A stretch of 64,000 bases of DNA, from positions 62,001 to 126,000 of the forward strand of contig NZ_SOBG01000005.1 in NCBI RefSeq assembly GCF_004365575.1, in the 5' to 3' direction. Each line of letters begins with the position of its first letter. Within the stretch, counting starts at the first letter, position 1. The notes beneath the pieces are model-generated. The model was not told the DNA's origin. It searched no databases and saw only the letters and a list, made by a program, of their open reading frames with translations. Position numbers and translations under genes: made by a program. This document shows, in pieces, positions 1 through 64,000 of the stretch. The DNA is from Hypnocyclicus thermotrophus. GTDB lineage: Bacteria; Fusobacteriota; Fusobacteriia; Fusobacteriales; Fusobacteriaceae.

Positions 1-197
1 TGATGCCCTACATCAAACAAAAATTTATCTTGCGGAGAATTAAAAATTTTATGAAGAGCTATCGTTAATTCTACAACTCCTAAATTTGGTCCGAGATGTC
101 CTCCATTAGTACTTACTACATTTATTAGAAGCTCTCTTATTTCTTGTGATGATTTTTCTAGTTCTTCTATATTTTGTGTTTTTATATCTAAATTCAT
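1..197 (-). CDS. dxs: 1-deoxy-D-xylulose-5-phosphate synthase, N-terminal part (runs off the window)
   Basis: Only the first 65 codons are in the window. DXS is a thiamine diphosphate enzyme that condenses pyruvate and glyceraldehyde 3-phosphate in the first step of the MEP isoprenoid pathway. The translation begins [20 protein letters not shown] and contains the family hallmark around residues 32-41 ([10 protein letters not shown]) and a downstream FLFDVGHQ-like segment at the window edge. ATG at 197 follows the DUF212 gene by 12 bases, so it is the last visible gene of the long minus-strand block. IspH, a later enzyme of the same pathway, is at the other end of this window. Confidence 0.9.
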
Positions 198-209
198 TAT
201 TAAACCCCA

Positions 210-674
210 CTATTTCAATATATATGATTTCATTGCAAATGAAACAGCTATTCCAAGTAATGCTCCTACTAGTACTTCAATAGGCTCATGTCCTAATAAC
301 TCTTTTAAATCATTTTCCATCTCTTTCATATCAAAGTTATTATTTTTTAAATTTCTAACTATTTTATTTATTACCCCTGCCTGCTTACCAGCTGCTCTTC
401 TTATTCCTGTAGCATCATACATAACAATAATCCCAAAAACAGTTGCAATAGCAAACTCTATACTATTTGACCCTTTTAAAATAGCTATAGAAGTCGCTAT
501 CGATGTAACAGTAGAGGAATGTGAACTTGGCATCCCTCCTGTTTCAAATAATCTATGAAATTTTAATCCTTCTTTTTTTAAAAACGGACTAATCACCTTA
601 TAAAATTGTGCTAAAAAAGCAGCTAAAAATGCTACATCTAATATTTTATTCCCAAAAATTATACCTTGCGTCAT
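210..674 (-). CDS. DUF212 / divergent PAP2 family membrane protein (YuiD-like)
   Basis: A 154-residue membrane protein of the DUF212 family (B. subtilis YuiD-like), distantly related to PAP2/vanadium haloperoxidase phosphatases. The conserved GGMPSSHSSTV motif is at about residues 46-56, and a second conserved segment (YDATGIRRAAGKQA) at about 86-99. Hydrophobic stretches lie near residues 10-25, 55-85 and at the C-terminal end. The substrate of this family is not established; a lipid-phosphate phosphatase role is only inferred. The start ATG has an upstream AAGGATGG. It sits between yhbY and dxs in the same transcription direction, which fits an isoprenoid/lipid-carrier connection but does not prove it. 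Confidence 0.85.
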   Translation of the reverse strand: MTQGIIFGNKILDVAFLAAFLAQFYKVISPFLKKEGLKFHRLFETGGMPSSHSSTVTSIATSIAILKGSNSIEFAIATVFGIIVMYDATGIRRAAGKQAGVINKIVRNLKNNNFDMKEMENDLKELLGHEPIEVLVGALLGIAVSFAMKSYILK

Positions 675-689
675 CCCGTTGTACCATCC

Positions 690-1004
690 TTATATTTTTT
701 TTATTTTATCTGAATACACAGGTTTTTTTTCATTTTCTTTAAAGAATATAATTGTTTTTCCTATTATATCTACTATTTCTATTTCTGATTTTTTAGATAT
801 TTTTTCTGCAATTTCTCTTAATTCTTGTTTTGAAAGTTCTGCATTTTGAAGAGCTTTTACTTTTATTAACTCTTTTACTCTAATAGCATTTTCTATATTT
901 TCTATTATATTATCTGTCAAACCATCTTTTCCTATTCTTACGACTGCTGTTAGATCATGTGCTTGTTGTTTTAAAAAACTTCTTTGTTTACTGTTTAATT
1001 TCAT
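690..1004 (-). CDS. yhbY: YhbY-family RNA-binding protein (CRM domain)
   Basis: A 104-residue protein made almost entirely of one CRM (YhbY) RNA-binding domain, of normal length for the family. The opening MKLNSKQRSFLKQQAHDL and the central VRIGKDGLTDNIIENI are characteristic; the GxxG-like loop is at residues 25-28. Family members associate with pre-50S ribosomal particles. A strong GGAGG lies upstream of the ATG. It follows RNase J by 6 bases, so two RNA-maturation genes are adjacent and probably cotranscribed. Confidence 0.92.
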   Translation of the reverse strand: MKLNSKQRSFLKQQAHDLTAVVRIGKDGLTDNIIENIENAIRVKELIKVKALQNAELSKQELREIAEKISKKSEIEIVDIIGKTIIFFKENEKKPVYSDKIKKI

Positions 1005-1010
1005 TTATTT

Positions 1011-2744
1011 TTAAACCTCCATTATGATTGGTAAAATTATCGGATTTCTTTTTGTTTCTTCATATAAATATTTACTTGCTGTATCTTTTATTGTTCCTTT
1101 TAAAATATTCCATTCTGTTACACTATTTTTTTCATGTACTTCTAAATTTTGTTTAATAAGTTTTGTTGTTTCATTTATTAAATTTTCTGATTCTCTAGAA
1201 TAAACAAAACCTCTTGTTATTATATCAGGTCCTGATACTATCATACCAGTTTTCTTAGAAATAGTTACAACCACAATTACTATTCCATCTTGTGCTAAAT
1301 GTTGTCTATCTCTAAGTACAATATTTCCTACATCTCCTACTCCAAGTCCATCTATTAATACATCACCTGACGGAACTTTTCCTACTTCCTTTGCGTATTC
1401 TTTTGTTAACTCTATTTTTTTACCATTTTCAGTAATAATAATATTTTCTACTGGTATTCCACACTCTATAGCTAATTGTCTATGTGCTTTCAACATTTTA
1501 TATTCACCATGGACAGGCATAAAATTTTTAGGTTTTATTAAGTTAAGCATTAGTTTTAATTCATCTTGACTTCCATGACCAGATACATGTATTCCAGCTA
1601 CTTTTTTAAAAACTACTTCTGCTTCTTTTTTTAGTAAATTATTTATATTACTATAAACAGCTTTTTCATTTCCTGGAATTGGTGTAGCTGATATTATCAC
1701 AGTATCTTCTTCTCTTATTGTTATATGTCTATGCATATTTTTTGCTATCCTTGAAAGTGCTGCTAATGGCTCTCCTTGTGTCCCTGTACAAAGTATAACT
1801 ACTTCATTATCTTTTCTATTTTCTACATTTTTTAAAGACACCATTAGCCCTTTAGGTACTTCTAAATATCCAAGTCTTGTAGCTATTTCAAAAACTTTTA
1901 CCATACTTCTTCCATCTATGGCTATTTTTCTATTAGTTTCTTTTGCTACATCTACAATTTGTTGCAATCTATGTATATGTGATGCAAATGCCGCTACTAT
2001 TATTCTTCCTTTAGCATTTCTAAATTCATTTCTAAGTGCTTCACCTACACTTCTTTCTGATGGTGTAAATCCTGGTATTTCAGAATTTGTACTATCTGCT
2101 AAAAGTAAATCTACCCCTTCTTCACCTAAAGCTGCAAGTCTTTGAAAATCAAATCCTACATTATCTACTGGTGTTAAATCCACTTTAAAATCTCCTGTAT
2201 GAACTATTCTACCAGCTGGCGTATTTATACATATAGAATAAGCATCTGCTATTGAATGTGTTACTCTAATAAATTCTACTTCAAAATATTTTCCTATTTT
2301 TTTTACACTTCTATTAGTTATTTCATAAGTTTTTGGTTTATGTGATATTCCGCCAAAATTATCAAACTTTGACATAGCTAATGCTATACTTAATTTTCCA
2401 CCATAGATAGGAACAGTACTATCTATTTTTTGATATAAATACGGAATTGCTCCTATATGATCCTCATGCCCGTGTGTAAGTACAAGTCCTTTTACTTTAT
2501 CTTTATTTTTTTCTAAATAATTATAATCTGGAATTACCAAATCTATTCCATATAAATTCTCATCTGGAAAACTGCTTCCTGCATCTATAACAATTATTTC
2601 ATCTCTATATTGAATAATTGTACTGTTTTTCCCTACTTCTTCTAACCCACCAAGTGGCATTATATATACTTTTTCTTCTTTTCTAGGTTTATCATTATTT
2701 TTTGTTCTTTCTATCTTTTTATTTATCTTATTTGTTTCTTTCAT
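1011..2744 (-). CDS. rnj: Ribonuclease J
   Basis: A 577-residue metallo-beta-lactamase/beta-CASP nuclease with 5'-3' exonuclease and endonuclease activity in mRNA decay and rRNA maturation. The zinc-binding motif HGHEDH is at residues 91-96, the MPLGGLEEVGKN opening at about 29-40, the HTGDFK segment near residue 183 and the late HVSGHGSQDE beta-CASP histidine motif near residue 388. A 25-residue basic, lysine-rich N-terminal extension precedes the catalytic fold. The sequence before the start is unusual (a run of G followed by T before ATG) rather than a standard AGGAGG. The only RNase J gene seen here; a second paralogue elsewhere cannot be excluded. Confidence 0.97.
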   Translation of the reverse strand: MKETNKINKKIERTKNNDKPRKEEKVYIMPLGGLEEVGKNSTIIQYRDEIIVIDAGSSFPDENLYGIDLVIPDYNYLEKNKDKVKGLVLTHGHEDHIGAIPYLYQKIDSTVPIYGGKLSIALAMSKFDNFGGISHKPKTYEITNRSVKKIGKYFEVEFIRVTHSIADAYSICINTPAGRIVHTGDFKVDLTPVDNVGFDFQRLAALGEEGVDLLLADSTNSEIPGFTPSERSVGEALRNEFRNAKGRIIVAAFASHIHRLQQIVDVAKETNRKIAIDGRSMVKVFEIATRLGYLEVPKGLMVSLKNVENRKDNEVVILCTGTQGEPLAALSRIAKNMHRHITIREEDTVIISATPIPGNEKAVYSNINNLLKKEAEVVFKKVAGIHVSGHGSQDELKLMLNLIKPKNFMPVHGEYKMLKAHRQLAIECGIPVENIIITENGKKIELTKEYAKEVGKVPSGDVLIDGLGVGDVGNIVLRDRQHLAQDGIVIVVVTISKKTGMIVSGPDIITRGFVYSRESENLINETTKLIKQNLEVHEKNSVTEWNILKGTIKDTASKYLYEETKRNPIILPIIMEV

Positions 2745-2824
2745 TAAAAAACCCCCGGACTCTTTCTATTTTATTTTATATTTTTCTTACCAATTCTTTA
2801 TTTTGACATCCTTTCAAAATAAAG

Positions 2825-3460
2825 CTACACTCTTTTTTTATTAAAAACAAATCTAAAAAAACTTTTTTTCTCTTCTATTTTTTCTCCTGATTTTTCTAAT
2901 AATTTTTTAAATTCATTTTCATTTAATCTTTCTACTTCTATTTTATTATTATTTAAACTTATTTTTTCAGGTACAGAAACTTCTCTTATTTTAGGATATT
3001 TTGCCATAATATTCGCTATTTTTATATGATTTAAATTTATTTCATTCGCCACTACTATAGCTTTATTATTTCCTTTAGAGCCAGCATGAATAAATCCTTT
3101 TGCTTTCCCAAAAATAAAAACACTTCCTGTAGCTATAAGCTCTGCTCCAATATTTAAATCTCCTAGCAAAATAACATCTCCATCAATTTCTATTTTCTGA
3201 CCTGAATGTATTTTTTTCTCAATTATTTGTACTTTTTTATATATAATCTGTGGTGTTATATCTTTTATTAAATACAAAAAGTGTCCTTTTTCATTTAAAA
3301 TATTATATATATCTTTATAATATTTCTTATTTTTTCTTTCTAAAAGAAAATCTGTTTCTACATCAAAAAAGTTTTTTTCTATATTTTCTTTTAGATCTAA
3401 AATATTTTTTTCATAATCTTCTATTTTTATTAAGATTCCGTCTTTTAGATATTTCAACAC
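2825..3460 (-). CDS. minC: Septum site-determining protein MinC
   Basis: A 211-residue FtsZ inhibitor, the effector that blocks division away from midcell. The C-terminal beta-helical MinC domain is recognisable at about residues 90-170, including SGQKIEIDGDVILLGDLNIG and GKAKGFIHAGSKGN, which mediates dimerisation and MinD binding. The N-terminal part is short and divergent. minD and minE are not adjacent on either side, which is atypical because minC usually travels with minD. It lies between the PBP2 gene and RNase J in a shape/division block. About 80 bases of AT-rich spacer follow before rnj, where a separate promoter is possible. Confidence 0.92.
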   Translation of the reverse strand: MLKYLKDGILIKIEDYEKNILDLKENIEKNFFDVETDFLLERKNKKYYKDIYNILNEKGHFLYLIKDITPQIIYKKVQIIEKKIHSGQKIEIDGDVILLGDLNIGAELIATGSVFIFGKAKGFIHAGSKGNNKAIVVANEINLNHIKIANIMAKYPKIREVSVPEKISLNNNKIEVERLNENEFKKLLEKSGEKIEEKKSFFRFVFNKKRV

Positions 3461-3481
3461 TTTTAACTCCCCCCCACAGAT

Positions 3482-5263
3482 TTATTTATTTTCATAATAC
3501 TTATCAATAAAAGCATTAACTGCTTTTGTTGCAATAGCTCCTCCAGAACCCCCTCCTTCAACAAATGAAACGAAAACAATTTCTGGATTATCTGCAGGAA
3601 AATAACCTGCTGCCCATGCATGTGTATCACTATACATTGAATTTTGTGCAGATCCTGTTTTAGCTGCTATTTTTACAAAATCTCTTCTCAATCTCCTTCC
3701 AGTTCCATGATTACTATCTACAACTTGTACCATTGCTTCTCGAAGTGTATCAAAATACTCTTTTTTACCGTTATATAATATAGAAATTTCATGTTCTATA
3801 TTTTTCACTTTACCTTCACTATCTATCACTTTATCTAATATATGTGGTTTATAACCTATTCCATTATTAGCTAAAACATCATAGGCTAATAACATCTGTA
3901 AAGGGGTCACTAATAAATACCCTTGACCTATAGATAAGTTTACTGTATCTCCTCTATACCAACCTTCACCATAATGAACTTTTTTCCACTCTTTGTCTGG
4001 AAGTATTCCTACTTTTTCATCTGGTAAATCTATTCCTGTTTTTTTCCCCAATCCAAATTTAGATGCTGTTTCTATTATTGGTTTATGTCCTATTTTATCT
4101 CCCATTGTATAATAATATGTATTAACAGACTCAATAATAGATTTTTCCATATTAGTATAACCGTGTCCACCTCTTTTCCAACTTCTATATTTCCATTTTC
4201 CTATTTGATAATATCCTGGGTCATAAATTTCATAGTCTTTATCTATTCCTTGTTCTAAAAAACTCATAGCTACTAATGGTTTAAAGATTGAACCTGGTGG
4301 ATAAGTACTTCCTGTAATTCTATTTATAAGAGGTCTGCTAGGATTTTTAATCAGCTTATTCCAGTCTTTTGTACTAAATTTTGAAGTAAACATATTTAAA
4401 GAATATTCTGGACTACTTACCATAGTTATAATTTTTCCTGTTTTAGCTTCCATTGCTAAAAATGCTGCTTTTTCATTTCCTAAAAAATCTGTAATGTATT
4501 TTTGTAATTCATAATCTATACTTAAATATAGATTACTCCCTGGTTTTACTTCTGCATTTTTTATTTTTTTTACAATTTTATTATATGCATTTACTTCAAT
4601 GTATTCATAGCCATCTTTTCCTTGCAATAATTCATCATACTGTTTTTCAATTCCTTTTTTACCAGTATAGCTTCTTTTGGTATAGACTGGATTATCTTTT
4701 AATTTTTCATATTCTTTTTCTGTTATAGGCTTAATATATCCAAGTACATGAGATGCCAAATCATTATAAATATAGTATCTTTTCGAATAAGAAATAACAT
4801 CTAAATATGAATATTTACTTATTTTTTCCATTATTTTATGTGCTTTTTCTATTTCTAAATCTTGCTCAAGTACGTTTTCTCCTGTATAAGTATATATTTC
4901 TCCATATTTTATTTTTTTTATCACACTCTCTTTTGAAATTCCTAATAACTCCGCTATATTTTTTACTATTTCATCATTATATCTTCTACCATTTAAATAT
5001 ACTAATCTATATCCAGCTATATTTTTTACTAATAATTTTCCATTTCTATCATATATATTTCCTCTGGGTGCTTCTATCCTTCTTATTTTTATCCTATTTT
5101 TTTTAGACTTTTCAATAAATTCTTCACGATTATATACTTGCATATAAAAAAGTCTTATAAGTACTAATCCATAAACTAAAATTATAAATATTTTTAAAAT
5201 ATTTAAACGAAATTTATAATTTTTTACTAAACTTATTTTTATTTCATTTTGCTTTTTTCTCAT
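3482..5263 (-). CDS. mrdA: Penicillin-binding protein 2 (peptidoglycan transpeptidase for elongation)
   Basis: A bitopic transpeptidase of about 593 residues that crosslinks peptidoglycan in the elongasome. Counted from the upstream ATG at 5275, there is one N-terminal membrane segment (about 27-46), a PBP dimerisation domain and a transpeptidase domain with the catalytic SIFK (S329, K332), an SVN motif near 387 and KTGSA near 545. A second ATG at 5263, four codons in, is preceded by GGGTG at better spacing, so I choose it; 5275 is an alternative. It directly follows mreD, the usual Rod-complex partner. An 18-bp tandem duplication lies at the mreD/mrdA junction. Confidence 0.95.
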   Translation of the reverse strand: MRKKQNEIKISLVKNYKFRLNILKIFIILVYGLVLIRLFYMQVYNREEFIEKSKKNRIKIRRIEAPRGNIYDRNGKLLVKNIAGYRLVYLNGRRYNDEIVKNIAELLGISKESVIKKIKYGEIYTYTGENVLEQDLEIEKAHKIMEKISKYSYLDVISYSKRYYIYNDLASHVLGYIKPITEKEYEKLKDNPVYTKRSYTGKKGIEKQYDELLQGKDGYEYIEVNAYNKIVKKIKNAEVKPGSNLYLSIDYELQKYITDFLGNEKAAFLAMEAKTGKIITMVSSPEYSLNMFTSKFSTKDWNKLIKNPSRPLINRITGSTYPPGSIFKPLVAMSFLEQGIDKDYEIYDPGYYQIGKWKYRSWKRGGHGYTNMEKSIIESVNTYYYTMGDKIGHKPIIETASKFGLGKKTGIDLPDEKVGILPDKEWKKVHYGEGWYRGDTVNLSIGQGYLLVTPLQMLLAYDVLANNGIGYKPHILDKVIDSEGKVKNIEHEISILYNGKKEYFDTLREAMVQVVDSNHGTGRRLRRDFVKIAAKTGSAQNSMYSDTHAWAAGYFPADNPEIVFVSFVEGGGSGGAIATKAVNAFIDKYYENK

Positions 5264-5288
5264 TTTTGCACCCATCTTTTTTCAAATT

Positions 5289-5702
5289 CTAGCTTTTTTC
5301 AAATTCTAATTTATAAAAAATATAATTCATTACATATACAAATAAAAACTCTTTAACAAATGAATATAAATTTAACAAACTGTATTCAAAAAAATTTATA
5401 TATAAAAGATATAAAATCACCTCTATAAGTGTAATAATAAATATATTGATTCCTTGAAAAAGAATAAATTTATAAAAAATACGAAGAATAATAAAAAGAA
5501 ATAAAAAAAACACAATAGGTCTTTCTACATGATAGCCTGAAAGACCTACAACAAATCCTATAATAAATAGATATGGTAGAGAAAAATATTCTTTTGTAAA
5601 AATAATATATCCAGCATAACTAAGAGCTACTGCATTATAAGGAAAATCTACATAAACACTAGTTTCTAAAAACACTAAAAAAATTATTATTATTAAATTC
5701 AT
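5289..5702 (-). CDS. mreD: Rod shape-determining protein MreD (putative)
   Basis: A 137-residue, very hydrophobic protein with about five predicted membrane segments over nearly all its length. Sequence conservation in MreD is low; the call rests on size, topology, the pattern of hydrophobic segments and position immediately before mrdA, the standard mreD-mrdA order. MreD is an inner-membrane part of the elongation complex that couples MreB to PBP2. Its start codon overlaps the rsfS stop by one base. The last codons (LEFEKS, stop) are part of a short tandem duplication with the intergenic DNA. Confidence 0.72.
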   Translation of the reverse strand: MNLIIIIFLVFLETSVYVDFPYNAVALSYAGYIIFTKEYFSLPYLFIIGFVVGLSGYHVERPIVFFLFLFIILRIFYKFILFQGINIFIITLIEVILYLLYINFFEYSLLNLYSFVKEFLFVYVMNYIFYKLEFEKS

Positions 5703-6037
5703 TATTTTCTAATAACTTCCCTTGCGCTACTCCATAATTGTTCTAATGCATAGTATTCTCTATTTTCACTATTTAAAAGATGAATTACTATGTCATCATA
5801 ATCAATTAATATCCATTTTGCTTCTTTGTAGCCCTCAATTCCTAATCTTTTTTCTCCCATTTCATTCATTTTTTTATTTATTTCATCAGCTATTGCTTGA
5901 GCATTTTTTTCAGAATTAGGAGTAGCTATAACTACTTTATCACATAAACTATTTTTTCCTTCAAAATCTAATACCAATATATCTTTTCCTTTTTTTTCTT
6001 CAATAGCATCTATTATCTTTAATATTTTTTCCTCCAT
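5702..6037 (-). CDS. rsfS: Ribosomal silencing factor RsfS
   Basis: A protein of about 111 residues that binds uL14 and blocks 30S-50S joining when nutrients are scarce. The family signature is clear: KKGKDILVLDF early, then IATPNSEKNAQAIADEI, and near the end IVHLLNSENREYYALEQLW. The first ATG (6049) overlaps the previous stop and is followed by an in-frame repeat that places GGAGG five bases before a second ATG at 6037; I choose 6037. In many bacteria rsfS is next to nadD or a LytR-type gene, and here a LytR_C-domain gene is immediately upstream. Confidence 0.93.
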   Translation of the reverse strand: MEEKILKIIDAIEEKKGKDILVLDFEGKNSLCDKVVIATPNSEKNAQAIADEINKKMNEMGEKRLGIEGYKEAKWILIDYDDIVIHLLNSENREYYALEQLWSSAREVIRK

Positions 6038-6048
6038 TTTTTCCTCCA

Positions 6049-7041
6049 TTATTTAAGTAGAATATTTATTTTATTATTAAGTTCATTGTTTTCTCTTAGA
6101 TTTTCTATATTTAATAATTTTGATAGTTTATATGCAGTATAATAATCTTCACTATTGTATTCAATCATATTATCTGATATATCTATGTCTTTTTTTATTC
6201 TTTTTGTTGTAATATATCCTTCATTTTTTAGTAATTTATATACTTTTTCATCATAAGAATCTTTTCTAATGACATAAATATCTAATAAATTTTTTTGTTC
6301 CTTCCCTAATATGATTACTAAGTTTGCTATCGTAGGTAAATTTGCATTTTCTTTTACTTTTATATATTTTTCATTTATAGTTAACAATAATTTTTTTAAA
6401 GTTTCTTCTGATAATCCATTATTTATTATATACGTGTATTCTGTAAGTTCTTCATAATTTGCTGCATTATATTTAAATCCTAACTCTTCTTGTATTTTTT
6501 TACCTGTTGCAGTTGCATATCCTGTTTTACCATTAGCATTTAATATATCCACTATTATTTCTTCTGGTCTTATAGAATTTAATTCTTCTTTATCATAATA
6601 AAGTTTAGAAAAAACCTCTGTTAAACCAGAATTAAGTATATATTTTTTACCATTTTTTTCTATATAAGGTATTATTATTTGATGTTCTGTTTCTATTTTT
6701 ATATCGCTATTATTTTTTACAACTATATAATTTTCTAACTTTACAGGTAGTACATCATTTAATACATTTAAAAGGTCTGCATATCTCTTTTCTTTTATAT
6801 AATTTTTAAATTGCATATCTTTTGTTAAATAAACTTCCATAGGAAGCATTATAGATAGCTTTTTATCATAAACAATAAAAAGATTTCTTTTTCCTATTAA
6901 AACATAATTCTCCCATACAACATCTTTTTTTTGAGAATTTACTCTAAGAGTTCTATAAGAAAAAAATAAAAATACTATTACTATCAGAGATATTAGATAT
7001 TTTTTTTGTTTTCTTTTAAATTTATTTTTTCTTATATTCAC
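6049..7041 (-). CDS. Membrane-anchored LytR_C-domain protein
   Basis: A 330-residue protein with a basic N-terminus and one membrane segment at about residues 15-29, so most of it should be outside the cytoplasmic membrane. A LytR C-terminal-like domain is recognisable at about residues 160-255: VDILNANGKTGYATATGKKI, then LGFKYNAANYEEL, and LVIILGKE. This domain is the C-terminal half of LytR/CpsA/Psr proteins; the catalytic LCP domain itself is not visible, so a cell-wall ligase activity should not be assumed. The gene overlaps mtaB by 20 bases and rsfS follows directly, which matches the frequent LytR-rsfS neighbourhood. Confidence 0.7.
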   Translation of the reverse strand: MNIRKNKFKRKQKKYLISLIVIVFLFFSYRTLRVNSQKKDVVWENYVLIGKRNLFIVYDKKLSIMLPMEVYLTKDMQFKNYIKEKRYADLLNVLNDVLPVKLENYIVVKNNSDIKIETEHQIIIPYIEKNGKKYILNSGLTEVFSKLYYDKEELNSIRPEEIIVDILNANGKTGYATATGKKIQEELGFKYNAANYEELTEYTYIINNGLSEETLKKLLLTINEKYIKVKENANLPTIANLVIILGKEQKNLLDIYVIRKDSYDEKVYKLLKNEGYITTKRIKKDIDISDNMIEYNSEDYYTAYKLSKLLNIENLRENNELNNKINILLK

Positions 7042-8311
7042 TATAAAGCAACCCCTTTGTCAAGTTATTTATTTTTACTTTTACAATTTGATTTACTTCT
7101 AATTCTTCATCTATTTTTACTTTTAAATAATTTCTACTATAACCGTATGATTTTCCTTCTTTTATCTCTTCTACTAACACTTCTAATTCTTTATTTAAAT
7201 ATATTTCTCTCTCTTTTTTATACATCTCTTTAGCTAATTTCTCTAAGTTTTTAGAACGTATTTTCTTTGTTTCTGCTGATACTTTTTCTTGATATGTCGA
7301 TGCTAAAGTATTTTCTCTATCTGAATATTGAAAAATATGTAAATCTGAAAAAGATATATCTTTTATTAAATTATATGTGTTTTCAAAATTTTTATCTTTT
7401 TCATGTGGAAATCCTACAATAACATCTCCTGTAAATTTAATATCTTTTACCTCTTTTTTTATTTTAGAAAGGACATTTTTTACAAGTTTTGAATCATATT
7501 TTCTTTTCATTAAAGATAATATTTCATCATCTCCAGATTGAAGTGAGATATGAAGATGTGGCATAAGTTTATTATTTGTTTTTAACTGATTTATAAATCT
7601 ATCTGTGATTTTATCAGGATAAATGGAACCTAATCTTATTCTTTCTATTCCATCTATTTTACTTATTTCATCTATTACATCTTCTATTCTTATATCTCCA
7701 ATATCTTCTCCATAAGAACCAAGATTTATTCCAATCAAAATTATTTCTTTAAATCCTTCTTTTGCTAATTCTTTTATCTCTTTTATTATACTTTCTAGTT
7801 GTCTACTTCTTTTGTGTCCTCTAGCAAAAGGAATTTTACAATAAGAACAAAAATTATCACATCCATCTTGTATTTTTACATAAGCTCTATTCATCTCTCT
7901 AAAAGTAGTAAAACTATATTCTTTATAATCTTTTTCATCAAATATATTTTTTATATACATTTTTTTTGTATCAGAAATAAGATTAAAAATTTCGCCTTTA
8001 TCTGTATTTCCTACTATATAATCAATATCATTTATTTTTTCCAATTCTTTTGCATTTGTCTGTGCATAACACCCCGTAACTATAAGCAGTGAATCTTTAT
8101 TAATTTTTTTAGTTCTTCTCAGTATATTTCTAGTTTTTTTATCTGCCATAGCTGTAACAGTACACGAATTCACTACATATATATCCGCATAATCATCAAA
8201 GTCAACAACATTATATCCATTATCTACAAATTGCTTTTTTATACTTTCTGTTTCATATTGATTTACTTTACATCCTAATGTATAAAAAGCAACTTTTTTA
8301 TTTAAACTCAT
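7022..8311 (-). CDS. mtaB: tRNA t6A37 methylthiotransferase MtaB
   Basis: A 429-residue radical-SAM methylthiotransferase that converts t6A37 to ms2t6A37 in ANN-decoding tRNAs. The N-terminal UPF0004 domain supplies cluster cysteines in TLGCKVNQYE, NSCTV and TGCYAQ; the radical-SAM motif CDNFCSYC (CxxxCxxC) is at about residues 151-158; a TRAM-like domain is at the C-terminus. The opening YTLGCKVNQYE is the MtaB variant rather than MiaB or RimO. It overlaps the rsmE gene upstream by 14 bases, pairing tRNA and rRNA modification enzymes in one transcript. Confidence 0.95.
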   Translation of the reverse strand: MSLNKKVAFYTLGCKVNQYETESIKKQFVDNGYNVVDFDDYADIYVVNSCTVTAMADKKTRNILRRTKKINKDSLLIVTGCYAQTNAKELEKINDIDYIVGNTDKGEIFNLISDTKKMYIKNIFDEKDYKEYSFTTFREMNRAYVKIQDGCDNFCSYCKIPFARGHKRSRQLESIIKEIKELAKEGFKEIILIGINLGSYGEDIGDIRIEDVIDEISKIDGIERIRLGSIYPDKITDRFINQLKTNNKLMPHLHISLQSGDDEILSLMKRKYDSKLVKNVLSKIKKEVKDIKFTGDVIVGFPHEKDKNFENTYNLIKDISFSDLHIFQYSDRENTLASTYQEKVSAETKKIRSKNLEKLAKEMYKKEREIYLNKELEVLVEEIKEGKSYGYSRNYLKVKIDEELEVNQIVKVKINNLTKGLLYSEYKKK

Positions 8312-9017
8312 TTACTAATATTCCTCCTGCTACAATAGCTGCTGTTTCAGCTCTAAGTATTCTTTTTCCTAATGTTGCTATTTCACTATTATTTAATTCT
8401 TTTAAATATTTAATCTCGTTTGTAGAAAAACCACCTTCTGAACCTATTATATATAATATATTTTGTATGTTTTTTCCTTTATATTTTTCTAAAACATTTA
8501 ATATCTTATGTTCTTTATCCGCTTCATAAGGAATGATTATAAGATCATACATATCAAATTTTATATTTTTCAATTTTACAGGTTCCTCTATTATTGGTAA
8601 TTTTACTCCTTGGCATTGTTTTAATGCTTCTTTTGCAATGATATCCCATTTTTCTTTTTTTTCTTTAATTTTTACTACTGTTCTTTCTAAAACAGTAGGA
8701 ATAATTTTATCTATTCCTATTTCAGTTAATTTTTGAATTGTTAAATCCATTTTATCATTTTTTATAATTCCCATCGCAATTTCTATAGAAACATCTGATT
8801 TTTCAGGATTTTCATTTATTTCGTCTATTTCAAGTAATATATATTTTTTATCTACTTCTATTATATGAGTAATATACTCTTTTTCTCCATCAACAACTCT
8901 TACAATATCTGATATTTTTAATCTAAAAGAATTTTTTAAATGATTAATATCTTTTTTATTTGTAATCTCTATTATTTTACCATTTATATTCTTCTTTTCC
9001 ACAAAAATACTTATCAT
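8298..9017 (-). CDS. rsmE: 16S rRNA (uracil1498-N3)-methyltransferase RsmE
   Basis: A 239-residue SPOUT-fold methyltransferase that methylates U1498 in the decoding centre of 16S rRNA. Conserved features are the N-terminal PUA-like part (HLKNSFRLKISDIVRVVDG), the ERTVVK and WDIIAKEALKQC helices in the middle, and the knotted C-terminal SAM-binding region IGSEGGFSTNEI followed by LGKRILRAETAAI at about 200-231. Length is normal. Start and stop both overlap or touch neighbouring genes (Rrf2 regulator upstream, mtaB downstream). Confidence 0.95.
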   Translation of the reverse strand: MISIFVEKKNINGKIIEITNKKDINHLKNSFRLKISDIVRVVDGEKEYITHIIEVDKKYILLEIDEINENPEKSDVSIEIAMGIIKNDKMDLTIQKLTEIGIDKIIPTVLERTVVKIKEKKEKWDIIAKEALKQCQGVKLPIIEEPVKLKNIKFDMYDLIIIPYEADKEHKILNVLEKYKGKNIQNILYIIGSEGGFSTNEIKYLKELNNSEIATLGKRILRAETAAIVAGGILVNEFK

Positions 9018-9439
9018 TAAAACTCCTTAATATCATTATCAATAAGTTCTCTTAAAGTTGTATTTTTTAATATATCAGTTAACGCTTTATTCATTTTATC
9101 CCACAAGTAAATTGTTTTACAATTATCTCTTACACATGCTTTGGAATGTTTATCACACACAACAACTCTAACATCTGATTCTAATATTTCAAATATTTCT
9201 AAAATGTTTATTTCTGATGCTTTTTTAATTAATTTATATCCACCATTAGGTCCTCTTTTTCCTTCTATTATATTAGCTTTTTTTAATTTAAACAATATTT
9301 GTTCTAAATATTGAATTGATAAATTTTGATCTTCTGATATTTCTTTTATTCTGACTAATTTCCTCTCATTTTCTTCTATTTGAGTGGCAATATATATAAG
9401 CGCTCTAAGCCCATATCTTGTTTTTGTACTTATTTTCAT
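9017..9439 (-). CDS. Rrf2-family transcriptional regulator with three-cysteine motif
   Basis: A 140-residue winged-helix regulator of the Rrf2 family. The opening MKISTKTRYGLRALIYIA and the wing segment KRGPNGGYKLI are typical. Three cysteines in the spacing C-x6-C-x4-C (residues about 94-106, CDKHSKACVRDNC) match the Fe-S cluster loop of IscR/NsrR-type members, so iron-sulfur, redox or NO sensing is likely. Cysteine regulation as in CymR is the alternative, but CymR usually lacks this cluster loop. No isc or suf genes are adjacent; the neighbours are ruvB (upstream by 3 bases) and rsmE (sharing one base), so its targets are probably elsewhere. Confidence 0.9.
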   Translation of the reverse strand: MKISTKTRYGLRALIYIATQIEENERKLVRIKEISEDQNLSIQYLEQILFKLKKANIIEGKRGPNGGYKLIKKASEINILEIFEILESDVRVVVCDKHSKACVRDNCKTIYLWDKMNKALTDILKNTTLRELIDNDIKEF

Positions 9440-9442
9440 ATA

Positions 9443-10435
9443 TTACTCCTTTTCTAAATGTTTATACGCTTTTTCTGTTATCATTCTACCACGAGCTGTT
9501 CTTTTTATAAATCCTATTTTTACTAAATACGGTTCATATACCTCTTCTAATGTCCTTCTATCTTCTCCTAATAATAATGATAGTGTCTCTATCCCCACTG
9601 GTCCCCCATTATAATTTTTTACAATAGCATTTAATATTTCTCTATCTAATTCATCTAAGCCCTCTTTATCTACTCCTAATAACTCTAATGCTTTTTGTGT
9701 TGTTTCTTTATTTATATATCCATCACCTTTAATTTCTGCATAATCTCTTACTCTTTTTAAAAGTCTATTTGCTATTCTAGGAGTTCCTCTACTTCGAAGT
9801 GCTATTTCATTTGCCCCATCATCTAGTATATCTATATTTAGTATTCTAGCTCCTCTTTTAATTATTTTTTCTAATTCCTCAATAGAGTAATAATCCATTC
9901 TATGAACCACTCCAAATCTATCTCTAAGAGGCGCGCTTAAAAGTCCTGCTCTAGTTGTTGCCCCTATAAGTGTAAAATCTGGAAGTTCAATTCTTATAGA
10001 ACGGGCCGAAGGTCCTTTTCCTATAACTATATCTATTTCTCTATCTTCCATAGCTGGATAAAGTATTTCTTCAACTGATGTATTTAATCTATGTATTTCA
10101 TCGATAAAAAGAATATCATTTTCTTCTAGCGATGTAAGAATTGCTGCTAAATCCCCTGCTTTTTCTAAAACTGGACCTGAAGTTATTTTCAAGTTTACTT
10201 CCATCTCATTTGCTATCACTCCAGCTAATGTTGTCTTTCCTAGTCCTGGTGGACCATAAAGAAGTATATGATCTATAGATTCTTCTCTATTTTTGGCAGC
10301 TTGAATAAATATATTCATTTTTTCTTTTAATTTTTCTTGACCTATGTATTCATCAAAATATTTAGGTCTTAAATTTTTTTGATATTCTTTTTCAGTATAT
10401 ATTTCATCAGTTGTAATAATTCTATCTTCTACCAA
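9443..10435 (-). CDS. ruvB: Holliday junction branch migration ATPase RuvB
   Basis: A 330-residue AAA+ motor that, with RuvA, drives branch migration of Holliday junctions. The N-terminal [18 protein letters not shown], Walker [10 protein letters not shown] (61-69), Walker B IDEIHR near 109-114, sensor GATTRAG and the C-terminal winged helix with [15 protein letters not shown] and ARGRMIT are all present. Length is normal. ruvA and ruvC are not adjacent; the upstream neighbour, 2 bases away, is a secreted repeat protein and the downstream one is an Rrf2 regulator. Confidence 0.97.
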
Positions 10436-10437
10436 CC

Positions 10438-12627
10438 TTATTTTCTCCTATTAATATATTTTTTCGCTTCTTCATAACTATTTTTTGAACTGTTTACCAT
10501 CCCTAATTTTGTATAAATATCCCCTTGTAATATAAGAATATCATATCTATAAGTTGTATATGGATGAGTTAAAATTATTTTTTCTAGCCTATCTATACTT
10601 TGTTTATATACTTTTTCTAAAAATCTTTGTTTCTCCAAATATCCTATATCTTTTTTCTCTGAAATATTAATATTGCTTTTAATATTTTCCATTTCAAATT
10701 TTATGTTTCTATCTATTCCAAATAATGTAGCTTTTGCTTTTTTTAATTCATCTTTTATATCAATGTAATCTTTTTCATATGATTTTAACTGCTTCACTTC
10801 ACTAAGTTCATATAAAACTTCTTCTGCCTTTGTAAGTTCTAAGTTGGCGATATAATCACGTATTTTTTGAATTTTTTCTTTTACTATCTTGTCTTGTTCT
10901 TCAATGCTTAAAAATTCAATATTAACATCTCTTATTTCACCAGCTTCTGTTAATTTTAATTGCGTTCTAACAGATAAATATCCAGGTTTTTCTGCAATTA
11001 TATTTTTTAATCCTAATCCTTCTACTCTTTCAAACAATTTAGTTTTTATAGCATATCTTTTTCCATTTATTTTTAAAGTATAGTTTTCAATATTACTTCT
11101 AAATATCATTTTACCAATAGGTTTTATTTCAACATTTTTAATTACTGCTTCACCTTTTGATATTGTTATTTCTTCTCGTTTTGATTCATAACCTAATTTT
11201 TTAAATATAATATGATATTTTCCTTCTGGTATGTTTTTAAAATAATATTCTCCTTTATTATTTGTAGATTGCCATATAGCTAGTTCTTCTATTATTACAA
11301 GTGCATTTGATATTTTTTCTTTTTTATTCAATGATACTGTTCCGCTCAATCTACTAATTTTTGGCTCTAATTCTATATTAAAATTTTCATTTTCTATTGA
11401 TTTATCTATTGTTTTAATTATTGTTTTTTCTTCAAAACCATTTGCTTTTACTCTAATAATTTTTCTACCTTCTACTTTTTCTTTTGTTTCTAATTCATAA
11501 TATCCGTTCTCATCAGCTTTTGTTGTTGCTATAATTTTATTTTTATCTAAAAGCATTACTGTAGCATTACTATTAAATGGATAAATATAACCTTTTAAAA
11601 GATTTCCTTTTACGTCTCTTTTTAAATTTACTTCTAATTTATCTCCTACTTTTGCTCTTTTTATAATGGTTTCTTTATATTTTGGAGCATTAATCCTTAT
11701 TTCATATTCTTTTTTATAATCTAGTGCTTCTAATATAACAAGTCCTTTAGTTGGTACTTCTTCTACAATATTTCCATCGTTATATATTTTTACTTTTGCT
11801 TCTATATTTTGCGGATATATATTTACATAAATATTATCAAATTTACTTAAATTTTCAAAAGGTATATCCTTTATAACACTCCCTTTTATCTCAATATTAT
11901 CTACAAAATCCATTTTACCATAAGCTTTTATTTTTACTGTATAAACTCCAGACCTTAAAGGTTCTATCGTAAGATTTTTTGTACCATTTTTTATACGTTT
12001 TGAATACGCTAAATAATCATCTTTATAAAGAAGTATCACTCCATCTTTTATTTTATCATTAAATCTAAGAGTCAAAGTATTATAGTCAATAGGCTCCATA
12101 TTATATGTCCCTATATTATTCACTTTGTCTTTTTCTACTTTAAAGCTTATTCCATTTTGATAAGCTCCTTCTTGAATAAGCTTAGCTTTATAGTCACCTT
12201 CTAATAAAGATGTTTTAAATTGAACATTTGGTTTTAATATTATCCCATAAGAGTCATCATTAAAATCTAAAAATATATCTTTATCTATTTTTGAATTTAC
12301 TCTACCAACTACCGGATATCTAATATCTTTTCTTACATCTGGTATCTCAACAATCACTTCATTTACATTTTTTTCTATTTTTACTTTTTTCTTATAATCA
12401 GGAAGATCACCTTTTTGAAATACTAAAGTATATTCTTTTCCAAGAGTTAAATTATCAATATAAAAATTCCCTTCTTGATCACTTATATCATATAATAATT
12501 CATTTTCTACATAAACAAAAACTCCATAATCTTCATGATTTTCTACTTTTACAAAACCTTTTATTTCTGCTGCATTTACTAATATGGTTAAAATAAAAAA
12601 TAATATAATAGATGATATTTTCTTCAT
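10438..12627 (-). CDS. Secreted protein with repeated carboxypeptidase-regulatory-like domains
   Basis: A 729-residue protein of unknown function. A signal peptide is clear (residues 1-19, ending VNAAEI). Several Ig-like beta-sandwich modules of the carboxypeptidase-regulatory/CNA-B type follow: one at about 20-95 ([20 protein letters not shown] and the EGNFYIDNL strand), others around 340-420 and 425-505, where [26 protein letters not shown] and [10 protein letters not shown] are textbook. The last 150 residues (575-729) change to charged helices with a TPR-like ending. Such modules are usually structural or adhesive parts of cell-envelope proteins. It sits 2 bases before ruvB, and the same Ig-like module type recurs inside the pilus secretin of this window. 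Confidence 0.65.
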
Positions 12628-12644
12628 TGTATATTTCTCCTTTT

Positions 12645-13253
12645 TTACATAATTTGAATTAAAAGGAATTGAACTACCCCTATTATCGCTCCTAATATAG
12701 CTCCAATTAATTCTATGTGTTTTAATTCTTTCTTTGCTATATTTATCGTCATTTTTTCAACTTCTTCAAGTGAAAATTGATTAATTTTATTAACTATTAT
12801 TTCTTTAAAGTCTATTTCGTTTTCTAATTTATGTATTATTATATTTACTAATTCTTCTTTATTTTCTTCTATTACATCTTTTATATATCCCTTAATTTTA
12901 CTTATCATAGAATCATTTACAAACATAGCTATCATTGGTATATTTTTAAATAAATCATCTTTTAATTTTTTTTCAACAATATCATCTACTATTTTATCTA
13001 TTTCATCTTCTAATTCAATAGAATTTATTGTTTTAGTTATATCCTTCATAGAAATAAGGTCTCTATCAATTGTTTCTGCTATGTTTATTGCTATTTCTTC
13101 TCTTCTTTTTGGTATTACCCCTTGTAATTTGAAAAATCCTAAATTAATTGGTTCGTAAGGTTTGAAAAGTAGCTTAATTGCAACAAAATTTGTAAACCAT
13201 CCTATTAAAGATGCTATAATTATTAGTGTAAAAAACGAAAGTATTCCTTGCAT
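12645..13253 (-). CDS. DUF445-family membrane protein
   Basis: A protein of about 202 residues, membrane-anchored at both ends. The N-terminal hydrophobic stretch leads into GWFTNFVAIKLLFKPYEPIN and LQGVIPKRREEIA, the DUF445 signature. The centre (about 60-170) is charged helix, and the C-terminus has a second hydrophobic segment (IGAILGAIIGVVQFLLI). B. subtilis YheB is a relative; the biochemical role of the family is not known. The first ATG (13265) is followed by GGAGGGG and a second ATG at 13253, which I prefer. It is the first gene of the long minus-strand block that ends beyond the window edge. Confidence 0.82.
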   Translation of the reverse strand: MQGILSFFTLIIIASLIGWFTNFVAIKLLFKPYEPINLGFFKLQGVIPKRREEIAINIAETIDRDLISMKDITKTINSIELEDEIDKIVDDIVEKKLKDDLFKNIPMIAMFVNDSMISKIKGYIKDVIEENKEELVNIIIHKLENEIDFKEIIVNKINQFSLEEVEKMTINIAKKELKHIELIGAILGAIIGVVQFLLIQIM

Positions 13254-13370
13254 TTTCCCCTCCATAATTTAAATTTTAAAATTTGATTTAAAATTTTTAT
13301 TTTTTTATATAATTATTTAAAATATTTTACCATATATGACTATATTTTTCAATGTAACATTATCTGTAAA

Positions 13371-13396
13371 ATAAAAAAAACAGGTTTTAACCTGCT
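13371..13396 (-). terminator. Intrinsic terminator of the tRNA operon
   Basis: On the minus strand a six-bp stem (CAGGTT/AACCTG) with a two-base loop is followed by eight T. It lies 14 bases beyond tRNA-Cys and 117 bases before the DUF445 gene. Confidence 0.8.
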
Positions 13397-13409
13397 TAAA
13401 TGTAATATA

Positions 13410-13484
13410 TGGAGGCGACGACCAGATTCGAACTGGTGAATAGAGATTTTGCAGACCTCTGCCTTACCACTTGGCGACGTCGCC
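13410..13484 (-). tRNA. tRNA-Cys (GCA)
   Basis: Cloverleaf read on the minus strand: acceptor GGCGACG pairs with CGTCGCC, T-arm contains GGTTCGA-type TTCGAAT, and the anticodon loop is CTGCAAA with GCA. The terminal CCA is encoded. It is the last gene of a four-tRNA transcript. Confidence 0.96.
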
Positions 13485-13493
13485 TTATTTAAA

Positions 13494-13569
13494 TGGTGCC
13501 CAGAGGCGGAATCGAACCACCGACACGGGGATTTTCAGTCCCCTGCTCTACCGACTGAGCTATCTAGGC
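13494..13569 (-). tRNA. tRNA-Phe (GAA)
   Basis: Minus-strand cloverleaf with acceptor GCCTAGA paired to TCTGGGC (one G-U), GGGGACTGAAAATCCCC anticodon arm with GAA, GGTTCGATTCC T-arm and an encoded CCA. Confidence 0.97.
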
Positions 13570-13574
13570 ATAAA

Positions 13575-13652
13575 TGGCGGGAGTGACGGGGATCGAACCC
13601 GCGACCTCATGCGTGACAGGCATGCGCTCTAACCAAACTGAGCTACACCCCC
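13575..13652 (-). tRNA. tRNA-Asp (GTC)
   Basis: Minus-strand cloverleaf with acceptor GGGGGTG paired to CACTCCC, anticodon arm GCATGCCTGTCACGCATG giving GTC, T-arm GGGTTCGATCCC and an encoded CCA. Confidence 0.97.
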
Positions 13653-13699
13653 ACAATTTGTATTATATTAAATAAATTTTACTTTGTAAAATTTATTTA

Positions 13700-13775
13700 T
13701 GGTGGTCGCAACAGGACTTGAACCTGTGACCCCCTGCTTGTAAGGCAGGTGCTCTCCCAACTGAGCTATGCGACC
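13700..13775 (-). tRNA. tRNA-Val (TAC)
   Basis: Minus-strand cloverleaf with acceptor GGTCGCA paired to TGCGACC, anticodon arm CCTGCCTTACAAGCAGG giving TAC, T-arm AGGTTCAAGTCCT and an encoded CCA. First gene of the tRNA operon. Confidence 0.97.
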
Positions 13776-13795
13776 CTCTTTACTAAAGCTTGTAA

Positions 13796-13824
13796 ATTAT
13801 ATAACATTATCATATTTTTATCAA
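13796..13824 (-). promoter_or_regulatory. Promoter of the tRNA operon
   Basis: TTGATA (13819-13824) and a perfect TATAAT (13796-13801) with a 17-base spacer on the minus strand, 21 bases before tRNA-Val. This near-consensus promoter is fitting for a stable-RNA operon. Confidence 0.85.
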
Positions 13825-13941
13825 GCTAGGATAGATTGAATTAAATAAGATTATTATAAATTATATAAAAATATTTATCATTTTATAGCTTTTTCTTCTG
13901 ATTTTTAATATTTTAAATTTTATATAAAAATATTTATTTTT

Positions 13942-13970
13942 TTGAACTTTTATATAATATATATTACAAT
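13942..13970 (+). promoter_or_regulatory. Probable promoter of the polyphosphate operon
   Basis: TTGAAC (13942-13947), 17 bases, TACAAT (13965-13970) on the plus strand. The rest of the 355-base space between tRNA-Val and the microprotein gene is AT-rich and holds this promoter, the divergent tRNA promoter, a 10-bp inverted repeat (14088-14118) and no convincing gene. It would leave a 5' UTR of about 150 bases. Confidence 0.55.
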
Positions 13971-14087
13971 ATATTTAAGGGAGTAATTATATAAAATCAT
14001 AAGTAATTAATAATTAAATTCTAAATAAAATAGAATAACTGTATAAGATTACTATAGCTACTCAAAATAATCTATAGAAAGGATAAT

Positions 14088-14118
14088 GTATAATGAATAT
14101 CCTATCTTTTCATTATAC
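14088..14118 (+). promoter_or_regulatory. Perfect 10-bp inverted repeat just before the microprotein ribosome site
   Basis: GTATAATGAA (14088-14097) and TTCATTATAC (14109-14118) form a perfect stem with an 11-base loop. The AAGG ribosome site of the microprotein follows at once. There is no T-run after it, so it is not a terminator. A ten-codon ORF (MNILSFHYTR, 14093-14125) is embedded in the hairpin and has its own AAAGGA upstream; this could couple upstream translation to access to the main start. Function is inferred only. Confidence 0.5.
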
Positions 14119-14130
14119 AAGGTAATAATA

Positions 14131-14301
14131 ATGAAAATGTGTATTTTAGCAAAAAACAATAACATAAAAAAAATAGCTGAACTTAGTAATAAACCTAAAT
14201 TTATATGCAAAAAATGTTTAAGAACATCGAATAAAAAAGAAAATCTCTGTAAAGCTGAAAAAATAAAAAAACTCATTAAGAAAGGAGATTCATTAATTTG
14301 A
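14131..14301 (+). CDS. Small cysteine-containing (zinc-ribbon-like) protein
   Basis: A 56-residue protein with a CxxC pair (ICKKC) at about residues 30-33, a further cysteine near residue 44 (ENLCKAEKI) and one at residue 4. The spacing resembles a small zinc-binding knuckle. The N-terminal MKMCILAKNNNIKKIAELS looks conserved and helical. The ATG at 14131 is chosen because AAGG precedes it; a longer frame from 14086 would start inside an inverted repeat. Its stop overlaps the start of the HD protein gene (TTGA), so the two are translationally coupled and it belongs to the polyphosphate operon. I do not recognise a named family. Confidence 0.65.
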   Translation: MKMCILAKNNNIKKIAELSNKPKFICKKCLRTSNKKENLCKAEKIKKLIKKGDSLI

Positions 14302-15818
14302 AAAATAAAATTTATGCTATTATTGAAATTTCCTATATGGAACTTATCTGTAAAATAATTGAAAAAAAATTAGATAATTCTTTTATAATATTAGAAAACA
14401 TCTATCATCCTATTAAATTAACTGATGAATTTAAATTTGAAGATGTTAATAATTTATGTAATTTAATAAAAAAATTAGAAGTGAATTTAAAAACATATAA
14501 TATACCTAAAATTAACATTAAAATTTTTGGTGTTAGTAGTCTTGGCGAATCACAAAATAAAATATTTTTTAAAGACATACTTATAATAAAAACTGGGTAT
14601 AAAATAGAGTTTTTAGATTTAAATAAAAAAAATATTTTTATTTATAAATCTATTTTAAATTCTATAATAAATACTGAATTTTCTAATAAAACAAATCTTA
14701 TAGTTGGTATAGATTATGGACATATTACTTTTTTTTTAATTAGAAATTTAAAAGTTATTTATTATCAAAATATCTCTTTAGGAACCATAAAACTAAAAAA
14801 AATTATTGAAGAATTAAATTTCAACCCTAATAATTTAGAAAACCTTATTTATGATTATTTTTCAAGTTATATTAATATAATTCAAAATTCTATTTCAAAA
14901 TACAATATTGATAATATTTTTATTAGAGGAAGTTTATTTTACAAAATAACCTCTAAAATTTCTAACCGAGTCAATGATAATATTTATTCTTTACCAAAAG
15001 AAAATTTTATTAAATTTGCAAATGAAATAAAAAATTATTCTCTTCAATATCTAAGCGATAATTATAATCTTAGCGAAGAAAAATCAGAAATTATTTTTCC
15101 AAAAATATTTTTTACTAAATTATTAATATCATCTATACCTTATAAAAATTTATATAGTATAAACTTAACTTTAATTGATTCTTTGATCTACTCAACTATT
15201 TTCAGAAAACTTTCTTTAAAATACAATAAATATATTACAAACTCTATACTTGAAAATACTAAATATTTAGGAAGTAAATTTAATTATAATTTAGAACATG
15301 CTACTCAAGTAGCTAAATTTACAAATATTATTATTAATTCTTTAAAAACTAACTATAATTTTAATAAAAATGATATTCTTTATCTAACTATTGCTGCATT
15401 TTTACATGATATTGGAAAATATATATCTATTAAAAATCATTCTGAACACTCTTACAATCTTATTATGAATAATACTATTTTTGGTTTAAGTGCAGAAGCT
15501 AAAGAATTAATAGCTTTAATCTCTTTTTATCATAATAAAAAATTTCCAAATTTCTCATCAAAAATGTTTAAAAATTTTGATGAAGTAAAAACTATGAAAA
15601 TTATTAAATTGACTTCTATTTTAAGAATAGCTGATTCTCTTGATAGAGCTCATAAAGTAAAAATTAAATCATTAAATGTTACTTTTGATAATCATACAAT
15701 GATATTAAATATTACAACAAACGATAAATTAACTATTGAACATTGGAGTTTTAAGAAAAAATCAGAGCTGTTTACAGATATTTTTGGTTTAAAAACTATT
15801 TTATTAAATAAAAATTAA
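14298..15818 (+). CDS. Degenerate Ppx/GppA-like domain fused to an HD domain
   Basis: A 506-residue protein starting at TTG 14298, with AAAGGAG ten bases upstream. The N-terminal 300 residues look like the actin-fold Ppx/GppA layout (IIEISYMELICKIIE at 9-23; LIVGIDYGHITFFLI at 134-148), but the phosphate-binding motifs (DIGSNS and GGGST in active enzymes) are replaced. The C-terminal part (about 325-506) is an HD domain with intact metal ligands H334, H370-D371 and D446. Position directly before ppk1 suggests polyphosphate control or hydrolysis. My inference is that the HD half carries any catalysis and the Ppx half may only bind polyphosphate or a nucleotide. Confidence 0.72.
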   Translation: MKNKIYAIIEISYMELICKIIEKKLDNSFIILENIYHPIKLTDEFKFEDVNNLCNLIKKLEVNLKTYNIPKINIKIFGVSSLGESQNKIFFKDILIIKTGYKIEFLDLNKKNIFIYKSILNSIINTEFSNKTNLIVGIDYGHITFFLIRNLKVIYYQNISLGTIKLKKIIEELNFNPNNLENLIYDYFSSYINIIQNSISKYNIDNIFIRGSLFYKITSKISNRVNDNIYSLPKENFIKFANEIKNYSLQYLSDNYNLSEEKSEIIFPKIFFTKLLISSIPYKNLYSINLTLIDSLIYSTIFRKLSLKYNKYITNSILENTKYLGSKFNYNLEHATQVAKFTNIIINSLKTNYNFNKNDILYLTIAAFLHDIGKYISIKNHSEHSYNLIMNNTIFGLSAEAKELIALISFYHNKKFPNFSSKMFKNFDEVKTMKIIKLTSILRIADSLDRAHKVKIKSLNVTFDNHTMILNITTNDKLTIEHWSFKKKSELFTDIFGLKTILLNKN

Positions 15819-15829
15819 AGGAGTTAATC

Positions 15830-17866
15830 ATGGTTTATTCAAATAAAAATTTTTTTAATAGAGAATTAAGTTGGCTGTATTTTAATGAACGAGTTTTAGA
15901 TGAAGCTATTTTAGATAAAAATCCATTAGTTGAAAGATTAAAATTCATTGCTATTACCTCTTCAAATTTAGATGAATTTTTTATGATTCGAGTAGCTGGA
16001 TTGAAAGCACAAATCGAAGAAAATTATATAAAAACTGATATTTCTGGTCTTACTCCAAATGAACAAATGGAAAAAATCAAAATTAAAGTAAAAAAATTAG
16101 TTGAAAAACAATATAATTGTATCATAAATACTCTTTTCCCAGAACTTGAAAAAGAAAATATTTTTATAAAAAAATATAATGAATTATCTTTAAAACAAAA
16201 AGACTTTGTCGAAAATTATTTTAATGAAACTATTTTCCCTATACTTACACCTATGGCAATTGATGCTAGTAGACCTTTTCCTCATCTTATAAATAAAAGC
16301 TTGAATATAATGACAAAATTATTAATTGATGGTGAAAATAGATTTTCCATTATTCAAGTACCTACTATAATTAATAGATTTTTAGAACTTCCTTCTAAAA
16401 ACACAAAGGAATTTATTTTAATAGAAGACATCATCAAAGCTAATATAAATAAACTTTTTACTGGATATAAAATTGATATTACTGGTGAATTTAGAATAAC
16501 TAGAGATGGTGATATGATAATTGATGAAGACGAAGCTGATGATCTACTTATCGAAATAGAGAATTCTTTGCAAAAAAGAAAATGGGGTTCTCCTGTTCGT
16601 CTTGAAGTTAAAGAAGATTTGGATAATGATATCTTAGAGTTTTTAACAGAATCTCTTAATCTTCATATCTCAAATATTTATAAATTAAACGGGCCGTTAG
16701 ATCTTACATTTTTATTTAGTTTTTGTAATATAAATAATAATAAAAATCTTGAATTTAAACCTCAACCACCTATTTTAAGTAAAGCATTTTCAAAAGAAGA
16801 AAGTATATTTTCTTCAATTAGAAAAAAAGATATTATTTTACATCATCCTTATGATTCTTTTTCGCCTATTATAGATTTAATAGAAGTTGCTGCTAATGAT
16901 CCTAAAGTATTAGCTATAAAACAAACATTATATAGAGTAAGTGGCGATTCTCCTATTGTAAAATCTCTTATAAAAGCTGCTAAAAATGGAAAACAAGTTA
17001 CAGTTCTTGTAGAAATAAAAGCTAGATTTGATGAAGAGAGAAATATTAAATGGGCTAGAAAACTAGAAAAATCCGGTTGTCATGTTGTATACGGATTAAA
17101 AGGATTAAAAACTCATGCTAAATGTTTATTAATTGTAAGAAATGAAAATAACGGGATTAGAAGATATGTACATTTTGGAACAGGTAATTATAATGATTCT
17201 ACTGCAAAACTTTATACTGATTTAGGATTTATAACTTGTAAAGAAGAATATTGTATTGATGCTACTAATCTTTTTAATAAATTAACTGGTTTTTCTTCTC
17301 CTAAATCATGGCACAAATTATCTATTGCTCCTGAAGGATTAAGAAATAAATTATATAAATTAATCGATAAAGAAATTCTAAATGCAAAAGAAGGACGAGA
17401 AGGAAAAATTATAGCTAAAATGAATTCTTTAGTAGATAAAGAAATTATTGAAAAATTATATGATGCTAGCAATGCTGGAGTAAAAATTACTCTTATTATT
17501 AGAGGAGCTTGCTGTTTACTTCCTGAAGTTAAAGGATTAAGTGAAAATATAAAAGTATATAGTATTGTTGGTAGGTATCTAGAACATAGTAGAATATATT
17601 ACTTTTTTAATAATAATAATCCAAAAATATACCTTTCTAGTGCTGATTTAATGACAAGGAATTTAGATAGAAGAATAGAAACTTTTTTTCCTATTGAAGA
17701 TAAAGAAGCGATTGATTTGATTAAAATGATTTTAGAATATAACTTAAAAGATAACTATAATTCGAGAATAATTAAATCTGATGGTAGCTATGAATTGATT
17801 AAAAATAAACATAAAACTTTTAATTGTCATAAAGAGTTTTATTCTTTTACTAAAAAAAATAATTAA
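15830..17866 (+). CDS. ppk1: Polyphosphate kinase 1
   Basis: A 678-residue enzyme that reversibly builds polyphosphate from ATP. All four PPK1 domains are visible: N-domain NRELSWLYFNERVLDEA, head domain TSSNLDEFFMIRVAG, the HHPYDSF and LYRVSGDSPIVKSL C1 segments, the autophosphorylated histidine in LKTHAKCLLIV (near residue 432) and the second catalytic histidine in YLEHSRIYYF (near residue 591). Length is normal. It follows the HD/Ppx-like gene by 11 bases with GGAG before the ATG and ends at a bidirectional terminator. Confidence 0.97.
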   Translation: MVYSNKNFFNRELSWLYFNERVLDEAILDKNPLVERLKFIAITSSNLDEFFMIRVAGLKAQIEENYIKTDISGLTPNEQMEKIKIKVKKLVEKQYNCIINTLFPELEKENIFIKKYNELSLKQKDFVENYFNETIFPILTPMAIDASRPFPHLINKSLNIMTKLLIDGENRFSIIQVPTIINRFLELPSKNTKEFILIEDIIKANINKLFTGYKIDITGEFRITRDGDMIIDEDEADDLLIEIENSLQKRKWGSPVRLEVKEDLDNDILEFLTESLNLHISNIYKLNGPLDLTFLFSFCNINNNKNLEFKPQPPILSKAFSKEESIFSSIRKKDIILHHPYDSFSPIIDLIEVAANDPKVLAIKQTLYRVSGDSPIVKSLIKAAKNGKQVTVLVEIKARFDEERNIKWARKLEKSGCHVVYGLKGLKTHAKCLLIVRNENNGIRRYVHFGTGNYNDSTAKLYTDLGFITCKEEYCIDATNLFNKLTGFSSPKSWHKLSIAPEGLRNKLYKLIDKEILNAKEGREGKIIAKMNSLVDKEIIEKLYDASNAGVKITLIIRGACCLLPEVKGLSENIKVYSIVGRYLEHSRIYYFFNNNNPKIYLSSADLMTRNLDRRIETFFPIEDKEAIDLIKMILEYNLKDNYNSRIIKSDGSYELIKNKHKTFNCHKEFYSFTKKNN

Positions 17867-17870
17867 TTAA

Positions 17871-17901
17871 TAAAACAAGCCCTAAAAAAGGACTTGTTTT
17901 A
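17871..17901. terminator. Bidirectional terminator between ppk1 and mgsA
   Basis: TAAAACAAG (17871-17879) pairs perfectly with CTTGTTTTA (17893-17901), with A- and T-runs on both sides, between converging genes. Confidence 0.8.
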
Positions 17902-17929
17902 TTAAACTTGTGTATATGAACAAAAATAA

Positions 17930-18295
17930 TTATAATGCTTTTATTAAAAGTGAAGCTGATGCTAAATTTGTAGCAAGAGGTACATTATGTACATCACATA
18001 TTCTAAGAAGTGCTGTAACATCTGGTTCATGAGGTTGTGCTGTCATTGGGTCTCTCATAAATATAACTGCTACTACTTCATCTTTTGCAATGTCTGCTCC
18101 TATTTGCTGGTCGCCTCCTAAAGGCCCTGACTGGTATCTAGTTATTTCTAGTCCTGTAGCTTCAGCAATTTTTTTCCCTGTAGTTCCTGTTGCTATTAAT
18201 TCAAATTTTTTAAAAAATTCTTTATTTCTATTTACAAAGTTAATTAAATCAATCTTTTTTTGATCATGTGCTATTAATGCTATTTTATTTTTCAT
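17930..18295 (-). CDS. mgsA: Methylglyoxal synthase
   Basis: A 121-residue enzyme that converts dihydroxyacetone phosphate to methylglyoxal and phosphate, a bypass of lower glycolysis under phosphate limitation. The opening [10 protein letters not shown], phosphate-binding TGTTGKKI (about 37-44), [12 protein letters not shown] and catalytic [13 protein letters not shown] (near 79-91) are complete. Length is normal. It converges on ppk1 across a shared terminator; both genes concern phosphate balance, although nothing in the sequence shows joint control. Confidence 0.97.
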
Positions 18296-18386
18296 TTTAC
18301 ATTCTCCTTTGCATTACTTTAAACTAGTAATATTTTTTATTACTATATTTTTTTACTACTAAATAACTAAATTATAAATTAGGTAT

Positions 18387-18962
18387 CTACAAATTTATTT
18401 TTATTTCTCTATCTAGTCTTTTAATAAATTCATACATAAACTTTTCTCTTGTTTTTGCTATTTCTTTTGCTGTTTTAGTATTCATTCTATCTTTTAATAA
18501 AAAAAGCTTATCATAAAAATGTTTTATTACTTCATTAAGATCACTTTTTATACTTCCACCATAAATAAAAGCTCTTGCTATACCTATAGCTCCTAATGCA
18601 TCTAATCTATCTGCATCCTGTACTATTTTACCTTCTATACTTTTTACTATTTTACCTTTAGAAAACGATATAGTATTTACTATATCAATAATTTTTTCTA
18701 TTTTTTCTTTTTCTATACTATAGTTATTAAGAATTTCTAAAATTATTTTTCTTCTATCATTATCATTATATCCAAATTTATGATCTGCAATATCATGAAG
18801 AAGTGCACTACACTCTATTATAAATTTATCTCCTGTTTTTTCTATTTCATATATCTCTAATGCATTTTTATATACTCTCATTGTATGTTGAAAATCATGT
18901 CCTGTTTTATCATATTTTAATCTTTTTTTTACTTCTTCTTTTATATTTTTGATTATATACAT
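18387..18962 (-). CDS. HD-domain phosphohydrolase (YedJ-like)
   Basis: A 191-residue single HD-domain protein. Metal ligands are visible: H23/H27 region (TGHDFQHTMRVYKNAL), ALLHDIADHKF with HD near residue 53, and DADRLDALGAIGIARAF near residue 118. This pattern matches uncharacterised YedJ-type hydrolases that may act on nucleotides; the substrate is not known. It lies 41 bases after tyrS on the same strand. The upstream and downstream spacers are AT-rich with no clear terminator, so it may be read from the tyrS transcript. Confidence 0.8.
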   Translation of the reverse strand: MYIIKNIKEEVKKRLKYDKTGHDFQHTMRVYKNALEIYEIEKTGDKFIIECSALLHDIADHKFGYNDNDRRKIILEILNNYSIEKEKIEKIIDIVNTISFSKGKIVKSIEGKIVQDADRLDALGAIGIARAFIYGGSIKSDLNEVIKHFYDKLFLLKDRMNTKTAKEIAKTREKFMYEFIKRLDREIKINL

Positions 18963-19003
18963 GTTTTCTCCAATGTTTTAAGACTTAAATAGATTTCTAT
19001 ACT

Positions 19004-20227
19004 CTATTTTACTATTATTTTAACTATTTTTTTCTTTCCTACTCTAAATACAAAATCTTTTTCTAATTTTACTATATAATTTAAATCAGTTATTTGATCT
19101 TCGTCTATTTTTACTGCACCTTGTTTTATCATTCTTCTAGCTTCACTTGTTGATTTACAAAATTCTAACTCTTTTACTATTAAATCTATAATTTTTATTT
19201 CACCTTTAGAAAATTCTTTTTCAGGTAAATCTACATTAAGATTTTTTTTAGAAAATACATTTTCAAACCATTCTCTAGCTTTTTCTCCCTCTTCTCTAGA
19301 ATGGTACATAGCTACAATTTCAACTCCTAATCTTTTCTTTACATCCATAGGATGTAAAGTTCCATTCTCTACCCCTTTTCTTAATTTAGCTATCTCTTCT
19401 AGCTCTATATCAGTAGCAAGTTCATAATAATTCCACATAAGCTCATCTGATATAGACATTACCTTTCCAAACATATCATTAGGCGTTTCTCTAAGTCCTA
19501 TATAATTTCCTAATGATTTCGACATTTTTTCCACACCATCAAGTCCTACTAATATTGGAGTCATCATACAAACTTGTTGTTCTTGACCTGCATTTTTTTG
19601 AAGGTCTCTTCCTCTTAGTAAATTAAATTTTTGTTCTGTTGCTCCAAGTTCTATATCTGCTTCTATTGCTACTGAATCATATCCTTGTAATATAGGATAC
19701 ATAAATTCTACAAGTGAAACTGGTTTCCCAGCTTCAAGTCTTTTAGCAAAATCTTCTCTTTGTATCATTTGCGCTACTGTAAATTGTGATAAAAGTTTTA
19801 ATGTATCTTCTAATGTTAGTTTTTCTAACCAATCACCATTATATACTACTTCTATTTTATCAAGATCTAATATTATTTGTACTTGATCAAGCCATCCTTT
19901 TATATTTTTAGCTATTTCTTCTGAAGTAAGCATTTTTCTTGTTTCTGACTTTCCTGTTGGATCTCCTATTTTAGCCGTAAATGAACCTATTAAAAATTTT
20001 ACTCTATGTCCTAATTCTTGAAATTTTTTTAATTTTCTAAGTTGTACAGCATGCCCAATATGTAAATCACTTCCTGTTGGGTCAACTCCTAATTTTACAA
20101 CTAATGGTTTATTATTTTTTATTGAATTTCTTAATTTGCTTTTAAACTCTTCTTCTGAAATTAAATCTTCTACTCCTCTTGTAAGTATTTTAAACTGTCT
20201 TTCCACCTCTTTTTCGATATCTACCAT
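19004..20227 (-). CDS. tyrS: Tyrosyl-tRNA synthetase
   Basis: A 407-residue class Ic synthetase of the TyrZ-like type. The ATP motif HIGH is in GSDLHIGHAVQL (near 56-59), the KMSKS loop is intact (near 237-241), and an S4-like RNA-binding domain occupies the C-terminus (EARRMIKQGAVKID). AGGAGG lies eight bases before the ATG. The gene is preceded by its own promoter, a tyrosine-rich leader peptide and an attenuator-type terminator, so its transcription appears to depend on Tyr-tRNA charging. Length and motifs are normal. Confidence 0.97.
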   Translation of the reverse strand: MVDIEKEVERQFKILTRGVEDLISEEEFKSKLRNSIKNNKPLVVKLGVDPTGSDLHIGHAVQLRKLKKFQELGHRVKFLIGSFTAKIGDPTGKSETRKMLTSEEIAKNIKGWLDQVQIILDLDKIEVVYNGDWLEKLTLEDTLKLLSQFTVAQMIQREDFAKRLEAGKPVSLVEFMYPILQGYDSVAIEADIELGATEQKFNLLRGRDLQKNAGQEQQVCMMTPILVGLDGVEKMSKSLGNYIGLRETPNDMFGKVMSISDELMWNYYELATDIELEEIAKLRKGVENGTLHPMDVKKRLGVEIVAMYHSREEGEKAREWFENVFSKKNLNVDLPEKEFSKGEIKIIDLIVKELEFCKSTSEARRMIKQGAVKIDEDQITDLNYIVKLEKDFVFRVGKKKIVKIIVK

Positions 20228-20252
20228 ACTTCTATCCTCCTAATTTTTTTAT

Positions 20253-20282
20253 AAAAAAAAGCTCATAGGCACACTATGAGCT
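20253..20282 (-). terminator. Attenuator terminator of tyrS
   Basis: On the minus strand AGCTCATAG and CTATGAGCT form a perfect 9-bp stem (20274-20282 with 20260-20268) with a five-base loop, followed by eight T. It sits between the Tyr-rich leader peptide and tyrS, 26 bases before the tyrS start. A competing pairing exists: CTATGA at 20299-20304 can pair with TCATAG at 20274-20279 and would dissolve the terminator. Confidence 0.85.
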
Positions 20283-20325
20283 AATAATTTATTTATTTTC
20301 ATAGAAATCCCTACACTTATGGCTA

Positions 20326-20379
20326 TTATTTTTTATTAATTTTATTATAATAATAGCTATAATAATAATTTCTGTGCAT
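20326..20379 (-). CDS. tyrS leader peptide, tyrosine-rich
   Basis: Seventeen codons read MHRNYYYSYYYNKINKK, with six tyrosines, all TAT, in two runs of three. AAAAAGGAG lies a few bases before the ATG and a promoter 30 bases further up. The bases over codons 8-11 (20349-20357) are perfectly complementary to bases around the stop codon (20322-20330), giving a 9-bp hairpin that a ribosome stalled on Tyr codons would open. This is the layout of trp- and pheST-type leader peptides. Seen: peptide, ribosome site, hairpins. Inferred: that it senses Tyr-tRNA. Confidence 0.85.
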   Translation of the reverse strand: MHRNYYYSYYYNKINKK

Positions 20380-20408
20380 ATTAGACTCCTTTTTACTGAT
20401 TTTTCTAG

Positions 20409-20437
20409 ATTATATCATATTTTTTTATTCTATACAA
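20409..20437 (-). promoter_or_regulatory. Promoter of the tyrS leader transcript
   Basis: TTGTAT (20432-20437), 17 bases, perfect TATAAT (20409-20414) on the minus strand. It overlaps the last codons of the upstream GNAT gene and places the transcript start about 20 bases before the leader-peptide ATG. Confidence 0.8.
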
Positions 20438-20930
20438 GTGTTTCGAACTTTAGCATTTTTATACCTTTATAATTTTCTTTTTTTATATATTTAAAACCTA
20501 TACTTTGAAAAACTTTTATTGAAATTTCATTTTCAGGAATAATATAAGAAATAAATCTATTTATATTATATTTTTGTTTATATACATTTAATACAGTTTT
20601 TAATATAGTTTTAGCATATCCCTTTCCTCTTATTTTTTTTATTAAATATATATTCACTATATTTTTATTCTCTATTCTTATCTCACCTAAATAATAATTT
20701 TTACTGTCAAGAATCAAATATATTATATATGATTTATCTAAAAGCTTTGTTTCATAGTTATGTTTGTACTCTTTTTCTAATTTATTATAGTCATTAATAA
20801 AATTTTTTTCTAAAAATTTTTTATTGATATTATCAAATATAATTTCTATATCTAATATATTAGCTTCTCTAAAATAAAATATTTCATTATTTATTTTTAT
20901 TTTTCTTTTAGTTTCTACACTATCTATCAT
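20430..20930 (-). CDS. GNAT-family N-acetyltransferase
   Basis: A 166-residue acyl-CoA transferase of the GNAT fold. The acetyl-CoA loop is recognisable in KIRGKGYAKTILKTVLNVY (near residues 103-121), preceded by a beta strand VNIYLIK and followed by the typical FISYIIPENEISIKVFQSIG ending. The substrate cannot be read from the sequence; the C-terminal region resembles RimJ/RimL-type acetyltransferases. It lies 9 bases after the ABC-F gene and the tyrS promoter is embedded in its end. Confidence 0.8.
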   Translation of the reverse strand: MIDSVETKRKIKINNEIFYFREANILDIEIIFDNINKKFLEKNFINDYNKLEKEYKHNYETKLLDKSYIIYLILDSKNYYLGEIRIENKNIVNIYLIKKIRGKGYAKTILKTVLNVYKQKYNINRFISYIIPENEISIKVFQSIGFKYIKKENYKGIKMLKFETLV

Positions 20931-20939
20931 TAAAAATCC

Positions 20940-22841
20940 CTAACCTTTTAACTCATTTAATTCTAATTCTATCTCTTCCCATTGTGTCATTTTTTCTAAT
21001 ATTTCTTCTTCAAGCTTATCTAATTTTTCTTGATAATCTAATAGTTTAGATACATCGTTTATTTTCCCCGCTTCATCAAATTTTTCTTGAATTTTATCTT
21101 TTTTTAACTCTAATTCCTCAAGCTCTTTTTCTATTTGTTCAAATTTTTTTTCTAAAGAATTTATTCTATTTTTTATTCTCTTTTGCTCTTCATAATCATT
21201 ATTTTTTTCTTTCTCATTTTCTACATTATTTTTTTTAAATTCTTTATAGCTATCATAGTTTCCATTAAAATATGTTGCACCATTTTCATGAACTTCATAT
21301 ATTTTATTTACAGTATTTTCTAAAAAGTATCTATCATGTGACACTACTATAATTGTTCCATCATAATCTTCCAAAGCCTCTTCTAAAACTTCTCTAGAAT
21401 ATATATCTAAGTGATTTGTTGGCTCATCTAATATCAAAACATTTGGCTTTTGTAAAATAAGCTTCATAAAACTTACTCTTGCTCTTTCTCCACCACTTAA
21501 TTTAGCTATTTTTTTCTCTATTTTCTCTTCGTCAAATAAGAATCCTCCTGCTATTCTTCTCGCCTCTTCTTCACTTAATGAAAATGAATACATTAATTCA
21601 TCTAATACTCTATAATCAAAGGATAAATTTGCATGTTCTTGATCATAATAAGCTATATCTAATTTCTCTCCTCTTTCAATAGTTCCACTAGTAAATGTAT
21701 CTTTTTCTACTAGTATTCTAAGAAGAGTTGACTTTCCTACACCATTTTTCCCTATTATTCCTATTCTATCTCCTCTATAAATATCTAGATCTAGATTTTG
21801 AAATAACAATTTATCATTAAACTCTTTTTTTAACCTTTTTATTTTAAAAATTTTATCAGTACTAAGTCTAGCAGACTCAAATTTTAATCTCATCTTTCTT
21901 ATATTTATTACTGGATTTTCCATTTTTTCCATTCTATCTAATAATTTTTGTCTTCCTCTAGCTTGTTTTGCCTTTACTCCTGCTTTATATCTTCTTACAA
22001 ATTCTTCCATTTTTTTTAATTTTTCTTGTTCTTTTTCAAATGATTTTACCGCACCACTTAAATAAGCTTCTTTTTGGATTATATAATCACTAAAATTCCC
22101 ATTATAAATATTAATTTTTTTATTTTCTAATTCATAAATTTTATTTACTACATTATCTAAAAAATATCTATCATGTGATATAAGTATAAATGCTCTATTA
22201 TAAGATTGTAAAAATTTTTCTAACCATTCTATTGCATTTATATCTAAATGATTTGTAGGTTCATCTAATATTAATAAATCAGGCTCTTGTAATAATATTT
22301 TTCCAAGCGCTACTCTTGATTTTTGTCCTCCGCTCAGATTTTCTATACATAAATTATATTGATTTTCTTCAAAATTTAATCCATTTAAGATTTGCTTTAC
22401 TTTATATTCTATTGCATATCCTTCTTCTTGTTCATATTTTGTTGATAATCTTGATAATTCTTCCATTATTTCATCAAATTTTTCTATATCTACAGATAAC
22501 TTTTTATTTAATTTTTGTATTTTTTTATAATCTTCTTTTAAATAATCAAACACTGACATAAGTTCATCAAATATAGTATTTTCTTCATTTAATTCAAAAT
22601 GTTGCGATAAATATCCTATTTTAAGATTTCTTTTTTTATTTATAGTTCCAAATTCTTTTGTTTTTTCACTTATATCATGCGATTCTTTATCTAATAATAT
22701 CTTTACTAACGTGCTTTTTCCTGCTCCATTTACACCTATAAATCCTATTTTATCTTTTTCATCTATACTAAATGATACATCACAAAATATATACGTTCCT
22801 AAAAATTGTTTATTTAAATTGTTTACTGTAAGTAATGCCAT
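20940..22841 (-). CDS. ABC-F family ATPase (Uup/YdiF-like)
   Basis: A 633-residue soluble protein with two ABC ATPase domains and no membrane segments. Walker A motifs are GVNGAGKST (near 36-44) and GKNGVGKST (near 360-368); signature sequences are LSGGQKSRVALG and LSGGERARVSFM; each is followed by DEPTNHLD. The linker (about 240-320) and a C-terminal coiled coil (about 555-633) suit the Uup/YdiF branch. Such proteins bind the ribosomal E site or remodel stalled complexes; antibiotic resistance is possible for some members but not indicated here. Confidence 0.93.
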   Translation of the reverse strand: MALLTVNNLNKQFLGTYIFCDVSFSIDEKDKIGFIGVNGAGKSTLVKILLDKESHDISEKTKEFGTINKKRNLKIGYLSQHFELNEENTIFDELMSVFDYLKEDYKKIQKLNKKLSVDIEKFDEIMEELSRLSTKYEQEEGYAIEYKVKQILNGLNFEENQYNLCIENLSGGQKSRVALGKILLQEPDLLILDEPTNHLDINAIEWLEKFLQSYNRAFILISHDRYFLDNVVNKIYELENKKINIYNGNFSDYIIQKEAYLSGAVKSFEKEQEKLKKMEEFVRRYKAGVKAKQARGRQKLLDRMEKMENPVINIRKMRLKFESARLSTDKIFKIKRLKKEFNDKLLFQNLDLDIYRGDRIGIIGKNGVGKSTLLRILVEKDTFTSGTIERGEKLDIAYYDQEHANLSFDYRVLDELMYSFSLSEEEARRIAGGFLFDEEKIEKKIAKLSGGERARVSFMKLILQKPNVLILDEPTNHLDIYSREVLEEALEDYDGTIIVVSHDRYFLENTVNKIYEVHENGATYFNGNYDSYKEFKKNNVENEKEKNNDYEEQKRIKNRINSLEKKFEQIEKELEELELKKDKIQEKFDEAGKINDVSKLLDYQEKLDKLEEEILEKMTQWEEIELELNELKG

Positions 22842-23016
22842 TTCTACTCCTTTTTTAATATTTACTTAATTATCTTTGATTTAAATTAATATATATTTTC
22901 CATTATTTTTAATCATTTTATTTTACCTTAATTTAAATAATGTGTCTAGAAAATAATTTTTTTATATTACATCATAAATCTTTAAAAATTATAATATTTT
23001 TCATATATTCTCTTAA

Positions 23017-23054
23017 AAAAAAACTAGTTTCAATATATTGAAACTAGTTTTTTT
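23017..23054. terminator. Bidirectional terminator
   Basis: A nearly perfect palindrome (AAACTAGTTTCAATATATTGAAACTAGTTT) with A- and T-runs at its two ends, just past the stop of the acidic membrane protein gene. The remaining 211-base spacer before the ABC-F gene is AT-rich and holds the ABC-F promoter region without a clear consensus. Confidence 0.8.
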
Positions 23055-24126
23055 ATCTATCTATTGTATCGAAAGCTAAAAGTTTATCTATATTTTTTAA
23101 TTCTTTATCTTTTAATCTATTATATTCATATCTATGTACATTTATTTCTAACTTTTTCTTTAATTGACCTTCTACTGCAAATAAATTAAGATTTATTTTT
23201 AATACATTTTCATTTTTATCAAATGCATCAGCTATAGCTAAATAAAGCTCATTATATATATTATCCATATTATCATCTTTCATAACAAATCCCATTATAA
23301 GACTATCATTAGCTATTTTAAATAATGTTGGTTTTATTGATTTAAACTCTAAAACATATGCTGTTTTTAATTCCTTTACGTATTTTACTACTTCTTGTTT
23401 TTCTTTTTCTTTTATTTCTTTTTTTACTTCTTCTATTTTTAGTTTTATAATATCTTTATTTTCAGGCTCTTCTTTTAATTTTTGTTTATAATAAGCTAAT
23501 TTTTCTATTTCTGATAAATTTTCTTCTATTGTTTTTTCTGTAATAACTACTGCTGCTTCTGATGTAGTTTGATTATTTTGCGTTTCTTCTGTATACACTT
23601 CTTTTTTGATGCTTTTTTGTCTATCCACCATAAGCTTTGTAGCAAATATAGTTGATATTAAGAAAAAAGCTATAACTCCAGCAATATAATATTTATATTT
23701 AAATAATATATCTTTATATTTAGAAATATCTAACTTAGGTAAATTTATTTTCTTTTTCTCTTTTAATTTAGTTTCTTGTTTTGGAACTTCTTCTTCTTCT
23801 AAATTTGGAATTTCATCCACAAATTTTAATTCTTCTAATACTTCTTCTTCATCTGGAATATCTAATATTCCATTTTCTTCATCTATTCCTATTAATAGTT
23901 TTTCTAAATCTTCTTCTGATATTTCATCTTCTGATTTTTTCTTTTCTTGGAACTCTTTGACTTCTTGAGTTTCTTCATCTATTCCTGGCATAGATATCTC
24001 ATCGCTTATATCCTCTTCATCTTCAACGTTATCATCAAATATCATTTCATCTATACTTTCCATTAAATCATCATTTTCTAACTCACTATTATTTATATCT
24101 AAATCATCTTTTATTTTTTCTAACAT
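23053..24126 (-). CDS. Acidic single-pass membrane protein of unknown function
   Basis: A 357-residue protein I do not recognise. Residues 1-130 are extremely acidic, with many E/D runs (for example DDNVEDEEDISDE), and probably disordered in the cytoplasm. One membrane segment (YYIAGVIAFFLISTIFATKL) is near residues 148-167. Residues about 205-250 form a lysine/glutamate coiled coil. The C-terminal 110 residues look folded. Topology predicts N-in, with a short periplasmic globular domain. It is monocistronic between a terminator and a divergent gene, so context gives no role. Confidence 0.75.
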   Translation of the reverse strand: MLEKIKDDLDINNSELENDDLMESIDEMIFDDNVEDEEDISDEISMPGIDEETQEVKEFQEKKKSEDEISEEDLEKLLIGIDEENGILDIPDEEEVLEELKFVDEIPNLEEEEVPKQETKLKEKKKINLPKLDISKYKDILFKYKYYIAGVIAFFLISTIFATKLMVDRQKSIKKEVYTEETQNNQTTSEAAVVITEKTIEENLSEIEKLAYYKQKLKEEPENKDIIKLKIEEVKKEIKEKEKQEVVKYVKELKTAYVLEFKSIKPTLFKIANDSLIMGFVMKDDNMDNIYNELYLAIADAFDKNENVLKINLNLFAVEGQLKKKLEINVHRYEYNRLKDKELKNIDKLLAFDTIDR

Positions 24127-24202
24127 ATCTATCCCTCCAAAAACTTTTAAATATATTTTTTTTGTGTTATACTTTAAAAAAACTTAGAAAGTAGGTCAAT
24201 CT

Positions 24203-25117
24203 ATGAAATACTTTATTATATTTTTTATCCTTTTTAATTCTGTATTTTCCTTAGATTATCATCACGATGGTATATCTAATATTTTACAAGAAAAAAACAA
24301 ACCCTTTTTTATAAGTATCGGTAAAGATGGTAAAATCATTTCGTGGAATTTTGAGAAAAATAAAATTATTAATGAAATTTCTTTTAATAATGGTGCTTTA
24401 AATAATATAAGTTTCTCAAAATCTAATAATTATTTTGCTATTTCAAACTATTTTGGTAAAATATTTATATTAAACAAAAATAGTTTTAATATATTAAATA
24501 TTTTTAATTTTAATTCTATGAGTATTGAAAATCTTTATTTCATATCAGATTCTAAGTTACTACTAGTATACCAGAATAAAAAAATAATTTTAATAGATAT
24601 TTTTAAAAAAGAAAAAATAAATGAAATAAATTTGGATTATGAAATTCTTGACTCAACTATTTATAATAATAAACTTATTGTTTTGGATAGAAATAACAAG
24701 TTTTACTTTATTAACTTAAATAATTTAAATATTGAATCAAATTTAGAGTTTCCTTCTGATAAAATTATACATAAGTTTCTTATAAATAAAAATAAGCTTT
24801 TAATATCATATAAAAATAAATTAAAACTCTATGATATTAAAACTAAAAAAATTAATAAAATTATAACTTATCTAGATATAAATATAACTTCTTTAAATTT
24901 TTATAACGATAATTATTATATTGGTTTTAATAATGGACGTATTATTAGTTATGATAAAAATTTAAATAACTCTATTTTAGACTATAAATTACATAATGAC
25001 AAAATCAATAAAATTATTGAATATAAAAATAAAATTATTTCTATTTCTGATGACGCTAGCGTTATTATTTATGATAAAAATAATAATAAATTAATAAATA
25101 TTTTTAATGGACTTTAG
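24203..25117 (+). CDS. Exported WD40-like beta-propeller protein
   Basis: A 304-residue protein with a signal peptide (residues 1-16, ending VFSLDY). Blades of about 40 residues recur: KDGKIISWNFEKNKI near 34, GKIFILNKNSF near 83, then further repeats ending SISDDASVIIYDKNNN near 283, which are diverged WD40 repeats. Its role is unknown; beta-propellers outside the cytoplasm commonly act as scaffolds. It is 11 bases before mlaA and probably cotranscribed, which hints at an envelope or lipid-transport role. Confidence 0.7.
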   Translation: MKYFIIFFILFNSVFSLDYHHDGISNILQEKNKPFFISIGKDGKIISWNFEKNKIINEISFNNGALNNISFSKSNNYFAISNYFGKIFILNKNSFNILNIFNFNSMSIENLYFISDSKLLLVYQNKKIILIDIFKKEKINEINLDYEILDSTIYNNKLIVLDRNNKFYFINLNNLNIESNLEFPSDKIIHKFLINKNKLLISYKNKLKLYDIKTKKINKIITYLDINITSLNFYNDNYYIGFNNGRIISYDKNLNNSILDYKLHNDKINKIIEYKNKIISISDDASVIIYDKNNNKLINIFNGL

Positions 25118-25128
25118 TAGGAGGACAA

Positions 25129-25842
25129 ATGAAAAAAATTTTTTTTACAATTTTAATTATATTTTTAACAGGCTGTAGCAATATAAACAAAACTAAAAAT
25201 ATTGAAACCTCTGAAAAACATTTTATAGATTCTGATATTTATGACCCTCTAGAACCCTTAAATAGAAGGATTTATTATTTTAATGCTGTAATTGATAGAA
25301 ACATTATTTTACCTACAGCAAAATTTTATTCTAAAATAACTCCCGATTTTTTAGAAAAAGGAATCTCTAATTTTTTTAATAATTTAAATGAAATTCCTAC
25401 TATTTTAAATAGTACGTTACAATTTAAATTTGATAAAGCTTTTGTATCCTCTGAAAGATTTTTGATAAATTCAACTATTGGTTTTTTAGGATTTTTTGAT
25501 ATTTCTTCAAACTCCTTTAATTTAGAAAAACATAAAGAAGATTTTGGACAAACTTTAGCTTTTTATCACATTCCACAAGGTCCGTATATTATTTTACCTA
25601 TACTTGGTCCATCTACTGTTAGAGATACTGTTGGTACTACATTTGAATATATATCAAAACCCTATACTGACCCTTTACAACTTATAGATTATTCACAATC
25701 AACTCCTGAAATGATATTTATTAGTTCTATAAATAAAAGAAATAATTTAAATTTTAGATATTATCAATCAGCTTCACCTTTTGAATATGATTATATTAGA
25801 TTTTTGTATTTTAAAACTAGACAATTTGAAAATATCAAATAA
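25129..25842 (+). CDS. mlaA: Outer-membrane lipoprotein MlaA (VacJ)
   Basis: A 237-residue lipoprotein with a lipobox (ILTGC-type LTGCS, cysteine near residue 16). The MlaA domain begins at YDPLEPLNRRIYYFNAVID and continues through GQTLAFYHIPQGPYIILPIL and STVRDTVGT. MlaA removes misplaced phospholipids from the outer leaflet of the outer membrane, so this gene shows that the organism has an outer membrane. GGAGG precedes the ATG. mlaBCDEF are not in the window. Confidence 0.95.
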   Translation: MKKIFFTILIIFLTGCSNINKTKNIETSEKHFIDSDIYDPLEPLNRRIYYFNAVIDRNIILPTAKFYSKITPDFLEKGISNFFNNLNEIPTILNSTLQFKFDKAFVSSERFLINSTIGFLGFFDISSNSFNLEKHKEDFGQTLAFYHIPQGPYIILPILGPSTVRDTVGTTFEYISKPYTDPLQLIDYSQSTPEMIFISSINKRNNLNFRYYQSASPFEYDYIRFLYFKTRQFENIK

Positions 25843-25880
25843 AAAAAGACTTAGAATTAAAAAATTCTAAGTCTTTTTTT
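25841..25880. terminator. Bidirectional terminator between mlaA and the secretin gene
   Basis: An 18-bp perfect stem (25841-25858 with 25863-25880) with a four-base loop and A/T-runs, serving two converging operons. Confidence 0.9.
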
Positions 25881-27570
25881 ATTTATAAATTTTTTGCTTT
25901 AATGTTGCTGTAGAGGTTTTAAATCCTTTAGTTTCTATATCATTATTTTTATTATCTTCATTTACTATTTCTGCTTTTATTTGTATAAATAAATCTCTTG
26001 TATTTTTTATTATACTTTCATATTTAAAGAATGTCCCAAATATCGGCATATCCCCTAATACAGGTACTTTATATATACTATTATTTACTGTTGTCTTTTT
26101 AAGTCCTCCAATAAATACTACTCCTCCATCTTCTAATGTAACTATAGACGTTAATTTATTTTTTTGTGCTGCTCCTAATGCATCTTCTTCTGTAGCATCT
26201 CCTAGGGTATTTGTCGATTTACTACTTAAAAAAGAACTAACTTCAGACGTGATTTCAAGTGTGATTTTATCTTTTTCTCCATCTCCATCTCTAATAATTG
26301 GTGTTACATTAAGTACTGTTCCAGCTTCTTTAAATAATGGTTCGGTTGTTGTATTTCCATCACTATCTGTACTACTTGTTGTTCCTACTTTTAATTCTGC
26401 TGATACATTAAGATTTGCTGTTTTTCCATTTAAAGTAACTACTGATGGCACAGCGTTTACACTAGCATCATCTGTTTGTTTTAACATATTTATTGTACTT
26501 GATATAACATTGTCTGTATTTCCTAAATATGATGTAAATGTAGCTATTGGATTTCCTGTAGCTACTGCTATTTGTCCTGTTATCCCACTTGAGACACTAT
26601 CTTTATCTTGATAAGACCAATCAATTCCAAGCTCTTGAGTAAGAGTTCCTGTTATTTCTAAAATTTGTGCTGTTATCCTCACTTGTTTTATTGGCTTATC
26701 TAATTCTTTTATTAGATTTTTTGCAGTTTCTATATTTTCTGTACTACCTTTTAATATTATAAGATTTTGATCTTTTACAGATATCACTTCTAAGCTATTC
26801 TCATCAGTCATAGATGTAATAACTTGTTTTACTTCATCTGCAAAAGCATATTTTAAAGTAATTTTTTCTGTAAATCTTTCTCCGTTTTTATCTTTAATAA
26901 TTCCAAGTTTTTTAGTATTTTCAGATGATGTAGATTTTTCAACTACTTCTATAAGACCTTTATTTTCTTTACTATCAACTGGATTTAAATATAAATTAAT
27001 ACTAAGTGTTTTCCCTTGTTCTATTTCTACTATATCTCCATTTGTTTCGTAGTTATTTGCTATACCTTTGATTATATACGTTCCTGGATTAATATTTTCA
27101 AATATATATGCCCCTCCGGCTTCACTTAAAACTTCTTTATATACATCATTATTTTTTATCAAAACTATTTTTGCACCTGTTATTCCTAGTTTATCTGTTG
27201 ATAAAACTCTCCCCACTATTTGACCTGTGGTTTTTTCATCAGATTTTAATGTTTGTTCTAAAATAATTATATTATTTACTTCTTTTGCTTGTAAATTATT
27301 TGCCACCATTACAGCATCTAATATCTCTTTTAAATTTTGACCTTTTACAAAATAAAGGTCTATCATATTATCTTTTACTTTTGATTCTGCTACTATAGTT
27401 ATCCCACTTGTTTTAGATATAATACTAAGAGCATCAGCTAATTTAACATTTTTAAAATCTAGTTCATTTGGATATATTACTCTTTCTAATCTATCCATCA
27501 TTGCTCCTATTGATATATTGAAAATCACAATAAAAAGTATTAATAACTTAGCTAAATATTTTTTCTTCAA
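25879..27570 (-). CDS. pilQ: Type IV pilus secretin (PilQ/GspD family) with an inserted Ig-like domain
   Basis: A 563-residue outer-membrane channel subunit. Signal peptide 1-23; N0/STN-like domain about 33-107; then a carboxypeptidase-regulatory-like Ig module about 116-197 (GQIVGRVLS, GAYIFENINPGTYIIKGIA); N1 domain about 225-295; secretin barrel region from about 297 with VRITAQILEI, SVVTLNGKTANL and VPVLGDMPIFGTFF. Secretins normally have no such Ig insertion between N0 and N1. It closes the pilMNOP operon, so pilus rather than type II secretion is the likely use. The gene end overlaps a terminator. Confidence 0.9.
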   Translation of the reverse strand: MKKKYLAKLLILFIVIFNISIGAMMDRLERVIYPNELDFKNVKLADALSIISKTSGITIVAESKVKDNMIDLYFVKGQNLKEILDAVMVANNLQAKEVNNIIILEQTLKSDEKTTGQIVGRVLSTDKLGITGAKIVLIKNNDVYKEVLSEAGGAYIFENINPGTYIIKGIANNYETNGDIVEIEQGKTLSINLYLNPVDSKENKGLIEVVEKSTSSENTKKLGIIKDKNGERFTEKITLKYAFADEVKQVITSMTDENSLEVISVKDQNLIILKGSTENIETAKNLIKELDKPIKQVRITAQILEITGTLTQELGIDWSYQDKDSVSSGITGQIAVATGNPIATFTSYLGNTDNVISSTINMLKQTDDASVNAVPSVVTLNGKTANLNVSAELKVGTTSSTDSDGNTTTEPLFKEAGTVLNVTPIIRDGDGEKDKITLEITSEVSSFLSSKSTNTLGDATEEDALGAAQKNKLTSIVTLEDGGVVFIGGLKKTTVNNSIYKVPVLGDMPIFGTFFKYESIIKNTRDLFIQIKAEIVNEDNKNNDIETKGFKTSTATLKQKIYK

Positions 27571-27576
27571 AAACCC

Positions 27577-28002
27577 TCACCGTCCCTCTTGTACATTTAA
27601 TTTTAATATTTTTCCACTAGATATATCAGTTATTACAACACCTTTTTCATGTGGTTGTAAATAATATCTATAATCCCCTATTTTTATCGAGGTATTACCA
27701 AATATTACTTTTCTTTTTTCTATACCATCTTCAATATAATAAAGAATTCCACCCCACATATCTCCCTTTTTAATAATTGTATCTATTTTTTTAAATGTTG
27801 ATGTTATTCTTCCAGTTGTTTGAATTATTCTTTGATTAATTTTTGTTTTATCTACTATTAATTCTTTGAAATAATTATTTTTTCCCTGAAATTTTTTTAA
27901 CGATTCTTTATACACATCATCAGAAATATAATTATCTAAAGGATTTTTTGCAAAAGATACAAGATAAAATATGAAAAATATTATAAATACTAATCTATTC
28001 AA
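27577..28002 (-). CDS. PilP/GspC-like periplasmic protein (putative)
   Basis: A 141-residue protein with a signal peptide or anchor (residues 1-18). It follows pilO (overlap 8 bases) and precedes pilQ (6 bases), the standard position of pilP. The short C-terminal part (residues 75-139: KGDMWGGILYYIED, VIFGNTSIKIGDYRYYLQPH, VVITDISSGKILKLNV) has the small beta-sheet character of PilP/GspC HR domains that touch the secretin. No lipobox is seen. Assigned mainly by position. Confidence 0.6.
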   Translation of the reverse strand: MNRLVFIIFFIFYLVSFAKNPLDNYISDDVYKESLKKFQGKNNYFKELIVDKTKINQRIIQTTGRITSTFKKIDTIIKKGDMWGGILYYIEDGIEKRKVIFGNTSIKIGDYRYYLQPHEKGVVITDISSGKILKLNVQEGR

Positions 28003-28612
28003 AATTTATCTCACCTTCTTCCTTGATAAAGTAAGCTCCTATTTTAAATTTCACTTGTACTTTATCATTATTAATTCTATTTATAAGTATACTACTTCCT
28101 TTTAAAGTTATTAAAAAATCAGAATTTTCTAAAAAATATAAAAATCTACTTATTTGTAAAATATCTCCTACAACAGTATAAGGAATATACTTTTTTGTAT
28201 ATCCTTTTTTATCTTCTCCAATTTCTATACTTCCTATCTCTATTATTTTTACTCCTATATATTCAGCAATATCATCTATCATTATTTTTAATCCTGTATT
28301 ATCTTTTATTGTTGAATTTTTAAATTTTATCTCTAACTCTTTTAAATCTTTTTTTTGTGCTTCATATATTTCTAGTTGCTTATTATATTTCTTTTTTTCT
28401 TTTATATAAGTTGTCGTTATTTTTTGTAGATTTACTTCTACAGATTTTAATTCTTTTATCTTGCTTCTTATACTCAAAGAAGGCATTATAATCATTGGAA
28501 CTAATAGAGCAATCAAAATAGCTATACTTAATATTATTATCGATATTTTTAATTGCTTTTCTGTAAAATCTGTATTTATTGAAAAATCTATATCCCTCCC
28601 AAAAATTTCCAT
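27995..28612 (-). CDS. pilO: PilO-like inner-membrane protein
   Basis: A 205-residue bitopic protein with one membrane segment near residues 25-49, then a coiled coil (about 50-105: KIKELKSVEVNLQKI and following) and a ferredoxin-like C-terminal domain. This is the PilO layout in the PilMNOP alignment complex that links the cytoplasmic ring to the secretin. Sequence conservation is low, and order (pilM-pilN-pilO) carries much of the call. Confidence 0.75.
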   Translation of the reverse strand: MEIFGRDIDFSINTDFTEKQLKISIIILSIAILIALLVPMIIMPSLSIRSKIKELKSVEVNLQKITTTYIKEKKKYNKQLEIYEAQKKDLKELEIKFKNSTIKDNTGLKIMIDDIAEYIGVKIIEIGSIEIGEDKKGYTKKYIPYTVVGDILQISRFLYFLENSDFLITLKGSSILINRINNDKVQVKFKIGAYFIKEEGEINFE

Positions 28613-28623
28613 CTATATCCCCC

Positions 28624-29190
28624 TTAATTTGAATTTAGTATAAGTTGATATTGAAATTCATTTACTTCATTATTTTTTATATTACTATATTTTATAAAAT
28701 CTGCTTTAATAGTAGAAAATCTATTTGTACTTTTTAAATTTCTTTCAAATTTAAATATATTTTTTGCAGGATTAAGTTTTAATTGTTTATTTTTTATAGT
28801 TTTACCTGATAAAAATAAATTATTATTATCATACATTATACTATCTAGCCACATTCCACTTGGTATATTTTCTTGTAAAGTATAAAGTATCTCTGATACT
28901 CTTAAATTCTTTTGATTAAACACCTCTTCTATTATTTGAATATTACTTGTAAGGTCCGGTATTTCTTTCATTTTTTGTTTTACTTCTTTAATATTTTTTG
29001 TTATTTTTTTTATTTCTGCATTTTTATTGTTTATTATACTTTGTTTATTTTCAATTATTGAATTTAAATATAGATTTATACTAAAAAGTATTGTAAAAAT
29101 AAGTAATATAACAAGTAAAATCATTCGTGAAATAGATTTTAACATTAGTTTTAACTTATATTCTTGTGTCAAAAAATTAATATCTATCAT
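28624..29190 (-). CDS. pilN: PilN-like inner-membrane protein
   Basis: A 188-residue protein. The short cytoplasmic N-terminus MIDINFLTQEYKLK corresponds to the PilN tail that binds PilM (usually IN-L-P); one membrane segment lies at about 23-45, a coiled coil at 48-75, and a C-terminal globular domain with SGMWLDSIMYDNNNLFLSGK. It overlaps neither neighbour but is 2 bases after pilM and 11 before pilO. Confidence 0.8.
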   Translation of the reverse strand: MIDINFLTQEYKLKLMLKSISRMILLVILLIFTILFSINLYLNSIIENKQSIINNKNAEIKKITKNIKEVKQKMKEIPDLTSNIQIIEEVFNQKNLRVSEILYTLQENIPSGMWLDSIMYDNNNLFLSGKTIKNKQLKLNPAKNIFKFERNLKSTNRFSTIKADFIKYSNIKNNEVNEFQYQLILNSN

Positions 29191-29192
29191 AA

Positions 29193-30248
29193 CTATTTCA
29201 CCTCTTCTATTATATTACCAAGTAACGCTATACATTTTGCTGTATCTATCTCTTCAAATTGTTCCATAATAATTTTACTATAACTAAAATCATCAATCTC
29301 TACTTCTAAGGATTTCTTTAATATGTTTCTAAAACCTTTAATTAGAGTTCCTCCACCTGTTATATATATTTTATCAAGCCCAGGTGTACTTTCATGACTT
29401 ACATAAAATTCTATTGATACTTTTAATTGTTTTTCTAATTGACTGATAAGTTTTGCTAATTCTTGAAAAAGTTGCCTATCATTTTCATTTTCAATATCGT
29501 TATTATATTCATCTTTTGCAAGTTCTAAACTTTTTTTTATTCTTTCTGCTTCGATATAATCAATATTATAAATACGAGTAATAATATCATTTAGATCATT
29601 TCCACCAATAGCAATAATTCTCTGTAGTTTTATATCTCCACCTTTTTCAATAAAAAGCTTTGTAGCTTCTGCTCCTATGTCTACTACCATTATACTTTCT
29701 TCAGGTTCAATTTTATCTTTTTCTTTTTGAAATTGTAAAAAATTGTATAAAGATATAAAATCAGGTATTATTTTTACAATTGATAGTTTTGCAGCAGTCG
29801 CTATTTCTATTAAATTTTTTATTTTATCCTTATTTATTGTAATTGCTATTACTTCTTCGTTATCTCCTACAAAATTTAAAGATATAAATTCTGTTATAAA
29901 ATCTTCTGGTATAAAATTTGGAATAAGTTCTTCTAACTCTCCTTCTATAATCGCCATTTTTTCTTTATCATCCACTAATGGAATACTTAAAAATTTCACA
30001 AAAAAATCTTGTACAGGTAATGAGATAACTACATTTTTATTTTTTAATTCTACTAATTCTACTAATTCTTTTAATCTATTAGTAAATTTATCATAATCCA
30101 CTATATCCCCATTTAATATTGTTCCTTGTGATAATTCTAAAAGAGTCATTTTCTCTATTTTATTTTTTTTTAGTTTAAGCCCTTTAATTGCAGTGGTTCC
30201 TATATCTATAGCTCCATCTACTTTTGTTTTAAAAAACAAATTAATCAC
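29193..30248 (-). CDS. pilM: Type IV pilus assembly protein PilM
   Basis: A 351-residue actin-fold protein that forms the cytoplasmic part of the PilMNO complex. The phosphate loops are AIDIGTTAIKGLKL (near 14-27), VVDIGAEATKLFI (near 189-201) and the adenosine motif ITGGGTLIKGF (near 297-307). Length is normal. It is the first of the M-N-O-P-Q series; its start overlaps the ComFB-like gene stop by four bases. Confidence 0.93.
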   Translation of the reverse strand: MINLFFKTKVDGAIDIGTTAIKGLKLKKNKIEKMTLLELSQGTILNGDIVDYDKFTNRLKELVELVELKNKNVVISLPVQDFFVKFLSIPLVDDKEKMAIIEGELEELIPNFIPEDFITEFISLNFVGDNEEVIAITINKDKIKNLIEIATAAKLSIVKIIPDFISLYNFLQFQKEKDKIEPEESIMVVDIGAEATKLFIEKGGDIKLQRIIAIGGNDLNDIITRIYNIDYIEAERIKKSLELAKDEYNNDIENENDRQLFQELAKLISQLEKQLKVSIEFYVSHESTPGLDKIYITGGGTLIKGFRNILKKSLEVEIDDFSYSKIIMEQFEEIDTAKCIALLGNIIEEVK

Positions 30249-30520
30249 CCCTTATTTCTATTGCTTAAAACTCTTTCAAAAGCTTCAACTACTACTTTTA
30301 ATATACTTACTTTCGTTTGTATATTTATTTCTCCTAACTTTGTAAATGTATAACCTTTTAATGTTGTAATATAATGTGCTGGTAATTTGTTTAATGAATA
30401 TGCTTTTACATCTAATATATCTCTTTCTGATACATTTTTTCTTATATCTGGATTATTATTTAAAAAAGATTCTACTGCTTCATCAACCATTATTTCCATA
30501 TAATTTTCTAATTTTGACAT
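30245..30520 (-). CDS. ComFB-like late competence protein
   Basis: A 91-residue protein of the late-competence ComFB family. The opening NYMEIMVDEAVESFL, the DVKAYSLNKLPAHYITT centre and the VSILKVVVEAFERVL ending match the family. In several bacteria, including cyanobacteria and Firmicutes, ComFB-like proteins accompany competence or type IV pilus genes, and some bind cyclic di-nucleotides. Its place between the minor pilins and pilM with a four-base overlap indicates function with the pilus. Whether it binds a signal molecule here is unknown. Confidence 0.82.
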   Translation of the reverse strand: MSKLENYMEIMVDEAVESFLNNNPDIRKNVSERDILDVKAYSLNKLPAHYITTLKGYTFTKLGEINIQTKVSILKVVVEAFERVLSNRNKG

Positions 30521-30536
30521 AATTTAATCCTCCTAC

Positions 30537-31382
30537 CTATTTTTTTCTTTTTATTACCTCTATTTTATCAATGTTTTGAGAAATAATATTAATTTTATCC
30601 TTATCTATTGTTGTACTACTAGAATATCCCGCCAAGGTTTCTAGACTAATTGATTGATATACATTAATATCATAGATACTTTCCTCAACTATTTTTTTAC
30701 CACTTTCTATTATTTCAGGAAATACCAAAGTTTTAATATATTTTACTTCAAAATCATAATTGTTTCCACTAGTAAAACTAGAAAAATCAGACATCCCATT
30801 AGGATAAGTAATATCTAATAATTTATATCCGCCTATACTTTGTTTTGTAGTACTTGGATCATACCATAATTTTACTACTTTATTTTCATAATTAGTCCAA
30901 GTTCTATTATCTACTTTTCCTGAAGTTTTGTTTTCTAAAATTATAATTGCTTGATCCGTACTATTAAAATCAACATTCCAATATGATGTAAAATAATCTA
31001 TATAATTTCCTATTACTACTCCCGCTATAGCAGGTTCCGACGTTGTAGGTATGCTTGGAAAATATCCTAGTGAACTATAGTTTTCATATTTTGCTTTTTT
31101 ACCAAAATAATCTTTTTTGCTTCCTGTAAATATAGTATTTGTATCATCATAAATATATCCCAATTTCACATATTTATCAGCTAAGTAAAGTTCATAATAT
31201 CCTATACTTGAGCTTTCATCTATATAGCTTAAATGTTTCTGTCCTACTATTTTATATCCAGCTCTTTTACCTTTTTCTTCTGACATATAAAGTAAATTTA
31301 ATGATATCGCCATAAAAAAAGACAAAAGTAAAATTACTAATATAAGGGCTGAACCATTTTTTTCTATTTTTTTATTATTCAT
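30537..31382 (-). CDS. PilX-like minor-pilin operon protein
   Basis: A 281-residue protein with one N-terminal membrane segment (NGSALILVILLLSFFMAISL, about 8-27) and an outside domain. The segment resembles PilX/GspK-type minor components but lacks the usual G-F-T-L-x-E motif; the position-5 glutamate-like residue appears later (LYMSEEKGK). It follows two genes with prepilin leader peptides. The remaining sequence has no recognised fold. Named by position and N-terminal architecture. Confidence 0.6.
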   Translation of the reverse strand: MNNKKIEKNGSALILVILLLSFFMAISLNLLYMSEEKGKRAGYKIVGQKHLSYIDESSSIGYYELYLADKYVKLGYIYDDTNTIFTGSKKDYFGKKAKYENYSSLGYFPSIPTTSEPAIAGVVIGNYIDYFTSYWNVDFNSTDQAIIILENKTSGKVDNRTWTNYENKVVKLWYDPSTTKQSIGGYKLLDITYPNGMSDFSSFTSGNNYDFEVKYIKTLVFPEIIESGKKIVEESIYDINVYQSISLETLAGYSSSTTIDKDKINIISQNIDKIEVIKRKK

Positions 31383-31391
31383 AGTCCACCT

Positions 31392-31943
31392 CTAAAAATT
31401 AAAATCTATTCTTGTAACAGCAGAATCTCTTATAGTTCTTGTATAATCACCATTTTTAAGTTTTAAATATATTACAACTACATTTTTATCATATAAAAAA
31501 TATCCATCTTCTACATTTGATAATATTGTATCTGAAGCTACTATACTTGAAGAAGATGTATCACTTTCCCCAACTTTAAGTTCATTTCCTACTATTTCAA
31601 ATTTCACCCAATAAGGAATATATATACCTGATGAGTTTAAAACCGTTGTAGTCAAAACCAAAGCTGAAGAGGTTGTCCCTTCTATAGGTGTTATTATTGC
31701 TTTATTTCCATTGTAATTTTGAGATGAACGTACTACTTTTTTTATTATGTCAACTGTCTTACTCATTTCCAAATCCATATTATTTATCTCTTCTTGTCTT
31801 TTATGATTTTTACTAAACGATAAAGTAAATGGAATTATTAATGACAATATTATTGTAGTTATTGCTATCGCTAGTATTAACTCAACTAAAGAAAATCCAT
31901 TCTTTTTTATATTGTTTTCATTTAAACAATTTTCTCGTTTCAC
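31392..31943 (-). CDS. Type IV prepilin-like protein (minor pilin)
   Basis: A 183-residue protein with a class III signal: a leader rich in N and K, then NGFSLVELILAIAITTIILS, cleaved by PilD after the glycine near residue 16, with glutamate at +5. The start is GTG, overlapping the previous gene's end region with a GGGG-rich ribosome site. Central gene in the three-gene minor-pilin group; probably PilV/PilW-like. Confidence 0.85.
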   Translation of the reverse strand: MKRENCLNENNIKKNGFSLVELILAIAITTIILSLIIPFTLSFSKNHKRQEEINNMDLEMSKTVDIIKKVVRSSQNYNGNKAIITPIEGTTSSALVLTTTVLNSSGIYIPYWVKFEIVGNELKVGESDTSSSSIVASDTILSNVEDGYFLYDKNVVVIYLKLKNGDYTRTIRDSAVTRIDFNF

Positions 31944-31944
31944 C

Positions 31945-32571
31945 CTAATTCCCCCAATTTTCTATTGGTGATACTACAAAAGTAAGAAAATATTCTTTTT
32001 CTTTTCCTGTTATATTATTAGAATTAGCATCTCCTGTACCGATTATAACACTTCCATATATATATTCATCATATCCTGGATAAGTATCTTCTTCTTTATC
32101 TGTTAATGGATTATAATATTTATTACCCCCTTCTAATCCTACACCTTTTTTATCTAATCTTAAATATATAACAGTTTTTGAGAGATCAACACTTTTAGAT
32201 GATAAAATAAATAAATGATCTATTCCAGAAGCTGTTGTAGTTAAATTAAAATCTGATTCAAAATTCTGATAACCACTAACACTAGTATCAATGATATATG
32301 CTGTAGATTCTAAACTATCTTTTTTAAATACATATTTCCCACTATATGTACCGCCATTATTATCTACAATGATTTTTAGATTATTATATCCTCTTGATTT
32401 TACATAATCTATCATAGTAAAAGCTAATCTACTTACTTCTTCATTTTGATCTGCTTTCTCTGACATTTTAAAGATTGAAGGGTATACGGAAAGAATAGGA
32501 AAAATAGCTATAGAAAATATAGCTAATGCAATTATTACTTCTAATAGTGAATACCCCTCTCTTCTCTTCAT
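31945..32571 (-). CDS. Type IV prepilin-like protein (minor pilin)
   Basis: A 208-residue prepilin. The leader is only MKRREG, then YSLLEVIIALAIFSIAIFPI with the glutamate at +5, recognised by PilD. It is the first gene of the operon that runs to pilQ. Its ATG has no close ribosome-binding site: the sequence before it (ATAAGGTTTTGACAACAAGA) is the end of a TnpB-derived remnant shared with the pilB leader. Probably a minor pilin that primes assembly. Confidence 0.82.
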   Translation of the reverse strand: MKRREGYSLLEVIIALAIFSIAIFPILSVYPSIFKMSEKADQNEEVSRLAFTMIDYVKSRGYNNLKIIVDNNGGTYSGKYVFKKDSLESTAYIIDTSVSGYQNFESDFNLTTTASGIDHLFILSSKSVDLSKTVIYLRLDKKGVGLEGGNKYYNPLTDKEEDTYPGYDEYIYGSVIIGTGDANSNNITGKEKEYFLTFVVSPIENWGN

Positions 32572-32930
32572 ATTCTTGTTGTCAAAACCTTATAAACTTT
32601 ATAAAACCTCTTTAACCCTCTGTTCAACATACCTTATTTTTACAAATGATACAATTTTTTTAAACTTAACTTTAAATTAATTAAGTATTATAACTTTAAT
32701 CTTAGTAGTCACTTGATAAATAGTTATCATAAATATTAGATGATCTTCTATGAACTAATATAAGTATATTTTTTACGTTTTATAATGTTGCTGGTTTTGA
32801 CAAACTTCCCCCCTCTTTATTTATTTCGTATTTCTAGATACTTTACGTTACAACTATATAATTTTTTCTAATTTTTTTAATATTTTATTAGCTGTTACTT
32901 TCTCTACAAGTATTGTTTATTCTATAAATT
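32572..32930 (-). mobile_element. Decayed IS200/IS605 TnpB remnant A, leader of the minor-pilin operon
   Basis: This 440-base space has no intact gene. Its nucleotide sequence aligns over most of its length with the space before pilB (40294-40650). On the minus strand around 32780-32815 it reads GGKFVKTSNIIKRK, broken by stops on both sides, and an upstream RKVSRNTK; these match the TnpB segment K-G-x-KF-V-K-T-x-N-I-I-K-L of IS605-type transposon nucleases. The remnant ends directly at the first pilus gene. An 11-bp inverted pair (TTGTCAAAACC with GGTTTTGACAA) spans it. The remaining 80 bases up to pilD (32931-33013) are AT-rich without a recognisable signal. Confidence 0.68.
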
Positions 32931-33013
32931 AAAAATAGAAGTATCTATTATCTAATGACAATTTTTTCTTTATGAATTTATACTTAATTCTTTATATATT
33001 TTTATTAGCTTTT

Positions 33014-33742
33014 TTATTTTAATATCATAATTATTGCTGCTAATACTAAAAATGGTCCAAAAGGTATCATATCCTTTCTTCCTTTTTGCTTTTTTATAAG
33101 TAAAATTACACTCACAATAGCTCCTATTACAAAACTAATAGTAAAAAATAAATGCAACTCAAAATAACCTCTATATCCAATAAAAGCACCTATTCCAGCT
33201 ACTAATTCTAAATCTCCAAATCCTAAAATACTTTTATGAAGTATAGATTCGCCATACGCATAAATCATAAAAAATGGAAATAAATAAGTTGCTGCTCCTA
33301 AAAATGATTGTAATATTGTAATATCACTTATAAAGGCTAATGCAAACCCTAAAAATATTAATGAAAATGTTAATTTTTCTGGTAAATAATATGTTTGTAA
33401 GTCTATCATACCAAGTACTATAAGTATAGATACAAAAATAATATATTTTACAGTTAAAATAGTAAATCCATATTTAAAATACACTAATAAATACAATATC
33501 CCTGTAATTATTTCTATTACAGGGTAAATAAAAGATATTTTTATTTTACATACTCTACATCTTCCTCTTAATAGAAGATATGAAAAAACTGGTATATTAT
33601 CATACCATTTTATTGGTTCTTTACAATTTGGACAATGAGACGGAGGGAAACTTACACTTGCCCCTCTAGGAATTCTATAAATACATACATTTAAAAAACT
33701 ACCCACAATAAGTCCTAATAAAAATACATAAAATATTAGCAA
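33014..33742 (-). CDS. pilD: Prepilin peptidase PilD (leader peptidase / N-methyltransferase)
   Basis: A 242-residue multi-pass membrane aspartic protease that cleaves and N-methylates prepilins. Zinc-binding cysteines are in HCPNCKEPI and GRCRVCKI (near residues 37-40 and 62-65), typical of bifunctional enzymes. The catalytic aspartates are in GMIDLQTYYLPE (near 114) and GFGDLELVAGIG (near 175). At least six membrane segments. It follows the second prepilin gene by 15 bases. Confidence 0.95.
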   Translation of the reverse strand: MLIFYVFLLGLIVGSFLNVCIYRIPRGASVSFPPSHCPNCKEPIKWYDNIPVFSYLLLRGRCRVCKIKISFIYPVIEIITGILYLLVYFKYGFTILTVKYIIFVSILIVLGMIDLQTYYLPEKLTFSLIFLGFALAFISDITILQSFLGAATYLFPFFMIYAYGESILHKSILGFGDLELVAGIGAFIGYRGYFELHLFFTISFVIGAIVSVILLIKKQKGRKDMIPFGPFLVLAAIIMILK

Positions 33743-33757
33743 AATTTGTTCCCCTCT

Positions 33758-34234
33758 CTAATACTCATTCCATTTTTTTCCTTTTGTATCTTTAAAATCG
33801 ATACCACTACCCGTTGTCCCATCTATGTATAATTCTCCAACTATTGAATTATAATATAGCTCCGCTATATTTTTTTCACCACTAAAATCACCACGACCCA
33901 CACTTTCTGTACCATCATCTTTTTTTACTGTTCCTGCTTTAAATTGTAATGATGTAACATTTCCAGAATTTATTCCAGTTGCCATTTGACTTTTTATATT
34001 ATTAGATAAATAAGTAACTATATCTAGTATTGTGCTTGGTGGCTGAAAATCTGGATCATCAGTTTGATATATTGTTACACCACTTCTAAATGCTGATAGT
34101 ACTGTTAATACTCTAGCATCTTTTGCTTTTTGTATTTGTTTTCCAAATTTTGGAACAGTAATAGATGATAATATAGCTATAATAGATACAACTATCATAA
34201 GTTCTATTAATGTGAATCCATTTTTTTTATTCAT
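33758..34234 (-). CDS. Type IV prepilin (second pilin)
   Basis: A prepilin of about 158 residues. The leader MNKKNG precedes FTLIELMIVVSIIAILSSIT with glutamate at +5; the KFGKQIQKAKDARVLTVLSA segment is nearly the same as in the neighbouring pilin, so the two arose by duplication. I choose the ATG at 34234 because GAGGG precedes it; a frame from 34258 lacks a site. A terminator lies between it and the first pilin gene, so it is probably made at a lower level. Confidence 0.92.
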   Translation of the reverse strand: MNKKNGFTLIELMIVVSIIAILSSITVPKFGKQIQKAKDARVLTVLSAFRSGVTIYQTDDPDFQPPSTILDIVTYLSNNIKSQMATGINSGNVTSLQFKAGTVKKDDGTESVGRGDFSGEKNIAELYYNSIVGELYIDGTTGSGIDFKDTKGKKWNEY

Positions 34235-34256
34235 TATACCCTCACTATATTGTATC

Positions 34257-34281
34257 AAAAAGACGGTTTTACCGTCTTTTT
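34257..34281 (-). terminator. Terminator between the two pilin genes
   Basis: AAAAAGACGGT pairs with ACCGTCTTTTT (three-base loop), 12 bases beyond the stop of the first pilin gene on the minus strand and before the second pilin. It would end most transcripts of the first pilin. Confidence 0.85.
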
Positions 34282-34292
34282 GAATTTATATA

Positions 34293-34724
34293 TTATAAAT
34301 CTGACCAAGTTTTTCCTGATGTATTAGTTCCACTTGTAGTAATATTAATTGCTCCATCAGATGCACTTCCTTCATATTTAATAGTAATAGATGATGGTGA
34401 ACCCGCTACTATATCTGCTTCAGTTACAGTACTTGATTCTGAAACAGTTGTTGTTGTTCCTTTTTCAAAAGTTTGATTTTGTGTTTGAGTGTCTACAGCC
34501 TCAGCTAAATCTCCAAAATCAGTAGCATAATCACCTTCATGATCAGTATAATAAAGTGTTGAAGCACTTCTCCAGTTACCTACTAAAGATAAGGCTTTTG
34601 CATCTTTTGCTTTTTGTATTTGTTTTCCAAATCTTGGTACCGCTACAGCTGATAGAATAGCTATTATTGCTACTACTATCATAAGTTCCACTAACGTAAA
34701 TCCATTTTTTAATGTTTTTTTCAT
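34293..34724 (-). CDS. pilA: Type IV prepilin, probable major pilin
   Basis: A protein of about 143 residues. Leader MKKTLKNG, then FTLVELMIVVAIIAILSAVA with glutamate at +5. The body has a threonine/serine-rich C-terminal half (about 85-143) without the usual C-terminal cysteine pair. The ATG at 34724 lies nine bases after AAGGAGG, better than the first ATG at 34733. Major-pilin status is inferred from the strong ribosome site, its own 350-base leader and a terminator directly after it. Confidence 0.92.
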   Translation of the reverse strand: MKKTLKNGFTLVELMIVVAIIAILSAVAVPRFGKQIQKAKDAKALSLVGNWRSASTLYYTDHEGDYATDFGDLAEAVDTQTQNQTFEKGTTTTVSESSTVTEADIVAGSPSSITIKYEGSASDGAINITTSGTNTSGKTWSDL

Positions 34725-34733
34725 AAAATTCAT

Positions 34734-35089
34734 CCTCCTTATATTTTATTTAACTTTAGCTTTATTTTTAAAGCTTATTAAAAACTTTTTATTTTTATAA
34801 ATAACTATAATTTTAAAATCCATAAAAATTTTCTTTGAAAGTAAGTAATTATACAAATGTGAATAAATATTTTTTATAAATCAACAACTGAAATTTTTCT
34901 TGATTTTTTAAACTATAAATAAAATATTTTTTTCTCTAATATGTACCAATATATACTTTATATTTACTTAAATATAAACTCTTTTTGATATTGATTTCTT
35001 AATTATAAATATAGATATTTCCGAAAAACTCCTTTTATTATTCTATCATATTCTTTCTCAAATTTAAAGAATAATTTTATTTTTTTTAT
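34734..35089 (-). promoter_or_regulatory. Long untranslated region before pilA with hairpin and weak promoter
   Basis: 356 bases without a gene. A TATAAT (minus strand, 34848-34853) lies about 120 bases before the pilA start, but no good -35 box is visible. A 7-bp hairpin (AGCTTTA-AAAA-TAAAGCT, 34758-34775) stands about 25 bases before the ribosome site and may stabilise the mRNA 5' end. The rest is AT-rich. No TnpB-like coding remnant was found here, unlike the two other long pilus-locus spacers. Confidence 0.4.
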
Positions 35090-35806
35090 TCATTTTTTTA
35101 TTTTGTATACTGTTTTGTATTCGTAAATTTTTCGTATTGCGTACTCTTTGTCTTTACTATTTCCGTATTTCAATATTATTTTCAAATAACGTTCTATTTT
35201 TGATAAAAGTATTTTACTGCTATTATCTTTATACCTCATTTCATACACTTTTATCAAGTATTTTATTAATTCTATATCATATCTTTCATTTAATATTTCA
35301 TTTATTACTCTTTCTACTTTATCAAAATTATTTCCTTTTAACCCTCCTATTACTATTAAATATTTTCTTAATAATTCATTTTCTTTATTATATTCTACCC
35401 CTTTTACTAATATACTACTTGCCATATTATATTTTTTATATCTATTAATAAATGCTAAAATTGATGAACTAATATAATAATTTTGTAAAAAATATGGTGA
35501 TAATTCTGCTATTTTTAGACTTGTTTCATATATTTTTTTCGTTTCTATCTCTACACTATTATTAAATGGCGTTCCTATTTCTAAGCTTTGTTTTATCCAT
35601 AATAATGAAGTTGCTGCTTTTTTTATTCCAAATATTTTATATAAAAACACATCATAATTTTTTTCTTTAACACTTTTATCTTTAAAAATTTCTTTTTCTC
35701 TATTCTCTATAAAAATATTTGTTTTTACAAAAAATAACAAAATTATTATTATTAAAAAATATTTTGTAAAAAATTTATTTTGAATATTATTTTTTCTATT
35801 ATACAT
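35090..35806 (-). CDS. Membrane-anchored helical-repeat protein in the pilus locus (PilG-like by position)
   Basis: A protein of about 238 residues. One N-terminal membrane segment (KYFLIIIILLFFVKTNIFI, near residues 16-34), then GIKKAATSLLWIKQSLEIGT and TPR-like helical repeats to the end. ATG at 35806 has AGGTGAT six bases upstream. It follows an ABC permease gene directly (9-base gap). In Myxococcus an ABC transporter and its partner (PilGHI) sit in the same place beside pilA; homology of this protein to PilG is not shown by the sequence I can see. Confidence 0.7.
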   Translation of the reverse strand: MYNRKNNIQNKFFTKYFLIIIILLFFVKTNIFIENREKEIFKDKSVKEKNYDVFLYKIFGIKKAATSLLWIKQSLEIGTPFNNSVEIETKKIYETSLKIAELSPYFLQNYYISSSILAFINRYKKYNMASSILVKGVEYNKENELLRKYLIVIGGLKGNNFDKVERVINEILNERYDIELIKYLIKVYEMRYKDNSSKILLSKIERYLKIILKYGNSKDKEYAIRKIYEYKTVYKIKK

Positions 35807-35815
35807 ATTTATCAC

Positions 35816-36574
35816 CTATAATTTACGCTTATTAAATATAATTACTGATATTATAAGCACTAAAATTGTATAAAAAATAACATATAAAAAATCCATATAA
35901 TCAAAAATATAATTATAATCCAAATTGTCTCTTAAATTTAAATAATGAAATTTTGGCATAATAAAATACAAAATTTTCATAATAGTTTTTATCAGTATAT
36001 CTCCTGTTTTTTCCATTATATTTTTTATATCATAACTAGCATGTGCTATAAAATATATAAGAAAAGTAAATATATTCCCCGTAATATAAGAATCAGAAAT
36101 TAAAGAAAATAATATCCCAATAGATATAAGAATAATAAATTTATACAAAATATATAAATACGATAAAAAATAAATTTTATTAAACATATAACCTTGAAAT
36201 TTTAATACTAATGTTAATATTCCACCTAAAAAAAACTCATAACAAAATATAATTGATAATATACCTAAAAAAATTCCAAATACATATTCACTTCTATTTA
36301 CAGGTTTTGTAAGTATTAAATATATTGATTTGTCTTTATGCGCTTTTATAATAATACTTGATGATAAAAATACAGTAATTAGAAGTAAAAAACTCTCAAT
36401 AAAAAATAGTCCTATATCTTTTACCATTTCTAAGTTATTATCTATAGTTAATTCTTTTAATATACTAAATCCAAATAAAAGTATAATAGAAAAAACCAAA
36501 AAACCTATAGCTATTTTATTTGATAAATTTTCTTTTGCTGTATATTTTGCTATTACTAGACTTTTATTTTTCAT
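35816..36574 (-). CDS. ABC transporter permease of the pilus locus
   Basis: A protein of about 252 residues with six predicted membrane segments in the ABC-2-type permease layout (KENLSNKIAIGFLVFSIILL start; LTKPVNRSEYVFGIFLG loop, typical for this group). It overlaps the end of the ATPase gene by 11 bases. The ATG at 36574 has AAGGTGATAG before it. Likely the membrane part of the PilH/PilI-type pair. What it moves is unknown. Confidence 0.85.
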   Translation of the reverse strand: MKNKSLVIAKYTAKENLSNKIAIGFLVFSIILLFGFSILKELTIDNNLEMVKDIGLFFIESFLLLITVFLSSSIIIKAHKDKSIYLILTKPVNRSEYVFGIFLGILSIIFCYEFFLGGILTLVLKFQGYMFNKIYFLSYLYILYKFIILISIGILFSLISDSYITGNIFTFLIYFIAHASYDIKNIMEKTGDILIKTIMKILYFIMPKFHYLNLRDNLDYNYIFDYMDFLYVIFYTILVLIISVIIFNKRKL

Positions 36575-37316
36575 TACTATCACCTTTTATTTTTTCTATA
36601 AAATATTCTTCTAAATTTTGAATTTTATCTTTTTTTATATTAATTTCCTCTACTATTTTACCTTTATTTATTATAATTATTCTTTCACCTATTTTTTCTA
36701 TATCATCTAAAATATGTGTATTTAAAAATACAGTAGTTCCTTTTTCTTTCAACTCTTTTATTATATCTATTACTTTTTTTCTAGCTATTGGATCAAGCCC
36801 AGACATTGGTTCATCCCAAAACAATAATTTTGGTTTATTCATTAGTGATTGTGCAAGTCCTACTTTTTGAAGCATTCCTTTAGAAAACTCTTCTAGTCGT
36901 TTATTTTTGTATTGTTTTATATCAAATCTATCTAATACTTCATCTATTCTATATTTTAATTCACTTCCAGCTAACTCATATAAATAACCATAAAAATTCA
37001 TTATATCTATAAGTTTTAAATCTTTTGGATAATAAGATATTTCAGGCAGATATCCAATATATTTTTTATTTTTGTTTATAAGCATGTTTTCGCCAAATAT
37101 TTCTATTTTTCCACTATCATACTCTAAAAGTCCTAATATACATTTTAAAAGTGTTGTTTTTCCTGCACCGTTTAACCCTATTATTGAAAATATCTCACCT
37201 TCATTTACAGAAAATGAGATATCTTTTATTCCAAGACTATATTTTTTCCCTTTTAAATTTTTAAATATATCTTTTTCTTTATATATTTTAGTAAGATTTT
37301 CTACTTTTAGTATCAT
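36564..37316 (-). CDS. ABC transporter ATP-binding protein of the pilus locus
   Basis: A 250-residue ABC ATPase. Walker A GLNGAGKTT (near 47-55), signature EFSKGMLQKVGLAQ (FSKGM form, near 143-156), Walker B LLFWDEPMSGLDP (note FWDEP, near 163) and the H-loop NTHIL are present. This type drives ABC-2 permeases. The FSKGM signature is common in exporters of this group. It lies between pilC and the permease gene, as PilH does in Myxococcus. Confidence 0.9.
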   Translation of the reverse strand: MILKVENLTKIYKEKDIFKNLKGKKYSLGIKDISFSVNEGEIFSIIGLNGAGKTTLLKCILGLLEYDSGKIEIFGENMLINKNKKYIGYLPEISYYPKDLKLIDIMNFYGYLYELAGSELKYRIDEVLDRFDIKQYKNKRLEEFSKGMLQKVGLAQSLMNKPKLLFWDEPMSGLDPIARKKVIDIIKELKEKGTTVFLNTHILDDIEKIGERIIIINKGKIVEEINIKKDKIQNLEEYFIEKIKGDSNEK

Positions 37317-37333
37317 TTTAACCTCCTAGATTT

Positions 37334-38542
37334 TTATCCTACTAAATCACTTATTTGTGTAAGTGGTAAAAATAAACCTATTACTATACTTCCAACGAAT
37401 ACTGCCATTACTAATATTGCTAAAGGTTCTAATGCTGCTAATGCTTGTTGAATAGTTTCATTTACTTCTACATCCTGAAAATCTGACACTTTAGCTAGCA
37501 TATCTATAAGTGTTCCACTTTCTTCTCCTACTTCTATCATTTGAGTAACCATTATAGGAAATTCTCCGCTTTCTTTTAATGGTTTTGCTAATGTATTTCC
37601 TTCTCTTATACTTATTTTAGACTTTTCTATAACCTTAGATATAACAGTATTTCCTGACGTATCACCTGCTATTTCAAATGCAGTTAATATATTTACTCCA
37701 CTTTCAAGAAGAGTAGACATAGTTCTTGTAAATCTTGAAACTGCTACTTTTCTATTCAATGGTCCAAAAATTGGTAATTTTAATATAAATTTATGGAAAT
37801 TATATTTTCCTTTCTCTGTAGATATATATTTATATATTAAAAATAATCCTACTCCTGTTAACCCTAATATAATTATCCAATTTTTAGCAAAAAAATCACT
37901 TACATTAAATATAAATTGTGTAAAACTAGGTAAATCTTTTCCAAATTGATCAAACATCATCTTAAATCTAGGTACAACAAACGACATAAGTCCAAATACT
38001 ATTATAATTGATATTAATATTACTATTATAGGATAAGTCATCGCTCCTTTTACTTTTCCTTTTATCTCTTCAGACTCTTCCATACTTTTTGCAAGTCTTT
38101 TTAATACTGTTTCTAATGATCCTGATGCTTCTCCAGCTTTTACCATATTTACATATAATTTATCAAATTGATTTGGATATTTTGCAATAGATGTTGATAA
38201 ATCTACACCACTGTTTAAATCTCTTACTACTCCTTCTAATATTTCTTTAAACTTTATATTTTCATTTTGTTCTGTCAAAATACTAATAGTTCTAAGAAGT
38301 GGTATCCCTGCATCAAGCATTGTTGCAAGTTGTCTAGTAAAAAGAACTATTTCTTTTCTTTTTATTGTACTAAATATACTATTTTTTTTTCTTTTTTTCC
38401 CACCTTTTTTTATAGGTACTGCTTTTACTAAGTTTATTCCCTCTTTTTTTAATTTTTTTCGAAGTTCAGATATGCTGTTAGCCTCTCTCTCACCTCTATA
38501 TTTTTTACCCTTTTTGTCTATACCTTGATAACTATACCGCAA
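37334..38542 (-). CDS. pilC: Type IV pilus inner-membrane platform protein PilC (GspF family)
   Basis: A 402-residue platform protein with two GspF domains and three membrane segments (near 170-190, 215-240, 375-395). Family segments are FTRQLATMLDAGIPLLRTI, VNMVKAGEASGSLETVL, FTRTMSTLLESGVNIL and QMIEVGEESGTLIDML. The N-terminal YSYQGIDKKGKKYRGE is typical. It follows pilB by 14 bases. Confidence 0.96.
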   Translation of the reverse strand: MRYSYQGIDKKGKKYRGEREANSISELRKKLKKEGINLVKAVPIKKGGKKRKKNSIFSTIKRKEIVLFTRQLATMLDAGIPLLRTISILTEQNENIKFKEILEGVVRDLNSGVDLSTSIAKYPNQFDKLYVNMVKAGEASGSLETVLKRLAKSMEESEEIKGKVKGAMTYPIIVILISIIIVFGLMSFVVPRFKMMFDQFGKDLPSFTQFIFNVSDFFAKNWIIILGLTGVGLFLIYKYISTEKGKYNFHKFILKLPIFGPLNRKVAVSRFTRTMSTLLESGVNILTAFEIAGDTSGNTVISKVIEKSKISIREGNTLAKPLKESGEFPIMVTQMIEVGEESGTLIDMLAKVSDFQDVEVNETIQQALAALEPLAILVMAVFVGSIVIGLFLPLTQISDLVG

Positions 38543-38556
38543 CCTTTATTCCCCCT

Positions 38557-40251
38557 TTAGATAAGTGTAACTCTAAGTACTTCTTCTAATGTTGTTTCAC
38601 CTTTTAAAGCTTTTTCTAAAGCTCTTTTACGAAGTGTTTTCATTCCATTTCTTTTTGCTGTTTCTCTAATCTCTTTTGTAGATGCTCTAGCAGATATAAG
38701 ATCTCTAAGATCATCATCAAGTACCATTATTTCATGTAACCCAACTCTTCCTTTATATCCTGTACCATTACATTTACTACAACCTTCTCCATAATAAAAT
38801 GGTATATTTTTATATTCTTCGTAATCTAAATTTATACTTAAAAACATTTCTTTATTATATGTTTTTTCTGTTTTACAATGTGGACATATTTTTCTAGCTA
38901 ATCTCTGTGCTGTAACTGCAAGTAAACTAGATGATATCATAAATGGCTCTATTCCCATATTTAAAAGTCTATTAATTGTACTTGGTGCATCATTGGTATG
39001 TAACGTTGATAAAAGTAAATGCCCTGTAAGCGCTGCTTTTATTGATATTTCTGCTGTTTCTCTATCTCTTATCTCTCCCACCATTATTACATCGGGATCT
39101 TGACGAAGAAATGAACGTAATGCTGTAGCAAAATCTAACCCTATTTCTTGTCTACAATGTACTTGATTTATTCCTTCTATCTCATATTCTACTGGATCTT
39201 CTGCAGTAGAAATATTTATATCCCCACTATTTACTTCCATAAGCGCTGAATATAGTGTAGTTGATTTTCCACTTCCAGTTGGTCCTGTTACTAAAAACAT
39301 TCCATATGGTTTTTTTAATACTGAACGTATTCTCCTCAAATCTTCTTCATCATATCCTAATAAATCTAAATCTAATTTTTGTGCTCCTTTATCAAGTATC
39401 CTCATTACAACTTTTTCTCCACTGATTATAGGTAATGTTGAAATTCTAAAATCTATATTTCTTCCATTTGCTCTTATTCTAAATCTTCCATCTTGTGGAA
39501 GCCTTTTTTCCGCTATATCAAGATCCGACATTATTTTTATCCTTGATACTACTGCATTATATGCTGATTTTGGAAAGCTATTTAATTCTATCAATACTCC
39601 ATCTACCCTACATCTTACTCTTACCGTTTTACTATAAGGTTCTATATGGATATCACTTGCTCCTATTTTTACAGCCTTTCCTATTATGGCATTTACCACT
39701 CTTATTACTGGTGCGCTTTCTGATGACAATCCACTTTCTAATTCTTCTACTTCATTTGCAAACTCTTTATCTTCATCTGTCATATGTTCTAATTCAGATA
39801 ATATACTGTCAACATCTTCATTTGTTTGATTATTTTTTCTTGTTTCATATTCTATTATTATCTCTTGGATATTTCGTTTTAATGCTAATATAGGTTTTAT
39901 TACTTCTTTTGTTCTCATCTGTACTTCGTCTACTAAAAATACATTAGTCGGATCTGCAAATGCCACTAAAAGTTTATTTCCTTCTTTCCTAATAGGAATA
40001 ACTGAATTATCATGCATAAATTCAGAAGGCAATTTTTCCATTAACTCTTCATCTATATCACTATAATTAATAATTATACTCCCAACACCAATATGCTCTG
40101 ATAAAATCGGTAAAAGTTGATCTGCTCTAATATGTCCTAAATTTATTAGTGTTTCTCCTAATTTTTCTTTTACTTTCTTTTGTTCGATAAGTGCTATTTG
40201 AAGTTGCTCTTCCGTTATAAGCCCTTCTTGAATAAGCTTATCACCTATCAT
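38557..40251 (-). CDS. pilB: Type IV pilus extension ATPase PilB (GspE family)
   Basis: A hexameric motor that adds pilin subunits. Features: N-terminal GspE domain beginning MIGDKLIQEGLITEEQLQ, Walker A GPTGSGKSTT (near 340), AEDPVEYEIEG Asp box, Walker B RQDPDVIMVGEIRD, and the four-cysteine zinc site (CPHCKT, then CSKCNG) near 470-510. The frame is open upstream to 40293 (TTG) and has another ATG at 40275, but no good ribosome site is seen for any; I choose 40251 from the family N-terminus. It is the first gene of the pil block. No PilT is seen in the window. Confidence 0.93.
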   Translation of the reverse strand: MIGDKLIQEGLITEEQLQIALIEQKKVKEKLGETLINLGHIRADQLLPILSEHIGVGSIIINYSDIDEELMEKLPSEFMHDNSVIPIRKEGNKLLVAFADPTNVFLVDEVQMRTKEVIKPILALKRNIQEIIIEYETRKNNQTNEDVDSILSELEHMTDEDKEFANEVEELESGLSSESAPVIRVVNAIIGKAVKIGASDIHIEPYSKTVRVRCRVDGVLIELNSFPKSAYNAVVSRIKIMSDLDIAEKRLPQDGRFRIRANGRNIDFRISTLPIISGEKVVMRILDKGAQKLDLDLLGYDEEDLRRIRSVLKKPYGMFLVTGPTGSGKSTTLYSALMEVNSGDINISTAEDPVEYEIEGINQVHCRQEIGLDFATALRSFLRQDPDVIMVGEIRDRETAEISIKAALTGHLLLSTLHTNDAPSTINRLLNMGIEPFMISSSLLAVTAQRLARKICPHCKTEKTYNKEMFLSINLDYEEYKNIPFYYGEGCSKCNGTGYKGRVGLHEIMVLDDDLRDLISARASTKEIRETAKRNGMKTLRKRALEKALKGETTLEEVLRVTLI

Positions 40252-40293
40252 TAGTTGTCTTCTTACAATAACCATAGAATACACTGTTGCCAA

Positions 40294-40650
40294 AACCTTA
40301 TAAAACTCTATAAATTTCTTTACTTTGCTATTTAATATATTTCATTTAGACTACTTTATTAATTTTACTATAATTAGATACTTTTTTCTATAGATACTCT
40401 TATTGCTTTGATTTTTATTATTTTAATAATTACTTGATTTAAATAATCATTTCTAATATTATATAATTTTCTATAAAGTAATCTACTTTGTGTTTTGAGT
40501 TTTATGATATTACAAGTTTTGACGAACTTCCTCCCTTCTTTACTTAATTTAAATTTTCTTGATATTTTACGTTTCAATCTATGCAATTTTTTAGAATTTT
40601 TATTACTTTACAAAGATTAAATTATAAACAAATCTTGCAGTTCTTAGTAA
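40294..40650 (-). mobile_element. Decayed IS200/IS605 TnpB remnant B, leader of pilB
   Basis: An open stretch at 40374-40586 (70 codons) reads SKEGRKFVKTCNIIKL and then RLLYRKLYNIRNDYLNQ, which is the central part of TnpB-type nucleases (usually KEG-KFVKT-NIIKLE, RLL-RR-NIRN-YLHQ), followed by RVSIEKS, matching the strand near the first catalytic residues. Upstream, RTARFVYN (about 40615-40645) matches the TnpB N-terminal motif but is separated by stops and a large deletion. The remnant is related over about 350 bases to remnant A. The remaining 200 bases to sdaA are AT-rich without genes. The 70-codon frame is not counted as a gene. Confidence 0.75.
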
Positions 40651-40850
40651 ATTTCTATAGTTGTTACTCTTATTTTAAACCTGGTATAATTTTATTTTTT
40701 TAATGTTGTCATCTTTTAATAATTCCTTAATTATTTTCTTAATGTTTGATAAATTTTTCCTATTGATTTAAAAAAATTTTATTTAGTTTTTTTATCTCTT
40801 TATTTATAATAAGTAATATTTATTTTTAATATATCACTTTCTCTTTTAAA

Positions 40851-42056
40851 TTACAATTTTTTATTTAATTTAAATTTTGCAAGTCCACCTATAGATGTTT
40901 CTTTATATTCATTTTTCAAATCTATTCCCGTTTCTTTCATTGTTATTACCACTTCATCAAAGCTTACTCTATGGCTTCCATCAGTAAATAATGTATACTC
41001 TGCTGAATTTATAGCTCTAATTGCTGCTACAGCGTTTCTTTCTATACATGGTACTTGAACATAACCACCTACTGGATCACACGTCATTCCTAAATGATGT
41101 TCCATTGCCATTTCTGCTGCATAATCAATTTGTTTATTATTTCCTCCCATAATATACGTTGTCATTGCTGCTGCCATAGAGCATGCAGATCCTACTTCTC
41201 CTTGACATCCTACTTCTGCTCCAGATATAGATGCATTTTTTTTAATAAGATTTCCTATAAGTCCACCTACTGCTAATGCTTTTGTTATTTCTTCAACGGT
41301 AAGAGCATACTCTTCTTTTAATGAACGAAGTACTGCTGGTATAACTCCAGATGAACCACATGTTGGGCCCGTTACAACTAGTCCTCCCATTGCATTTTCT
41401 TCTGACACAGCAAGAGCGTATGCAAATGTAAGTCCTGTCGATTTCATTCTACCTCTTTGCATTCTTGATTTTTTATAAAACATCGATGCTTTTTTAGGAT
41501 ATTTTAATTCTCCTGGAAGTACTCCTCCTTTTTGTATTCCTCTCTCAATTGCTTCATTCATTATATTCCATATTTTTTCAAGATATTCAAATATATCATC
41601 ATCTTCTCTTTCAGCTACATATTCCCATAATTCTTTATTATTTTCTTCACACCAATTAATAATATCTTCTAATTTATCGTATTCATAAATAGATTTCTCA
41701 TCTATTTTTTCACCTTTTGATACTATTGTGCCTCCACCTACACTATATACTTCAAAGTTATCAATTAATTCATTTTCTTTATTATACGCTTCAAAACACA
41801 TTCCATTTGTATGAAATTCTTTTACTATCTCTGGTTTAAAAATAACTTCTGTTTTATCTTCTCCTAATGTTTTCTTTATTATCCAATCTGTTAAATGTCC
41901 TTTTCCTGTAGCTGCTAAACTACCATATAAATATACTATAAATTTTTTTGCTTCTTGATTTTTTTCTAAAAATAATTTTGCTGCTTTCTGTGGTCCCATA
42001 GTATGACTACTTGACGGTCCATTTCCTATTTTATAAATCTCTTTTATACTTTCCAC
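40851..42056 (-). CDS. sdaA: L-serine ammonia-lyase (iron-sulfur, single chain)
   Basis: A 401-residue [4Fe-4S] L-serine dehydratase that gives pyruvate and ammonia. The substrate loop GPSSSHTMGPQKAA is at residues 13-26; cluster cysteines are in GPTCGSSGVIP, GCQGEVGSACSM and CDPVGGYVQVPC. The two SDH domains are joined in one chain in beta-alpha order. Amino-acid fermentation by this route is common in Fusobacteria. No terminator is clear downstream, where the TnpB remnant begins. Confidence 0.95.
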   Translation of the reverse strand: MESIKEIYKIGNGPSSSHTMGPQKAAKLFLEKNQEAKKFIVYLYGSLAATGKGHLTDWIIKKTLGEDKTEVIFKPEIVKEFHTNGMCFEAYNKENELIDNFEVYSVGGGTIVSKGEKIDEKSIYEYDKLEDIINWCEENNKELWEYVAEREDDDIFEYLEKIWNIMNEAIERGIQKGGVLPGELKYPKKASMFYKKSRMQRGRMKSTGLTFAYALAVSEENAMGGLVVTGPTCGSSGVIPAVLRSLKEEYALTVEEITKALAVGGLIGNLIKKNASISGAEVGCQGEVGSACSMAAAMTTYIMGGNNKQIDYAAEMAMEHHLGMTCDPVGGYVQVPCIERNAVAAIRAINSAEYTLFTDGSHRVSFDEVVITMKETGIDLKNEYKETSIGGLAKFKLNKKL

Positions 42057-42087
42057 TTTTACACCTCTTTATTTTTGTTTATATATA

Positions 42088-42630
42088 TTAACTTAGATAT
42101 AATTTAATAAAAACAAGTAAGAAAAAAGTAATCAAAATTACTGTTATTCTAAAAGTTCTATGTAAAAATCGTTTTTTCTTATATATTTTCACTTTATAAT
42201 TTTGATGATATTCTTCTGCAGGATAAAAGTCATTCGCTTTTGATATTTTTGTTACTATTTTTTTAGAATATAATTTTATATCTTCTATATACCTGATAAA
42301 CTCGTTAGCTTCTTTTTTTTGATTTTCGTTAGTATAAAAGATCTCGCTTCTATACCTAGTACCATTATCTTTTCCTTGCTTATTTAAACTCGTTGGATCA
42401 TGCATTTTAAAAAATTCTTCTAATAATTCCCTATAAGTTACTATATTTTCATCATAGATAACTTTTACTGTCTCTGCATGTCCTGTATTATCTGTATATA
42501 CTTCTTTATAAGTAGGATTTTTTACATGCCCTCCCATAAAACCTACCTCAGTGTCTATTACTCCTTTTATTCGTTGAAATTCATATTCTATTCCCCAAAA
42601 ACATCCTCCTGCAAAATATGCTATCTCCAT
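42088..42630 (-). CDS. msrA: Peptide-methionine (S)-S-oxide reductase MsrA with C-terminal membrane tail
   Basis: A 180-residue protein. The catalytic motif GGCFWG (cysteine at residue 10), GHAETVKVIYD, HDPTSLNKQG, GTRYRSEIFY and AEEYHQNY are complete, so the enzyme should reduce methionine-S-sulfoxide. Instead of the usual ending with resolving cysteines, it continues with a basic linker (KVKIYKKKRFLHRTF) and a hydrophobic helix (ITVILITFFLLVFIKLYL, about 162-179). This predicts tail anchoring with the enzyme in the cytoplasm. No resolving cysteine is visible beyond residue 10. Confidence 0.93.
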   Translation of the reverse strand: MEIAYFAGGCFWGIEYEFQRIKGVIDTEVGFMGGHVKNPTYKEVYTDNTGHAETVKVIYDENIVTYRELLEEFFKMHDPTSLNKQGKDNGTRYRSEIFYTNENQKKEANEFIRYIEDIKLYSKKIVTKISKANDFYPAEEYHQNYKVKIYKKKRFLHRTFRITVILITFFLLVFIKLYLS

Positions 42631-42776
42631 ATTTAATTTCTCCTTATTTTTTATCTATAATTTAATGTCTTACTTAATATATATTTTATCATATTTTTTC
42701 TTTAACTAAAATATTTTTAAAATTATTTATTAAAGTCATATATTAACTCAAATAAATTATTAAAACTATATAAAAT

Positions 42777-42808
42777 AAAAAAAGAGTCTAAAAATAGACT
42801 CTTTTTTT
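42777..42808 (-). terminator. Terminator of the pheST transcript
   Basis: A perfect 14-bp stem (42777-42790 with 42795-42808) with a four-A loop and terminal T-run, at the end of pheT. Confidence 0.9.
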
Positions 42809-45197
42809 ATTTACTTCTTAATTCTCCATTATGTTTTTTCTTAACAATTCCTAATATTTTTTCTATAGTTTTATTTATTGTATCTTCTTCTAAAGTTCCT
42901 TTTTTATCTCTAAGTACAATATTTATTGCTACTGATTTTTTACCAGTTTCTATTTTTTCACCTTCATATACATCGAAAAGTTCTACTTTTTCAATTAAAT
43001 TTGATGATTTTTCTATATCTTTTAACATATTTCCTACTAATACACTATTATCTACTACAATTGCCAAATCTCTTTGTACTGCTGGATATTTTACTATACC
43101 TTCATATTTTATTTTATCTTTACCATACTTTAATATTTTTTCAAGATCTAGCTCTCCTACATAGGCTCTCTCTCTTTTTATATCCATTTTTTCAGCAAAA
43201 TCAGGATGTATTTCTCCAAATGTACCAACTAAATCTCTTCCTACCATAATATCTGCACTTCTTCCTGGGTGATACATCGAGTTATTACTTCTTATTAATT
43301 GATAAGATTTCATTCCAAAACTTTCAAGTATTGATTCTACATAGGCTTTTATATCATAAAAATCATAAGATTTTGGTTTTATATCCCATATATTTCTATC
43401 TTTAGATCCTGCAAGAGCTATTGCTATTTTAGGTATTTCAATTGCTAATTTCTCATCTTTTTCAAATGTTTTAGCTATTTCAAATATTTTTAAATCATTA
43501 ATATTTCTATTAAGATTATCTCTAATATTTAAAAGTAAGGAATAAATTAAAGTCGGTCTCATTATAGCAAAATCTTCTACAATAGGATTTTTTAATTTCA
43601 CACAATTATTTATATCAAATCCCATAAAACTAATTATTTCTTCTGGAATAAAACTATAATTAATTACTTCTTGTAGTCCTGAACTTACTAAATAATTTTT
43701 AGCTCTATCTATAGCTTCTGTTTCTTTATAAACAGTTCCACTTTTTACAGTTTCATTAGGTAATTTATCTTCTATATTTTCAAACCCATACATTCTTATA
43801 ATTTCTTCAAATAAATCTGCTTCTCTTGTAATGTCTCCTCTATATGAAGGTGGAATGATTGTTATTATATTATCTCTACTTTCAACAATTTGAAAATTAA
43901 GTCCAATAAATATTTTACCTATATCTTCTATACTTATTTCTTTTCCTACAAATTTATTTAATCTCTCTATATTTAATGTTACTTCTTTTTCTTGATATTT
44001 TTCGAAATATTTATCAATAACACCTTCTACTACATCTCCATTTGCTATTTCAGATATTAATGATGCTACTCTATTTGCTACTACTGTAGCATTTTCTATA
44101 TCTACTCCTCTTTCAAATCTATAAGATGCATCTGTAGAAAGAACTAATCTTTTTGATGTTTGTCTAATTAATACAGGATTAAAATAAGCTACTTCAATTA
44201 CTACATTTTTTGTATTTTCATCAATTTCACTATTTTTTGCTCCCATTACTCCCGCTATTGCTATAGCTTTTTGATTATCTGCTATTACAATATCTTTTTG
44301 ACTTAGATTTCTTTCTTCTCCATCAAGAGTTATTATTTTTTCTCCTTCATTTGCTTTTCTTACAATAATTTCTCCATTATTTATTTTATTATAATCAAAT
44401 GCATGTATTGGTTGATTATATTCCATCATTACATAATTTGTTATATCTACAACATTATTTATAGGCTTAATTCCTATTGCTTTTAATTTTGTTTGTAACC
44501 ATTTTGGTGACTCTTTTATTTCTACATTTTTTATAATTCTAGCTACATATCTTTTACATCCTTCTTTATCATCTATAGTAACTTTTAAATTACTATCTAT
44601 ATTTTCTGATAAAGTTGTAAAATTCGCTGTAGGATATTTTACTTTTCTATTATAATAAGCTGCTATCTCTCTTGCTATTCCTAAATGAGATAAACAATCT
44701 GGTCTATTTGGTGTAATTTCTAATTCAAACACTACATCATCTAATTCTAAATAATCTTTTAACGGAGTACCAATTTTTGCATCTTCTGATAAAATCATAA
44801 TTCCTTCATGAGACTCTCCTATTCCGAGCTCTTTTTCAGAACAAAGCATTCCATGCGATTCTACTCCTCTAATTTTAGTTTTTTTGATTTTAAAATCTCC
44901 TGGAAGTATAGCGCCTATTTTAGCTACTGCTACTTTATCTAAATTTTTATGATTTGTCGCTCCACAAATAATTTGTACTACTTCATCTCCTGTATCTACT
45001 TTTAATAAAGTTAGTTTATCAGAATCAGGATGTTTTCCATACTCTATAATTTGACCTACTACAACATTTTCTAAATTTTTTCCTTGTTCTTCAATAGCTT
45101 CTACTTCTTGACCTATCATAGTCAGAGCGTGTTCTAATTCATTTATATTTTCTTTTATTTCTATATAATCTTTTAACCATTTTAAAGAAATTAGCAT
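42807..45197 (-). CDS. pheT: Phenylalanyl-tRNA synthetase beta subunit
   Basis: A 796-residue subunit. N-terminal tRNA-binding (EMAP-like) domain with VVVGQIIEYGKHPDSDKLTL (about 45-64), B3/B4 editing domain (MGAKNSEIDENT, RFERGVDIENA), B5 domain, and the C-terminal anticodon-binding FDX-ACB domain (VKYPAVQRDLAIVVD). Length is normal. It follows pheS by 14 bases. Unlike tyrS, no leader peptide with phenylalanine codons precedes pheS. Confidence 0.97.
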   Translation of the reverse strand: MLISLKWLKDYIEIKENINELEHALTMIGQEVEAIEEQGKNLENVVVGQIIEYGKHPDSDKLTLLKVDTGDEVVQIICGATNHKNLDKVAVAKIGAILPGDFKIKKTKIRGVESHGMLCSEKELGIGESHEGIMILSEDAKIGTPLKDYLELDDVVFELEITPNRPDCLSHLGIAREIAAYYNRKVKYPTANFTTLSENIDSNLKVTIDDKEGCKRYVARIIKNVEIKESPKWLQTKLKAIGIKPINNVVDITNYVMMEYNQPIHAFDYNKINNGEIIVRKANEGEKIITLDGEERNLSQKDIVIADNQKAIAIAGVMGAKNSEIDENTKNVVIEVAYFNPVLIRQTSKRLVLSTDASYRFERGVDIENATVVANRVASLISEIANGDVVEGVIDKYFEKYQEKEVTLNIERLNKFVGKEISIEDIGKIFIGLNFQIVESRDNIITIIPPSYRGDITREADLFEEIIRMYGFENIEDKLPNETVKSGTVYKETEAIDRAKNYLVSSGLQEVINYSFIPEEIISFMGFDINNCVKLKNPIVEDFAIMRPTLIYSLLLNIRDNLNRNINDLKIFEIAKTFEKDEKLAIEIPKIAIALAGSKDRNIWDIKPKSYDFYDIKAYVESILESFGMKSYQLIRSNNSMYHPGRSADIMVGRDLVGTFGEIHPDFAEKMDIKRERAYVGELDLEKILKYGKDKIKYEGIVKYPAVQRDLAIVVDNSVLVGNMLKDIEKSSNLIEKVELFDVYEGEKIETGKKSVAINIVLRDKKGTLEEDTINKTIEKILGIVKKKHNGELRSK

Positions 45198-45211
45198 ATC
45201 AATCCTCCGTA

Positions 45212-46231
45212 TTATTTTTTAAACTGTTTTAAAAATCTCATATCATTATCATAAAATGCTCTAAGGTCATCTATTCCATGTCTAAGCATTGCTATTCTTT
45301 CTATTCCCATACCAAATGCAAATCCAGATACTTCCTTGGGATCATATCCGCCCTCTTTTAGCACTTCAGGATCTACCATTCCACATCCCATTATTTCAAG
45401 CCATCCTGTATGCTTACAAAGTCTACATCCTTTACCTTTACATATTACACACTCTACATCCATCTCTGCTGATGGTTCTGTAAATGGAAAAAAATGTGGT
45501 CTAAATCTTACATTAGTATCTCCAAATACTTTTTTTACAAATTCTGTAAGTATAGCTTTTAAATTTGCAAATGATATATTTTCTCCTATCATTAATCCTT
45601 CTATCTGATGAAACATAGGAGTATGAGATACATCATAATCTGATCTATATACTCTACCTGTTGCTATCATTCTAAATGGTGGTTTATGCTCTTTCATATA
45701 TCTAATTTGTACTGGTGATGTATGTGTTCTAAGTACTACATCATCAGCTATATAAAATGTATCTTGTAAGTCTCTTGATGAATGAGTTTCAGGAATATTT
45801 AATGCATCAAAGTTATAATATGTATCTTCAACTTCTGGTCCATCAGCTATATCAAATCCCATTTCTGTAAATATTCTTTTTAATAAGTTTTGTGTTTCTG
45901 TTACAGGATGATATCCACCTTTTCCTATTTTTCTACTAGGTAATGTTATATCAATAAACTCATTTTCTATTCTTTCTAATTTTTCTTTTTCTGATAATTC
46001 TTTTAATCTTACTTCTAATAATTTTGTTATATCTGATTTTATCTCATTTACAAGTTTACCAATAACAGGTCTTTCATCATTAGATAATGATTTCATCCCT
46101 TTCATTATGTCTGTTATTTTTCCTTTTTTCCCTAAAAGCTGTACTCTAATATCATCAAGTTCTTTACTTGATTCTACTTTTTTTATAAGCTCTTCTGCTT
46201 CTTTTCTTAATTCTAATAGCTTATCTTTCAT
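45212..46231 (-). CDS. pheS: Phenylalanyl-tRNA synthetase alpha subunit
   Basis: A 339-residue catalytic subunit of class II. Motif 2 is in FRMIATGRVYRSDYDVSH (near 193-210), motif 3 in GFAFGMGIERIAML (near 304-317) and the conserved FFPFTEPSAEMDVEC near 250. N-terminal coiled coil (about 1-85) binds tRNA-Phe. It follows the YfcE-like gene with a 32-base gap that has no attenuator. Confidence 0.97.
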   Translation of the reverse strand: MKDKLLELRKEAEELIKKVESSKELDDIRVQLLGKKGKITDIMKGMKSLSNDERPVIGKLVNEIKSDITKLLEVRLKELSEKEKLERIENEFIDITLPSRKIGKGGYHPVTETQNLLKRIFTEMGFDIADGPEVEDTYYNFDALNIPETHSSRDLQDTFYIADDVVLRTHTSPVQIRYMKEHKPPFRMIATGRVYRSDYDVSHTPMFHQIEGLMIGENISFANLKAILTEFVKKVFGDTNVRFRPHFFPFTEPSAEMDVECVICKGKGCRLCKHTGWLEIMGCGMVDPEVLKEGGYDPKEVSGFAFGMGIERIAMLRHGIDDLRAFYDNDMRFLKQFKK

Positions 46232-46263
46232 TTTGCCTCCTAAAAATTTTTGCTCTATATAAA

Positions 46264-46725
46264 TTATAATTTTTTATGTATAAATTCTATTTTTTCATCT
46301 TCTAATAAAAGTATTCCATATTCTCCATTTATTGCTGCACCTGGATTAAAATAATGAATATCCTTTAACTTTTCATAATAAGCTCTATGTGTATGACCAA
46401 ATATCACTATATCGTATCCTTTATTTTCAGATTCTTTTTGTATTATATCATAATTTTTCTTTACTGCAAAAAGATGTCCATGAGTTATAAGGAATTTTTT
46501 ATTTAATAGTTCTATTTCTATAATTTCTTTTGTATGAAAATCAAAAAAATCACAGTTACCTTTTACTATATAAAAATCTTCTTCTCTATCTACTGCAAAA
46601 CTTAATTCTTTTCCATCTTTAGCATAATCACCAGCAAAAATAACTTTATCTGGATTTTCTTTATTATAAATACTATATATATTTTCAAAATGTGAATGAC
46701 TATCACTAAGTATTAATATTTTCAT
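46264..46725 (-). CDS. YfcE/MJ0936-type metallophosphoesterase
   Basis: A 153-residue phosphodiesterase of the calcineurin-like fold. Metal motifs: SDSHSH (residues 7-12), AGDYAKDG, VKGNCDF, THGHLF and GHTHRAYY. These match the YfcE family, which hydrolyses phosphodiesters in vitro; the natural substrate is unknown. It lies between a universal-stress-like gene and pheST in one transcript. Confidence 0.92.
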   Translation of the reverse strand: MKILILSDSHSHFENIYSIYNKENPDKVIFAGDYAKDGKELSFAVDREEDFYIVKGNCDFFDFHTKEIIEIELLNKKFLITHGHLFAVKKNYDIIQKESENKGYDIVIFGHTHRAYYEKLKDIHYFNPGAAINGEYGILLLEDEKIEFIHKKL

Positions 46726-46750
46726 TTACTACTCCTAATTTTTTTAATTT

Positions 46751-47527
46751 TTAAAATAAAAATATAGGTTTATTTATTTTTTCAATTATTTTTACTCCTA
46801 TTTTCCCTGTAAGTTTTTCTAAAATAAACGAATATCTAAGGTTTCCTATAACTAATATATCTGCTTCGTATGCATAATCTTTTAATATTTCTACTTCATT
46901 CCCTATTTCTTCTTTATAGTTTATCTTTTTATCTATTTTATTTAAATATATATTCAAATCTTTCTTCGATTCAGTTTCACTGTTTATACTTAATGCTGTG
47001 AATTCTTTTATATCATCAAATAATTTTATAAATTCAAAAAATGATTTATTTATATTCAAACCATTGTCATCAGCTATTAAAATTTTTTCAAAATTATAAT
47101 GTGCTAATTTAGGTACTGCAATTATAGGTTTATAATGAAGTTTAAATATATTCTTTATTTCATTTTTTAAGTATATTTCTTTTGCAAAAATAAGAAGGTC
47201 ATGCAATTTCATCTCTTCTAACAATTCATCAGAAGCGTTTCCTTCTTTTGTATAAAATTCTCCTTCTATTTTATTTAAAAATTTTTCTTTTATCTGCTTT
47301 TCATGTTTTTGTTCAAGCTCATTCCACTCTGATAATATATAATTATTTGTACTGTCTATTACTAATCCTTCTACCATTGGTGGTATTACATCATACTTAC
47401 TTATATCTTTTACATAAATTCCTGTTATTTCAATATTTTTATATTTTTTCTTTAATACTTCCATAAAACTTAGTAAATAATCTACCTCTTCCTCTGATGA
47501 AAAATATACAAGTACTCTATTTAACAT
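46751..47527 (-). CDS. Universal-stress-protein-like protein, divergent
   Basis: A protein of about 258 residues with two Usp-like alpha/beta halves: residues 1-120 begin MLNRVLVYFSSEEEVDYL; the second half has KILIADDNGLNINKSFFEF and ends YEADILVIGNLRYSFILEKL, close to the nucleotide-binding G-x-x-G-x(9)-G region but without intact glycines. The ATG at 47527 has AGAGGGTGAT before it, while the frame continues to a GTG at 47536. Function unknown; possibly stress-related. Confidence 0.65.
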   Translation of the reverse strand: MLNRVLVYFSSEEEVDYLLSFMEVLKKKYKNIEITGIYVKDISKYDVIPPMVEGLVIDSTNNYILSEWNELEQKHEKQIKEKFLNKIEGEFYTKEGNASDELLEEMKLHDLLIFAKEIYLKNEIKNIFKLHYKPIIAVPKLAHYNFEKILIADDNGLNINKSFFEFIKLFDDIKEFTALSINSETESKKDLNIYLNKIDKKINYKEEIGNEVEILKDYAYEADILVIGNLRYSFILEKLTGKIGVKIIEKINKPIFLF

Positions 47528-47632
47528 TTTTATCACCCTCTTTTTTTGATTTTCACCCTCTACTTTTATATACCCTTTATATTCAAATATCCTTTATTCT
47601 TTTGATTATTTTAGCACATTAATTAAATAAAT

Positions 47633-47672
47633 AAAAGAATGTTTTTGCTATTATTTGCTAAAACATTCTTTT
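47633..47672 (-). terminator. Terminator of the pullulanase gene
   Basis: AAAAGAATGTTTT (47633-47645) pairs with AAAACATTCTTTT (47660-47672); the inner part pairs imperfectly. It lies about 25 bases beyond the pulA stop on the minus strand. Confidence 0.75.
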
Positions 47673-47697
47673 AAATATGTTTTTATATTTTTATTTT

Positions 47698-49734
47698 CTA
47701 TTTTGCAAGAACTACTGATGTATGTGCTGGTATTCTCACTTCACCATCTTTAACAATTACTTTACTATTTTCTATATGCTCTATACCCGCTTTTTCTCCA
47801 TCTAATATAATTTTTGTATTTTTGTCTATAAACATATTTTTTATAATTAATTCATCTTTTTTTACATTATGAACAACCAATAGATATTTAAAATTAGTTT
47901 CATCAATATTATCTTTTTCTAAAGTATTATTAATAATAAATGCAATATATTTATTATTGTCTATAGACATATCTTTGTCAATAAATCTCACTGCTTTTTG
48001 AATATTTTCTGTATATTGATATCTAAATCCTTTTATAGCTCTTTTCATTTTTATAAGTCCACAATAATACTCATATACTTTTTTAAAATCTTTATCATTT
48101 TTTCTATTCCATCTATACATATTTACAAAATCTGATGAAGCATATGTATTTTCATGAAAATGTTTTATTCCTAAAGTATCTTCTATTTCAATAATATTTT
48201 CTGAAGTATGGGCTCTATTTGATTCTGGGTCATCTTTTGCAAGTGGTTTTGTTCGAGCTATTTCTACTCCTCCATGTATAATAATCTTTCCTTGAGATGT
48301 AAATAACATCACACTTGCTTGCTTTAATATTTTTATTTTTTCTTCTTTACTGCCTTTAAATGATAGATTTATCTTATCCCATAAAGTAAAACCATCATGA
48401 ATAGATAAATATTGCAATACTTCATTTGGAGAATGTGCAAATCTATTGTAAATATCTTTATTAATATCTACATCCTTACCGCCATTATCAAAATAAATCA
48501 AATTTGCTATTATCCCTGTTCTACATATAGAGGCGAGAGAATAATCTCCTTGAACAAAGCCTTTATTTTCCATTCTTCCTGCATAAGCATCTCTTGTTGT
48601 ATCATTAAACATTGCTAAATCTATCCCAAGAGGGTAATATTCTGGAAAACCTTTTATTGGTGCTTCTTTTACATCTAAGTCCGTAAAATTCCATGCTTCT
48701 CCGTGTAATATAATATTATCTCCTAACGCTCTTCTTATTTCTCTTATTGTTTTAGTATCAATAAATCCCATTAAATCAAATCTAAATCCATCTACACCAT
48801 ATTCATCTACAAAAAATTTTAGTGAATCAATAATTAATTTTCTTACCATTTCATTTCTTGTTTCAAGCGATGGTCCTGCTCCTGATTTTAATGATATATT
48901 TTTTTCTTTATCATATCTATAATATTTTCCTGGTGCTATATTTTCAAATATATCATAACCGTAAGTATGATTATATACTACATCTATTATCACACCTATT
49001 CCATTTTCATGTAATTTTTTTACTAAATATCTAAATTCTCTTATCCTAGTATATGGATCTTTTTCATCAGTTGATAACCATCCCTCTAATGTAAAATAAT
49101 TATGCGGATCATATCCCCAATTATAGTATTTTCCTCCTCTATCTCTAAAATCTCTATCTCCTTCATTTACAGTATAATAATTTTGAATAGGCAAAAATTG
49201 AACATGTGTAATACCTAATTTCTTTAAATGTTCTATTCCTTCTGTATAGTTTGCAAATCCTAAAAAAGTTCCTTTTCCTTCTACATTAGTATTAATAGTA
49301 AAATCTCTTACATGTACTTCGTAAGCTATAAGTTCTAAACTATTTTTTAGATTATTCATCCCTATACTTCTGTCTTTTTCACCTGCTTTTTCACTCTCCA
49401 TATCTATTATTGCTGCTTTACCTATTTTATCCTCTAAATGAGGATTAAATCCTGCCATTGATTTAGCATATGGATCAAGTCCTCTTCTTTTTTCTCCATT
49501 TTGAAGTTCTATCTCATATTGATAAAAATATCCATCAAAAGTAGAAACTTTCATTTTGCTATTTTCTAAATAAAATTCCCAATACTCTCCATTTTTATTC
49601 ATATAAAAGCTATTTAACTCTTTATTTGAATCATTTTTATCATAAATATAAACTTTACACCTTTTTATATCTGGTGACCATAAATAAAAAAATACTCCAT
49701 TTCTATCTAATGTAGCTCCTAATTTCTTATACAT
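47698..49734 (-). CDS. pulA: Type I pullulanase (cytoplasmic)
   Basis: A 678-residue GH13 debranching enzyme that cleaves alpha-1,6 bonds in pullulan, glycogen and branched maltodextrin. CBM48-like N-terminal domain (1-110), the type I signature YYNWGYDPHNYF (near 204-215), catalytic nucleophile in GFRFDLMGF (near 319), acid/base in LHGEAWNF and the IHDGFTLWDKI histidine. No signal peptide, so it works on imported dextrins. It is divergent from a LacI-family regulator gene, with 175 bases between them. Confidence 0.95.
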   Translation of the reverse strand: MYKKLGATLDRNGVFFYLWSPDIKRCKVYIYDKNDSNKELNSFYMNKNGEYWEFYLENSKMKVSTFDGYFYQYEIELQNGEKRRGLDPYAKSMAGFNPHLEDKIGKAAIIDMESEKAGEKDRSIGMNNLKNSLELIAYEVHVRDFTINTNVEGKGTFLGFANYTEGIEHLKKLGITHVQFLPIQNYYTVNEGDRDFRDRGGKYYNWGYDPHNYFTLEGWLSTDEKDPYTRIREFRYLVKKLHENGIGVIIDVVYNHTYGYDIFENIAPGKYYRYDKEKNISLKSGAGPSLETRNEMVRKLIIDSLKFFVDEYGVDGFRFDLMGFIDTKTIREIRRALGDNIILHGEAWNFTDLDVKEAPIKGFPEYYPLGIDLAMFNDTTRDAYAGRMENKGFVQGDYSLASICRTGIIANLIYFDNGGKDVDINKDIYNRFAHSPNEVLQYLSIHDGFTLWDKINLSFKGSKEEKIKILKQASVMLFTSQGKIIIHGGVEIARTKPLAKDDPESNRAHTSENIIEIEDTLGIKHFHENTYASSDFVNMYRWNRKNDKDFKKVYEYYCGLIKMKRAIKGFRYQYTENIQKAVRFIDKDMSIDNNKYIAFIINNTLEKDNIDETNFKYLLVVHNVKKDELIIKNMFIDKNTKIILDGEKAGIEHIENSKVIVKDGEVRIPAHTSVVLAK

Positions 49735-49901
49735 TTTACCATCTCCTATTTTTATTTTTCTTCTCTCTAAAAAAGAGTATACTATAATTTTATTTTTTTG
49801 AAAATGTTTTAATTAAAAAAATTATATAACCAAAAAAATATTTTCAATATAAAACCTAAACGTTCTATAATTGAAATTTTAATCTTTTTTTTAAACTTTT
49901 A

Positions 49902-49959
49902 TTGACTTTTTGATATTTTTTATATATACTAATAATGTAGATTTAGTAAAACGTTTTAC
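49902..49959 (+). promoter_or_regulatory. Promoter and palindromic operator of the LacI-family regulator
   Basis: TTGACT (49902-49907), 17 bases, TATACT (49925-49930) form the promoter. A perfect 14-bp palindrome GTAAAACGTTTTAC (49946-49959) with the central CG typical of LacI-family operators lies at the expected transcript start, where a bound repressor would block it. A weaker CTAAACGTTCTA-like match occurs upstream near 49855, closer to pulA, and may serve the divergent gene. Autoregulation is inferred. Confidence 0.75.
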
Positions 49960-49978
49960 CAAAGTTGGTGATAATGAT

Positions 49979-50977
49979 TTGAAAAAAATTACAATTAAAG
50001 ATATTGCTAAATTAGCTGGAGTATCTCCTTCTACTGTTTCTAATGTTATTAATGGAGTTAGTAAATGTTCTACAGATACTCGAGATAATATTTTAGCTTT
50101 AATCGAAGAATTAAACTATAAACCAAATATTACTGCAAAATCTTTAGTGACAAAACGTTCAAAACTTATTGGTTTTGTGTTTAAGCAAGATAATGAAAAT
50201 TCATTTTTACAAAATCTTTTGTATGGAATACAAAGTGGAATTAAAAATTTTCCAGAATATGATATTATTACTACAAATATAAATAATAGTTATAATTTAG
50301 AAGAATGGATAACAAAACGAAATCTAGATGGTATTATATTTTTAGGAATGTTTTCTAGTAATTTAATATCAAAAATTCAAAGATTAAATATTCCAATTCT
50401 TCTTATTGATAATTATTTTGAACAAATACCTAATATAAATTATGTCTATTCTGAAGATACACTTGGTGGTTATTTAGCTACAGAACATTTAATTAAAAAA
50501 AAATGTAAACATATAGCTCTTGCTACAGGTTCTTTAAAAGAAAATGAACTCTTTTTTAGAAGATATCTTGGTTATAAAAGTGCTTTAGAAGACTATGGTA
50601 TAAAATTAGATGGAAATTTAATATTTGAAAGTAAACATATTGATTTTAATTCTGGAAAAATATTAGGTGAGCTAATAACTCAAAATAAAAATATCGATGG
50701 CATCGTTTCTTTAGCAGATATTTTAGCAATTGGTATAATAAAAAGACTCAATAAAGAATATAATAAAATACCAGATGATATTTTAATAATTGGATTTGAT
50801 AATATCCCTGGTTGTGAATACACTACACCACAACTTTCTACTATAGATCAAGGAATATATGAAAAAGGTTATAAATCAATAAATATATTAATAAATAAAA
50901 TAGAAAATAATAATAAAGATTCAATAGAAGTACAAATCCCAATCAAAATTATTGAGAGGGAAAGTACGAAAAAATAA
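49979..50977 (+). CDS. LacI-family transcriptional regulator
   Basis: A 332-residue regulator. HTH ITIKDIAKLAGVSPSTVSNV is near residues 4-23, the hinge at about 48-60 (NITAKSLVTKRSKLIGFV), then a periplasmic-binding-protein-like effector domain with the SLADILAIGII and IGFDNIPGCEYTTPQLSTI segments. I choose TTG 49979, with GGTGAT six bases upstream; a frame from 49910 would run through the operator. Between pullulanase and an MsmK-type ATPase, it is probably a maltodextrin repressor, not a proven one. Confidence 0.92.
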   Translation: MKKITIKDIAKLAGVSPSTVSNVINGVSKCSTDTRDNILALIEELNYKPNITAKSLVTKRSKLIGFVFKQDNENSFLQNLLYGIQSGIKNFPEYDIITTNINNSYNLEEWITKRNLDGIIFLGMFSSNLISKIQRLNIPILLIDNYFEQIPNINYVYSEDTLGGYLATEHLIKKKCKHIALATGSLKENELFFRRYLGYKSALEDYGIKLDGNLIFESKHIDFNSGKILGELITQNKNIDGIVSLADILAIGIIKRLNKEYNKIPDDILIIGFDNIPGCEYTTPQLSTIDQGIYEKGYKSINILINKIENNNKDSIEVQIPIKIIERESTKK

Positions 50978-51004
50978 TAAATTTAAAAAGAGGAGTTGAT
51001 TACT

Positions 51005-52129
51005 TTGGCTGGAGTAATTTTAAAAAAAGTTGAAAAAACATATCCTAATGGTTTTAAAGCTGTTCATGGAATTGATTTAGAAATTAAAGATGGAGAATTT
51101 ATGGTATTTGTTGGTCCATCTGGATGTGCAAAATCTACTACACTTAGAATGATTGCTGGATTAGAAGAAATAACTGGAGGAGAAATTTGGATAGGAGATA
51201 AATTAGTAAATGATTTACCTCCAAAAGATAGAGGAATAGCAATGGTTTTCCAAAACTATGCATTATATCCACATATGAATGTATATGATAACATGGCGTT
51301 TGGATTAAAACTTGCTAAAGTTCCTAAAGATGAAATAGATAAAAGAGTTAAAGAAGCAGCTGAAATGCTTGAGTTAACTGATTTATTAGATAGAAAACCA
51401 AAAGAAATGTCTGGAGGACAAAGACAAAGGGTTGCAGTTGGAAGAGCTATTGTTAGATATCCGGAAGTATTCTTATTTGATGAACCATTATCAAACCTTG
51501 ATGCAAAATTAAGAGTACATATGAGAGTTCAAATTACTCAATTACATCATCAATTAAAAGAAATGGGAAAAACTGCTACAATGATTTATGTAACACATGA
51601 TCAAGTAGAAGCTATGACAATGGGAGATAGAATATGTGTTCTTGAATTTGGTAGAATTAAACAAGTTGATACTCCATTAAATCTTTATAATAAACCAAAA
51701 AATAAATTTGTTGCTGGATTTATCGGATCACCTGCAATGAATTTATTAGAAGCTACTTTAACTGAAAAAGATGGAAAAATATATGTAGATGTTGCTGGTA
51801 CAGAATTCTTATTACCTAAAGAAAAAGCTGAAAAAGTAAAATCACATGTTGGTAAAAAAGTATGGTTTGGTATTAGACCTGAAAATATCTTAAATAAAAT
51901 TACTAATCCTAATGAAACAGCTAACTATGCTAAAGGAAAAATATCTGTTGTTGAACAAATGGGTAATGAAGTATTCTCTTATTTTTCAATTAATGGTGTT
52001 CAATATACTTCAAGAATTCCTTCTGATAAATCAGGAGAAATTGGTAATGGTATAGAATACGATTATTGGTTTGAAATGGATAGATGTCATATATTTGACT
52101 ATGAATCAGAAGAAAATATCAGTTTATAA
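51005..52129 (+). CDS. msmK: Sugar ABC transporter ATP-binding protein (UgpC/MsmK type)
   Basis: A 374-residue ATPase of carbohydrate uptake transporters. Walker A is [10 protein letters not shown], with alanine in place of the usual third glycine, a variant common in this group; signature [12 protein letters not shown], Walker [13 protein letters not shown] and H-loop YVTHDQ follow. A C-terminal regulatory TOBE/MOP region begins near residue 235. Start TTG 51005 has AGGAG nine bases upstream. There is no permease or binding protein beside it, so it probably serves several sugar transporters. Confidence 0.95.
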
Positions 52130-52139
52130 TATAGTAAAT

Positions 52140-52168
52140 AAAAAGACAGCATATAATGCTGTCTTTTT
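52140..52168 (+). terminator. Terminator of the msmK transcript
   Basis: AGACAGCAT (52144-52152) pairs perfectly with ATGCTGTCT (52156-52164), followed by T-run on the plus strand, 11 bases after the msmK stop. Confidence 0.9.
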
Positions 52169-52237
52169 ATTTATATTAATATCTAGAAACATTTATCATG
52201 AATAATTAAAATTTCCAAAAATAATTTTAAAATAGGG

Positions 52238-52263
52238 AAAAGCTGCCATGATAGCAGCTTTTT
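52238..52263 (+). terminator. Second terminator-like hairpin
   Basis: AAAAGCTGC (52238-52246) and GCAGCTTTT (52254-52262) with a seven-base loop and T-run on the plus strand. It may end a lost gene or back up the first terminator. The bases after it (52264-52300) are unusually G-rich. The rest of this roughly 320-base space to the cas2 remnant has no gene. Confidence 0.7.
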
Positions 52264-52450
52264 GTGTGGGTAATTGGTTGGGTGTGGTTAAAAGGTATTC
52301 AATTAGTCAGTTAAATTAAAAAATATAACTTTCTAACAATTTGTTCTTCTATAGGATTCAATTCCTATTTCCAGACAAAAATATTCTATCATATTTATTC
52401 ATAAATTACAAGCTTTTATTTTCTATTATAAAATGATTTTATCAAAATTT

Positions 52451-52677
52451 TTAAATTATTATAAATTTTTCTTCATAAAAACTTCCCTTATCTAAACCTA
52501 TCGTTACTATATTTTTTCTACAATTTTTACATAATGAATATACTCGAATACTATCCTCTTTTTTATCAATCTCATTACTTACTTCTCTTTTTAATTTTAT
52601 TATTTCTTCTTTACTTAGTTCTGATTCAAATACACTATATTGCACTCTAATACCATAACGTTCTAAACATTTAACTA
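52451..52677 (-). pseudogene. cas2: Truncated cas2 (CRISPR-associated endonuclease Cas2)
   Basis: Reading on the minus strand, KLVKCLERYGIRVQYSVFES and then ELSKEEIIKLKREV and EDSIRVYSLCKNC match Cas2 from about residue 15 to the end. The N-terminal strand with the catalytic aspartate (usually VVYDI-D) is absent, and a stop lies just upstream of KLVK. An internal ATG at 52645 could at most make a 64-residue piece. No cas1, no other cas gene and no repeat array are in the window. This is a relic of a lost CRISPR-Cas locus. The 120 bases up to gmhB are AT-rich. Confidence 0.8.
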
Positions 52678-52800
52678 ATTTTTAAAAAATATATAAATTT
52701 TAATAATTTAAATAAAAATATCACTTTTTTACTTTAATTTTATTTTACCTTAATAATTTTCTTAAATCAAATAATTTTACAAAATATTTTTATCTACTTT

Positions 52801-53364
52801 TTATTTATTCAGTTTATTTTTTAATTCTTTTGCAAATACATATATGTCATTGTATTTTTTTACATTGAAGTAAATTTTTTCTTCTTCTATTTTTCCATGG
52901 CCAGTTCTAACAAATACAGGTTCAATTCCTAATTTAATCGCTCCCTCTAAATCGCTAAGTTTATCTCCTATCATATATGAATTTAAAAAATCTATATTAT
53001 ATTTTTCTTTAGCTTTTATAAATAACTCTGGTTCTGGTTTTCTACACTTACACTCTATAGCATATTCTTTAATTTCTCCTTTAATATGATGTGGACAATA
53101 ATAAAAATCATCTATTTCTATATCATATCTTTCTTTTAATATCTTATTTATATACTCATGTAATATTTTTACATCATTTTCACTATAATATCCTCTTGCT
53201 ATTCCCGATTGATTAGTAATAACAATAACTAAATATCCTAGTTCTTTAAATATTTTAATTGCTTTTTCACTATTTTTAATAAATTCAAATTCTTCTATTT
53301 TATGTAAATAATTCTTTTCAATATTGATAGTCCCATCTCTATCAATAAATATGCACTTTTTCAT
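52801..53364 (-). CDS. gmhB: HAD-IIIA phosphatase, GmhB type (D-glycero-heptose 1,7-bisphosphate 7-phosphatase)
   Basis: A 187-residue HAD-family phosphatase. Nucleophile motif DRDGTIN (residues 8-14), TNQSGIARGY (near 50-59), zinc loop CPHHIKG followed by CKCRKPEP (near 92-112), and GDKLSDLEGA (near 137). These are the features of GmhB, which acts in ADP-heptose synthesis for LPS core. Related histidinol-phosphatase-type enzymes share these motifs; no other heptose genes are adjacent. Supports a diderm envelope. Confidence 0.9.
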   Translation of the reverse strand: MKKCIFIDRDGTINIEKNYLHKIEEFEFIKNSEKAIKIFKELGYLVIVITNQSGIARGYYSENDVKILHEYINKILKERYDIEIDDFYYCPHHIKGEIKEYAIECKCRKPEPELFIKAKEKYNIDFLNSYMIGDKLSDLEGAIKLGIEPVFVRTGHGKIEEEKIYFNVKKYNDIYVFAKELKNKLNK

Positions 53365-53428
53365 ATATCTCCTCCAATATTTATTATTACAATATCTACT
53401 ATTGTATTACAATAAAATCAAAAAATCA

Positions 53429-53460
53429 AAATAAGCTATCTTTTTATAGATAGCTTATTT
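53429..53460 (-). terminator. Terminator of the metA gene
   Basis: AAATAAGCTATC (53429-53440) pairs perfectly with GATAGCTTATTT (53449-53460), loop of eight. On the minus strand it overlaps the metA stop codon and ends in T. Confidence 0.85.
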
Positions 53461-54363
53461 TAATATATATGGTGTTTCTTGATATACATAGTAATTTAAC
53501 CAATTTGAAAATAATAAATGAGCATGTGCTCTCCAAGTAACTAATATATCATTATTAGGATTATCGTCTATAAAATAATTTTTAGGAATTTTTATATCAA
53601 TTCCTCTTTTTATATCTCTCTCATACTCTTTTTTTAAAGTATCTTTATCATATTCTGAATGTCCTGTGATAAATATATGCTTTCCATTCTTTGAAGTTAT
53701 TATATGTGCTCCTGCTTCTTTTGATTCTGTAAGTAATATCAAATCTTTATGATTATTTATATCCTCTATTTTTACTGTTGTATGTCTAGAATGTGGAGCA
53801 TAAAATACATCATCAAATCCTCTTAAAAGTTTTGTGTTTTTTACATAAATATCATGTTTAAACACTCCAAATTGTTTTTCTTTTAACTCATATTTTTTTA
53901 TTCCATAATTATAATAAAGTCCTGCTTGAGCTCCCCAACATATATGTAGTGTTGAAGTTACATTTTTATTTGCGTAATCCATTATCTTTGTAAGTTCTTC
54001 CCAATATTCTACTTCTTCAAATTCTAAGGTTTCAACAGGCGCTCCTGTAATAATAAGTCCATCAAATTGATGTTCTTTTATCTCTTTAAAGGTTTTATAA
54101 AAACTTTCTAGATGCTCTTTTGATGTATTTTTTGATTGATAAGTAGCTGTTTTTAATAATGTTATTTCTGTTTGAAGCGGTGTATTTCCTAACAATCTAA
54201 GAAGTTGTGTTTCAGTTTCTATTTTTGTCGGCATTAGATTTAATATAAGTATTTTTAATGGTCTTATATCTTGATGGTTTGACCTTTCTTCATTCATTAT
54301 AAATATATTTTCATTTGATAAAATATCATGTGCTGGTAGTTTTTTAGGAATAACTATTGGCAT
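53455..54363 (-). CDS. metAA: Homoserine O-acetyltransferase, MetA family
   Basis: A protein of about 302 residues that activates homoserine for methionine synthesis. Start at ATG 54363 ([15 protein letters not shown]) with AGGTGAT; the frame continues upstream without a site. Nucleophile cysteine in [13 protein letters not shown] (near residue 142), [11 protein letters not shown] near 235. In [17 protein letters not shown] the residue after GAPV is glutamate; in this family Glu at that position goes with acetyl-CoA and Gly with succinyl-CoA, so acetyl transfer is predicted. No S-adenosylmethionine riboswitch is visible in the 52-base leader. Confidence 0.93.
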
Positions 54364-54415
54364 TCGATCACCTCTTTTTGTATTTATATAATGATACAAA
54401 AAATACTAAAAAAAA

Positions 54416-54835
54416 TCAACTATTTTTTCTCTCGCATTCTTCTCCCACACACTCACTAAGTTGTATATTAAGTGCTATTACAGATAAATTTATTTCTATT
54501 GCTGAATATATAAGAGATAACATTAAAAATATTAATGAAATTACAAATAATATTTCTCCATATAATATTTTATCAAAAAATATTAAAAACATAGAAAACA
54601 CACAAAAAAATAATGATAATATTGCTAAAAATTGCATATCTCTAATGAGTTTTATTCTTTTTTTTAAAGAATTTATTTGTGATTCTATAATATATGTTGT
54701 TTTATTTTCTTCTTTTTTTTTGTCATGTAAATTTCTTATAAGTGAAGCTATTGCAAGAAATCTATTTGTATATGCTAAAAGCAAAAGTGATATTGTAGAA
54801 AATATAATAGCTGGTGTTGTTAATGTTATTCTCAT
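54416..54835 (-). CDS. DUF2721-family membrane protein
   Basis: A 139-residue protein with an N-terminal membrane segment, a charged coiled segment (about 35-65) and two further membrane segments (about 70-90, 95-115). LTTPAIIFSTISLLLLAYTN followed by RFLAIASLIRNLH are characteristic of DUF2721. Function unknown. It is 22 bases after a second, shorter relative. The opposite strand carries an open frame of 170 codons that is only a shadow. Confidence 0.82.
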   Translation of the reverse strand: MRITLTTPAIIFSTISLLLLAYTNRFLAIASLIRNLHDKKKEENKTTYIIESQINSLKKRIKLIRDMQFLAILSLFFCVFSMFLIFFDKILYGEILFVISLIFLMLSLIYSAIEINLSVIALNIQLSECVGEECERKNS

Positions 54836-54857
54836 TTTACTCCTCCTATTTTATTTT

Positions 54858-55211
54858 TTATTTTTCTAAATAAGAAAATGTGTATTCATTACTTAATAAT
54901 ATCTCTTTTATTAAATAATAAAAAGCTATTAATATATTTATTATAGATACTATAAAAAAATATAAAACTATTTTTTCTATAAATATATTTGATAATATTG
55001 TTAAAATATCAAATATTAAAGAAAATATAGAAAAAAACATTATTCTTTTTATATAATTTATTCTTTTATATAATATTTCTATTTTAAATCTATCTTTTTT
55101 ATCTATTTTTTCTCTTATAAGAACTGATATCTTATTAAATCTATCCACATACGTTGTCATTAAAAGAGAAATTCCAGAAAAAATATAAGAATATATATTA
55201 ATATCTAACAT
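54858..55211 (-). CDS. Small membrane protein, divergent DUF2721 relative
   Basis: A 117-residue protein with the same plan as the next gene: N-terminal membrane segment (SYIFSGISLLMTTYVDRFNK, where YVDRF parallels YTNRF), charged linker (ISVLIREKIDKKDRF) and two membrane segments. The pair probably arose by duplication and divergence. No role can be given. It starts 171 bases from the pflA end, beyond the pflA terminator. Confidence 0.65.
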   Translation of the reverse strand: MLDINIYSYIFSGISLLMTTYVDRFNKISVLIREKIDKKDRFKIEILYKRINYIKRIMFFSIFSLIFDILTILSNIFIEKIVLYFFIVSIINILIAFYYLIKEILLSNEYTFSYLEK

Positions 55212-55360
55212 ACTTTCACCTCATTAAATATTTATATCATTTTTTATTTTTTTAGTCAAAAAAAATTTTTTAACCAATAATATTAAAATTTTATATTTTA
55301 AATAAATTAATTTTATTTATTTTTTTCTCTATTCTTTTTTTATGATATAGAATATAATAA

Positions 55361-55384
55361 AAAAGCTGCCTTAAGGCAGCTTTT
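55361..55384 (-). terminator. Terminator of the pflBA transcript
   Basis: The 24-bp perfect palindrome AAAAGCTGCCTTAAGGCAGC plus TTTT on the minus strand overlaps the pflA stop. Confidence 0.85.
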
Positions 55385-56114
55385 ATCTTACATTTAATCC
55401 GTATTCTTTCATAATATTTTTAGAGTTTTCGACTCTTTCAAATGTAGGAGAATCTACTTTATAAAGTTTGTATTCCATTCCAAGTTCTTTCCATTTATAT
55501 TCTCCCATTTTATGAAATGGTAAAATCTCTACTAAATCCACTGTTTTTAAATTTTGGCAAAATTCACCTAATTTATGTAAATAATTATCTCTATCTGTTA
55601 TTCCTGGTACTAGCACATGTCTTATCCATATTTTTTTATTTATTTCTGATAAATATTTTGCAAATTTAAGTGTATTATCAAGCTTAACAGAAGTCAAATC
55701 TAAATATTCCTTTTCATCCATACATTTTATATCTAAAAGTACTAAATCTACATATTTAAGAACTTCTTTTACTTTGTCATTAAAAATATATCCACTTGTA
55801 TCTATAGCAGTATGTAACCCTTCTTTTTTACATTCTTTTAATAACTCTTTAACAAATTCTAATTGAACTAACGGTTCTCCACCTGTTATTGTTACTCCAC
55901 CTTTAGGATAAATAAAGTTTTTATATTTTTTTATTTCATATAATACTTCTTCTACACTTCTTTCATATTTTGCCTTATTTATATCCCATGTATCTGGATT
56001 ATGACAATATTTACATTTTAAAGGACAACCTTGCATAAATACTACAAATCTTATCCCTGGTCCATCTACAGTACCACATGTTTCATATGAGTGAAGTCTG
56101 CCTTTTATATTCAT
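55383..56114 (-). CDS. pflA: Pyruvate formate-lyase activating enzyme
   Basis: A 243-residue radical-SAM enzyme that installs the glycyl radical on PflB. The [4Fe-4S] motif CPLKCKYCHNPD (CxxxCxxC, residues 30-37), GGVTITGGEPLVQ and DLVLLDIKCMD are complete. It lies 15 bases after pflB in the standard order. Length is normal. Confidence 0.97.
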   Translation of the reverse strand: MNIKGRLHSYETCGTVDGPGIRFVVFMQGCPLKCKYCHNPDTWDINKAKYERSVEEVLYEIKKYKNFIYPKGGVTITGGEPLVQLEFVKELLKECKKEGLHTAIDTSGYIFNDKVKEVLKYVDLVLLDIKCMDEKEYLDLTSVKLDNTLKFAKYLSEINKKIWIRHVLVPGITDRDNYLHKLGEFCQNLKTVDLVEILPFHKMGEYKWKELGMEYKLYKVDSPTFERVENSKNIMKEYGLNVR

Positions 56115-56129
56115 ATTTACTCTCCAATA

Positions 56130-58358
56130 CTAAAATCTTTCTGTAATTGTTCTTTTAATTACATCTAATTGTTGCTCTCTTGTAAGTCTTACAAAGTTAA
56201 CCGCATATCCTGATACTCTTATTGTTAATTGAGGATATTTTTCTGGATGTTCCATTGCATCTTCTAATAATTCTCTATTAAATACATTAACATTTAAATG
56301 TTGTCCACCATTTGGTGTGAAATATCCATCCAATAAATTTATTAAATTTTCTTTTCTATCATTTTCATTTTTTCCAAGTGTTCCAGGAGTAATAGCAAAT
56401 GTATATGAAATACCATCATGTGCATGTTCAAATGGAAGTTTTGCTACTGATGATAATGAAGCAAGTGCTCCTCTTCTGTCTCTACCATGCATAGGATTTG
56501 CTCCTGGTGCAAATGGTTCTCCTTTTTTTCTACCATCTGGTGTAGAACCTGTTTTTTTACCATATACTACATTTGATGTAATTGTTAATATTGATTGAGT
56601 TGGTATAGCGCCTCTATAAGTATTATGTTTTCTAAGTTTATTCATAAAATTTTTAACTACTTCTACTGCTAAACTATCAGTATCATCGTCATTATTTCCA
56701 AATGGTACATATTCTCCTTCTATTTCATAATCTATTGCTAGTCCATTTTCATCTCTTATTACTTTAACTTTTGCATTTTTTATAGCAGAAAGTGAATCAG
56801 CAATAATTGATAATCCTGCTATTCCAAAAGCTTCTGTTCTTTTTACTTGTGGGTCATGTAATGCCATTTGAAATGCTTCATAATTATATTTATCATGCAT
56901 ATAGTGTATAATATTTAGTGCTTTTACATATACCCCAGCAAGCCATTCAAGCATATTATCAAATTTTGTCATTACTTCATCAAAATCTAAATATTCTGAT
57001 GTTATTGGTTCAAATCTAGGTGCTACTTGTACTCCGCTTTTTTCATCTACTCCACCATTTATTGCATATAATAATGCTTTTGGTAAATTAACTCTAGCTC
57101 CAAAAAATTGCATTTGCTTACCTATTCTCATTGGAGATACACAACAAGCTATTCCATAATCATCACCAAATTCTGATCTCATTAAATCATCATTTTCATA
57201 TTGAACTGCTGATGTATCTATTGAAACTTTTGCACAATATTTTTTAAAGTTTTCAGGTAAATTTCTAGACCATAATACTGTCATATTTGGTTCTGGAGCA
57301 GGACCTAAGTTATAAAGAGAATGTAATATTCTAAATGAATTTTTAGTAACTAATGGTCTTCCATCTACTCCCATTCCTCCAATTGATTCTGTTACCCATG
57401 TAGGATCCCCAGAAAAAAGATCATTATATTCTGGAGTTCTTAAAAATCTAACTATTCTAAGTTTCATTACAAAATGATCCATCAATTCTTGAGCTTCTTT
57501 TTCTGTAATTACTCCATTTTTTAAATCTCTTTCAATATAGATATCTAAAAATGTTGATACTCTTCCAAGTGACATTGCTGCACCATCTTGATCTTTTGTA
57601 GCAGCTAAATATGCCATATAAGTCCATTGTATAGCTTCTTTTGCATTTTCAGCTGGTCTTCCTAATTCTAAACCATATGCTTCTCCTAATCTTTTTAATG
57701 CTTCTAATGCCTTAATTTGTTCTGTATACTCTTCTCTATCTCTTATAGTTTCTTCATTCATATCATGTTTTGTACTATTTTTTAATATTTCTTTTCTTTC
57801 ATTTATAAGTCTATCTACTCCGTATAGCGCAACTCTTCTATAATCTCCTATTATTCTTCCTCTACCATAGGCATCTGGGAGTCCTGTAACTATACCGCTT
57901 CTTCTAGCTGCTCTAATGCTTTCATCATAAGCTGAAAACACTCCATCATTATGAGTTTTTCTATATTTAGTAAATATTTCTTCTGTTGTTTTATCTAATT
58001 CATACCCATAAGCTGTTAAAGAATTTTTAACCATTCTTAATCCACCTTTTGGATAAATACCTCTTTTTAGTGGTTTATCTGTTTGAAGTCCTACTATTTT
58101 TTCTAGTTCTTTTTCAATATATCCAGCACCATATACATCAATTCCTGAAGGTAATTTAGTTTCTGCATCATATACACCTTTTTCTCTTTCAACTTTAATC
58201 ATTTCCATTATTTTTGTCCATAAGATTTTAGATGCTTCTGTTGCTTCTTCTAAGAAAGATTCATCCCCCTCGTATGGTAAATAGTTATCTTGAATAAAAG
58301 CTCTAACATCTATCTCTTTTTGCCACTCTTCACCAACAAATCCTTCCCATGCTTTCAT
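56130..58358 (-). CDS. pflB: Formate acetyltransferase (pyruvate formate-lyase)
   Basis: A 742-residue glycyl-radical enzyme that converts pyruvate and CoA to formate and acetyl-CoA. The catalytic cysteine pair is in GIACCVSPM (near 405-413) and the radical glycine in RVSGYAVNF (near residue 717, G in SGYA). N-terminal [20 protein letters not shown] matches the pyruvate-specific form rather than diol dehydratase or choline lyase. Its own good promoter precedes it. Central to anaerobic fermentation. Confidence 0.98.
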
Positions 58359-58413
58359 AATTATTCCTCCTTAAAATTTTAATTCCTACTTAACCTTGCT
58401 CTCTTATACGTGA

Positions 58414-58442
58414 ATGATATCACTACTTTCAATTTTTGTCAA
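58414..58442 (-). promoter_or_regulatory. Promoter of pflBA
   Basis: Perfect TTGACA (58437-58442), 17 bases, TATCAT (58414-58419) on the minus strand, 55 bases before the ATG. No clear FNR, Rex or CcpA site is seen around it. Confidence 0.8.
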
Positions 58443-58531
58443 GTATAATTTAATTTTTATGATTATTTTTATTTTTTGTATAGTTTAACTTCACATTTTT
58501 ATAATCAAAATATTGTTTGTCAAATATTTAA

Positions 58532-58571
58532 AAAAGACAAACTAGAGTTTGAAAAAACTTTAGTTTGTCTT
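58532..58571 (-). terminator. Terminator of the recA operon
   Basis: AAGACAAACTA (58534-58544) and TAGTTTGTCTT (58561-58571) form an 11-bp stem; the minus strand continues with T. It overlaps the end of the small basic protein gene and separates the operon from pflB. Confidence 0.8.
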
Positions 58572-58808
58572 ATAATTAAATACTATGTTTTTTATTGATA
58601 TAAATTTTAATCCTTTTATTTTATGTGATAATTTTATCTTTTCTTTTGGGTTAACTATTTTTAATTTTAATTCTCTCTTATATTTTCTTTTTATTAAATT
58701 ATTATATAAAAATTTTCTTGATTTATTTTTATTTGATATCAATATTAGAGGAAATAGATATAATCTTAATAATTTATCTATAATATATATATAATTATTT
58801 CTTGTCAT
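58560..58808 (-). CDS. Small basic protein of unknown function at the end of the recA operon
   Basis: An 82-residue lysine/isoleucine-rich protein with no motif I recognise. It is kept as a gene because AAAGGAGGAAAG lies directly before the ATG and the start overlaps the recX stop (ATGA), a typical translational-coupling arrangement, and the terminator follows directly. The high positive charge (about 20 K/R) suggests nucleic-acid or membrane binding. The opposite-strand frame of 69 codons (58585-58794) is taken as a shadow. Confidence 0.6.
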   Translation of the reverse strand: MTRNNYIYIIDKLLRLYLFPLILISNKNKSRKFLYNNLIKRKYKRELKLKIVNPKEKIKLSHKIKGLKFISIKNIVFNYKTN

Positions 58809-59362
58809 CTTTCCTCCTTTAATATTGTTTTTATATCTTCATACTTAAACCCTTTTCTCATTAAGTATTCAATTTGTTTATTTTTTTCTCTATTTCTTAC
58901 TTTTCTTAAATTTTTTCTAATATTTTTATATTCATTTTCTTTTATTTCTTCTCTTAACTCTTTTATTTCTTCTTCTAATATTTTTTTTTCAGCACCTTTG
59001 ATACTTAATTCATATTTTTTTTTCTCTATACTAGAATTTTTATTTTTTATATAACTTTTAATAAAACTTCTATCATCTATATATCCTATTTTTTCAAGTT
59101 CATCTATTATTTCTTCAATAATTTTTTTTTCAACAAAAAATTTTGTTTCAAGTTTATATTTTAACTCTTTTTTTAAATAATCTCTTTTACTTAAATAATA
59201 AAGAGCTCTAGACTTAATAATAGATTTTATTATTATTCTATATTCTTCTTCTGATACACTTTCTTTTTTTATTAAATTCAACTCATATATTATATCATTA
59301 CTTATATAATATTCCTTATCATCTATTACTATTTTATTCCTCTTCAGATAAAACTTCTTCAT
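58805..59362 (-). CDS. recX: Regulatory protein RecX
   Basis: A 185-residue RecA modulator of three helical repeats. The RecX hallmark is [19 protein letters not shown] (near residues 53-71), then [16 protein letters not shown] (near 90-105), and a third repeat near the end ([16 protein letters not shown]). It overlaps the 3' end of recA by 29 bases, the usual order. Confidence 0.92.
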
Positions 59363-60386
59363 TTACTTCCTCTATATTTTCATTTGGAAATAGTACTTCC
59401 TTTAGTTTATTATAAATTTCTTCTCTTAATTCTGTATCTTCTTCTAATTTTGCTCTTACATTTTCTCTACCTTGACCAAGTCTTACATCTCCATAACTAA
59501 ACCAAGCTCCTGATTTTGATACTATATCATTTGCTATTGCTAGATCAAGTATTTCTCCTACTTGTGATATACCTTTTCCATACATTATCTCAAATGAAAC
59601 TTCTTTAAATGGTGGTGCTACTTTATTTTTTGTTATTTTTACTTTTACTTCATTTCCTATAATTGAATCACCTTGTTTTACTGTAGATATTTTTTTTACT
59701 TCAAGTCTTATAGATGAATAAAATTTAAGTGCTCTTCCTCCTGTTGTTGTTGTTTGAGGTCCAAATCCAAATCCCCCTATTTTTTCTCTTATTTGATTTA
59801 TAAATATCATAGTAGTTTTTGATTTATTAAGTGTTCCTGTTAATTTTCTAAGAGCTTTTGACATAAGTCTAGCTTGAAGGCCCATTTGTTGGTCTCCCAT
59901 TTCTCCGTCTATTTCTACTTTAGGTACAAGTGCTGCTACTGAGTCCACTACTATAACATCTATTGCTCCACTTCTTACAAGCATATCAGCTATTTCTAAT
60001 GCTTGCTCTCCATAATCTGGTTGAGATATTAATAATTCTTCAGTATTTACTCCAAGTGCTCTAGCATATTGAGGATCAAGTGCATGTTCTGCATCTATAA
60101 ATGCTGCTACTCCACCCATTTTTTGTGCTTCTGCTATAATATGAAGTGCTAAAGTTGTTTTTCCTGAACTTTCAGCTCCATATACTTCCACTACTCTCCC
60201 TCTAGGTACTCCACCTATACCAAGTGCTATATCTAAGTTTAAACTACCAGTTGGAATGCTTTCAACTTCCATTTTAGCATTCTCTCCTAATTTCATTATT
60301 GATCCTTCTCCAAAATCTTTTTTTATCTGTTTCATTGCCATTTCTAATGCTTGTTCTTTTGAAATATTTTTTGATTTTGCTGCCAT
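59334..60386 (-). CDS. recA: Recombinase RecA
   Basis: A 350-residue DNA strand-exchange protein. Walker [10 protein letters not shown] (70-78), Walker B-like [12 protein letters not shown] (near 143), DNA-binding loop 2 near [17 protein letters not shown] and the acidic C-terminal tail (NEEVLSEEE) are normal. It lies 12 bases after a GntR-family gene, with no separate promoter or LexA-like site in that gap. No SOS box is recognisable at the operon promoter. Confidence 0.98.
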
Positions 60387-60398
60387 TTTTTCCCCTTT

Positions 60399-61337
60399 CT
60401 ATTCAAATATCTCTTTTAATATTTTTATATCATCAATAGCATATTTCCCCTCAAATACTATATAAGGTCTCTTAGGCTTCATTTGACTTTCATATTCTTC
60501 TAATTTTTTAGGTGATATAATTAAAAAATCTATGCTTCTTAAAAATTCTTTTAAGCTTACTTTTTCTTCACTAAAAATCTTAAACTCTTTAATGTTCATT
60601 CTTCTAAACTGTCTATTGATAATTTCCTCTTCTTGAGCATCTTTACCTATTATTCCAACTATTTTATTTTTCATTTTTTTACCATAATTAAGCAATTTTA
60701 TACTTTGACTTATTCCTAGTGTAAATATCTCTTTTTCTTTAAATTTTTCTAAAACTTTACTTACTTCATTATAATGAATATATGGAATAATTATAAGTTG
60801 TATATCTTCTATCTCTTTTTTTATTTTTTCAGAATTTTCCAATAAATCATCTATAAGAATACCTCTAATTTCTATATTACCTATTTCTTTTTTTACCATA
60901 TCTTTAAAATCTTTTATAGAACCTTGATTACATTCTATTAATGCTGCTTTTTTTATTTCACCTTTTAATATCATAAATTTTAGATAATGGCTTTTAAAAT
61001 ATGTCATTCCTATTATTTCATCAATATCTATTCCTTCTTCAATTCCTTTTTTTAAAACACTTTCTATTTCTTTTAAAAATTTAATTTTTTTATTATCTCT
61101 TTCATATTTTACAAAGGTTCCTTTACCTTTTAAAGATTCAACATAACCTTCTTCTTCAAGTTCACTATAAACTTTTGATACAGTATTTTTATTTATTTGT
61201 AAAAAATCTCCTAATTGTCTTACTGTTGGTAATTGTTCATCATTTGATAATTCACCGTCAATAATTAATCCTTTTATTTGTTCTTTTAATTGTGTATGGA
61301 TACTCAAGTTACTGTCTCTATTAATTTTTATCTCCAT
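60399..61337 (-). CDS. GntR-family transcriptional regulator, first gene of the recA operon
   Basis: A protein of about 312 residues. The N-terminal winged helix is typical of the YtrA-like/GntR group (LPTVRQLGDFLQINKNTVSK, near 38-57; then EGYVESLKGKGTFV). The C-terminal 230 residues form an alpha/beta domain (IVGIIGKDAQEEEIINRQF, FLIISPKKLEEYESQMK) of unrecognised kind. ATG at 61337 has AAGGTGG before it. It starts the recA-recX operon with its own promoter, so it may regulate this operon itself. Confidence 0.85.
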   Translation of the reverse strand: MEIKINRDSNLSIHTQLKEQIKGLIIDGELSNDEQLPTVRQLGDFLQINKNTVSKVYSELEEEGYVESLKGKGTFVKYERDNKKIKFLKEIESVLKKGIEEGIDIDEIIGMTYFKSHYLKFMILKGEIKKAALIECNQGSIKDFKDMVKKEIGNIEIRGILIDDLLENSEKIKKEIEDIQLIIIPYIHYNEVSKVLEKFKEKEIFTLGISQSIKLLNYGKKMKNKIVGIIGKDAQEEEIINRQFRRMNIKEFKIFSEEKVSLKEFLRSIDFLIISPKKLEEYESQMKPKRPYIVFEGKYAIDDIKILKEIFE

Positions 61338-61367
61338 TATTACCACCTTGTTTAAAATATTAATTAA

Positions 61368-61396
61368 ATTCTACTATATTACTTAAGTTTTTTCAA
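61368..61396 (-). promoter_or_regulatory. Promoter of the GntR-recA-recX operon
   Basis: TTGAAA (61391-61396), 17 bases, TAGAAT (61368-61373) on the minus strand, about 31 bases before the start codon. No obvious palindromic operator overlaps it. Confidence 0.7.
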
Positions 61397-61455
61397 GAAA
61401 AATAACCTTTCTTTATTTTTTAAATTTTTTTTATATAAATTTTTTTAAAGAAAAT

Positions 61456-61487
61456 ATAAGCCAGTAAAATCTTATTTACTGGCTTAT
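61456..61487 (-). terminator. Terminator of the ispH-rpsA transcript
   Basis: ATAAGCCAGTAAA (61456-61468) pairs with TTTACTGGCTTAT (61475-61487), followed by a mostly T tail on the minus strand. Confidence 0.85.
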
Positions 61488-61492
61488 CAATA

Positions 61493-63073
61493 TTATTCTA
61501 CTACTGAATATTTTTCTAATAATTCTTTTTCTTCTTCTTTTTGTTTTTCTATTTCAAGTTTTTTTATAGATAATTTCACTTTTTTATTCTTATTATCTAT
61601 CTCGATTATCTCAGCTTCAATTTCATCTCCCACTTTAAATTTATCATTTAAATTTTTAATAAAATCTTTTGATGCTTCTGAAATGTGTATCATTCCATCA
61701 ACACTTTCTTCAATTTTTAAAAATATTCCAAAATCTGTAATATTATTAATTTCTCTTTTTACTACATCTCCTACTTTATAATTTTCTTCAATAATTTCCC
61801 ATGGACTTTTTGTAAGTTGTTTTATTCCTGCTTTGATTTTTTTATTTTCTTTATCTATTTCGATTATTTTTACTTCTACTTCATCTCCTATTTTATAAAG
61901 ACTACTATCTACTTTTGACCATGAATAGTCTGATATATGTACAAAAGCATCTACATCATCTAATAACTCTACAAACATACCAAAATCTTTTACATCTACT
62001 ACTTTTCCTTTTACTACCGTACCTATTTCAAATTTTTCCATAGCCACTTCCCAAGGATTTCTTTGAAGTGCTTTTATTGATAATTTTAATTTTTTATTTT
62101 CTTTGTTTAATTCTATTACTTTTACTTTTACTTCATCTCCTACTTTTACAAATTCTTCAATATTTCTTATTTTTTTTGACCAAGTAAGATCTGATATATG
62201 TACAAGCCCTTCTATTCCTTTTTCTAATTCAACAAATATTCCAAATTTTACACTTCTTACTACTTTTCCTGTTACTTCACTATCTAAAGGATATTTTTCT
62301 TCAATTGTATTCCAAGGATCTTCTAATAATTGTTTTATTGATAATTTTACACTTCTATTTTTTTCATCTTTTTCAATTACTTTTCCTGTTACTTTATCTC
62401 CTACTTTAAATATATCTCTTAAATTATTTATTTTTTCCCAACCTACTTCTGAAATGTGTATAAAACCAATAATATTTTTATATTTTACTGATAATCCAAA
62501 GTCTAAAATATTTTCTATTTCTACTTCTACTATATCTCCTACACTAATTTCAGATAAAGTTGTAATTTCTTTTTTTAATAATAAATCTTTTGCAGATACA
62601 AGTATTTTTCTTCTTTTTTCATCTTTTACATCTTTTACTGCTACTTCCAATTCTTTTCCAACAATATTCTCATCTTTTTTAGCTGTAGATAAAGAATTTG
62701 GCATAAAAGCATTTAATTTTAATACATCTACTATGTATCCACCTTTTACTTTTTTTATTACTTTTCCTTTTAATGGTGTTTGGTTTTTCAATGCTTCTTT
62801 AATTTTTTCAAAATTTTCATTCATTTCTATATTTCTTCTAGATACTCTAATACCTGTTTCATTTTCTTCTATTATTGATACTTTTATAGTATCTCCTATT
62901 TCATAATCTTCTACTTCCGAAGCTAATACAACCGCTTCTAATTTAGAATTTATGTCTAAATAAGCATATTCTCTTTCTTTTCTAATTATTGTTCCTTCTA
63001 CTTCTTCTCCTCTAGAAACATTTTCTGGTAAAAAATCTTCTAAAAGTTCTTCAAAATTTGTCATATCATTCAT
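61493..63073 (-). CDS. rpsA: 30S ribosomal protein S1
   Basis: A 526-residue protein with six S1 RNA-binding repeats: about residues 20-80, 95-160, 180-250, 270-340, 355-425 and 440-510. The last four share FGIFVE/IHIS-type cores (DFGLSVKY, KFGIFVELEKGIEGLVHIS, DFGMFVELL, DFGIFLKIEE). Six repeats match Gram-negative S1 rather than the four-repeat Firmicute form. It overlaps the ispH end; these two genes are fused in many Clostridia. Confidence 0.95.
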   Translation of the reverse strand: MNDMTNFEELLEDFLPENVSRGEEVEGTIIRKEREYAYLDINSKLEAVVLASEVEDYEIGDTIKVSIIEENETGIRVSRRNIEMNENFEKIKEALKNQTPLKGKVIKKVKGGYIVDVLKLNAFMPNSLSTAKKDENIVGKELEVAVKDVKDEKRRKILVSAKDLLLKKEITTLSEISVGDIVEVEIENILDFGLSVKYKNIIGFIHISEVGWEKINNLRDIFKVGDKVTGKVIEKDEKNRSVKLSIKQLLEDPWNTIEEKYPLDSEVTGKVVRSVKFGIFVELEKGIEGLVHISDLTWSKKIRNIEEFVKVGDEVKVKVIELNKENKKLKLSIKALQRNPWEVAMEKFEIGTVVKGKVVDVKDFGMFVELLDDVDAFVHISDYSWSKVDSSLYKIGDEVEVKIIEIDKENKKIKAGIKQLTKSPWEIIEENYKVGDVVKREINNITDFGIFLKIEESVDGMIHISEASKDFIKNLNDKFKVGDEIEAEIIEIDNKNKKVKLSIKKLEIEKQKEEEKELLEKYSVVE

Positions 63074-63948
63074 TATAATATTTCCCCCTTCAACATTTTT
63101 TCAATTTCATGTATACTTTTTTCAGGTGTTGAAGCGCCAGCAGTTATTCCTACTACATCTATCCCTTCAAACCATCTTTTATCTATATCTTCTTTTTTTT
63201 CAATTAAATATGTATTTTTATTTAAATTTTTTCCTATATTATAAAGTTTTTTAGTATTGCTACTTTTATTACTTCCAATTACAAGTAATAATTCAACTTG
63301 TGTTGCTAATTGTTCCGTTGCTCTTTGTCTTTCAAATGTTGCTCCACATATAGTATTAGCTATTTCATAATCAATAAAATTCTCTTTTATATACTCTTTT
63401 ATTTCATTAAACATATTTTTATTTAATGTTGTTTGAGCTAAAATTAAATATTTTTCTTTTTTATTAAGAACTGAATTTTTTAATTCATCTAAATTTGCGA
63501 AAATATTTACTTTTTCTTTTCCATAACTAATAATCCCTTTTACTTCTGGATGATTTTTATCACCAATAAAAATAATTTTATAATTTTCATTTATTTTATT
63601 TTTTAATATATCTCTTGCTCTATTTACAAATATACATGCTGCATCATATATTATTGAATCTGTATCAGATATTTTATCATATACTTCTTTTACTGTACCA
63701 TGTGCTCTTACTAAAATAGCATCTTTACTTGTAAATTTATATTTATTATTTAATATATCTTCTTCTGATATAATTTTTGCCCCTTTTTTTATTAAATCTT
63801 CTATTACTATATTATTATGTACTAGCATACCTACTATATACACATTTTCAAAATTTTTCGCAAGTATTTCTTCTGCTAGATTAACTGCATTTTTTACCCC
63901 TATACAAAATCCCATTTTTTTTGCATGAACTATTTTTTTAATCTTCAT
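63073..63948 (-). CDS. ispH: 4-hydroxy-3-methylbut-2-enyl diphosphate reductase IspH
   Basis: A 291-residue [4Fe-4S] enzyme of the last MEP step, giving IPP and DMAPP. Cluster cysteines are in MGFCIGVKNAV (residue 15), DAACIFVNRA (near 102) and ANTICGATFERQ (near 198). LVHNNIVI and SNTKKL substrate loops are present. Length is normal. Its start overlaps the upstream coding frame by 11 bases and its end overlaps rpsA, so the three are cotranscribed. Confidence 0.96.
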   Translation of the reverse strand: MKIKKIVHAKKMGFCIGVKNAVNLAEEILAKNFENVYIVGMLVHNNIVIEDLIKKGAKIISEEDILNNKYKFTSKDAILVRAHGTVKEVYDKISDTDSIIYDAACIFVNRARDILKNKINENYKIIFIGDKNHPEVKGIISYGKEKVNIFANLDELKNSVLNKKEKYLILAQTTLNKNMFNEIKEYIKENFIDYEIANTICGATFERQRATEQLATQVELLLVIGSNKSSNTKKLYNIGKNLNKNTYLIEKKEDIDKRWFEGIDVVGITAGASTPEKSIHEIEKMLKGEIL

Positions 63949-64000
63949 TAAATTTATCTACCTCTATTAATTTTTGTAACGCTTGTAGAACTTCATCTTC
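63938..64000 (-). CDS. C-terminal end of an upstream gene, possibly cytidylate kinase
   Basis: Only the last 20 codons are in the window (ending QALQKLIEVDKFNED, stop at 63938-63940). The amphipathic helix EDEVLQALQKLIEV resembles the end of Cmk, and cmk commonly precedes ispH-rpsA in related organisms, but this short piece cannot prove it. plsC is another possibility. The overlap with ispH shows the same operon. Confidence 0.4.
   Translation of the reverse strand, partial: EDEVLQALQKLIEVDKFNED

Follow-up and report, generated by a model that had tools for sequence, protein, structure and literature searches.

A probable tyrosine-codon attenuator upstream of tyrS in Hypnocyclicus thermotrophus and an apparently re-coded leader scaffold in its relatives

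The tyrS leader region

The window (the whole stretch of 64,000 nucleotides analysed here) carries on its minus strand a gene at 19004..20227 that was named tyrS in a preliminary description. The equivalog model TIGR00234 identifies it as tyrosyl-tRNA synthetase with 404 bits. The leader-terminator region lies between tyrS and an acetyltransferase-like ORF, and all of its elements are read on the minus strand. A sigma-70-like promoter, TTGTAT-17-TATAAT, occupies 20409..20437 (TTGTAT 20437-20432, a 17-nt spacer, TATAAT 20414-20409) and would place the transcription start at about 20402. The Shine-Dalgarno (SD) site AAGGAG (20386..20391) precedes a leader ORF of 17 codons, MHRNYYYSYYYNKINKK (20326..20379), with six Tyr codons (5-7 and 9-11; 20349..20367) on either side of Ser8. 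All six are UAU, in very AT-rich sequence. The ORF is unique in the window, where 75 of the 1629 short ORFs carry an SD site and in only this one of the 75 do five or more codons out of eight specify a single amino acid other than K, I or L.

Downstream of the Tyr codons, the antiterminator strand CUAUGA (20299..20304), referred to below as segment 3, is complementary to UCAUAG (20279-20274). The latter lies within the 5' arm AGCUCAUAG (20282-20274, segment 4) of a 9-bp intrinsic terminator hairpin (20260..20282), whose 3' arm is CUAUGAGCU (20268-20260) and whose stem is followed by a run of eight T (20253..20260). By folding, the terminator is moderately strong at -11.9 kcal/mol. The promoter, the AAGGAG site, the 17-codon ORF, the CUAUGA/UCAUAG pair, the terminator and the eight T had all been located by the preliminary description exactly where they are found. 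The same description reported a 9-bp hairpin over codons 9-11; this hairpin is present and perfect at the reported place (GCUAUUAUU 20357-20349 with AAUAAUAGC 20330-20322, together 20322..20357) and forms in the folding without a ribosome, but it spans part of Ser8 to Tyr11 rather than exactly those three codons. No T-box (RF00230) or other Rfam family was found at gathering score in an Rfam search of the locus, and no helix masking the tyrS ribosome site was seen. The only T-box-like match of the window genome, below cut-off, lies before aspS (L001 1501-1678; G000:C1:27680-27857).

The whole leader was folded while a 31-nt footprint, standing for the ribosome, was masked at chosen codons, with RNA polymerase just beyond the terminator 5' arm; folding with the RNA upstream of the ribosome removed failed to discriminate, and the masked whole-leader folding was used instead. 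With the ribosome awaiting Tyr5, the antiterminator arms paired with a probability of 0.65 (0.93 across the six core pairs), compared with 0.47 at the last Tyr codon, 0.00 at the stop codon and 0.04 without a ribosome. The upstream part was dinucleotide-shuffled 300 times, and 1 shuffle equalled the difference between Tyr5 and the stop codon. In the stop-codon state, CUAUGA was captured by UUAUAG (20357..20362), which runs from the end of Tyr6 to the start of Ser8. Opening of the first hairpin had been proposed to release the antiterminator. This hairpin shares no bases with either antiterminator strand, so its opening cannot alone free the antiterminator and it was ruled out as the competitor. 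The preliminary description had marked the details of the switch as uncertain, and the folding now gives the Tyr6-Ser8 segment in its stead; the competing strand of the window copy is thus predicted to be the Tyr codons themselves. The antiterminator core is six bp long. Over the complete transcript, no more than about 2 kcal/mol separates the stalled state from the terminated one, and the switch would therefore have to act kinetically.

These data suggest the following course of events. A ribosome would translate MHRNYYYSYYYNKINKK on the nascent leader RNA. When Tyr-tRNA is ample, it would reach the stop codon and leave the Tyr-codon segment exposed to pair with CUAUGA; with CUAUGA sequestered in this way, the terminator would form and transcription would end. 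When Tyr-tRNA is scarce, the ribosome would stall on the Tyr codons and mask the Tyr6-Ser8 segment, CUAUGA could pair with the terminator 5' arm, and readthrough by RNA polymerase would raise TyrRS. The region is very probably a ribosome-mediated transcription attenuator that makes tyrS answer to the supply of charged tRNA-Tyr. What the analysis shows is its anatomy, the conservation of the leader in relatives, covariation of the alternative helices in the related scaffold and the modelled effect of ribosome position; from these we infer stalling, readthrough and a tyrosine response. The region combines an SD-bearing leader ORF, a cognate codon run that is conserved in relatives, an intrinsic terminator between leader and gene and, in silico only, an antiterminator that excludes the terminator and depends on ribosome position.

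Tyrosine leaders at tyrS in relatives

The upstream regions of tyrS were compared among related genomes, a check that the preliminary description had called for. A leader with a Tyr run followed by a terminator was found upstream of tyrS at 12 related loci besides the window, in members of the same family with the same bacterial-type TyrS. Psychrilyobacter MAGs and Ilyobacter polytropus are among the named members of this family. Six of these leaders are MKFIAVKGYYYYL, MNRKINYNGYYYYYH, MNKKINYNGYYYYYH, MDRKINYNGYDYYYH, MKKNFTLGNRYYYYYL and MIEKLRRNYYYYYYL, and the other six are of the type MKF..NQTYYYYY. One family genome (L014) lacks the Tyr leader at tyrS, the sole exception among the readable ones with this TyrS type; in one further genome (L010/L033), a contig end truncates the region. 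Outside this family, no Tyr-run leader was found at tyrS in the order or the class. The leader peptides differ among genera except in the Tyr run, the runs of relatives use both UAU and UAC, and every relative keeps a hairpin and U run ahead of the gene. The retention of a Tyr-rich ORF and terminator, despite divergence of the remaining peptide and RNA, supports the original proposal of Tyr-codon attenuation of tyrS.

Among genomes whose TyrRS is of the distantly related type II, some carry a Tyr leader of another kind, read at five loci (MITKDNVFLTSSYYYYC and similar). At four type-II loci (L150, L151, L152, L153), an SD-bearing short ORF about 120 nt upstream of tyrS copies approximately the first 19 codons of the adjoining TyrRS gene and then diverges (MEKISDVLRERGQLKQFTDYRYC...). 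This ORF is a truncated duplicate and perhaps another kind of leader.

A shared scaffold and the trpB motif RF04312

The trpB motif, RF04312, entered the literature as a strong riboswitch candidate; it has more than 900 members, drawn from Firmicutes and Fusobacteria, and its authors left room for a classic attenuator (PMC11109978). Its helix P1 is conserved, as is a loop stretch, UUUUGU. Two of the relatives' tyrS leaders match it below cut-off, with 42.9 and 40.9 bits. In 98 Fusobacteriota genomes, matches at E<=0.01 were confined to the family of the window genome, and 65 matches were read, in a first set of 30 and a second set. An SD-bearing leader ORF was found just 5' of P1 in 30 of 30 matches of the first set, with a codon run fitting the next gene, and the same held for most of the stronger matches of the second set. 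With downstream genes identified by NCBIfam and Pfam, His runs precede hisZ and His/basic amino-acid binding proteins, Pro runs putP, Trp runs trpX, Thr runs thrS, Leu runs an SNF transporter, Phe/Trp/Tyr runs aroF, and Tyr runs AGCS symporters. In I. polytropus, the leader MASQNLTNWYFYYYFRN precedes aroF, prephenate dehydrogenase, aroA and a chorismate mutase/prephenate dehydratase gene.

Several matches were taken as false. These are L189, L190 and L194, which score more than 40 bits and have no leader, and the weak leaderless matches to RF04312 or to the model R2 described below (L200, L202, L204, L208-L211, L214, L216 and L217, and further L275, L276, L278, L280 and L283-L285). A Firmicutes candidate from a pattern scan of viral contigs was a chance phage match, and the Listeria, Enterococcus, Limosilactobacillus and Acetoanaerobium records gave weak RF04312 matches only; the motif also gave a signal in Lactococcus lactis, part of the control set. 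One Fusobacterium vincentii locus (L229; NZ_CP084075.1, 1715292-1715411) is a member above cut-off, with segment 1 in place and a leader, MKQILTTTMRYWQNWHR, bearing two Trp codons; in this one case the Trp-codon attenuator is complete and has no gene downstream on the same strand. The record NZ_CP084075.1 is labelled a plasmid; at 2.1 Mb it resembles a chromosome. The remaining Fusobacterial matches lie below cut-off.

A covariance model, R2, was built from 23 diverse leaders; an earlier model, R1, captured the terminator alone and was discarded. At E<=0.001, R2 matches about 145 sites, spread over 51 of the 61 family genomes and reaching 13 of the 14 genera. Twenty matches outside the training set (L290-L309), picked for variety and not at random, were read, and all 20 had a fitting leader codon run (His, Pro, Thr, Tyr, Trp, Met, Asn or Thr/Ile). 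New cases are metG and metN with MKN(I/L)EFRQLNMMMMLWKGL, asnA with MKLHSIVLNDKINNSNNNMSGFGLK and an SNF transporter with ..AFYWWRS. R2 also matched the trpS leader of I. polytropus, MLSFNKNNKNWIHWWF, which lay outside training, at E 0.0016. The window genome has His versions of its own, MKINITIKLHHHRH before hisZ and MYIIFNHHHHR before a His/basic amino-acid binding protein. One scaffold thus appears to be re-coded per amino acid in these related bacteria.

Across the family (e.g. L184, L198, L206), the regulatory runs for Pro, Leu and Thr are written with CCC/CCT, CTA/CTG/CTC and ACC/ACG although the genomes are AT-rich, which may point to a preference for slowly read codons. AGCS symporters (L195, L212, L220, L297, L299) and SNF transporters (L206, L207, L298) follow Tyr, Leu or Trp leaders, which suggests substrates for them. 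In two Ilyobacter-type genomes (L281 1501-2006, L307 201-709), a tandem glycine riboswitch (RF00504) comes after a leader attenuator with Thr/Ile codons, MFRLTITTTIIIM, which puts two amino-acid sensors of different kinds one behind the other; L281 has an asd-like reading frame 3' of both.

In the scaffold, P1 has segment 2 as its left arm and segment 3 as its right arm; segment 1 is complementary to segment 2, and segment 4 is the terminator 5' arm. In 46 of 59 leaders, the start of segment 1 falls between -3 and +5 nt relative to the stop codon's end. Segments paired better with their own partners than with those of other gene families in 40 (1:2), 45 (2:3) and 44 (3:4) of 47 comparisons, and the control pairings 1:3 and 2:4 gave a null result in the same comparison. 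The pairings 1:2 and 3:4 would make up the ON state, and 2:3 and 4:5 the OFF state; changes on both sides of a helix were seen in the ON helices (1:2, 3:4) and far more clearly in the OFF helices (2:3, 4:5). A ribosome at the stop codon would mask segment 1, leaving 2 to pair with 3 and the terminator to form, while one that stalls on the first cognate codon would permit 1:2 and leave 3 free for 4. By folding, segment 3 was held upstream more with the ribosome at the stop codon than with it stalled in 47 of 59 leaders and the reverse was found in 2, these being kin sequences and not 59 independent tests. Many His and Pro leaders showed no antiterminator at equilibrium in any state, and kinetics would therefore be needed in those leaders.

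The window copy is outside both RF04312 (18.6 bits, E 2.7, against a gathering score of 59 bits) and R2; it is related by synteny to the relatives' tyrS leaders and would work in the same manner. It has no P1 between leader and terminator, the canonical segments 1 and 2 and helices 1:2 and 2:3 are absent, and 43 nt separate its stop codon from the terminator, compared with 55-118 nt in the other 58 leaders. The evidence from the scaffold family applies to it only partly, because it lacks segments 1 and 2 and fails both models. It looks like a shortened, divergent descendant of the longer scaffold. We lean, with clearly less assurance than for the attenuator at tyrS, towards a wider reading in which RF04312 across its range, including Firmicutes, is the downstream half of a codon-programmed attenuator, the Fusobacteriaceae scaffold has a T-box-like role for up to ten amino acids (Tyr, His, Trp, Thr, Pro, Met, Asn and Leu, plus Phe and Ile in mixed runs), and the window leader is a stripped-down descendant with its competing strand shifted into the Tyr codons. 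The extension to Firmicutes members of RF04312 is a prediction.

Other readings of these data were weighed. The scaffold could be a metabolite-binding riboswitch, as proposed for RF04312, with incidental short ORFs; the conservation of P1 and UUUUGU and the published candidacy speak for it, but on one scaffold the leader codons match the neighbouring gene across many different amino acids, and the window copy has lost P1 while retaining its Tyr leader, leaving this very unlikely. An action of the leader peptide on tyrS translation, by coupling or reinitiation, or on mRNA stability, with a minor role for the terminator, is improbable. Leader ORFs can couple translation and the terminator is of moderate strength, yet a hairpin and U run precede the gene in every relative, covariation links the antiterminator strand to the terminator arm, and no occluding helix accompanies the tyrS ribosome site.

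Some leader peptides are known to stall ribosomes by their sequence, and the Tyr-run nascent peptide might likewise stall the ribosome itself or sense inhibitors instead of Tyr-tRNA. The chance of this seems slimmer still, as the peptide is unconserved outside the codon run and sister leaders bear other amino acids matched to their genes. A chance Tyr-rich ORF ahead of an ordinary terminator would be easiest to imagine in so AT-rich a leader with six Tyr codons all UAU; it is extremely unlikely given that the ORF is the only one of its kind among the window's 75 short ORFs with an SD site and that the run is conserved in relatives employing UAU and UAC. Ribosome-mediated attenuation remains the preferred reading.

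Relation to known attenuators and T-boxes

Ribosome-mediated attenuation, and leaders for some synthetase genes, are known. The trp, his, thr and pheST attenuators of proteobacteria have a translated leader with runs of regulatory codons and an antiterminator exclusive with an intrinsic terminator, with ribosome position as the signal. The tyrS leader follows the same logic, and the five-segment order of the relatives resembles that of the his operon. It differs from these systems in that a Tyr leader stands before tyrS and the Tyr codons of the window copy would themselves be the competing strand, while in the relatives segment 1 directly follows the stop codon and a single scaffold serves many amino acids.

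Leader-peptide attenuation with cognate codons has been described for the cysS uORF motif of Rhodobacterales (uORFC-8-2; PMC8632094), for trpS and leuS in Streptomyces (PMC1262725) and for the His leaders of hisZ/hisS in bacilli (PMC2965389). These also concern synthetase or synthetase-like genes, but for other amino acids, in other phyla and with no shared scaffold described. In RF04312, the relatives share P1 as the pairing 2:3, its right arm as the antiterminator strand and a terminator thereafter; the motif was published without a leader ORF (PMC11109978), and the window copy is without P1.

As the preliminary description had supposed, no Tyr leader for tyrS was found described, nor a multi-amino-acid shared scaffold in Fusobacteria, in the literature searched, which took in few subscription papers. 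Lopatovskaya et al. in 2010 reportedly treated the attenuation of amino-acid and aminoacyl-tRNA operons, and part of the present picture may already be predicted there. On the reading given here, a tyrosyl-tRNA synthetase would gain a leader-peptide attenuator, and the orphan candidate RF04312 a testable answer, namely the ribosome and not a ligand. Interchangeable codon runs on a single scaffold would also make transporter substrates predictable, as for AGCS transporters with Tyr leaders and SNF transporters with Leu or Trp leaders. Such a scaffold with swappable codon runs would be a modular amino-acid sensor. It resembles the T-box (RF00230) in re-specifying one RNA architecture per amino acid for synthetases, transporters and biosynthesis; the T-box, however, binds tRNA directly, whereas here the translating ribosome would be the sensor.
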